DNA of 40,568 nt from an uncultured Granulicella sp. Its GTDB lineage: Bacteria; Acidobacteriota; Terriglobia; Terriglobales; Acidobacteriaceae. The notes beneath the pieces are model-generated. The model had not been told where the DNA came from. It made no database searches and saw nothing but the letters and a program-made list of their open reading frames with translations. Location of the stretch: the NCBI GenBank assembly GCA_937873265.1, contig CALMVL010000041.1, positions 1 through 40,568 of the forward strand, written 5' to 3'. The position numbers and the translations under genes are program-made. Of this stretch, positions 1-40,568 are shown one piece after another (the first letter of the stretch is position 1; every line of letters starts with the position of its first letter).

Positions 1-1
1 T

Positions 2-877
2 CTTGTTGTTGCGGCCACCGACGGCCCGATGCCGCAGACCAAGGAGCACGTGCTGCTGGCGCGCCAGGTCGGCGTTCCCTACATCGTCGTCTTCCTGAAC
101 AAGTGCGACGCGGTGGAAGACGAGGAGCTGATCGAGCTGGTGGAGATGGAGGTGCGCGAGCTTCTGTCGAAGTACGACTACCCGGGCGACGACACGCCGA
201 TCATCCGCGGATCGGCTCTGGGCGCGCTGAACGGCGAAGCCCAGTGGGAGGCCAAGATCGACGAGCTGATGGCGGCGGTGGACAAGTATGTTCCGCAGCC
301 GGAGCGCGCGGTGGATCTGCCGTTCCTGATGCCGATCGAAGACATCTTCTCGATCTCGGGTCGCGGCACGGTGGTGACGGGCCGCATCGAGCGGGGCAAG
401 ATCAAGGTGGGCGAGCCGTGCTCGATCGTGGGCTTCCGCGACACCCAGCAGACGGTCTGCACCGGCGTCGAGATGTTCAAGAAGCAGCTGGACGAGGGCA
501 TGGCGGGCGACAACGCCGGTCTTCTGCTGCGCGGCATCGCCAAGGAAGATGTGGAGCGCGGGATGGTGTTGGCCAAGCCCGGCTCGATCACGCCGCACAC
601 CCAGTTCAAGGGCGAGATCTACGTGCTGTCGAAGGAAGAAGGCGGCCGCCACACACCGTTCTTCAACGGCTACCGCCCGCAGTTTTACTTCCGGACCACG
701 GACGTGACCGGATCGGCGAAGCTGCCCGAAGGTACCGAGATGGTGATGCCGGGCGACAACATCTCGCTTGAGATCACGCTGGGCACGCCGGTGGCGATGG
801 AAAAGGGCCTGCGCTTCGCTATCCGCGAAGGCGGCCGGACCGTCGGCGCCGGAACCATCTCCGAAATCATCAAGTAG
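2..877 (+). CDS. tuf: Elongation factor Tu, 5' end outside window (partial)
   Basis: Frame open from base 2 ([26 protein letters not shown]...); EF-Tu domain 2/3 sequence through [16 protein letters not shown]. Confidence 0.98.
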
Positions 878-954
878 CTGAACACGCGAGCTGCTTGCGT
901 CAGTCGTAAGCAGCTCGCCCTTACCTGATCTTTGCGAAACGGAAGAGAAGCGAC

Positions 955-1272
955 ATGGCGGGACAGAGAATTCGAATTCGGTTGAAGGCGTACGACTACC
1001 GTGTGCTGGACACCTCCACCGGGGAGATTGTCGAGACAGCTAAGCGCACGGGGGCTCAGGTTGCGGGCCCGATCCCGCTGCCGACCATGAAGAACAAGTA
1101 CTGTGTGCTGCGCTCGCCGCACGTGGACAAGAAGTCCCGCGAGGCCTTCGAGATCCGCACGCACAAGCGGCTGATCGACATCCTCGAGCCCACGCAGCAG
1201 ACGGTCGACGCCCTGATGAAGCTCGATCTCCCCGCTGGGGTCGATGTCGAGATCAAGACGGTTCAGAAGTAA
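955..1272 (+). CDS. rpsJ: 30S ribosomal protein S10
   Basis: [16 protein letters not shown]..., first gene of S10 operon. Confidence 0.98.
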
Positions 1273-1330
1273 GTAGTCCCGGCAGTGTCGTTGAGCTTCG
1301 GGTTCGGCGGCATGATGAGGAGGAGAAACG

Positions 1331-2065
1331 ATGTCCGTTACAGGGATTCTTGGAAAAAAGATCGGAATGACACAGCTGTTTGATGATCGCGGCGAGGTGC
1401 ATCCCGTCACGGTTTTGAAGGCCGGCCCGTGCGTGATTACCCAGCTCAAGACGCTGGCGACCGATGGCTACAACGCAGCGCAGATCGGGTATGTCGATTT
1501 CATTAAGGCGTCGAAGGTCAACAAGGCGATGACCGGCCACTTCGCGAAGTCTGACGTGCCGCCCGTGCGTGTGCTCAAGGAGGTCTCGATCGAGGAGACC
1601 GCGGCTGGCAGCGCAGGCGACGGCGTCAAGGCGGGAGATCGGGTGCTCGTCGACATCTTTGCCGAGGAAAAGTTTGTGGATGTGATCGGGACGTCCAAGG
1701 GGCGCGGCTTCGCCGGCGTGGTTCGTCGGCATCACTTCGGTGGCGGACCAAAGGCCCATGGGCACATGTTTCAGGTTCAGGGATCGATTGGCGCGTCCTC
1801 CTTCCCGTCCCGCGTCTTTCCCGGACAGCGCATGCCGGGGCACATGGGAACGGATCAGGTGACGGTGCGCAATCTCCGGATCCGCGGTCTGGATCTTGAG
1901 GACAACCTGATCATGGTTGAGGGCGCGGTACCCGGTCCTCGCGACGGGTATGTGCTGATCTCGAAAGCGAAGGCGCCTCCGAGAGAGCGCCGCGGATTCG
2001 CAGGGGCGACGACGCTTGACCCGCTGAAGGCCTCGAAGAAGGCGGCTCCTGCAAAAAAGAAGTAG
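1331..2065 (+). CDS. rplC: 50S ribosomal protein L3
   Basis: GILGKKIGMTQLFDDRGEVHPVTVL...; synteny. Confidence 0.98.
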   Translation: MSVTGILGKKIGMTQLFDDRGEVHPVTVLKAGPCVITQLKTLATDGYNAAQIGYVDFIKASKVNKAMTGHFAKSDVPPVRVLKEVSIEETAAGSAGDGVKAGDRVLVDIFAEEKFVDVIGTSKGRGFAGVVRRHHFGGGPKAHGHMFQVQGSIGASSFPSRVFPGQRMPGHMGTDQVTVRNLRIRGLDLEDNLIMVEGAVPGPRDGYVLISKAKAPPRERRGFAGATTLDPLKASKKAAPAKKK

Positions 2066-2137
2066 TCAGCGGAACGAAGATCGCTAGCCGGTGACCCTTG
2101 GGAAACAGGACAGTTCACCGATCAAGAGAGAAGACAG

Positions 2138-2815
2138 ATGGCAAACATCGACGTAGTAAATCTCGGGGGAGACAAGGTGGGCGAGTTTGAGCTTGCGCCG
2201 CAGATCTTCACCGGCGAGGTAAACGAGGCGCTGCTGTGGGAGTCGGTCAAGCACTATCGCGCCGCTCTGCGGCAGGGAACGGCGGCGACGAAGAATCGCA
2301 AGCTCGTCTCCGGCTCGGGAAAGAAGCTATGGAAGCAGAAGGGAACCGGACGGGCGCGTGTCGGGTCGATCCGGTCTCCGCTCTGGCGCTCCGGTGGAAC
2401 GGTGCATGGGCCGCAGCCCCGGTCGTATGAGTACGCGTTCCCACGCAAGAAGCTGATGGGAGCGCTTCGCTCGGCGCTTTCGGCGAAGCTTGCCGAAGGC
2501 AGGCTCACGGTGGTCGATTCCTTTACGGTTGCCGAGGCAAAGACCAAGCTTTACCAGGCGGCGTTGCGCGCACTGAAGACCGGAAAGACGACGCTTCTGG
2601 TTGAGTCCAGCCGCAAGCTCGACGAGACGCTCTATCTGGGGTCGCGCAACCTAGCCGGTGTGGAGCTGGTGCTGAGCTCCGAGGTGCACCCCTACGATCT
2701 GTTGCGGTACGAGCACGCCGTGTTTTCGCGGGACGCGATCGAGGCCCTGCAGGAGACCCTGGTGAAGCAGGCCTCGAAGCGCCACGCCGCCGAGTCTCAG
2801 AAAGGAGCTGCCTAG
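2138..2815 (+). CDS. rplD: 50S ribosomal protein L4
   Basis: KQKGTGRARVGSIRSPLWRSGGTVHGPQPRSY motif; synteny. Confidence 0.98.
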   Translation: MANIDVVNLGGDKVGEFELAPQIFTGEVNEALLWESVKHYRAALRQGTAATKNRKLVSGSGKKLWKQKGTGRARVGSIRSPLWRSGGTVHGPQPRSYEYAFPRKKLMGALRSALSAKLAEGRLTVVDSFTVAEAKTKLYQAALRALKTGKTTLLVESSRKLDETLYLGSRNLAGVELVLSSEVHPYDLLRYEHAVFSRDAIEALQETLVKQASKRHAAESQKGAA

Positions 2816-3109
2816 ATGCCGACGCTGTATACCGTTCTTCGCCGTCCCCTCATCACCGAAAAGGGAATGGGGGTGAAGGAGACCCAAAATACGCTGGTCT
2901 TTGAGGTTGCGCTCGCGGCCACCAAGACCGAGGTGCGGCAGGCCGTGGAGACGCTCTTCAAGGTCAAAGTGCAAGGCGTCCGCACCTCCACCGTCGAAGG
3001 CAAGGAACGTCGCCGGGGCAAATTCTCCGGCTACCGCCCTGACTGGAAGAAGGCCTATGTCCGCCTTCGCGACGGCGAGAAGATGCCCGAGTACCTCGAC
3101 AGCCTCTAG
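2816..3109 (+). CDS. rplW: 50S ribosomal protein L23
   Basis: Start codon immediately abuts rplD stop; [10 protein letters not shown]...; synteny. Confidence 0.97.
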
Positions 3110-3186
3110 ACGATCTGGAGTCTCTTTCCGCTAACCCTGTTTTCTCGCGTCTCCGATCCCGAGGCGCGCAGGCAAGGATACAAACG

Positions 3187-4011
3187 ATGCCGATCAAGAC
3201 ATTTCGCCCGATCACCCCGTCGCTCCGCTTTGCTACCAAGCTGGTAAACGACGATATCACCACCGATAAGCCGTACCGTCCGCTGCTCGCCGTCAAGCAG
3301 CGGACCGGGGGCCGCAACTCGACCGGGATGCTCAGCATTCGGCATCAAGGCGGCGGACACAAGCAGAAGCTGCGGATCATCGACTTCAAGCGCAACAAAT
3401 TCGGCGTCCCCGGAACGGTCGCGACCATCGAGTACGACCCGAACCGGTCGTCGCGCATTGCGCTCGTGAACTACGCGGACGGCGAAAAGCGCTACATCAT
3501 CCAGCCGATCGGCTTGAAGGTGGGCCAGCAGGTCATGAGCGGACCGGATGCCGATATCCTCGTTGGAAACGCGCTTCCGCTCAAAAATATCCCGGCCGGA
3601 ACGACGGTGCACAACATTGAGCTGCGTCCGGGAAAAGGCGCGCAGATGGCGCGGTCGGCCGGAGCACAGGTGCAGCTGGTCGCCAAGGAGGGCGAGTACG
3701 CTCTGCTGAAGCTGCCCTCGGGCGAGACGCGCCGGGTTCTGATTGAGTGCATGGCGACGATCGGCCAGGTCGGCAACACCGACCACGAGAATGTGACGAT
3801 CGGCAAAGCGGGCCGGAACCGATGGAAGGGTATCCGTCCGGCAAACCGAGGCGTGTCGATGAATCCCGTCGATCACCCGCATGGCGGTGGCGAGGGAAAG
3901 ACCTCCGGTGGACGGCATCCCGTCACCCCGTGGGGCCAGCCGACGCGTGGATACAAGACGCGCAACAACAAGCGGACAGACACGTTTATCGTCAGCCGCA
4001 GATCGAAGTAG
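3187..4011 (+). CDS. rplB: 50S ribosomal protein L2
   Basis: [28 protein letters not shown]... and [25 protein letters not shown]. Confidence 0.99.
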
Positions 4012-4077
4012 AGAGATCCGGGCCGCCCCTGAGGGGCGCGTTCCCAGCAAATTTCGGCAGCACTGGAGTGTAATGCG

Positions 4078-4365
4078 ATGGCACGTTCCGCGAAAAAGGG
4101 CCCGTTTATCGACGCGCACCTGATGGTTAAGATCAACGTGATGAACCAGGCCAATGACAAAAAGGTCCTCAGGACCTGGTCGCGCCGGTCCACCATTCAC
4201 CCCGACATGGTCGGCCACACGATTGCGGTTCACAACGGCCGTAAGTTCATCCCGGTGTATGTGACCGAGAATATGGTTGGCCACAAGCTCGGAGAGTTTT
4301 CGGCGACCCGCACCTTTAAGGGCCACTCTGCGCGCGCGACCGAGACGTCGGCCAAGCCGAAGTAA
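4078..4365 (+). CDS. rpsS: 30S ribosomal protein S19
   Basis: [16 protein letters not shown]...; [34 protein letters not shown]. Confidence 0.99.
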
Positions 4366-4416
4366 ATCGGGCACCCCCGTCGATGACGGGATCAGCATTT
4401 TCTGGAAGGAAGTTCC

Positions 4417-4881
4417 ATGGCAAAGACAGCGACACGAAGCACCCCCCGGGAGTTCCGCGCGGAAGCGCGATTCCAACGGACCAGCCCACAGAAGGCGAAG
4501 CTCGTTCTCGACCTGATCAAGGGTCTCCGGGTTGAGCAGGCGCGAAATACAGTGGCGTTCAGCACCAAGCGTATCGCGCCAGTGGTCTTGAAGGCGCTTG
4601 ATTCGGCGATTGCCAACGCGCGGTATCTCTCAGAAGAGCAAGGGCTCGATGTCGATGTAGACGATCTATACGTCAAGTCGGCCGTGGCGAATGAGGGACC
4701 CCGTTTGAAGCGGATCCGGCCTGCGCCGATGGGGCGCGCCTTCCGCTATCAGCGCCGCTTGGCGCACATCATTGTGACCGTCGCCGAGAAGCGGCCGGGC
4801 TCGTCGGCGTCGGAGACGGCCAGCGGCAGCGGTCGGGCGGCAGGGAAGGGAACGCGTCCCTCCGGCAAATCTGCGAGGTAG
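4417..4881 (+). CDS. rplV: 50S ribosomal protein L22 with low-complexity C-terminal extension
   Basis: L22 core plus GSSASETASGSGRAAGKGTRPSGKSAR tail. Confidence 0.97.
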   Translation: MAKTATRSTPREFRAEARFQRTSPQKAKLVLDLIKGLRVEQARNTVAFSTKRIAPVVLKALDSAIANARYLSEEQGLDVDVDDLYVKSAVANEGPRLKRIRPAPMGRAFRYQRRLAHIIVTVAEKRPGSSASETASGSGRAAGKGTRPSGKSAR

Positions 4882-4986
4882 CGTTCGGATTGTCGGGAAC
4901 GAAACCAGGTTTTTACTGTAGAATCAGAGTTTCGACCAGAAACGTCGCCCGGCTCAACCGGAGAGCGGCGAGAGCTAAAGGAAGAT

Positions 4987-5673
4987 ATGGGACAGAAGGT
5001 CCATCCATACGGGTTTCGCCTCGGCGTGAATAAGCCTTGGAAGTCGCGGTGGTTTGTCGAGCGCGGCTACGACAAGCTGCTGGTTGAGGATGTGAAGCTC
5101 AAAGCAGAGCTGCGCGAAAAGCTGAAGGCCGCCGGCGTGAGTTCGGTTGAGGTCGAACGGCCTGGCAACAAGCTGCGCCTGATTATCCGCACTGCCCGCC
5201 CGGGCATCATCATCGGCCGCAAGGGAGCCGAGATCGATAAGCTGAAGGCGGATATCCAGAAGCGTACCTCGCGCGAGGTGTTCATCGACATCCTCGAGGT
5301 CAACAAGCCGGAGCTTGACGCGCAGCTGGTTGCGGAGAGCATTGCGTTGCAACTCGAGAAGCGGGTTTCGTTTCGCCGTGCAATGCGCAAATCGGTCGAT
5401 TCGGCGCTGCGCTTCGGCTGCAAAGGGATTAAGGTGCGTGTCTCGGGGCGTTTGAACGGCAACGAGATCGCCCGATCGGAGTGGTATCTGCAGGGGCGTC
5501 TCCCGCTGCACACCCTGCGTGCCGATATCGACTACGGCTTTGCCGAGGCTCACACCACCTACGGCATCATCGGTGTCAAGACGTGGGTCTACCGCGGGGA
5601 CATCTACGAGCAGCGGAAGCGGCGAGATCAACCTGGAGTCGTGACCGGCGCCGCCGGCGTCTTTCAGTCCTGA
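4987..5673 (+). CDS. rpsC: 30S ribosomal protein S3
   Basis: [24 protein letters not shown]...; KH domain [14 protein letters not shown]. Confidence 0.99.
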
Positions 5674-5746
5674 GAGGCAGCTGTCTTGACGTTTGGGGCA
5701 ATCGCCAGGTCAATCCTGGTCTGTAACGGAGCAATGAGGCTTTTTT

Positions 5747-6184
5747 ATGTTGATGCCGAAGAAGGTGAAGTACCGGAAGCAGCAGCGCGGTCGCATGACA
5801 GGCAAGGCGTGGCGCGGCTCCGATCTCTCGTTTGGAGATTTCGGCCTGAAAGCCATGGAGTGTGGCTACATCACGGACCGGCAGATCGAGGCGAGTCGTA
5901 TTGCCATGACGCGGTTCATCAAACGTGGTGGCAAGGTCTGGCTGCGCCTGTTTCCCGATAAGCCGATCACCAAGAAACCAGCAGAAACTCGCATGGGCAA
6001 AGGAAAGGGCGCTCCGGATCACTGGGTTGCTGTGATCCGGCCTGGCAAAATCCTGTTTGAGATGGAGGGGGTCAGCTCCGAGCTGGCCAAGGAGGCCATG
6101 CGTTTAGCTTCCCACAAGCTCCCGCTCAAAACCACGTTTGTCGAGCGCCCCGGCGTCAGGGCAGTGGCGGCAGCAAAGGGCTGA
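5747..6184 (+). CDS. rplP: 50S ribosomal protein L16
   Basis: [19 protein letters not shown]...; [23 protein letters not shown]. Confidence 0.99.
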
Positions 6185-6235
6185 CGACCTCGGCAGGGAT
6201 GTCGATGGTCTCACGTCGTTCGGAAGGATTTATCT

Positions 6236-6514
6236 ATGGACATCGCGAAAATAAGAAACCTCTCCGATGAGGAGCTAAAAACGGAGCAGGCCAAGGCGGG
6301 CGAGCAGATCTTTCGCATTCGCTTTCAGAAGAGCCTCGGCAATCAGGAAGGCGTCAAGAATCTTCGATCGCTGAAGCTTGACGTCGCCCGAATGAAGACG
6401 ATCGAGCGTGACCGCGAGCTTGCGTCCGCTCGCGAATCCGGTTCCATCAAAGAGGGTACGGTCGCACCGAGTCAGCGATCTCCCCGCAAGTCGGCAAACA
6501 AGGCTAAGTCATGA
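6236..6514 (+). CDS. rpmC: 50S ribosomal protein L29
   Basis: L29-like helix pair (LSDEELKTEQAKAGEQIFRIRFQKSLGNQ); synteny. Confidence 0.93.
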   Translation: MDIAKIRNLSDEELKTEQAKAGEQIFRIRFQKSLGNQEGVKNLRSLKLDVARMKTIERDRELASARESGSIKEGTVAPSQRSPRKSANKAKS

Positions 6515-6843
6515 CAGAAACCGTATCCACCCCCGAAGCCAAAGCTGTCGCGTCTCGTCGCAATGAGAAGGTCGGTCTTGTTGTCTCGACCAAGATGCAG
6601 AAGACCATCGTCGTCGAGATCGAGATGCGTAAGGCTCACCCGAAGTACAAGCGTGTGATCAAGTCGAACAAGAAGTTCTACGCGCACGACGAGCAGAATT
6701 CGGCCCGTGTCGGCGACGTGGTCCGCATCCGCGAGGGGCGGCCACTGTCGAAGCTGAAGCGTTGGTCGCTTGAAGAGATCGTGCGCCGGTCGTCGCTCGC
6801 GCAGCTGCCGGACGTCAAGGTCGACGCGATCGAGGTAAAGTAA
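6511..6843 (+). CDS. rpsQ: 30S ribosomal protein S17
   Basis: GLVVSTKMQKTIVVEIEMRKAHPKYKRVIKSNKKFYAHDE; ATGA overlap with rpmC stop. Confidence 0.97.
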   Translation: MTETVSTPEAKAVASRRNEKVGLVVSTKMQKTIVVEIEMRKAHPKYKRVIKSNKKFYAHDEQNSARVGDVVRIREGRPLSKLKRWSLEEIVRRSSLAQLPDVKVDAIEVK

Positions 6844-6903
6844 CTTTCTTGGCGGCGGCCGGTGTCCGGCACGCCGCGTTCCCGTGAACCTTTGGAGGTG
6901 CAC

Positions 6904-7275
6904 ATGGCTGTGCAGATGCGCACAATTTTGGATGTCGCCGACAACTCCGGCGCACGCAAGCTGCAGGTCATCCTGCCGCTTGGAGGTGGGCTCGGCAAGA
7001 TCGCCGGCCTGGGTGATGTCGTGACCGCCGCGGTCAAAGAAGCCTCGCCGGATGGAACGGTAAAAAAGGGCAAGGTGGTCAAGGCCGTCATCGTTCGGAC
7101 CCGAAAGGAGTCCCGGCGGCGCGATGGGACGTATATCCGTTTCGACCAGAACGCGGCCGTCGTGATCAACGATGCGCTGGAGCCGGTCGGCACGCGCGTC
7201 TTCGGTCCGGTGGCGCGCGAGCTTCGCGAAAAGAAGTTTCTCAAGATCGTTTCGCTCGCTCCGGAAGTGATCTAG
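6904..7275 (+). CDS. rplN: 50S ribosomal protein L14
   Basis: [23 protein letters not shown]...; RBS TGGAGG; start inside the longer track ORF. Confidence 0.98.
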
Positions 7276-7365
7276 CGATCTCAAGGAACGAGCTAAAAAC
7301 AGCGAGGTCCGGCCTCGCTCGAACTGTTGGACTGTGGGAAAGATCGCCGAGGCGGGAGAGGCATT

Positions 7366-7689
7366 ATGGCACTGAAGATCAGGCGCAACGATCAGGTTGA
7401 AGTGATCGCGGGCAAGGACAAGGGCAAGCGTGGACGTGTTTTGCGGGTGTTGGCGGATCGGGACCGCGTGCTCGTGGAACACGTGGGTATGATCAAGAAG
7501 CACGTCAAGCCAAATCCCCAGCGAAACATCAAGGGCGGCATCGCCGAGCAGGAAGCGCCCATCCACATCTCGAACGTCATGCTGGTGGACGCGGACGGGA
7601 CCCGCACCCGGGTGGGATCGCGCGTGGACGGGCAGAACAAGGTGCGCATCTCCCGGGCGAGCGGAAACCTCATTCCGGACCGAAAGTAG
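7366..7689 (+). CDS. rplX: 50S ribosomal protein L24
   Basis: [28 protein letters not shown] motif. Confidence 0.97.
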
Positions 7690-7804
7690 AGAGATCCGAC
7701 AAGAGCGCGAAACTTTGACGCGCTTTTTGCGGCGAACGGCCACGCAAACGGTATACGGACCCTTTGGTCCACTCCGGCCACCGTGGCGAGAATGGAGATG
7801 TGCA

Positions 7805-8353
7805 ATGGCAGCGCGACTACGAGAAAAGTACAACACGGATGTCAGGCCCGGTATCGCCAAGGAGCTTGGCATCGCCAACACCATGGCGATCCCGAGACTC
7901 GAAAAGATCGTCATCAACATGGGTCTTGGCGAGGCGACACAGAACGTCAAGATCATGGATCCGCTGATGGCCGATCTTGCCTCCATTGCCGGCCAGAAGC
8001 CGGTGACCACCAAGGCAAAGAAGTCCATCGCCGCGTTCAAGGTGAGGGAAGGCATGCCCATCGGCGCCATGGTCACCTTGCGCGGCGACGCCATGTACGA
8101 GTTCCTCGATCGGCTGATCTCGATTGCGTTGCCGCGCGTCCGCGACTTTCGCGGCGTGTCCTCGCGCAGCTTTGACGGTCGCGGCAACTATACCCTGGGT
8201 CTGCGGGATCAGCTCATCTTTGCCGAGATCGATTACGCCAAGGTGGATAAGCTCAAGGGCATGAACGTCACCATCGTCACCACGGCCAAGGACGACAACG
8301 GAGCCCGGGCTCTGCTGCGCGCGTTTGGCATGCCGTTCCGCCAGGGCGCCTAG
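7805..8353 (+). CDS. rplE: 50S ribosomal protein L5
   Basis: [22 protein letters not shown]...; [36 protein letters not shown]. Confidence 0.98.
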
Positions 8354-8407
8354 CAGCAATCTGCTGTACAATTAGCCTTTGTGCTCAAAACAAGATTCGA
8401 GAGATAG

Positions 8408-8593
8408 ATGGCCACCACAGCAAAACGCGTGAAAGATGCACGCAAACCCAAGTTCAAGTCTCGCCAGCACAACCGGTGTCAGCTGTGCGGCCGCCCACGG
8501 GCATACCTGCGAAAGTTCGGCATCTGCCGTCTGTGCTTTCGCGGTCTGGCCCTCAAGGGAGAGATCCCAGGCGTCGTGAAGTCAAGCTGGTAG
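8408..8593 (+). CDS. rpsZ: 30S ribosomal protein S14, type Z (zinc-binding)
   Basis: 61 aa with CQLC...CRLC zinc ribbon; synteny. Confidence 0.96.
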
Positions 8594-8719
8594 CAGGCGC
8601 CTGACCTATCCGGAAGTGCGTTCGGGGCGAAGCTGCTCCTGAAGACCTCTTCCACAGCAGCAACCTCCTCGCGGGTTCCGCGCAACGATGCGGCAAACGG
8701 AGGGCACAAGGAGAGATGG

Positions 8720-9118
8720 ATGAATCTTACGGATCCCGTTGCAGACTTTCTTACCCGTATTCGCAACTCCATGCGGTCGCGCCACCAGAAGTTCGATGCT
8801 CCGGCCTCGCGTCTCAAGGCGGAGATCGCCCGCATCCTCAAGGAGGAGGGATACATCGCGAACTATAAGGCGACCGAAGAAGAGGGACGCAAGGTGCTTC
8901 GGGTCTATCTGAAGTACGGCCCCAACAACGAGGCTGTGATTCGGGATCTTCGGCGGGTCTCCCGTCCAGGGTGCCGCGTCTATCTCGGGCGCGATGAGAT
9001 CCGTCGCGTTCAGGGCGGTCTTGGCATCTCGATCATGACCACGCCAAAGGGTGTGATGACTGGCCGCCAGGCGCGCCGTGAAGGCGTGGGCGGCGAAGTG
9101 CTCTGCGAGGTTTGGTAG
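8720..9118 (+). CDS. rpsH: 30S ribosomal protein S8
   Basis: MNLTDPVADFLTRIRNS...; STOP after GGEVLCEVW. Confidence 0.98.
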   Translation: MNLTDPVADFLTRIRNSMRSRHQKFDAPASRLKAEIARILKEEGYIANYKATEEEGRKVLRVYLKYGPNNEAVIRDLRRVSRPGCRVYLGRDEIRRVQGGLGISIMTTPKGVMTGRQARREGVGGEVLCEVW

Positions 9119-9235
9119 CCGGTCGTCTAACCTCGCTTCGCCAGGGGCTGCTCCCTGGAAAGGTGTTTCATGGCTGCAGTGGAACGGGCGGGCCGCATTC
9201 CGCTCGGGACTCGCAAGCCGATCAAAGGAAAAGAA

Positions 9236-9775
9236 ATGTCTCGTATTGGTAGAAAGCCGATTCCCATGCCGGCGGGTGTCAAATACACCGTGGACGGGAA
9301 CACGGTGCTGGTCGAAGGTCCACGGGGCAAGGTGTCCGCGCTGCTGCCGACCGGTATCTCGCTGGTCAAGACGGACGGGGCTCTGATCGCGGAGCGGCAG
9401 AACGACTCGCAGGCTGCGATTCATGGGCTGGCGCGAGCTCTTGTCTTCAATGCGGTCGAGGGCGTCACGAACGGCTGGAAAAAGGAGCTGGATGTTGTCG
9501 GCATCGGCTACCGCGTCGAGATGAAGGGAAAGGGCATGGTGGTGTTTACGCTGGGCTACTCCCATCCGATCGAGTTTCCCCTGCCGTCCGGCATCGAGGT
9601 CGCCATCGATCCCAAGCAGACCCATCTCACCGTGTCCGGGATCGATCGCCAAAAGGTCGGACAGGTAGCGGCCGACATGCGGTCGCTTCGCAAGCCGGAC
9701 CCCTACAAGAACAAGGGTGTTCGGTACTCGGACGAGCGCCTGAAGAAGAAGGTCGGAAAAACCGGCGCGAAGTAA
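9236..9775 (+). CDS. rplF: 50S ribosomal protein L6
   Basis: [32 protein letters not shown]...[15 protein letters not shown]. Confidence 0.98.
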
Positions 9776-9848
9776 TCTCGCGTGTGATGAGCCGGCCAGA
9801 AGCAAGCGGACGCAGCACTCGATGCGCGCGTCCCAGGATAGAGAGAGC

Positions 9849-10214
9849 ATGATTAATCCACGGCAGCGCAATGTTATTCGGCAAAGGGTTCACAACCGCA
9901 TCCGCGAGAAGATGTCCGGCACAGCCGATCGCCCGCGCCTCAACGTTTACCGCTCGTTGAACCACATCTACACGCAGCTGATCGACGACGCCAACGGCGT
10001 CACGATCGCTTCGGCGTCCAGCATGTCGAAAAAGGGCGAGCAGCGCTCGACCGGTGGCAATGTCTCCGCCGCGACAGCAGTGGGCCGGCTGATCGCCGAG
10101 CGCGCCAAGGAAAAGGGCGTGACCCGCGTGGTCTTCGATCGCGGCGGATACTTGTACCACGGTCGGATCAAAGCTCTGGCGGATGCTGCACGCGAAGCCG
10201 GTCTCGAGTTCTAA
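9849..10214 (+). CDS. rplR: 50S ribosomal protein L18
   Basis: [36 protein letters not shown]... Confidence 0.97.
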
Positions 10215-10263
10215 GCATCTCCCCACCCCCGCAACCGGGGAGAAAGTAAGGCAGGTACAGCAT

Positions 10264-10797
10264 ATGGCAGTCGCGAAAAAAAAGGTTGACGCAAATCGCC
10301 TGAACTTGAAGGATCAGGTCGTCTCGATCAATCGGGTGACCAAGGTCGTCAAGGGCGGAAAGAACATGAGCTTCGCCGCGCTGGTCGTGATCGGCGACCC
10401 CGCCGAAGGCGTCGTTGGTTACGGCTCCGGCAAAGCAAAGGAGGTTCCTCAGGCCATTCGCAAGGGCATCGAATCGGCCAAAAAGAACCTGGTCCGGGTC
10501 AACCTCACCCAGACCTCCATTCCCCACCAGGTTCTGGGCCACTATGGCGCAGGACAGGTCATGCTCAAGCCTGCCCCGGAAGGTACAGGCGTGATTGCCG
10601 GCGGTACGGTTCGCGCGGTCATGACCTCGGTCGGCATCCAGAACGTGCTTACCAAGTCGCTCGGCTCCGCCAACCCCCACAATGTCATCAAGGCGACCTT
10701 CGACGCGCTCACGCAGCTTCGCGACGTCGCCGAGGTTGCCGGGCTTCGCGGCAAGAGTGAAGACGAGCTGCAGCACAAGTCGCGAGGAGTCGAATAA
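10264..10797 (+). CDS. rpsE: 30S ribosomal protein S5
   Basis: [44 protein letters not shown]. Confidence 0.98.
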
Positions 10798-10988
10798 TGG
10801 ACGGTTCGAACACATCCAAGATCCGGTTGCAGTACTTTCGTTCGATGATCTGCACCCCAGAAAAGCACAAGCTGGTCATCAAGGGGCTCGGCTTCACGCG
10901 GCTGAACCAGATCGTCGAGCGGGAGGACACGGACTCCATTCGCGGGATGGTCAAGAAGGTTCCGCATCTGGTTCGTGTTGTAGAGTAG
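10797..10988 (+). CDS. rpmD: 50S ribosomal protein L30
   Basis: TAATG overlap with rpsE; IRLQYFRSMICTPEKHKLVIKGLGFTRLNQ. Confidence 0.94.
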   Translation: MDGSNTSKIRLQYFRSMICTPEKHKLVIKGLGFTRLNQIVEREDTDSIRGMVKKVPHLVRVVE

Positions 10989-11063
10989 CCTTCCGCTCCG
11001 TTGCACGGAGCTCACACATGCGAGTCGTCGTCCCCGGTGGCGGCGGCGTTGAGCGAGGAGATC

Positions 11064-11546
11064 ATGGGACTGAACTTATCCAATCTGCGGGCGCCGAAGC
11101 AGGCGAACGAAAAGAAGAAGCGCATCGGGCGCGGTATGGGCTCTGGTATGGGCAAGACCTCCACGCGCGGCCACAAGGGCCAGGGCTCTCGCTCAGGTTC
11201 GTCGCTGATGCGGGGCTTTGAAGGCGGCCAGATGCCGCTGCACCGCCGCCTGCCGAAGCGCGGCTTCACCAACATCTTCCGCGTGGAATACGCGGTTCTA
11301 GGTCTTGACCGGATCGCCGAAGTCCTCGCGGCGCATCCCGGGGTGACCGAGCTCACGCACGAGCAGCTCATTGCTTTTGGTCTGCTGCGCAAGAAGAACG
11401 GTCTGATCAAGGTGCTCGCCAATGGCGAGCTCGCGTCGGCGGTTACGGTGCACGCCCACAAGTTCTCAAAGGCCGCCCGGGAGGCCATCGAGCGGGCAGG
11501 TGGTCGAGCCGTGGTGATCGGCGAGAACGCTTCGGTCTCCGCCTAA
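11064..11546 (+). CDS. rplO: 50S ribosomal protein L15
   Basis: MGLNLSNLRAPKQANEKKKRIGRGMGSGMGKTSTRGHKGQGSRSG. Confidence 0.97.
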   Translation: MGLNLSNLRAPKQANEKKKRIGRGMGSGMGKTSTRGHKGQGSRSGSSLMRGFEGGQMPLHRRLPKRGFTNIFRVEYAVLGLDRIAEVLAAHPGVTELTHEQLIAFGLLRKKNGLIKVLANGELASAVTVHAHKFSKAAREAIERAGGRAVVIGENASVSA

Positions 11547-11627
11547 ACGAGATCTCTTTTCCGGGTAAAATGGAACCGGCATGACCCCTCGCCCTTCGAG
11601 GGGTCTCCGTTCGTGAGGAGCAAGTCG

Positions 11628-13037
11628 ATGCTCGAGAAGTTCGCCAACATCTTTCGCATTCCCGACCTGCGTAAGCGCGTGCTCTTTACCCTGGGCCTGC
11701 TCGCGGTCTACCGCATCGGCGGCCACATCCCCACACCGGGCATCAACGCGGATATGCTGGCGCAGTTCTTCAACCAGAACTCCGGTTCCGCGCTTGGCTT
11801 GGTCGACCTGTTCTCGGGCGGCAACCTGCGGCGTCTGACGATCTTTGCCCTCGGCATTATGCCGTACATCACGGCTTCGATCATCTTCCAGCTGCTCACG
11901 GTGATCTACGAGCCGCTGGCGAAGCTGCAGAAAGAGGGTGAGATCGGCCGCCGCAAGATCACCCAGTGGACGCGCTACGTGACGGTGCTGCTGGCTCTGG
12001 TCCAGTCCTTCTTTATCTCGCTCACACTCACCAACACCTCGACCGGATCGTCGATGGTCACCATTCCCAAGGGCTTCTTCGTTCCACTTTGCGTCATCAC
12101 GCTCACCGCGGGGACCGCCTTCATCATGTGGCTCGGAGAGCAGATCACCGAGCGCGGCATCGGCAACGGCATGTCGCTGCTGATCTTTACCGGCATCGTC
12201 GTGGGTCTGCCGAGAGGCATCCAGGAGCTGTATGACAAAGCGACCACCAGCGCATGGGGCGCGTTTACGCCGATTGCGATCCTCATTCTGGTGCTCGGCA
12301 TGTTGGCCGTCGTCGCCTTTATCGTCTACGTGGAGCGGTCCGAGCGCCGGATCCCGGTTCAGTACGCCAAGCGCATCGTCGGCCGGCGCATGATGGGCGG
12401 CCAGTCAACGCACCTGCCGCTCAAGGTCAACTCGGGCGGCGTGATGCCGGTCATCTTTGCCAGCTCCATCCTGTCGGCTCCTCTGCTCTTCTCCCGCGCG
12501 TCCGTCTTCGGCTATTCCTTCGAGAACAGCTCGTTTCTTGGGCCGATCTTTCGCGCGCTCGCCCCCGGCGAACCCTGGTACGTGCTTCTTTATATCGTCG
12601 CGATTATCTTTTTCGCTTACTTCTACATCTCCATCGTCTTCCGTCCGGACGATATCGCTGACAACATGCGCAAGTACGGCGGGTTCATCCCGGGCATTCG
12701 CCCCGGCAAGCGGACTGCAGACTTCATCAATGATGTGCTAAGCCGGATCACCCTCGTCGGCGCCGTTTACCTGATCATCATCTCCATCATCCCCATGTTT
12801 CTGATCAGTGGGATCCACTTCAACCATCTCCCGTTCGTCGGTCCGGTCTTTGACCGTCTGCCCAGCTGGATGACCAATGGGCTTGGGGTGAACTTTTACT
12901 TCGGCGGAACATCGCTCCTGATCGTGGTTGGCGTTGCCATGGATACCGTGCAGCAGGTCGAGTCGCAGCTCATCATGCGTCACTACGATGGCTTCACCCC
13001 AAAGTCAGGGCGCATCCGCGGACGTCGAAGCTGGTAG
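11628..13037 (+). CDS. secY: Preprotein translocase subunit SecY
   Basis: MLEKFANIFRIPDLRKRVLFTLGLLAVYRIGGHIPTPGIN...; multiple TM; RBS GGAG before ATG 11628. Confidence 0.98.
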   Translation: MLEKFANIFRIPDLRKRVLFTLGLLAVYRIGGHIPTPGINADMLAQFFNQNSGSALGLVDLFSGGNLRRLTIFALGIMPYITASIIFQLLTVIYEPLAKLQKEGEIGRRKITQWTRYVTVLLALVQSFFISLTLTNTSTGSSMVTIPKGFFVPLCVITLTAGTAFIMWLGEQITERGIGNGMSLLIFTGIVVGLPRGIQELYDKATTSAWGAFTPIAILILVLGMLAVVAFIVYVERSERRIPVQYAKRIVGRRMMGGQSTHLPLKVNSGGVMPVIFASSILSAPLLFSRASVFGYSFENSSFLGPIFRALAPGEPWYVLLYIVAIIFFAYFYISIVFRPDDIADNMRKYGGFIPGIRPGKRTADFINDVLSRITLVGAVYLIIISIIPMFLISGIHFNHLPFVGPVFDRLPSWMTNGLGVNFYFGGTSLLIVVGVAMDTVQQVESQLIMRHYDGFTPKSGRIRGRRSW

Positions 13038-13083
13038 ATCTCCGCGGCCCGCACACGCGCGCTCGCGCAGGTCTCGCCGATGC

Positions 13084-13866
13084 ATGACAACCATGAGGAC
13101 ACATAGCTCGTTGATCGATCTCGATGAGGACGCGCCCACCTCCGCCCAGGTAGACTTTCTGCCGGGCCCCGTTCTGTTGCTTGGCGCTCCCGGTGTGGGC
13201 AAGGGAACGCAGGCGCAGCTGCTCATGGACGCCTTTGGCATCCCGCAGATCTCGACCGGCGATCTCCTTCGGCACCACGTCCGCGAAGGCACCGACCTCG
13301 GACGAAGTGCGAAGCTGCTCATGGATCAGGGCCAGCTGGTGCCGGACGACCTCGTGAACGGTATGGTCGCCGATCGACTGGCGGCCGCCGATGTCGCGCA
13401 GGGCTACATCCTGGACGGGTTTCCCCGCACGGAAGCGCAGGCCTCCTGGCTCGACGGCGCCCTGCCGGGCCTGCAGCACAGCCTGCCCCTCATCGCCGTT
13501 CGCATTCAGGTCCCGCACGAGGCTCTGCGCCGCCGCATCACCGGCCGGAGGAGCTGCCCCCTCTGCCGCCGGATCTACAACCTCTACACCCACCCGCCGC
13601 AAACCAGCGGGATCTGCGATGTGGACCAGACCCCGTTGACCCATCGCTCCGACGACACGGTCGAGGCGTTCACCGAGCGCATGGCGGAGTACGAGACCAA
13701 AACAGCGCCGGTGATTGAGCACTATCGCCTTCAGGGTCGGTTTCGCGAGATCGATGGAGCAGGCTCATTGCCTGAGGTGGAAGGACGCATCATCACCAGC
13801 CTGCGCGACCTTCGCTCCGCTGGCTCGGCCGATGTTTCGAAGGAGGCGCGTTCGTGGCCATCATGA
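13084..13866 (+). CDS. adk: Adenylate kinase (zinc-type LID); exact start uncertain
   Basis: LLGAPGVGKGTQAQLL P-loop; LID CPLC-X16-CDVD; synteny secY-adk-map. Confidence 0.95.
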   Translation: MTTMRTHSSLIDLDEDAPTSAQVDFLPGPVLLLGAPGVGKGTQAQLLMDAFGIPQISTGDLLRHHVREGTDLGRSAKLLMDQGQLVPDDLVNGMVADRLAAADVAQGYILDGFPRTEAQASWLDGALPGLQHSLPLIAVRIQVPHEALRRRITGRRSCPLCRRIYNLYTHPPQTSGICDVDQTPLTHRSDDTVEAFTERMAEYETKTAPVIEHYRLQGRFREIDGAGSLPEVEGRIITSLRDLRSAGSADVSKEARSWPS

Positions 13867-14606
13867 TCAAGACCGCGGCCGAGATCGAGAAGATGCGCGC
13901 TTCCGGACGCGTGCTTCGGCAGGTTCATGAGGCGATCGCACCCTGTGTTCGTCCAGGGGCGACGACCATGGATCTCGAACATGCGGCAAACGCCAAGCTG
14001 TCCCAGACTGCCGGCGCGACCGCCGCCTTCAAGGGCTATCACGGGTATCCCGCCGCGCTCTGCACCTCCATCAACGAGGAGGTCGTACACGGCATCCCGA
14101 GCTCTGCGCGCGTCCTCCAATCGGGCGACATCGTCTCGATCGATTGCGGCGTCATTCTTGACGGCTTTTACTCGGACGCCGCCGTGACCTACGCCGTGGG
14201 CGAGGTATCGCCTGACGTGCAGCATCTACTCGAAACGACGCGTTCCTCGCTCGACGCCGCCATTGCCGCGGCGCAGGTCGGGGGCAGGCTCGGCGACATC
14301 TCGGCCGCCGTACAGACGATCTGCGAGCGGCAAGGCTTTGGCGTGGTGCGCGACTTTGTCGGCCATGGCATTGGCCGGGCCATGCATGAAGATCCTCAGG
14401 TGCCTAACTTCGGAGCCGCCGGGAAAGGTCCGCGTCTCAAGGCCGGCATGGTCCTGGCAATCGAGCCCATGGTCAATCTGGGGTCGCCTGACGTTCGCGT
14501 GCTCAAGGACGGTTGGACTGCGGTGACCGTGGATAAGAGCTACTCCGCTCACTTCGAGCACACGGTCGCCGTGACCCGGGATGGCCCTCGTGTGCTGACG
14601 CTCTAG
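13854..14606 (+). CDS. map: Type I methionine aminopeptidase
   Basis: IKTAAEIEKMRASGRVLRQVHEAI...; FVGHGIGRAMHEDPQVPNFG; GTG start with GGAGG at good spacing, in-frame ATG at 13863. Confidence 0.96.
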   Translation: MAIMIKTAAEIEKMRASGRVLRQVHEAIAPCVRPGATTMDLEHAANAKLSQTAGATAAFKGYHGYPAALCTSINEEVVHGIPSSARVLQSGDIVSIDCGVILDGFYSDAAVTYAVGEVSPDVQHLLETTRSSLDAAIAAAQVGGRLGDISAAVQTICERQGFGVVRDFVGHGIGRAMHEDPQVPNFGAAGKGPRLKAGMVLAIEPMVNLGSPDVRVLKDGWTAVTVDKSYSAHFEHTVAVTRDGPRVLTL

Positions 14607-14726
14607 CGAAAACGTCGTGACTGCGGTATGCTTGAAGATGGCTCGGAGCCCGATGTGCGCCTCTCTGCGCCCATGAGTGAGCAGTGGCGATGAGTGATTT
14701 CGCGGTGAGAGCCTGAAGGAGACAGT

Positions 14727-14945
14727 TTGTCGAAGGAAGATGCGATTGAAGTGATGGCGACGGTGGTCGAGACGTTGCCGAACGCTATGTTCAAGGTAGA
14801 GCTTGAGAACAAGCATCAGGCCCTCGCTCACGTGTCAGGACGCATGCGGAAGAACTTTATTCGCATTCTGCCTGGAGACCGTGTCGCGATTGAGCTGAGC
14901 CCCTACGATCTCAATCGTGGGCGCATCGTCTACCGCTACAAATAG
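14727..14945 (+). CDS. infA: Translation initiation factor IF-1
   Basis: [55 protein letters not shown] start with GGAG upstream. Confidence 0.97.
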
Positions 14946-15040
14946 CCTGTTTCGATCTCTTGCAGGTGCGGCATCCGCTGGAGCGCGCGCGGGAGCTATT
15001 TTCTCTGGGCGAGTTTGTGAACACAAGGTAAGGAGTCGTT

Positions 15041-15154
15041 ATGAAGGTTCGTGCATCGGTAAAGAAGATCTGCGACAAGTGCAAGGTGATTCATCGTCGC
15101 GGGGTGGTTCGCGTTATCTGCGAAAACGCAAAGCACAAGCAGCGCCAGGGCTAA
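15041..15154 (+). CDS. rpmJ: 50S ribosomal protein L36 (zinc-binding form); absent from ORF track because it is short
   Basis: Manual translation [37 protein letters not shown]; between infA and rpsM. Confidence 0.97.
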
Positions 15155-15289
15155 CCTCGCTCTGGTCTCCTGGAGCCGCCGGGCGAGTTAGCCGATGTCA
15201 AGGCTTGCGAAGAACCCGGTGGAGCGATCTCCGCCAACCCTAACCCAGGTTCCTCGGCCACGCCCAGGAACCCCAGCAAAGGACAAAAC

Positions 15290-15670
15290 ATGGCCCGTAT
15301 CTCCGGCGTCGATGTGCCCAACCACAAGCAGGCGCGCATCGGCCTTACCTATATCTTCGGCATCGGGAACTCGCGGGCAGCCCGTATCCTCGGCAAGGCT
15401 GGCGTCGACCCCTTCGCGAAGATCGGCACGCTCGACGAGGACCAGCTCAACAGCATCCGCAATGTGATCGAGCAGGAAGGCGAGATCGAGGGCGACCTTC
15501 GCAAGGACGTCTCTCTCAACATCAAGCGCCTCATCGAGATCCAGTCGTACCGTGGACTTCGCCATCGGCGGTCCCTCCCGGTGCGTGGCCAGAGAACCCA
15601 TACCAACGCTCGTACCCGCAAGGGCCCACGCAAGGGCACCGTCGCCGGTAAGAAGAAAGCGACGAAGTAA
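15290..15670 (+). CDS. rpsM: 30S ribosomal protein S13
   Basis: [26 protein letters not shown]...; [21 protein letters not shown]. Confidence 0.98.
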
Positions 15671-15673
15671 GCC

Positions 15674-16093
15674 ATGGCAAAGACACAAAACAAAGCGGCT
15701 GCCAAGCCGGGCAAGAATAAGAAGTTTAAGAAGCGCGAGCGAAAAAACGTTCCCTACGGACTCGTCTTCATCCAGGCCAGCTTCAACAACACCATCGTCA
15801 CCATCACCGACCAGGTGGGCAACACGCTCTCCTGGAAGAGTTCGGGTTCGCTCGGCTTTCGCGGATCTCGCAAGGGCACCCCGTTTGCCGCGCAGCAGGC
15901 CGCGGTCGGCGCCGCCAACGCGGCTCGGGATCACGGTCTTCGGTCGGTCGACGTGCGCGTCTCTGGCCCCGGCTCAGGCCGGGAGTCCGCCATTCGTGCT
16001 CTCGCTTCGGCCGGCATCGAAGTGCGTTCGATCCGCGACGTAACGCCCATGCCGCACAACGGCTGCCGTCCTCCCAAGCGTCGGCGCGTCTGA
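15674..16093 (+). CDS. rpsK: 30S ribosomal protein S11
   Basis: [44 protein letters not shown]...[13 protein letters not shown]. Confidence 0.99.
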
Positions 16094-16229
16094 TCTGTCG
16101 CGCCGCAGGCGTGGTTCGGCTCAGCGGACCCCCTCACGAGCTTCGCTAAGCGGCAACACCCTCACGGATCGGGACGAAGGGCTTCGGCCTGTAAACCGGT
16201 CGTCACCTGATGTACAGGAGTTTTGAACT

Positions 16230-16862
16230 ATGGCACGTTATACAGGGCCGGTCTGCCGCATGTGCCGGCGCGACGGCATGAAGCTCTTTCTCAAGGGCGC
16301 CAAGTGTTTCACCGAGAAGTGCCCGGTGGAGAAGCGCAACTTCCCCCCTGGCCAGCACGGGCAGTCCAAGAAGCAGAAAAAAGTCGTCGGCTACGGTCTG
16401 CAGCTGCGCGAAAAGCAGAAGGCAAAGCGCATCTACTTCACCCTGGAAACACAGTTCCGGGCCTACTATCAGAAGGCTTCGAACAAGACCGGCGTCACCG
16501 GCGAACTTCTTCTTCAGCAGCTCGAAACACGTCTCGACAACGTCTGCTACCGCCTCGGCTTCGCCACGTCGCGTCGTCAAGCCCGCCAGATCGTTCGCCA
16601 TGGCCACATCCAGGTCAACGGCCGGAAGGTCAACATCCCGTCCTTCCAGTGCAAGGTCGGCGACGAGATCGCGGTGCGCGAGGGGTCCAAGCAGATGGTC
16701 GTGCTTGAAGAGTCCAAAAACTTCGCCTCCGGCCAGCGTTCGGTCGTCTGGCTCGACATCAATCGCGACGCTCTCAGCGGCAAACTCGTCTCGCTCCCCA
16801 AGCGGGAAGATGTCAACCTGCCTGTCAACGAGCAGCTCATCGTCGAGCTCTACAGCAAGTAA
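16230..16862 (+). CDS. rpsD: 30S ribosomal protein S4
   Basis: MARYTGPVCRMCRRDGMKLFLKG...; S4 RNA-binding domain. Confidence 0.98.
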   Translation: MARYTGPVCRMCRRDGMKLFLKGAKCFTEKCPVEKRNFPPGQHGQSKKQKKVVGYGLQLREKQKAKRIYFTLETQFRAYYQKASNKTGVTGELLLQQLETRLDNVCYRLGFATSRRQARQIVRHGHIQVNGRKVNIPSFQCKVGDEIAVREGSKQMVVLEESKNFASGQRSVVWLDINRDALSGKLVSLPKREDVNLPVNEQLIVELYSK

Positions 16863-17019
16863 ACCAATTTCACCCAGAGACGCTCTGCAAGGATCACGGG
16901 CGATGGTTCCGCACGATCGCTCGTATCCCCATCGGAACGGCTTACGTTTCACTTGGTCTAGCAACCGCAGCATCGCCTGGTAGCAAAGTGCATCGCGACC
17001 GGCGGACGAAAGGATTCAT

Positions 17020-18123
17020 ATGCTTTGGAGAGGCTTCCAGAAACCCAAGCGGCTCGCTGTCGAAAACGAGTCCCTCACCGACATCTACGGCAAGTTTTCC
17101 GCTCAGCCGTTTGAGCGCGGCTTCGGTACCACCATCGGCAATGCCCTTCGCCGAACCCTGCTCTCTTCCATCGAAGGCGCGGCCGTTACCGCCGTTCGGA
17201 TCGAGGGCGTGCTGCACGAATTCCAGTCCATCACCGGGGTCGTCGAGGACGCCACCGACATCATCCTCAACCTCAAACAGATCCCATTCAAGCTCAACGG
17301 CGATGGACCGAAGGCCCTCTATCTCCGCTCGGACGCCGCCGGAGTCATCACCTCCGGCATGATCGAAGCCGACGGAGACGTCGAGATCCTCGACCCGAAC
17401 GTCTATGTCTGCACCATCTCCGAAGGCGGCAAAATCGACATGGAGATGCGTCTCAAGCGCGGCCGCGGATACATCTCCGCTGACCGCAACTTCGACGCCG
17501 ATCTCGGCCTGGGCTTCATCCCGGTTGATTCGGTCCACTCTCCGGTTCGCAAAGTCAACTTCCTGGTGGAAGCGGCGCGTCTCGGACAGATCACCGACTA
17601 CGACAAGCTCACCTTTGAGATCTGGACCAACGGAACCGTCCTCCCAGCTGACGCGCTTGGCCTATCCGCCAAGCTGCTCAAAGATCACATGTCGATCTTT
17701 ATCAACTTCGAGGAAGAGATCGAGGCCGGTCGCGACGGTCTGCATGATGGCCCGCAGATCCGAAACGAAAATCTCAACCGGTCGGTCGAAGAGCTGGAGC
17801 TCTCTGTTCGCAGCTACAACTGCCTGAAGAATGCAAACATCGCGACCATCGGTGAGTTGATCCAGAAGACAGAAGCCGAGATGCTGAAGACGAAGAACTT
17901 TGGCCGCAAGTCCCTCAATGAAATTAAAGAGATCCTTGCGCAGATGGGCCTGTCTCTCGGCATGAAAATCGATGAGAACGGCAATCCTGTTCCTGGGCCA
18001 ACTTCCGTTCTTCCTGCTGCCACGCTTGCTGCAAGCTACGGCAGCTTCGACGACGAGGACGATGAAGAAGACGAGGAGGATGAGGACCTCATCCTTCCCA
18101 ATAATGAACCGGAGAACTTCTAA
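17020..18123 (+). CDS. rpoA: DNA-directed RNA polymerase subunit alpha, acidic C-terminal tail
   Basis: [40 protein letters not shown]; alpha-CTD; tail [24 protein letters not shown]. Confidence 0.98.
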
Positions 18124-18224
18124 ACGGTGGGCGAGTTCAGCTGCGGTTGAGCTCGCCTGCTTTCCTGAGAGCGAATGCCAGCAAGTCCGATCCACGGCGA
18201 AAGCCGGATCGAAGGAGATCATCC

Positions 18225-18704
18225 ATGCGTCACCGAAACGCCGGATTTAAGCTCGGCCGGAATCCCAGTCATCGTCGCGCAATGTTGCGCAATCTCGTCA
18301 CCTCCATCGTCCTGAACGACCGTGTCGAGACCACCATCACCAAGTGCAAAGCGTCGAAGCCGTTGGTCGAAAAAATGATAACTCTCGGCAAGCGCGGCGA
18401 CGTTCACGCCCGACGTCAAGCGGCGGCGTATCTCATGACGGCAGAAGCTGTCGATCGCCTGTTCGGCACAGTGGCGCCCCGCTATGGATCTCGGAATGGC
18501 GGCTACTCACGAGTCATTCGAACCGGACCGCGCAAAGGAGACGCTTCGGAGATGGCCTTTATCGAGTTGCTCGGCGCGGAGCAGGAGCTGAATGAGAAGG
18601 CGCAAAAGCGCGCGGAAGCGCGATCGAAGCGGCGCGAGGAGCTGCAGAAGCAACTGGAAGAGCAGAACCCTGGCGAGCAGTCCGATCCAAATGTCGAACC
18701 TTAG
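18225..18704 (+). CDS. rplQ: 50S ribosomal protein L17 with charged C-terminal extension
   Basis: MRHRNAGFKLGRNPSHRRAMLRNLVTSIVLNDRVETT. Confidence 0.97.
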   Translation: MRHRNAGFKLGRNPSHRRAMLRNLVTSIVLNDRVETTITKCKASKPLVEKMITLGKRGDVHARRQAAAYLMTAEAVDRLFGTVAPRYGSRNGGYSRVIRTGPRKGDASEMAFIELLGAEQELNEKAQKRAEARSKRREELQKQLEEQNPGEQSDPNVEP

Positions 18705-18729
18705 CTCCCTGGCACAACAGATGAACGGA

Positions 18730-18760
18730 AAAAGAGGCACTCGGCAAGAGTGCCTCTTTT
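18730..18760. terminator. Probable bidirectional intrinsic terminator (end of rplQ on +, end of diguanylate cyclase gene on -)
   Basis: AAAAGAGGCACTC-GGCAA-GAGTGCCTCTTTT, 13-bp perfect stem with A/T tracts on both sides, between convergent stops. Confidence 0.9.
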
Positions 18761-18794
18761 CATTGCTCCGTCGACGGAGAGGCGCAGATCGTCC

Positions 18795-20279
18795 CTACTT
18801 CGCACCCTCGCCGTCGTAGATGACTACTCGATTCCGGCCGCCTCGTTTCGCTGCATACAAAGCCTCATCGGCGTGTCGTACGAGCTCGAATCCATCTCGG
18901 GTGTCAGGCTGAATCGTCGCCAGTCCGATGCTAACCGTCACCGGAGTGTGCCGCCAATCCCCGGCAGCTATCCGCTGCATCATCCGGTTCGCCAAGCCGA
19001 GGGTCGCATCCGGACCGCTCTCAGGAATGAGGACTGCGAACTCTTCCCCCCCATACCGCGCAACCAGATCCGGAAGTCGAACCGATCCTCGCAGCGTCTC
19101 TCCCAATTGACGCAGTACGCCGTCACCCGCCGCATGTCCCCAGCGGTCGTTAATCTGTTTGAAGAAGTCGACGTCGAGCAGCATAACGGAAAGAGACCGT
19201 TCTCTTCTTCGCGCGATCGAGAACTCCAGCGTAAGTCGCTCTTCGAAAGCTCTTCGATTTCGCAAACCGGTCAGGCCATCGGTGACGCTCAGCTGCCGTA
19301 GCTGCTCGTTTGCCTGCTCCAGTTCCTGTTGGTATCGCTCGATCTCAGCTTTATGGGCGACCTCTTCGGTCATGTCTACGGCAATGCCTGCCAGCAACAC
19401 ATTCCCAAACGTGTCATGACACGGAAACCGATACGTCTTCCAGCACGAAACAGCTCCGTTGCTTCCGCGCAGCTGCTCCTCGCTCTCAACGACTCCCGTG
19501 TTTGAGCGCACGTCGATGTCATCGCTTCGGACGAGCGCAGAAATCTCCTCACCCCAAAGCTGATCACCTGTCCGTCCCAGCCAGGCGTCATCACTTACCC
19601 CGAATTTCTGCGCAAACGCTTGGTTGTAGAATAGGAGCCGTCCCGAGGCATCCTTCAAATAGCTCAGGAACGGGCTCGCGTTCATGAAAGCCCGGAAACG
19701 CTCTTCCTCTGCGGCCAGTCTCGCCGCTGCACGGTCCTTTTCCCAAATGAGCTCCTGGAGCTCCCTCCGTTGTTCTCGAAGTTCAATACGTGCTTGCAAC
19801 TGCTTCGCAAGGAGCTCCAGTCCATCTTCCTGCTCGCTTGTAAGCACACGTGGCACCATATCTACCGTGCACAGCACTCCGATAACGCTGCGCGCTTGGG
19901 TAAAGATCGCCGCGCCGGCAAAGAACCGGATCTTGAGCCCCCCAATCACCTGCGGATGCAGTCGAAAACGGTCATCGGCCGCGACATCGGTCACGGTCAT
20001 AGCTCCGCCGGAAGAGACCGTCCAGTCACAGAAAGCCCCGGTCAACGCGGGCTCGTACATGCGAAGGGCTCCCGATACCTTGCACCACTGCCCCTGTGGG
20101 TCGAGCATCATAACCATGCTAAGGGGCGTCCGACAGACCGATGAGGCGAGCCGCGCCATCTCGTCGAATTCCGCTTCCGGAGCAGCGCGATGCTCACTGG
20201 TTCGTCCCGAGAAATCTGGGAGCGCTGTCGCCCCTTCTGCTTGAACAACGTTCATCAACTCACCTGAGAACGAACGCAA
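18795..20279 (-). CDS. Diguanylate cyclase with N-terminal GAF and central PAS domain
   Basis: GGEEF motif at 19038-19052, RLPD I-site at 19068-19079; GAF-like (CDWTVSSGGAMTVTDVAADDRF) and PAS-like (FMNASPFLSYLKDASGRLLFYNQAFAQ) regions. Confidence 0.92.
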   Translation of the reverse strand: MRSFSGELMNVVQAEGATALPDFSGRTSEHRAAPEAEFDEMARLASSVCRTPLSMVMMLDPQGQWCKVSGALRMYEPALTGAFCDWTVSSGGAMTVTDVAADDRFRLHPQVIGGLKIRFFAGAAIFTQARSVIGVLCTVDMVPRVLTSEQEDGLELLAKQLQARIELREQRRELQELIWEKDRAAARLAAEEERFRAFMNASPFLSYLKDASGRLLFYNQAFAQKFGVSDDAWLGRTGDQLWGEEISALVRSDDIDVRSNTGVVESEEQLRGSNGAVSCWKTYRFPCHDTFGNVLLAGIAVDMTEEVAHKAEIERYQQELEQANEQLRQLSVTDGLTGLRNRRAFEERLTLEFSIARRRERSLSVMLLDVDFFKQINDRWGHAAGDGVLRQLGETLRGSVRLPDLVARYGGEEFAVLIPESGPDATLGLANRMMQRIAAGDWRHTPVTVSIGLATIQPDTRDGFELVRHADEALYAAKRGGRNRVVIYDGEGAK

Positions 20280-20592
20280 AAACCCAAAAGCAAAGACTCA
20301 GCTGGCGAAGACACGGCCCGTGAATGCGGCGGCGACTCGAGCAGAGACCGGATCAGAATCAGCGGCACCCCACGGAGACTGCGCCATCCAAACTCGCGAA
20401 CGAGCCGGTCACAGCAGCAGATGCTATACGTTGCAGGTGTAAAACAGCGCAAAGATGTATCACTGCCGTGAGTAGGCGATCCGCACCCCGTCACGTGAAC
20501 ATCATAGCCAGATCATGGGTTGGCGCAACGGAAAAAAGCGCGCTGTGAGAACACGATTCCCGAATCGGAACAGCTCATCGCCAGAGACCCAG

Positions 20593-20781
20593 TTAGCCGT
20601 TCCTTCGGATGGCTTCTCTGACGTTCTCTTCAGCCTCTGCCTTGAAATGAGTCAGATTATGTACCTCAGCGGCATGTTCCTCGATCACGGGGAGCATCTC
20701 GTCCTCACTCGTGCCTTCTAACCGCCATTCACAGTCATAACCTACATCCTTGCAATGAAAAACTTTCGTTCCGTCGCTCAT
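20593..20781 (-). CDS. DUF1059-like small protein
   Basis: MSDGTKVFHCKDVGYDCEWRLEGTSEDEMLPVIEEHAAEVHNLTHFKAE resembles DUF1059; start chosen at internal Met. Confidence 0.8.
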   Translation of the reverse strand: MSDGTKVFHCKDVGYDCEWRLEGTSEDEMLPVIEEHAAEVHNLTHFKAEAEENVREAIRRNG

Positions 20782-20891
20782 GAGGGCCTCGTCGTCGTCC
20801 ACTCGTTCAGATGCGCGCATCCGCTGCCGTGAGCCAAGCTACCCGGAAGCCGGCATGTTCCCAAGAAAGCGCGCCCGCAAACGCAGGCAAG

Positions 20892-21068
20892 CTACCGCTT
20901 AATGGCCCACATCAGCCAGCTTGCCGCAATCGTTCCACCCACGAAGAGCGCAAAGCAGAATGCACCAAACCGAATCATCATGCGCGGTTGGGCGCGTTGC
21001 GTGATGCCGAAAACCACCGACGTAAACAGTGAAAACAGCAGCATCGCGCTGAAATGGGAGAGGCTCAC
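20892..21068 (-). CDS. Small (58 aa) predicted two-TM membrane protein, not in the ORF track
   Basis: Manual - strand translation VSLSHFSAMLLFSLFTSVVFGITQRAQPRMMIRFGAFCFALFVGGTIAASWLMWAIKR*; GTG start overlaps upstream stop (GTGA). Confidence 0.65.
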   Translation of the reverse strand: MSLSHFSAMLLFSLFTSVVFGITQRAQPRMMIRFGAFCFALFVGGTIAASWLMWAIKR

Positions 21069-21502
21069 GAGAGCTTCCTCCCAGTCGCCAGGGAGTGAGC
21101 GTCCACTGCCGCAATCACATTGAGCAGGCCGGCCACCACGACGAACTTGGTCCCATAGTCCGCCACCGCAAGCTGTACCGAACTCGCGCCTAGATCAAAG
21201 ATCCGGGTCACGAAGTAAAGCGCACCAAGTCCCAGGTCTCCCACGAAGTTCAGCATATCTAACGGATCCCCGGTGTTCGGAAGGTAGACCTTCCCCCGCA
21301 GAGCAATCCCGATGACAAACATCAGAAAGATAGAAACAAACAGCAGCAAAGCCCGAATCCATTTGCCGAGTAGCAAATGCCCCGCACCCGGCAAAAGCCA
21401 TCCGCTGACAAGCACGAGCGCCGGAAAAACACCGGTTCTCTGCTCCGTCTGTCTTTCTTGCTGTAACCCCGTTGCCATTTCTCTTGCCAGTGTATCAGTC
21501 AC
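21065..21502 (-). CDS. Integral membrane protein, DUF6677-like (recalled, unverified)
   Basis: GWLLPGAGHLLLGKWIRALLLFVSIFLMFVIGIALRGKVY; GTG start overlaps stop of upstream peptidase gene (GTGA). Confidence 0.75.
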   Translation of the reverse strand: MTDTLAREMATGLQQERQTEQRTGVFPALVLVSGWLLPGAGHLLLGKWIRALLLFVSIFLMFVIGIALRGKVYLPNTGDPLDMLNFVGDLGLGALYFVTRIFDLGASSVQLAVADYGTKFVVVAGLLNVIAAVDAHSLATGRKLS

Positions 21503-22671
21503 ACGCGCAGTAGCTGCTCCTGCACTCTGCCGGTCACCTCTGCTCGACCGGGACGCGTAATCATATTCACCTCGCTGCGAATGCCGAACTCCCCTGGAAA
21601 GTACACTCCGGGCTCGACCGAGAAACAGGTGTTGGGTAGGAGGAGCCGTTCATCGTGCGTCTCCAGGTTATCCAGATGCGCCCCGCTCCCGTGCAACACT
21701 GTGCCGATGTTGTGCCCGGTCCGATGCGTGAACCACTGGGCAAACCCCGCCTGGCTAAGCACCTGCCGAGCTGCCTCATCAGCCTGCCAACCCGCGATCG
21801 GCTGCTCTCGCAGGAACGCCTGTCCTACCAGCGCCACGGCAGCGTCCCGCGCCTCTCGAACCGCGTGGAAGGTGGCATTCTCGCGATCACTGGGCTCGCG
21901 TCCCACCACCCCGGTCCACGTAATGTCATACCAGACCGCCTCCGGCCGGCCGGCGAGCCGCGCCCAGATATCAATCAGGATGAACGCGCCTTCGCCGATC
22001 GGGCGCGAACTCGCCGCCGTCGGCTCATAATGGGAGTCCGCCGAATTCGGCCCTGCGCTCACATTCGGTCCGTGTTCCGTCTCCATCCCGGCTTGTTCGA
22101 TCTGCTCCTTGAGCCAGATCACCATGCCGAGCTCGTCTGCTTGCCCCCGATTGACCCGTCGGCGCAGCTCCTCCCAACCAGCCATGAGAATCCCATCGAG
22201 CCGCCGCTGCGCCTCGAAGTGCGTCAGCAGCTGCTCTTCGGTCAACACCGCTTCGAAGCGGCTCACCAGATCAGCCGAGCTGACCACCTCTTTTCCAAAG
22301 TCCCGTAGCAGCTCCACCGTGCCCGCATCCACCATCGAAACGTACATAATGGCGTTCCGCGGGGAGTACTGCATCGCGATCGTCTGTGCATCCGCCAGCA
22401 GTGCCGCAAGACCTCCCTCGAGCTCCTGCCAGGAGGCATACTCTGCCTTCGATCCGGGGAGGCTGTCCAGCCGCCCGGATTCAATTCGATGCACCAGCTT
22501 GCGCGGCGGACCCTCCGCCGGAACAAAGTAGAACCAGCGCCGCGTCACATGCAGGCCATCGCCCAACCCGAGGATCCGGTATGCGAGCGGATCCCGGTAG
22601 TGGTGGTCATAGAACAGCCATCCGTCAACCTGCTGCTCTCGAAGGGCCTGCTGCATTTCGTCGAGGTTCAC
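21499..22671 (-). CDS. M24 family metallopeptidase (Xaa-Pro dipeptidase/aminopeptidase-like)
   Basis: C-terminal pita-bread signatures HRTGHNIG, NTCFSVEPGVYFPGEFGIRSEVN. Confidence 0.9.
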   Translation of the reverse strand: MNLDEMQQALREQQVDGWLFYDHHYRDPLAYRILGLGDGLHVTRRWFYFVPAEGPPRKLVHRIESGRLDSLPGSKAEYASWQELEGGLAALLADAQTIAMQYSPRNAIMYVSMVDAGTVELLRDFGKEVVSSADLVSRFEAVLTEEQLLTHFEAQRRLDGILMAGWEELRRRVNRGQADELGMVIWLKEQIEQAGMETEHGPNVSAGPNSADSHYEPTAASSRPIGEGAFILIDIWARLAGRPEAVWYDITWTGVVGREPSDRENATFHAVREARDAAVALVGQAFLREQPIAGWQADEAARQVLSQAGFAQWFTHRTGHNIGTVLHGSGAHLDNLETHDERLLLPNTCFSVEPGVYFPGEFGIRSEVNMITRPGRAEVTGRVQEQLLRV

Positions 22672-22732
22672 GCTCCCATCCTAGCGCGATTGCCTGGCGC
22701 GAGTAGCCGGCGCGCCGCCGCGTGCAGCGAAC

Positions 22733-22764
22733 AAAAAGGGACCAGACCCGAGAGGTCCAGTCCC
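22733..22764 (-). terminator. Intrinsic terminator downstream of infB
   Basis: On - strand GGGACTGGACC-TCTCG-GGTCTGGTCCC followed by TTTTT; 11-bp stem with two G-U pairs. Confidence 0.8.
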
Positions 22765-22785
22765 CAGTTTCTTCCACGTGGACCG

Positions 22786-25700
22786 TTAGCTGCTGACCGG
22801 GGCTGCCGCTGCCGCCTCGGCCGCTTCCCTGCGAACCACCGCCGCATTCCGTCCAAGCTCTGCGGCCATCGTCTCCGTCGTGAACGTTTCAATGACATCG
22901 CCTACATGGATGTCCTTGTACCCGGCGAGGTCGATGCCGCACTCGACGCCCGACCGCACCTCAGACACGTCGTCTTTGAACCGCTTCAGCGATCCGATCT
23001 TGCCACGCCAGATCTCGTTGCCCTCACGCAGCAGACGAACCTGCTGATCTCGCCGGATCAGGCCATCGCTTACGCGGCAGCCTGCAATCTGTCCGACCTT
23101 GGTGATCTTGAAGACGTTCAGCACCTCCGCCCTACCGGCGTAGTTCTCCTTGTAGACCGGCTCGAGCAGGCCGTACATCGCCTTGGTCATCTCATCTTGC
23201 AGTTCGTAGATGATCGAGTGCAGTCGAACTTCAACGTTCTCGCGATCCGCAAGATCCTGCGCCTTGCGCTCCGGCCGTACATTGAAGCCAATCACCACTG
23301 CATTCGAAGCAGAAGCGAGCAGGATGTCGGACTCGGTGATCGCGCCCACACCCGAGTGCAGTACGCGCACGCGAACCTTCTCGGTCGACATCTTCTCGAG
23401 CGAATCGGCCAGAACCTCAACCGATCCCTGCACATCGCCCTTCATAATCAGGTTCAGGTCCTTCACGCCGGCCTGCTTGATCTGCTCTGCCAGGCCTTCG
23501 AGCGACACGCGGCTCGACTTCGCCAGCTGCGCCTCGCGTTCCTTCATCTTGCGGTACTGCGCAATACCCTTGGCCTTGTCGCGGTCCGCCATGACGAGAA
23601 ACGTGTCGCCCGCATCCGGCATACCCTCGAGACCCAGGATCTCCACCGGAGTCGATGGCCCAGCCTCTTCAACAGGTCGCCCGCGATCGTCAAACATCGC
23701 GCGGATTTTGCCGAAGGTGTTGCCGACAATATAGCTGTCGCCCGTGCGCAGCGTTCCATTTTGGACCAGCACGGAAGCCACAGCTCCGCGACCACGATCG
23801 AGCTTCGCTTCAATAACGGTGCCGACCGCAGGCCGGTCCGGCGTCGCCTTCTGCTCGTTCGTATCGGCAACCAGGCAGATCATCTCTTCCAATCCATCCA
23901 GGTTGAGCCGCTTCTTGGCCGAAACCTGAACGAACTCGATGTCGCCGCCCATCGACGTCGCCTGCACGCCGCGTGCAGCCAGCTGCTGCATCACGCGCGA
24001 AGCATCCGCTTCAGGCTTGTCGATCTTGTTCACCGCAACAATCATCGGCACCTTCGCCGCCCTTGCGTGATCAATCGCTTCAAGCGTCTGCGGCATCACG
24101 CCGTCATCGGCCGCCACAACCACCACAACAATGTCCGTGACCTTCGCACCGCGCGCACGCATGCGCGTGAACGCCTCGTGCCCCGGTGTATCCAGAAAGA
24201 CAATTTCGCGCCCAAATGCCGGCGAATCCGGCTTGGTGATCTTTACCTTGTACGCACCGATGTGCTGCGTAATGCCGCCAGCTTCGCCCGCCGCAACGTC
24301 GGTCATCCGGATCGCATCGAGCAGGGAAGTCTTGCCGTGGTCGACGTGGCCCATTACCGTGACCACCGGAGACCGCACAACCTCCACCAGGCCGCTCGTA
24401 TCCTCAAGCAGACCTTCGATCGCCTCGTTCTCCAGCTGCTCTTCCACTGAGATCACGTCGGCGTCCGCGCCAAACTGCCGCGCGACATCCTTCACCAGTT
24501 CGCCGTCCAGCGACTGGTTGACCGTCACAAACACGCCGCGCATCAGCAATGTTGCAATCAGGTCTTTTCCGCGAACGTCAAGCTTTTCTGCTAGATCCTT
24601 GACGCTGATCCCTTCTGTGACCGTGATCGTCTTGGTGATGGGCAGCGGCTCGCGCGACGTCGGCGCTCCGCCAAACCGCGGCGGAGGCGTAAAGCCCTTC
24701 ATCGGGCCTTCTTTGCTTTTCTCGTAGCGCTGTCCGCCGCGCCTTTGTCCAGGGCGCGCCGGCCGGGGTGCTCCAGGCGCCTCGCCCGGACCGGGCAGCA
24801 GACCGCCGGCTCCCGGAGGTCCACCCGGTCGTGCGCCGAATCCTGGACGTGCGCCAAAGCCAGGTCGTGCTCCTCCCGGAGCAAACGGAGGCCGCCCCGG
24901 AGCTCCGCCCGGACCGCCAGGGGTCGTGCGCGTCGGATGCATCGGACGTCGAGCGCCCGGGGGACCCGCAAACCCAGGTCGTTGCCCCGGAGTACCCGGA
25001 GCTCCGGAAAATCCAGGTCTTTGCCCCGGAGCTCCTCCCGGTCCACCCGGACCCTGTGGCCGTGGCCGCTCAAAGATCGGCCGTCCCCGCTGCACCGAGC
25101 CCGGTGCTGGCGGAGGAGCCGTATACGTCGGCCGCGGCCCGGTCTGCGGCATGATCACGCGCCGCACCGGTGTCGCGGGAGAGGTCTGCCCCGCTGCCTC
25201 AACCGCCGGCGCCGACGGGACGGCGGTCTCGGCAGATGTCGCGCTCGTCGCTTGATCGGAAGCGCTCGTCGGCTCGGGCGATACCGAACTGGGCTCGGGC
25301 GCCGGAGCCGCCACGGGGGCGGACACGGCTGACGCCACGGTTGACTCAGGCGCCTGAGTGGCCGCAGCTGCCGCCGCGGCACTTGCAACGGGCGCGCTCG
25401 CGGGGAGTGTGCTCTCGGCTGCAGTCTGTGGCGCACGCTGTGGCGCGGAGACGGGAGCCGCAGCCGGAGCCGGCGAAGTCGTTGCCGGGCGAACTGTCGG
25501 AGCACTCGCCGGAGGCGCAGCCACAACCACGGGACGCTCCGGACCACCAGCAGGCGGACGCACAATGACCGGACCGGATGGTGGACGGCTCGCAATCGCC
25601 GGTGCCTGCGGCAGCGCAACAATATTCGCTCCCTGACGCGGCAAGGGAACGATCCGGCGCGGAGACGAGGCCGGCGATGCCGGCACCACCCTGGGCGGCT

Positions 25701-26172
25701 GAGCCGCCGTCGGCGAGGGGGTCGGCGGTGCGACCGCGGCAGGCGGTCTCGGCACACCGCTCGGCGGCGCCACGACCGGTCGCACCGGTGCTCCCCCGGC
25801 AGCGGGAGGTCGGGCCGGAACCGAAGCCGGCGATGCTGTCACCACCGGAGACCGCGGTGCCGGAGGAGCTGCCTTCGCCGCAGCCTCCGCCTGACGCCGC
25901 TCCAGAATCGCGCGCATCGCATCCCCCGGCTTGGACGCCTTCGACAGATCGATCTTCGAAGCGGACTCGTTGGCGGATGCCGCCAGACGTGAGGCTGCCC
26001 CTCGGCTTCCACCACCCTGGATGTAGCCGCGGACCTTCTCCGCCTCGTCTTCCTCAATCGAACTCGAGTGGGTCTTCTTTTCGGTCACACCAACCGCCGT
26101 CAGCGCATCCAGAATGGACCTGCTCTTAACCTCAAGCTCTCGCGCCAAATCATTAATTCGAACTTTGTTCAT
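22786..26172 (-). CDS. infB: Translation initiation factor IF-2 with long Pro/Ala/Gly-rich linker
   Basis: [49 protein letters not shown]-terminal IF2_[22 protein letters not shown]. Confidence 0.98.
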
Positions 26173-26304
26173 CCGTCCCTTTTCGCTGCTCCCCCGCGTA
26201 CCTAGCTGCTCATATCAGCTCTCCGATGGGGAAGGTATAGTGTACAAACTTTCGCTTCGGCCGTAGCGTTCGTGCGCCGAAGACCGTCTCTGTTCCAGCT
26301 CGGC

Positions 26305-27939
26305 CTAACCACGACTGCCACGGTCGTGCTCATCGGAGCCGACAACCTCGTCGGACACCTCTTCGCTGTCTCTCACGAGGCCGTCGATCGTGTCGTTCTG
26401 GAGCTCAATCTGCTCTTCTCGTGCATCCGAGTCGTCATTCGCGTCGCTCGCCGACTCCCTCTCTTCCTCGTCCGCGATGTCCTCGGTCGAGATTCCGTTC
26501 AGCTCCTGCGCCTCGCCAAACTCCGCGTCTTCCGCCAGGATCTCCTCAGGTGTCTTTGCCATGGATACCGTCTCCTCCGTCGTGTTGTCGGCGCTGCTTT
26601 CGGCAACAGCGCCATCCCCAGAAGTCTCTGATGCCGCGGCCGTCGCCGGACGCGCCTCACCCTCGTCGTACTGGCCGAAGTAGTGCCGCACCGCCGACGA
26701 GATCTTCTCGACCGTCTTTTCGCCGATCCCCGGCACCTCTTCCAGCTGCTCCGGCGTCATGTCCGCCAGCTCCTCGATCGTGGTCACGCCCGCGGCAATC
26801 AGCTTCTCCAGAATCTGCTCGCCCAGCTCCGTCACCTGTTCGATCGGCGTCGTGGGGCCGCCGCTCATCGCGGTCATCTGCTGCTCGACCTCCTGACGCT
26901 TCTCCTCTTCGCTCTTGATGTCGATCTTCCATCCCAGCAGCTTCGCCGCCAGCCGGACGTTCTGCCCTTTTTTGCCGATCGCCAGTGAAAGCTGCGTGTC
27001 ATCGACAATCACCTCAATCTGCTTTTCGGCCAGATCCGTGATCGACACCCGGCTCACCTTTGCCGGCTGCAGCGCCTTTTCGGCGAAGGTCGTGATCTCC
27101 TCGGAGTACTCGATGATGTCGATCTTTTCCCCGCGCAGCTCGCGGATGATGGACTGCACACGCATGCCCTTCATGCCGACGCACGCGCCCACCGGATCCA
27201 CGTCCTTGTCCCGGCTCATCACCGCAATCTTGGTCCGCTCGCCCGCCTCCCGCGCGATCGCCCGCACCGTCACCGTCCCGTCGTAAATCTCCGGAACCTC
27301 GCTCTGGAAGAGGTTCTGCACCAACACCGGCGCCGCCCGGCTCACGATCACCTGCGGCCCTTTTGCCGCACGATCGACGCGCAGCAGCACGACGCGCACC
27401 CGCTCGCCCACCGCGAACTGCTCCAGCCTGCTCTGCTCGCGCTTGGGCATTCGCGCCTCCGCCTTGCCCAGGTCGAAGATCACGTCCATCGGCTCCAGCC
27501 GCTTCACCGTGGCTGTCAGCACCTCGCCCGCACGGTGGTTGTACTCGTTGAAGACCCTATCGCGCTCGGCCTCGCGCACCTTCTGAAAGATCACCTGCTT
27601 GGCCATCTGCGCCGCAATCCGGCCCAGCGGCGTCGTGTCCTTATAAAATCGCAGCTCGCCGCCGATCTCAACCTCCGGCGCCAGCTCGCGGGCCTGTTCG
27701 AGCGTCAACTGGTTCGCCTCGTCTTCCACCTCATCCGGCGTTTCCACCACGGTCTTGTACACATACGCCCGGATCTCGCCCGTCTCCCGGTCCATCTCCG
27801 CGCGCATGTTCTCCTGCGTCTTGTAGTACTTACGCGTCGCCAGCGCGATCGCGTCCTCAACCGCGCCCACCACGATGTCCGCCTCGATCCCCTTGTCGCG
27901 GCTCAACGTTTCAATCGTCTGATACAGAACACTTGCCAT
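26305..27939 (-). CDS. nusA: Transcription termination/antitermination factor NusA with acidic tail
   Basis: SRDKDVDPVGACVGMKGMRVQSIIRELRGEKIDIIEYSE; S1/KH domains, HhH region. Confidence 0.98.
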   Translation of the reverse strand: MASVLYQTIETLSRDKGIEADIVVGAVEDAIALATRKYYKTQENMRAEMDRETGEIRAYVYKTVVETPDEVEDEANQLTLEQARELAPEVEIGGELRFYKDTTPLGRIAAQMAKQVIFQKVREAERDRVFNEYNHRAGEVLTATVKRLEPMDVIFDLGKAEARMPKREQSRLEQFAVGERVRVVLLRVDRAAKGPQVIVSRAAPVLVQNLFQSEVPEIYDGTVTVRAIAREAGERTKIAVMSRDKDVDPVGACVGMKGMRVQSIIRELRGEKIDIIEYSEEITTFAEKALQPAKVSRVSITDLAEKQIEVIVDDTQLSLAIGKKGQNVRLAAKLLGWKIDIKSEEEKRQEVEQQMTAMSGGPTTPIEQVTELGEQILEKLIAAGVTTIEELADMTPEQLEEVPGIGEKTVEKISSAVRHYFGQYDEGEARPATAAASETSGDGAVAESSADNTTEETVSMAKTPEEILAEDAEFGEAQELNGISTEDIADEEERESASDANDDSDAREEQIELQNDTIDGLVRDSEEVSDEVVGSDEHDRGSRG

Positions 27940-28004
27940 TGCTCACTCACCTTCACGTCAACTGCGTTGCTATGCTGTTGCCCAACAAGATCGCTGCTGC
28001 CCAA

Positions 28005-28595
28005 CTAAATCTCTGCGACTAAGTTGGCCTTCTCCACATTGCTCAGGGAAATCTCGATGATCTCCTCGGCCGGCGCCGCCTTCTTCGCCTTGCCTTTCTG
28101 CTTCACCGCCGAAAGATCCAGCGTCAAAAGGTCATCCGCGAACTGCCGCAAGCGCCCCTTCCAGTGCCGGTTGCCGTTGACCGGCGTAAACGTCTGCAGC
28201 TTCACCAAACTTCCGGTAAACCGAAGGTAGTCGGCCGCCGTGCTCAGCTTGCGTTCGAGCCCCGGAGAGGACACCTCCAGTGTGTATTCCGCGCCAGGAA
28301 CCAGATCTTCCACATCCAGAACCGTTCCAAAGTCCTGCGCAAACGCGGCGCAATCCTCATGCGTTACGCCCGACAGCATCTCAACCGGAACACCCCTCGG
28401 CAGCTCGTGTGCCGCGGCCTCGTCCGTTCTTGCCCGTTCCATCAGCGCCGTCCGGCCAGGTGCGTCCTTCTCGACAAACACCCGCAAAAGCCGCTGTTTG
28501 CCCGAGCCCTGAAGCTCTACGTCGACGACCTCCAGGCCGTGCGATCCGGCCACGCGACTTGCCCTTTCCCGTATCTGATCGATTTGTACTGCCAT
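28005..28595 (-). CDS. rimP: Ribosome maturation factor RimP
   Basis: GLEVVDVELQGSGKQRLLRVFVEKD...YTLEVSSPGLERKL; directly upstream of nusA. Confidence 0.95.
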   Translation of the reverse strand: MAVQIDQIRERASRVAGSHGLEVVDVELQGSGKQRLLRVFVEKDAPGRTALMERARTDEAAAHELPRGVPVEMLSGVTHEDCAAFAQDFGTVLDVEDLVPGAEYTLEVSSPGLERKLSTAADYLRFTGSLVKLQTFTPVNGNRHWKGRLRQFADDLLTLDLSAVKQKGKAKKAAPAEEIIEISLSNVEKANLVAEI

Positions 28596-28660
28596 GGAAT
28601 CCGCCGTCACCTACACGCTCGGCCGGCAGCACATCTTCCCCGGCAAAGCCTTCCGAGCAA

Positions 28661-28684
28661 AGAAAAAGTGGGCCTCTGCCCACT
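28661..28684 (-). promoter_or_regulatory. Candidate rimP-leader-like attenuator (terminator hairpin in 5' leader of rimP-nusA-infB)
   Basis: - strand AGTGGGC-AGAG-GCCCACT-TTTTC, about 70 nt upstream of rimP ATG. Confidence 0.7.
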
Positions 28685-29009
28685 CATCTCTTCCGCCACC
28701 CGCCCGCCAACACAGGGCAAACTGCTGCAACGGAACAAAATCGTCTTCCGTCATCATACATCCGATTCAACGCGAGATCAATCCATCGTGCCGTCTCGCT
28801 CGGGAGACCTACCTGCACCCTGAAGCGACGCAACATGACCCGAGATTGCGGATCAGGCCGTCTACCGTTATCCACTCTCTCCTGCAAGCGGCGGTCACAA
28901 CGTCTTCGACCTGCAAGTCGGATAAGCTATGGGGAACTCTCGAGCCTTTCCCAGCGAGCGAGCCTGCACTCCTGGACTCAGCTCCCAGCCTGCCATAGGA
29001 TTCGCACCC

Positions 29010-30533
29010 ATGATCATCACCCCCGTTCCCGAGGCACTCACCTTCGATGATGTCCTGCTCGTCCCCGCCTTCTCCGAGGTCGTTCCCACCCAGGTCAGCA
29101 CCGAGACGCAACTCACCCGGCGCATCACGCTGAACACCCCGCTCGTCTCGGCCGCCATGGACACCGTTACCGAGTCCCGCCTCGCCATCGCCATGGCCCA
29201 GCAGGGTGGCCTGGGCGTTGTCCATCGCAACCTCAGCATCGAGCAGCAGGCCGGCGAGATCGACAAGGTCAAGCGCTCCGAGTCCGGCATGATCGTCGAC
29301 CCCGTCACCATCTCGCCCGAAGAGCCCATCGCCGCCGCCCTTGAGGTGATGCGTCGTTTCAAGATCTCCGGCGTCCCCGTCACCAAAGCCCGCAAGCTCG
29401 TCGGCATCCTCACCAACCGCGACCTCCGCTTCGTCTCCCAGACCGACATCCCCATCGGCAACGTGATGACCAAAACCAACCTCATCACCGTCCCGGTCGG
29501 CACCACCCTCGAACAGGCCGAAGAGATCCTCCACCAGCACCGTGTTGAAAAGCTCCTCGTGGTCAACGACGACTACGAGCTGAAGGGCCTCATCACGGTC
29601 AAAGACATCCAGAAAAAGCTCAAGTACCCCAACGCCTCGAAAGACGACCAGGGCCGCCTGCGCGTCGCCGGAGCCATCGGCGCAACCGGCGACTTTCTTG
29701 AGCGCGCCGCCGAACTCATCCGCGCCCGTGTCGATGCTCTCGCCATCGACTCCGCGCACGGCCACTCTTCGCGCGTCCTCGACGCGGTCGCGCAGGTCAA
29801 ACGGCGCTTCCCCGAGGTCGACCTCCTCGCCGGCAACATCGCCACGTACGAGGGCGCGCAAGCCCTCATCGACGCTGGCGCCGACGCCATCAAAGTGGGT
29901 ATCGGCCCCGGCTCCATCTGCACCACGCGCATGGTCACCGGCGCCGGCATGCCGCAGATCACCGCCATCTCCGAAGCCTTCCGCGCGGCTGAAAAGGCCG
30001 GCATCCCCGTGATCGCCGACGGCGGCATCAAGTACTCCGGCGATGTGAGCAAAGCCATCGCCGCCGGCGCCAACGTCGTCATGATCGGCTCGCTCTTCGC
30101 CGGCGTCGACGAGAGTCCCGGCGAGACGATCCTCTACCAGGGCCGCTCGTTCAAGGCCTATCGCGGCATGGGCTCTCTCTCGGCCATGGCCCAGGGCTCG
30201 GGCGAACGCTACTTTCAGGGCAAGGAAGACATGGACCCGCTCGCGTGCGAGCGCCCCAACCTTACTGCCCGCGAACCGGCCCAATCGAACCGCCTCGCAA
30301 AATTCGTTCCCGAGGGCATCGAAGGCCGCGTCCCGCACCGAGGCCCGCTCGAATCCATGGTCTTCCAACTCGTCGGCGGCCTCCGCTCCGGCATGGGCTA
30401 TCTCGGCTGCGCCACCATCCCCGAGCTCCAACAGAACGCCCGCTTCGTCCGCATCTCCAACGCCGGCCTCCGCGAATCGCACGTGCACGACGTCATCATC
30501 ACCCGCGAAGCCCCCAACTACCACGTCGAGTAG
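29010..30533 (+). CDS. guaB: IMP dehydrogenase
   Basis: [21 protein letters not shown] pair; [20 protein letters not shown] catalytic loop. Confidence 0.98.
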
Positions 30534-30568
30534 CCAGCGTCCTCGCTCCACTCACTCGGCAGCTCCGA

Positions 30569-31690
30569 TTACAGAAGCGGCAGAACCGGCCGGCGCGCCA
30601 TCGCACCTTCATGCAGCACCATCGCGTCGAACCGGTGCCGCACGCCAAACCCAAGCTCCCGGTAGAGCCGTGCGGCTCCAACATTCTCCTCGGTCACCGT
30701 CAACGAGATCGCCTGAAAGCCGGCGGCCCGCAGCTCTCGCATGCAGTGCTGCAGCAGCCGCCGGCCAAGCCCAAGTCCACGCTCCTTTGACGCCACGCAG
30801 AGCTGCGTGACATGCGCCACATCCGGCGCTACCTTCGAGCAAAGTACCACCGCCACAGGCGATCCTCCCGAAGCCTCGATCAGCACCCACGAGTGCCTCG
30901 GTTCAAAGACGCCGCATCCGGGAAACCGAACAATATTGTGCAGAAACCGCATCGACCCATGCAGCGTTCGGTACTGGTCATTGATGCTCGCATCCACATG
31001 CCCGGAGTACGCGTCATGGATCAACTCGGCCACCGTCTGGTAATGCTCGTTCGACCATCGCGCCAGCAGCAGCGCCTGTCCGCTGGCTCCCTGAAATGTC
31101 TCGCCCGTCTGGCTCCGGTCCGCTCCCGCGCTCGCCCCCAGATCGCATTCCATGAACAATCTCGGGTGACGGAGAAAGCCCTCCGGGAGAAAAAACTCGT
31201 CCAGCACGCCCGAGTCATACAGCAGCAGCTGCGACTCGATGCGGCTTACCGTCGGGGAAGCCCGCAGCAGGTCTAATAAATGACGCAGCAACAGACCCGT
31301 GACCGGGATGGACGCGTCTCCAGCCTCCGTCACCGCGAACGCGTCGCCCACGACCGACTTCTGCGCTTCATACACACAAAATGTGAGCCCGCAGACCTTG
31401 CCGCGATCAAGCGCCACAAACCCGGGCAGAACCCTTGAATCCAGATACTCCAGCAGCAGTTCGATCGAGCTGGCGTAATCCCACCGTAGCCGCTTCTGCC
31501 AGATCTGTGCCTCCCGCTCCAGCAGCGGCCGAAGCTGCCGCGCGGAAAAGTGCCGTAGGTCCAAAACTTCGAGTTGGGTCGCGATGGGCAACGTCAAACG
31601 CCTTCGGTCGAGCTTACTTGAATCCCGCACTCTCGCGCCCCAGGGAATCGCAGAGCTAACGCTTGGCGGCCGCCACGCGGTAAACCTCAA
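30569..31690 (-). CDS. GNAT family N-acetyltransferase (start uncertain; may begin at a TTG near 31600)
   Basis: C-terminal LCVASKERGLGLGRRLLQHCMRELRAAGFQAISLTVTEENVGAARLYRELGF. Confidence 0.85.
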   Translation of the reverse strand: MRFTAWRPPSVSSAIPWGARVRDSSKLDRRRLTLPIATQLEVLDLRHFSARQLRPLLEREAQIWQKRLRWDYASSIELLLEYLDSRVLPGFVALDRGKVCGLTFCVYEAQKSVVGDAFAVTEAGDASIPVTGLLLRHLLDLLRASPTVSRIESQLLLYDSGVLDEFFLPEGFLRHPRLFMECDLGASAGADRSQTGETFQGASGQALLLARWSNEHYQTVAELIHDAYSGHVDASINDQYRTLHGSMRFLHNIVRFPGCGVFEPRHSWVLIEASGGSPVAVVLCSKVAPDVAHVTQLCVASKERGLGLGRRLLQHCMRELRAAGFQAISLTVTEENVGAARLYRELGFGVRHRFDAMVLHEGAMARRPVLPLL

Positions 31691-33488
31691 GCCCCTGCGT
31701 GTCGAACAGCAGAACGGATTGATAGACGCGGCCGCTCAGCCACCGATTCAGATCCCCCGTGTTGCTCGACCGGATGATCAAGAGGTGCTCCTGCTGCGGA
31801 ACCCCGTCCAGATCGTAGTGGATCATCGGCTGATTGCGATAGAACGCCAGACCGTAGTCCATGTCGCGCCGGACGTGCGAAACCGCCACAAGCCGAACCT
31901 CCGGCGCGACCTGCTGAATGGCCTGCGCCAACGGTCGCGCGGAGTAGTTCAGGTCCAGCTCCCGACCGTGAAACCCCAGCAGAAAAACCATCAGAGCGAT
32001 CACCGGAATCAACGTCGCAAACAGCACGGACGGAATGCCCCAGCGCCGAATCAGGAACACGATCAGCAGGGCAAGTCCGATCCCTGAGCCGGCGCCCGTC
32101 AGCAGCCACCCCCGCGAGGGCACCAGCGTCTCATAGGTCATATGCTGGGGCGCAAGCACCAGCACAAAGACCAGAATCGCCGCCATGCTCGCGTGCAGCC
32201 AAAGCAGCCAGTGCGGAAGTCCGGTGCGCCGGATGCGATTCAGGTAGTCGCCCGTCAGAATCGTGATCGGTGGGATCGAGGGCAGGATATAGCCCGGCAG
32301 CTTGGACCCCGAGAACGAAAAGAACAGCACCGGCAGCAGTGCCCAAACAACCAGAAACTCCGGAAACGCGTCGCCCGCTCGCGTGTGCCCAAGGTAGTGC
32401 GCCGGATTGCGCCGCGTCTTCCACTCCGCGACCGAGGTCTGGACCGCATCGATCATCGAGCGAACAGCGAGTGCGGTCCATGGCATCAGGCCGAGAATCA
32501 GCACGGCGAGGTAAAACCAGAACGGCTGATGGTGCTGGTAGCGGTTTGTGGCGAAGCGCTCCAGATTATGTTCCAGGAAGAAGTACCGGTAAAAGGTCGG
32601 GTTCCGCCGTTGCACCTCGACATACCACGGCAGCACCATCACCAGGTAGAGGATGACGCCGGGCATCCAGATCGTGCGCCGCAGTAGCGACCACTCTCGG
32701 CGGAGCGCGGCAAACACCAGAATGATGAGCATGGCGAGGAACGGCGCGACCGGACCCTTGGCGAGCGTCGCCGCCGCACCAAAGAAGTAGAGGTCAAACA
32801 GCCAGAACTTCCGTCCGGTCTCGTACCACGCGTACCAGCCGAGCATTCCGATGCAGAAAGGCGCTGCCAGCTGCATGTCCGTCGATGCGCCGCGGGCGAA
32901 GCTCACGATCCCCAGCGCTGAAGCGGTAATCAGCGCCGCGTCCAGCTGTCCACCAGGCCGGAAGCGACGCATGTGGAGGAACACAAGAACAATGAGCGCA
33001 AAGGCGCCCGAAGACGAGGGCAAACGCGCCGACCAGTCCGAAACGCCAAACTCCCTAAAGAAGCTCATCGCGCGCCAGTAATAGAGGGCGGGCTTCTCGA
33101 GCCACGGTTTGCCGTAGAGGATCGGCGTCACGGTTCCGCTGGCGAGGCACCGCGCGGAATTCTTAATGCTGGTCCAGCGCAGGTTGCGCGGAACAATCTC
33201 GGTTTGGAGTTCGCCGCAGGTACGGTCGTGCGTCGCCAGCATCTCGCGGGCGATCTGCGCATAACGCGGCTCGTCCGCGCCGACCAGACCCAGGCGATCG
33301 CCGCCGACTATTGGCACAAGACCGTAAAGCAAAAGAAACAGACTGACGACCAGCAGGACGGCAAACTCGCGCAGAACCGTTGGATCCGGTAGCTGAAACA
33401 GAAGGCGAAGTCGCGCGCGAAAAAGCGAGGGCGACGGCGACATGGAGCCATCCGGTGTGGCCTCGGAAGCTGTGGCGAAGGCGTCCAT
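31656..33488 (-). CDS. Polyprenyl-phosphate-sugar-dependent glycosyltransferase, ArnT/PMT-like (GT39/GT83 type)
   Basis: DEPRYAQIAREML, GKPWLEKPALYYW motifs; many TM segments. Confidence 0.88.
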   Translation of the reverse strand: MDAFATASEATPDGSMSPSPSLFRARLRLLFQLPDPTVLREFAVLLVVSLFLLLYGLVPIVGGDRLGLVGADEPRYAQIAREMLATHDRTCGELQTEIVPRNLRWTSIKNSARCLASGTVTPILYGKPWLEKPALYYWRAMSFFREFGVSDWSARLPSSSGAFALIVLVFLHMRRFRPGGQLDAALITASALGIVSFARGASTDMQLAAPFCIGMLGWYAWYETGRKFWLFDLYFFGAAATLAKGPVAPFLAMLIILVFAALRREWSLLRRTIWMPGVILYLVMVLPWYVEVQRRNPTFYRYFFLEHNLERFATNRYQHHQPFWFYLAVLILGLMPWTALAVRSMIDAVQTSVAEWKTRRNPAHYLGHTRAGDAFPEFLVVWALLPVLFFSFSGSKLPGYILPSIPPITILTGDYLNRIRRTGLPHWLLWLHASMAAILVFVLVLAPQHMTYETLVPSRGWLLTGAGSGIGLALLIVFLIRRWGIPSVLFATLIPVIALMVFLLGFHGRELDLNYSARPLAQAIQQVAPEVRLVAVSHVRRDMDYGLAFYRNQPMIHYDLDGVPQQEHLLIIRSSNTGDLNRWLSGRVYQSVLLFDTQGLEVYRVAAAKR

Positions 33489-33513
33489 CAAATCTGGAAA
33501 AGCGAGTCCAAGG

Positions 33514-34497
33514 CTAACAGAGACCGCTCCGCAGCTGCGAGAGGATGCGCTCGGACGCGTGATCGAGCGGGCCTGCAAGGGTGCATCCGCTCGCGCTCCG
33601 GTGTCCGCCTCCGCCAAAGCTTTCTGCAATCGAGGCGACGTCGAGCCGGCCTTTGCTGCGGAGGCTCAGCCGGAAGCTGCTCGTTTCGGGCAGCTCCCGC
33701 AGAAACACGGCGGATTCCACGCCGGCGATGCTGAGGAGGTAGTTCACAATGCCTTCGCAGTCCTCGACGGCAGCTCCCGCGCGAGCGATGTCGTCTAGGG
33801 TCAGCCACGTCCAGGCGAGCGGCCCATCGCGCTGCATCTTGCTGAGGGCAGTTCCCAGTACGCGTAATTTGCTCTCAGGATTGGAGAAGAAGACATGGCG
33901 AGCGACCTGGCCAGGGTGCGCGCCGCGCCGAGTCAGCTCGTGGGCGAGCGCAAACGTCTCCGCGTTCGTTCCACCGTAGGTGAAGCCGCCCGTGTCGGAG
34001 AGGACGGCGGTGTACAGGCAGGTTGCGATCGCCGGGGTGATCTCCGCGCCAAGTTCGAGGGCCAGCCGAAAAATCATGGCCGCAACGGCGCAGGCGTCCG
34101 GGTCGATCCAGTTCACGGACGCGAACTCGCGTCCGCTGGCGTGGTGATCGATATTGAGCAGGAGCCGGGAGCCGAAGCCGGCGAGACCGGTGCGGGACAC
34201 GCTGTCGCACTCGAGCACGATGCACGGCGCGACTTCGAAGCCGCTGATTCCATCGAGGGTTGCGGCTTCGAGGACCTGGTCGACACTAGGCAGGTTGCGG
34301 TAGATGCGAGGGACCGGGTCGGCCAGAACGATGGTGGTCTCGTGACCGAGTTGCCGCAGCAGAAGCGAGAGAGCCAGGACGGAGCCGACCGCGTCGCCGT
34401 CGGGGCGGGCATGCGAGGTAATGAGCAATCGCGGGTGCGACCGGATCGCGTCCAGCAGATCGCTCGTGTGCGCGGCGGAGGCAGGGCTTGCGGTCAT
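33514..34497 (-). CDS. DHH/DHHA1 phosphoesterase, NrnA (bifunctional oligoRNase/PAP phosphatase)-like
   Basis: SHARPDGDAVGSVLAL, NIDHHASG, SDTGGF; GGGGHRSASGC. Confidence 0.92.
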   Translation of the reverse strand: MTASPASAAHTSDLLDAIRSHPRLLITSHARPDGDAVGSVLALSLLLRQLGHETTIVLADPVPRIYRNLPSVDQVLEAATLDGISGFEVAPCIVLECDSVSRTGLAGFGSRLLLNIDHHASGREFASVNWIDPDACAVAAMIFRLALELGAEITPAIATCLYTAVLSDTGGFTYGGTNAETFALAHELTRRGAHPGQVARHVFFSNPESKLRVLGTALSKMQRDGPLAWTWLTLDDIARAGAAVEDCEGIVNYLLSIAGVESAVFLRELPETSSFRLSLRSKGRLDVASIAESFGGGGHRSASGCTLAGPLDHASERILSQLRSGLC

Positions 34498-34940
34498 GAC
34501 TGGCGTGTCTCGGTTCCCGGATCGAGAGGACGCGCGGCGGATGCTTCGGAAGCGCTTGCGGCGTTGCCGGCGAAGCGGCGCTCCCGCTTGCGCATGCGGG
34601 TCAGCAGCTCATCCATGCGTCCGGTCATGCGCTGGGATCGGTCAATCGCAAAAGTGAGTTCGGGGACGTGCCGAACGCCCATCCGATCGCGTAGTTGGGA
34701 GCGGATCCAGGCGCGGGCGGCCATGAGGCCGTCGAGAGTAGACGTTTCCTCGGGTTCGCCGCCGTGTACGGCGACGAACACCCGGGCGGATTTTCCGCCC
34801 GGGGCGAGGACAACTTCGGTGACGTAGCTGGGAGCGATGCGCGGGTCGGCTAGCTCGCCTTCCAGCATGGCGCCGATCTCCTCGGAGAACGTGTTGGCAA
34901 CGCGGTTGCGATGGTGCGTTCGGGCTCGTTGTTCGGGCAT
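34494..34940 (-). CDS. rbfA: 30S ribosome-binding factor RbfA
   Basis: RVANTFSEEIGAMLEGELADPRI...; ATGA overlap with downstream DHH gene. Confidence 0.93.
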   Translation of the reverse strand: MPEQRARTHHRNRVANTFSEEIGAMLEGELADPRIAPSYVTEVVLAPGGKSARVFVAVHGGEPEETSTLDGLMAARAWIRSQLRDRMGVRHVPELTFAIDRSQRMTGRMDELLTRMRKRERRFAGNAASASEASAARPLDPGTETRQS

Positions 34941-35020
34941 GGCTCGTTCTTTGGGTGCAACAGTTGAGGATATCAAGTGAGACGACGTTGATCCGCCGAA
35001 GTTTGCAAACGCGGCGGCAA

Positions 35021-35323
35021 TCAGCTTGGAACAATGTCGGCCCAGGAATCCAGGACAAGGGCTCCAAGACCGGTCGAGAGGCGGTGGCACGCGCGATCGA
35101 TCTCCCGGATCTGAGCGGTTAAATAGCTGGTGGAGGAGGAGATGGTGGCGATGCCGAGGGTAGCTCGATTCCAGAGCAAAGCGTCGTCGAGCTCGGCGAC
35201 GGAGCAGTTGTAATGGCGACGAAGCTTGTCCTTCATGGAACGGACGACCTGGCGACGATCCTTGATCGATTGCGCGTGCGGGATTTCAAGTTCAACCGTG
35301 AGCTGGGCAATCGGCATAGGCAT
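35021..35323 (-). CDS. DUF503 (YlxP-like) protein
   Basis: LTVELEIPHAQSIKDRRQVVRSMKDKLRRHYNCSVAELD; next to rbfA. Confidence 0.9.
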   Translation of the reverse strand: MPMPIAQLTVELEIPHAQSIKDRRQVVRSMKDKLRRHYNCSVAELDDALLWNRATLGIATISSSTSYLTAQIREIDRACHRLSTGLGALVLDSWADIVPS

Positions 35324-35612
35324 CCCTCCTTCCCCCGCCCGGGTTCCGTTCGGGCGCGGTCTTATATGCCATACGGTGCAAAGACCGAGACGTCGTACGT
35401 CGGCGACTCCCTGGTGCGACTCCATCGCAGAGACTGGGGCAAAGCGGAGGGCCGGCGATCACCAAAGCAGCTTTCCTGCCGAAAGACATCAAGGCAAAGT
35501 CCTTACGCGCTCTGGTCGGGTGATCACCGTCAGCAAGCCAGTGACTTGCGGTGTGTGGACACAACTTCATTCGGGATTCGTGTCTCCAAGTAAACAGGTA
35601 CGAGGAGGTTCT

Positions 35613-36077
35613 ATGTCCACTTGGAAGCCCGTGGCGGCTCTGGCTCTAGCTGGAATGCTGATAAGCGGGGCGCCGGTGTCCCCGGCACAGGTTTCGATCA
35701 ACATCGGGGTCGCCCCGGTGTGTCCGTATGGGTACTTCGATTATGCGCCGTACAACTGCGCGCCGTACGGGTACTACGGACCGGACTGGTTCGCCGGTGG
35801 CGTCTTTATCGGGGCCGGACCTTGGTTTCACGGCCCACGAGGATTCTACGGCCACGTGGACAATCGGTTCGATCCGCATTACGGGTATCACGGGCCATTT
35901 CCGGAGCGTGGCGCTCAGCCATTCCAGCACTTCCAGGGAAACGAGGCGCGGGATGGTCAGGGACACATCGGGAATCCGGGGCATGGGCCTGAAGGAGAGC
36001 ACGTGGGCGGCTACCAGGGCTTCCATGGCGGACCTCCGCAGGGTGGCGGGTTCCATGGGGGCGGGGAGCACCACTAG
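35613..36077 (+). CDS. Secreted Gly/Tyr/His-rich protein, unknown function
   Basis: MSTWKPVAALALAGMLISGAPVSPAQ signal peptide; PYGYFDYAPYNCAPYGYYGPDWF; HGGPPQGGGFHGGGEHH tail; RBS GAGGAGG. Confidence 0.8.
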   Translation: MSTWKPVAALALAGMLISGAPVSPAQVSINIGVAPVCPYGYFDYAPYNCAPYGYYGPDWFAGGVFIGAGPWFHGPRGFYGHVDNRFDPHYGYHGPFPERGAQPFQHFQGNEARDGQGHIGNPGHGPEGEHVGGYQGFHGGPPQGGGFHGGGEHH

Positions 36078-36096
36078 ACGGATGGCTAAATGATGA

Positions 36097-36128
36097 AAAG
36101 AAGAGCTCGCGATCGCGAGCTCTTCTTT
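36097..36128. terminator. 32-bp perfect palindrome, probable intrinsic terminator after secreted protein gene
   Basis: AAAGAAGAGCTCGCGA|TCGCGAGCTCTTCTTT. Confidence 0.8.
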
Positions 36129-36205
36129 GTTCTTGTCGGGTTTAACTTCCGATAATGCGACTTGGCGGTACTAATGGAAACAGCCTCAATCCTCTGGGTT
36201 TACGC

Positions 36206-36607
36206 ATGATACAGCCTGCGACGCTCAACACTTGGGTCGCTGTATTCTTGGCTCTCCCAATCCTGACGGCTTGTATTGCGTTATTCCGGTGGCGGTCGAC
36301 ACCAGATAATGAAAGCAAGGTTGGCTCTCAAGGCCAGCTCACCGGGTTGCGCCTTCTCCTATTGCAAACTCTCGTACCACCTCTGCAATTTCTCCCTCTT
36401 CTTCGTAGCGTGACAACTGTTCCAAGTCGTTTCGCCAGCAACTGCGTGATGCTGCTTCCACTCGCGTCCCTGCTCCTTGGAATCGCGTCTCTGCACTTCT
36501 TAGTTCTCAACAGCCGACAGCTTGCCCGCCTCTTCCTGCCATTGCTGAATCTCCTTGTCCTCGTATATTCCGCAGCCCTCTTCATCGCAGCGGGTGCCAC
36601 AGCCTAA
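36206..36607 (+). CDS. Hypothetical multi-TM protein
   Basis: Hydrophobic segments LNTWVAVFLALPILTACIALF, CVMLLPLASLLLGIASLHFLVL, LLNLLVLVYSAALFIAAGA; start uncertain (36155 possible). Confidence 0.5.
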   Translation: MIQPATLNTWVAVFLALPILTACIALFRWRSTPDNESKVGSQGQLTGLRLLLLQTLVPPLQFLPLLRSVTTVPSRFASNCVMLLPLASLLLGIASLHFLVLNSRQLARLFLPLLNLLVLVYSAALFIAAGATA

Positions 36608-36918
36608 GAACTGAATTAGCCAAACACAACAGACAGCGCTTCCTGTTGAGTGGCCATGCGGCGAGCTCTACAAATCCTGAGAAGCGCAGATAGCGAAAGT
36701 TGAGCCCGTGTACGCTTCCAAAAACGGTCGATGGTGGTTGACAACTCGCTAATTCATAGCTGAGGGGGCAAAAACATTGGATGCCTGAAGCTCACCTGAG
36801 TCGCTAACGTTGCGTGTAGGGCATCCTCGTGCGACTTATCTGTACGACTCTACGAGGCTCTCAGTGTTCAACACCACCGATCGTTTTTGGTGACGATGGG
36901 ATTGCTGACGAAGGAACG

Positions 36919-37536
36919 TTAAGCTTTTGCAGCCGCCGCAATGGCTGGCACGAACTGCGCAAGGAAGTCTTCTCTGGACTGTTGGCGGAGATCAACGACC
37001 TTGCTGCCGCCCGCCGCAATGAAGGTCACCTCTTCGATCCCGATCACTTTCAGGATGAGCCGCAAGTACATGGTTGCAATGTCGCGGTCTTGGATCGGCG
37101 AACCCTCTGTGTATACACCGCCTGACGCCATGAGCACGGTGCACTTTTTGCCAGAGACGAGACCTTCCCCGGTCGCGCCGAGTGTGCGGCCTTTCCTCAC
37201 GATGTGATCGACGTAGGACTTGAGGTTGGCGGGGATGTTGTAGTTGTAAACGGGCGTGCTGATGGCAATGTGGTCAGCCGCGAGCAGTTCGTCTACAAGC
37301 TCGTTCGACACGGTGAGCACCTCCTTCATTTCGGGCGTGTGTGCCTCGATTGGAGTCAGGCTTGCCCCGAGCCAGGGGAGGTTCACATAGGGCAAGTCCG
37401 CTTTTGCAAGGTCGCGCTCAACAACTTCGCCTGCGGGATGCGCAACCTTCCAATCGGCCACGAACCGGGTTGCCAGGTTGCGGGAAATGGAGTACTCGCC
37501 GCGCGGGCTTGCTTCTACTACCAGTAGCTTCGACAT
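36919..37536 (-). CDS. azoR: FMN-dependent NADH-azoreductase / quinone reductase
   Basis: [53 protein letters not shown]. Confidence 0.93.
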
Positions 37537-37621
37537 AGAGCTCCCTTCAGCCTTTGCTGGTGTCTGAGTGAAAGTCGCCGCCCAAATGGCTGAGGACGCG
37601 ACGAGAAAGGGCGTGTTCAGC

Positions 37622-38086
37622 CTAAGCGCGCCGTTCGAACGGAAGAGGCGTTGCGGCTGTCTTGTACCAGAGGACGTAGGCAATCACGAGGACCACGAAG
37701 AACGACAAAGGAAAAAGAGCGTACATGCGGTCACCGGTCGCCAGATGCGCCGCAGTCGCGCCGAGGAACTCGATGCTGAAACCGGCATAAGCCCATTCCT
37801 TCATGCGAGGCAACTTCCCTGTCAGGATGGCCACGCCGCCGAAGATCTTGAACACGCCGAGGATCTTCATCACATAAAGCGGAAAGCCAAGTGCAAGCAT
37901 GATCTGAACGATGCTCGCCGGGCCGCGGGTGAACGCTTCGGCAAAGGCGCCGACTGTGCCCGGAACGAACATCACGATGGTCAGGGTCCAATAGATGATC
38001 TTGTTCCGCCGCCGTACGCGGGCTTCAGAGTGCGGCATGCCGGCTTGCGCCGGGATGTGTGTAGCAGTGCTGGATAGGGATTGCAT
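37622..38086 (-). CDS. DoxX family membrane protein
   Basis: [43 protein letters not shown]. Confidence 0.85.
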
Positions 38087-38107
38087 AGATGTGTCCTCTC
38101 AGGCGCA

Positions 38108-38147
38108 GCGACTCGACGCGTGATGCGAGTCGCGAACACCTTGTTCG
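38108..38147. promoter_or_regulatory. Candidate HxlR-type operator region (two inverted repeats)
   Basis: GCGACTCG-N10-CGAGTCGC (38108-38133) and CGAAC-N5-GTTCG (38133-38147) in the divergent doxX/hxlR intergenic region. Confidence 0.5.
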
Positions 38148-38195
38148 TAGCGCTAGTATGGAGTGTGCTGATGATCTCCACAAGAAGGCACTATT

Positions 38196-38615
38196 TTGAG
38201 TGAAACGAACATTTCTGTTCCAAAGGACGCCCTTCCCCCTGCCGAATGCAGAGGGCTGGCCGATGTTCTCGGCGTCGTCGGCGATAAGTGGACCATCCTG
38301 ATCGTCGGTGCACTTGCGAAAGGCCGACTGCGCTACAACGAAATCCAACGCAGGGTGAGCGGCATCTCCCAACGCATGCTGACGCTTACGCTGAAGCGAC
38401 TGGAGATGGACGGCCTGATCACGCGCACACTGTTTCCCAGCGTGCCGCCACGGGTGGAGTATGAGCTGACGGATCTGGGCCATACGCTACGGGCCGCACT
38501 GGTTCCCCTTGCCCGCTGGGCAGCGCAACATAAACAAACCGTTGCGACCAATCGCGCCCAAGCAGGATTGAGTGAAGAGCATTCACACTCAGGGGAGAAG
38601 AAGGCGTTTAGGTAA
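38196..38615 (+). CDS. HxlR family winged-helix transcriptional regulator
   Basis: CRGLADVLGVVGDKWTILIVGALAKGRLRYNEIQRRVSGISQRMLTLTLKRLEMDGLITRT. Confidence 0.95.
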   Translation: MSETNISVPKDALPPAECRGLADVLGVVGDKWTILIVGALAKGRLRYNEIQRRVSGISQRMLTLTLKRLEMDGLITRTLFPSVPPRVEYELTDLGHTLRAALVPLARWAAQHKQTVATNRAQAGLSEEHSHSGEKKAFR

Positions 38616-38695
38616 CGAGAAACGCCGCTGTCGTCAGTTGAGGACCAGGTACGCTACTAGAAACGTTCATCTGTGACGAGTTCGGATCACTTCCG

Positions 38696-39499
38696 CTAGA
38701 CTGGTTTTCCAGTACTAAAGCCGGGCGAGTTGTGCGTTTGCCTTGCGGGCAAAAAGAAGGCTGCAACAACGGCAGCGGCGAAACCAGCCGAGGCACCGAC
38801 GCCAAGCGATGAGCGAGGGCCGAAGTGATTGGTGACCCATCCAATCAGAGGAGCGCCAATCGGCGTCCCCCCAAGTGCGATGCCAACCCTCAGGGCCATG
38901 ACTCTGCCCCGCATTGTCGGTTCCGTCGTCAGTTGCATCATGCTGTTCGTGCCGTTGTAAACGTCAGAGCAGCAGCGCCGACGACCGCGAGCGCGGTGCC
39001 GAACCACCAGTAGCCGGGCAACAAGGCCGCGAAGGTGGAACCCAGCCCGAAGACGCCCGCTGCTAACAGGAGAGACGCCACACTGGGCCGCTGCCTGCTG
39101 GCTGCAAGCAAGGAGCCTGCGAGCGTGCCGACCGCCATGATGGAAGAGAGCAGGCCGAAGCCGCGCGCGTCCGTGTGGAAGACGCTCACGGCCATGGTGG
39201 AAATGAAGATCGGGAAGTTCATCCCAAAGGTTCCGATCAGAAACAACATGATCAGGATCGTCCGAAGGTCCGGTCTGTTCCACACATAGCGGAGCCCCTC
39301 TAAGAACCCGGAAGTCGTACGCCGAGCACGGGCGCTTGTGCGCAGCTCCGGTATGCGGAAGAGACACATGGAAACAAGAACGGCCCGAAGGAGAGGCCGT
39401 TGAGCAGAAAAGCCCCCCAGCCGATGCCAATGCTTGCGATGAGCAGACCGGCTACGGCTGGGCCTAGCATCTGGGCGGCGTTGCTTACAGCAAAGTTAC
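38696..39499 (-). pseudogene. Decayed MFS transporter (EntS/MFS_3-like), 5'-truncated with two apparent frameshifts
   Basis: Three consecutive reading frames give NAAQMLGPAVAGLLIASIGIGWGAFLLNGLSF / AVLVSMCLFRIPEL...GLRYVWNRPDLRTILIMLFLIG...ALTFT / NGTNSMMQLTTEPTMRGRVMALRVGIALGGTPIGAPLIGW. Confidence 0.82.
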
Positions 39500-39526
39500 A
39501 TCCCAGACACCCCGACGCTTGATGCA

Positions 39527-40343
39527 GTGCTGGAGGGTCGCATTACGCACACCAGACCGACTCAGTCCAACATCAAGACTTTTCTACAAAGCAATAAGGT
39601 GCTTCTCGACGCAGAGCCCGCAAGGATGCCGAGAGCGACCGACCATCGGCCAAGGTTCACACCTTCGTACACGGTCCACATCACGCCGTCAGAGGGCGAG
39701 CAAAACGGCAACGCTTCATCCAACGATTTTTGGGTTTCGCAGGGCGTAACTGTCAGGAACGCTATCGGTCTTCTATACGAGACGAACTCTGTCCGGGTGC
39801 TGCTTCCACCTTCTCTGGATGACGGGAAGCGGTATGACATCGCGCTGCTGCTGCCCACGCCGGAAAGCCGCGAGAAGATGGCCCTTCGCATGGAGCAAGG
39901 CCTTCAGGACTACTTTCATGTGACGATGCAGCGAGAAATGCGGCTCACCGACGTCTATGTGGTGAGCGTAGCGCCGGGTCGGAAGCCGGCAGCTCTGCCA
40001 GCTGATAATGAAGCCCTGGGTCACTTCAGGAGTGGCAGCATCGTTATAGGGGACGGGCGGGCTGGACGAAGCGATTCAGTCTTCTGGTCGGCCTCAAGAC
40101 CTCAATGCAATCTATAGCGTCTTCGAGGAAGGTACGATGGACGACATTTGCTGGGACCTTGAGCACTCGCTGGATCGCCCGGTCGTGAATGAGACCGAGT
40201 TGGAAGGTGCATACAAGATTGAAGTGCAGATCCCGCCCGATTCCAACGCTGACTTTCTTCAGCGGCTGCGAAAGGAGACAGGTCTGGTGATTACCCCCGG
40301 GCAAAGGAGTGTGGAGTTTCTACAGTTCCAGCCGAGGAGATGA
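39527..40343 (+). pseudogene. TIGR03435-like Acidobacteria protein, frameshifted (two ORFs 39527-40117 and 40137-40343 form one reading)
   Basis: Removing one G from GGGG at 40049-40052 fuses ...SIVIGTGGLDEAIQSSGRPQDLNAIYSVFEEGTMDDICWDLEHSLDRPVVNETELEGAYKIEVQIPPDS... Confidence 0.65.
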
Positions 40344-40568
40344 GCACAGTATCCCAGGACTGTACCGTATCGTGCAGTTGAGTATGCTCGAAAATTCAAC
40401 ATATTGCTCAAACGATGTCGGATTGGTCCCATGAACGCCGTTCTCGGCATTTATGCGAGTGATCGGCGGCCGGCGCTTGGCGCTTTGGATGAGTGAGAAA
40501 TCGCCGATGCGCTCAATGAGCGCTGAAGATAACGATCTGTCGGCTATCGTCACTGATCCCGTCGGGGC

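Follow-up and report, generated by a model that had tools for sequence, protein, structure and literature searches.

How the level of NusA, a core transcription factor, is set has been demonstrated chiefly in E. coli and B. subtilis. On the minus strand of a 40,568-nucleotide contig from an uncultured Granulicella sp. of the Acidobacteriota (hereafter the window), a short hairpin followed by a run of U residues stands ahead of rimP, nusA and infB. Does this hairpin regulate the operon by terminating its transcription, and if so, which product would it respond to? The locus comprises the following features:

28005 to 28595, minus strand: rimP, first gene of the operon (Pfam RimP_N and DUF150_C, the RimP C-terminal SH3 domain)
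26305 to 27939, minus strand: nusA, the gene from which the proposed feedback would come (Pfam NusA_N, S1, KH_5, KH_2)
22786 to 26172, minus strand: infB, encoding translation initiation factor IF-2 (Pfam IF-2, IF2_N, GTP_EFTU)
29010 to 30533, plus strand: guaB, divergent neighbour (Pfam IMPDH and CBS; start at about 29010 inferred from a conserved protein stretch)
28667 to 28684, minus strand: terminator-type hairpin AGTGGGC-AGAG-GCCCACT, with 7 bp, a tetraloop and the core GTGGG/CCCAC (direct reading and terminator scan)
28659 to 28666, minus strand: remaining U-tract, TTTTCTTT (direct reading and alignment of relatives)
28685 to 28742, minus strand: upstream structured domain, in which P1 (28735-28729 with 28697-28691) encloses P2 (28718-28713 with 28708-28702) (covariation)
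28753 to 28781, minus strand: predicted sigma-70-like promoter TTGATC-17-TATGAT (consensus match and alignment of relatives)

The minus strand reads AGTGGGC-AGAG-GCCCACT-TTTTC from 28684 to 28662, as the initial annotation had it, and continues with TTTGC; the arms occupy 28684-28678 and 28673-28667, and the loop 28677-28674. The annotation had placed the hairpin about 70 nt before the rimP ATG (28595), and the distance from the stem measures 71 nt. Its interval, 28595-28684, does span hairpin to ATG, but the conserved element extends upstream to about 28742. The core stem has a folding energy of -11.7 kcal/mol, and the hairpin can be extended through a purine-rich stretch into the U-tract, with G-U and A-U pairs at the base of the stem. 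A C at 28662 breaks the U-tract where most relatives have A or G. The hairpin is the sole site returned by a terminator scan of 27000-30500, for which chance predicts 2.5 sites, and about 8% of Markov-simulated intergenic sequences satisfy a loose hairpin rule. By sequence alone the hairpin is thus within chance and unremarkable, and conservation is decisive. Elsewhere in the window, 18734-18756 and 36102-36123 are palindromes that have T-runs on either strand and probably serve as terminators in both directions.

The hairpin is not the 3' terminator of an upstream gene, because guaB runs divergently from about 29010; this bears out the earlier observation that no gene ends there, and in related loci guaB likewise starts near the leader. 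A promoter search found one site upstream of the hairpin (0.4 expected), and the alignment of relatives shows a similar TGTATCAT-type box at the same place. Pfam matches the RimP_N domain of the window's rimP product in two separate pieces, as might be expected if the RimP N-terminal domain contained an insertion.

The case for a real element comes from its conservation in place and sequence among relatives, despite the ordinary scan statistics. The exact stem with TTTT (pattern GTGGGCN{3,10}GCCCACTTTT) occurs in 56 of 61 related genomes, at a single place per genome, compared with one match for the backwards-pattern control on the same genomes; in one of the 56 the pattern fits both strands. 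NusA was matched in 55 of these genomes, and in every one the hairpin precedes nusA on the same strand by about 0.5-1 kb. Of the five genomes lacking the exact form, two preserve the stem by changing both partners of a pair (GTGGGT-GAGA-ACCCAC). In an alignment of 33 sequences six of the seven terminator stem pairs are invariant; the loop, by contrast, is variable. In the phylum at large, 92 of the 150 genomes with a listed place for NusA have, 482-1097 nt ahead of the NusA match, a hairpin of the form GTGGG...CCCACTYTTT. Of the remaining genomes 20 were sampled, and 16 of these carry a variant with a GGG/CCC stem and a U-tract, in nearly all of which the GTGGG arm is kept and the flanking pairs are changed. 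The hairpin is therefore clearly conserved in Acidobacteria, the lack of which the annotation had named as grounds for dropping its reading. In L035 and in the genomes of family f37, the hairpin stands between A- and U-tracts and fits the pattern on either strand; L035 also has a TATACT box to each side of it, and the hairpin may act on divergent transcripts there.

The same hairpin reaches well beyond this phylum. A search through roughly 85,000 species genomes, a sample and not a census, returned at least 115 loci. Among the matches listed, 45 have nusA next, directly or with space for one gene, and a hairpin of the same sequence precedes nusA in more than ten further phyla. The matches listed include Cyanobacteria, Planctomycetota, Chloroflexi, Verrucomicrobia, Gemmatimonadetes, Nitrospirae, Marinimicrobia, Omnitrophota, Ignavibacteria, Acidimicrobiia, Clostridia and several Proteobacteria; an A stands before GTGGG in 91% of those preceding nusA and 67% of the others. 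E. coli has a short form, GGGC-TTTA-GGCCC-T7, upstream of rimP. The annotation had taken the rimP-leader to be described mainly in Proteobacteria, which is wrong: Naville and Gautheret reported a general rimP-leader in most bacteria and call it the most ubiquitous attenuator (Naville and Gautheret, 2010; PMC2965389). The convergent origin that the annotation had entertained is unnecessary, as an identical stem sequence occupies the same locus across phyla.

Which gene the hairpin belongs to emerges from genomes in which the two candidates are separated. Among the matches listed, the 45 loci preceding nusA fall into two spacing classes, one of about 500-760 nt, with room for rimP, and one of 50-190 nt; RimP_N was detected in six of six long-spacing genomes tested and in none of ten short-spacing ones. 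In a sample of Chloroflexota, 107 of 121 genomes lack a RimP_N match. The hairpin stands directly before nusA, at an estimated 36-79 nt, in 21 of the 22 Chloroflexota with the exact pattern, and RimP_N was found in none of these 21. Together, the ten genomes of the global scan and these 21, with G061 and G067 in both sets, make 29 distinct genomes of Chloroflexota, Planctomycetota and Verrucomicrobiota with the hairpin directly before nusA and no detectable RimP_N. The RimP C-terminal domain was likewise absent from all 29, save two sub-cutoff matches in G068, while the same search detected it in all three RimP-bearing genomes used as positive controls. Many of these genomes are drafts in which single absences could be gaps, and the pattern is consistent. 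At several of the rimP-less loci, the closest long reading frame upstream points the other way, which places the hairpin within the leader of nusA itself. The distribution indicates that the hairpin follows nusA rather than rimP, and its persistence without rimP argues for NusA, and against RimP, as the product sensed; on these comparisons we favour NusA as the controlling product. A further short-spacing case lies on the minus strand of L169 (candidate division FCPU426), with a nusA match about 186 nt past the hairpin. Separately, 10 of the 14 RimP-bearing Chloroflexota have a NusA match that starts no earlier than residue 102, which suggests that the N-terminal domain of NusA is divergent in these bacteria.

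In the window's own family the hairpin is accompanied by a further RNA domain. In the genus, a P1 helix (UUCCGUC/GACGGAA) surrounds a P2 helix (GCCG(UG)/(CA)CGGC), whose GCCG/CGGC is changed to GCCC/GGGC in the window. We aligned 36 genus leaders, of which three had no clear P1/P2 at the aligned place and were excluded. In the 33 distinct sequences that remained (alignment A1), 98.5% of cells are paired across P1, P2 and the terminator, and both sides change at four pairs, giving 13 double-change cells. None of 500 shuffles reached this pairing score, and sliding the pairing partner lowered pairing to 38-66%. A covariance model gives the window, itself among the sequences used for building it, 75.4 bits, and among 151 genomes of the class it hits a single site in each genome that it matches. 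Only the genus and some other genera of its family score high; the 25-36 bits obtained elsewhere may be explained by the terminator part alone. In other families, 24 of 39 leaders have a -10-like box 9-60 nt ahead of the hairpin, compared with 9% of random stretches, which leaves scant room for any sensor. These comparisons point to P1/P2 as a lineage-specific addition of the window's genus and some sister genera, and it may tune termination, for instance as a structure that pauses or insulates.

Within about 60 nt upstream of the terminator in the 33 sequences, the RNA pairs with either stem arm no better than shuffled sequence does, which makes a classical antiterminator unlikely, and pairing of P1 or P2 with the terminator arms, considered as an antiterminator, did not rise above shuffled sequences either. 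On the other side of the U-tract, TTTGCTC(T/C)(A/G)A (28655-28661 in the window) is common to the genus and absent in other families. A pairing role for this stretch was likewise not above shuffled sequences; TTTGCTC is a possible boxA-like site or pairing partner. We do not claim an outer GAG/CUC stem beneath the terminator and spanning the U-tract, since 121 of 1,000 shuffles pair equally well.

We consider it probable that the hairpin is a NusA-stimulated intrinsic terminator in the leader of the nusA operon, exerting negative feedback without an antiterminator. RNA polymerase would start upstream of the hairpin, transcribe it together with the interrupted U-tract, and either stop there or continue into rimP-nusA-infB. 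Polymerase-bound NusA would stabilise the hairpin and the pause, such that more NusA would bring more termination with no competing antiterminator. Termination at this site and its stimulation by NusA are both predicted, and the NusA-linked feedback attenuation proposed in the initial annotation seems the best explanation of the locus. A simple model of NusA feedback leaves the conserved P1/P2 unexplained. That the GTGGG/CCCAC core is so strictly invariant also suggests that its sequence is specifically recognised, possibly by a reader other than NusA.

In another reading, the leader of the window's family would be a switch whose P1/P2 domain senses a ligand or protein and is coupled to the terminator. 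P1/P2 shows covariation, and its conservation is limited to the genus and some sister genera; yet it is small (about 45 nt), neither overlaps the terminator stem nor offers an alternative pairing, and other families of the class do without it, and we regard such a switch as unlikely. A different product of the operon could also be sensed, with RimP or IF-2 binding the leader hairpin in place of NusA. rimP directly follows the hairpin in most lineages, and Naville and Gautheret (PMC2965389) mention RimP as a possibility. The 29 genomes with the same hairpin directly before nusA and no detectable RimP_N speak against RimP, though not against IF-2, whose gene infB still lies downstream in many rimP-less loci; control by either of these products appears quite improbable.

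The hairpin might equally be a constitutive partial terminator or insulator that damps transcription into the operon without feedback. A terminator can set a fixed level of read-through, and the antiterminator search came back empty; on the other hand, the core sequence is strongly conserved across phyla, and with guaB divergent the window has no incoming transcription for an insulator to block. This explanation strikes us as rather unlikely. Finally, a nearly invariant stem around a variable loop is what a DNA operator would look like, and the inverted repeat could be a repressor binding site near the promoter. Such an operator would sit poorly with a U-tract directed toward the operon, with the compensatory change of the top stem pair (GTGGGT/ACCCAC) and with flanking pairs that differ in other families and still pair. 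The directional U-tract and the compensatory changes point to RNA structure, and a DNA-level element is very improbable. The reading we retain is that of NusA-stimulated termination.

The element type itself is already known as the general rimP-leader. Going beyond published knowledge, as far as the accessible text of that literature extends, are the hairpin before nusA in 29 rimP-less genomes and the covarying P1/P2 domain. We found no published mention of the hairpin before nusA in rimP-less bacteria in the accessible text, the supplementary lists of Naville and Gautheret aside, and none of a P1/P2 domain upstream of the terminator. One hairpin sequence ahead of nusA in more than ten phyla, retained where rimP is missing, would indicate one very old feedback circuit. 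We tentatively suggest, as a possibility short of an even chance, that the GTGGG...CCCAC hairpin is an ancient, sequence-recognised autoregulatory element that belongs to nusA and not to rimP, survives the loss of rimP from entire lineages and is modulated by P1/P2 in the window's family. The conservation pattern makes the NusA-sensor proposal of 2010 directly testable.

Among known systems, the closest is the general rimP-leader. As described by Naville and Gautheret (PMC2965389), it consists of a GGGc...gCCC stem and a U-stretch, situated 4-130 nt ahead of the first gene of rimP-nusA-infB, with neither a larger aptamer nor a visible antiterminator; NusA was proposed there as the factor, with RimP also mentioned. 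The window has the same leader position, a GGGc/gCCC stem with a U-stretch, conservation across species and, over the roughly 60 nt upstream, no competing antiterminator, so that on sequence and position its hairpin is a member of this class, in line with the rimP-leader-type attenuator that the annotation had claimed. The Rfam family RF01770 (rimP) shares the place before rimP and the terminator hairpin but is a longer model of 102 positions, and it was unmatched in the window and its genome. Rfam searches at the gathering threshold and with E up to 10 gave nothing of relevance; a match to mir-8303 is attributable to chance. The annotation had treated a missing covariance-model hit as telling against it; the hit is indeed missing, but this is uninformative, as RF01770 matches only E. 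coli among 14 control genomes. The model appears to cover only a gammaproteobacterial form, and because it seems to represent only part of the family, annotation pipelines would miss the element in most bacteria.

Experimental precedents exist in other lineages. NusA-stimulated termination in the B. subtilis nusA leader was shown experimentally to control the operon (Mondal et al., 2016, as reviewed in PMC12288461); the window likewise has a terminator in the leader of the nusA operon, where control by NusA is inferred. In E. coli mutants with reduced NusA termination, transcripts of the operon rise (PMC6511841). Distal interruptions of the U-tract are common in NusA-dependent terminators (PMC8060035), and the C at 28662 is an interruption of this kind; given that it can extend into the U-tract, the window's hairpin may exceed a typical NusA-dependent terminator in strength. 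Transcription toward rimP-nusA in S. agalactiae stops 31 nt past its start, ahead of these genes, and NusA feedback was proposed (PMC4448216). That leader too is a short terminator element upstream of rimP-nusA-infB, whereas the window's hairpin begins about 60-65 nt after the predicted start owing to P1/P2. Set against the general rimP-leader, the window's family thus adds a covarying domain upstream of the hairpin, and rimP-less genomes of other phyla carry the same hairpin directly before nusA.
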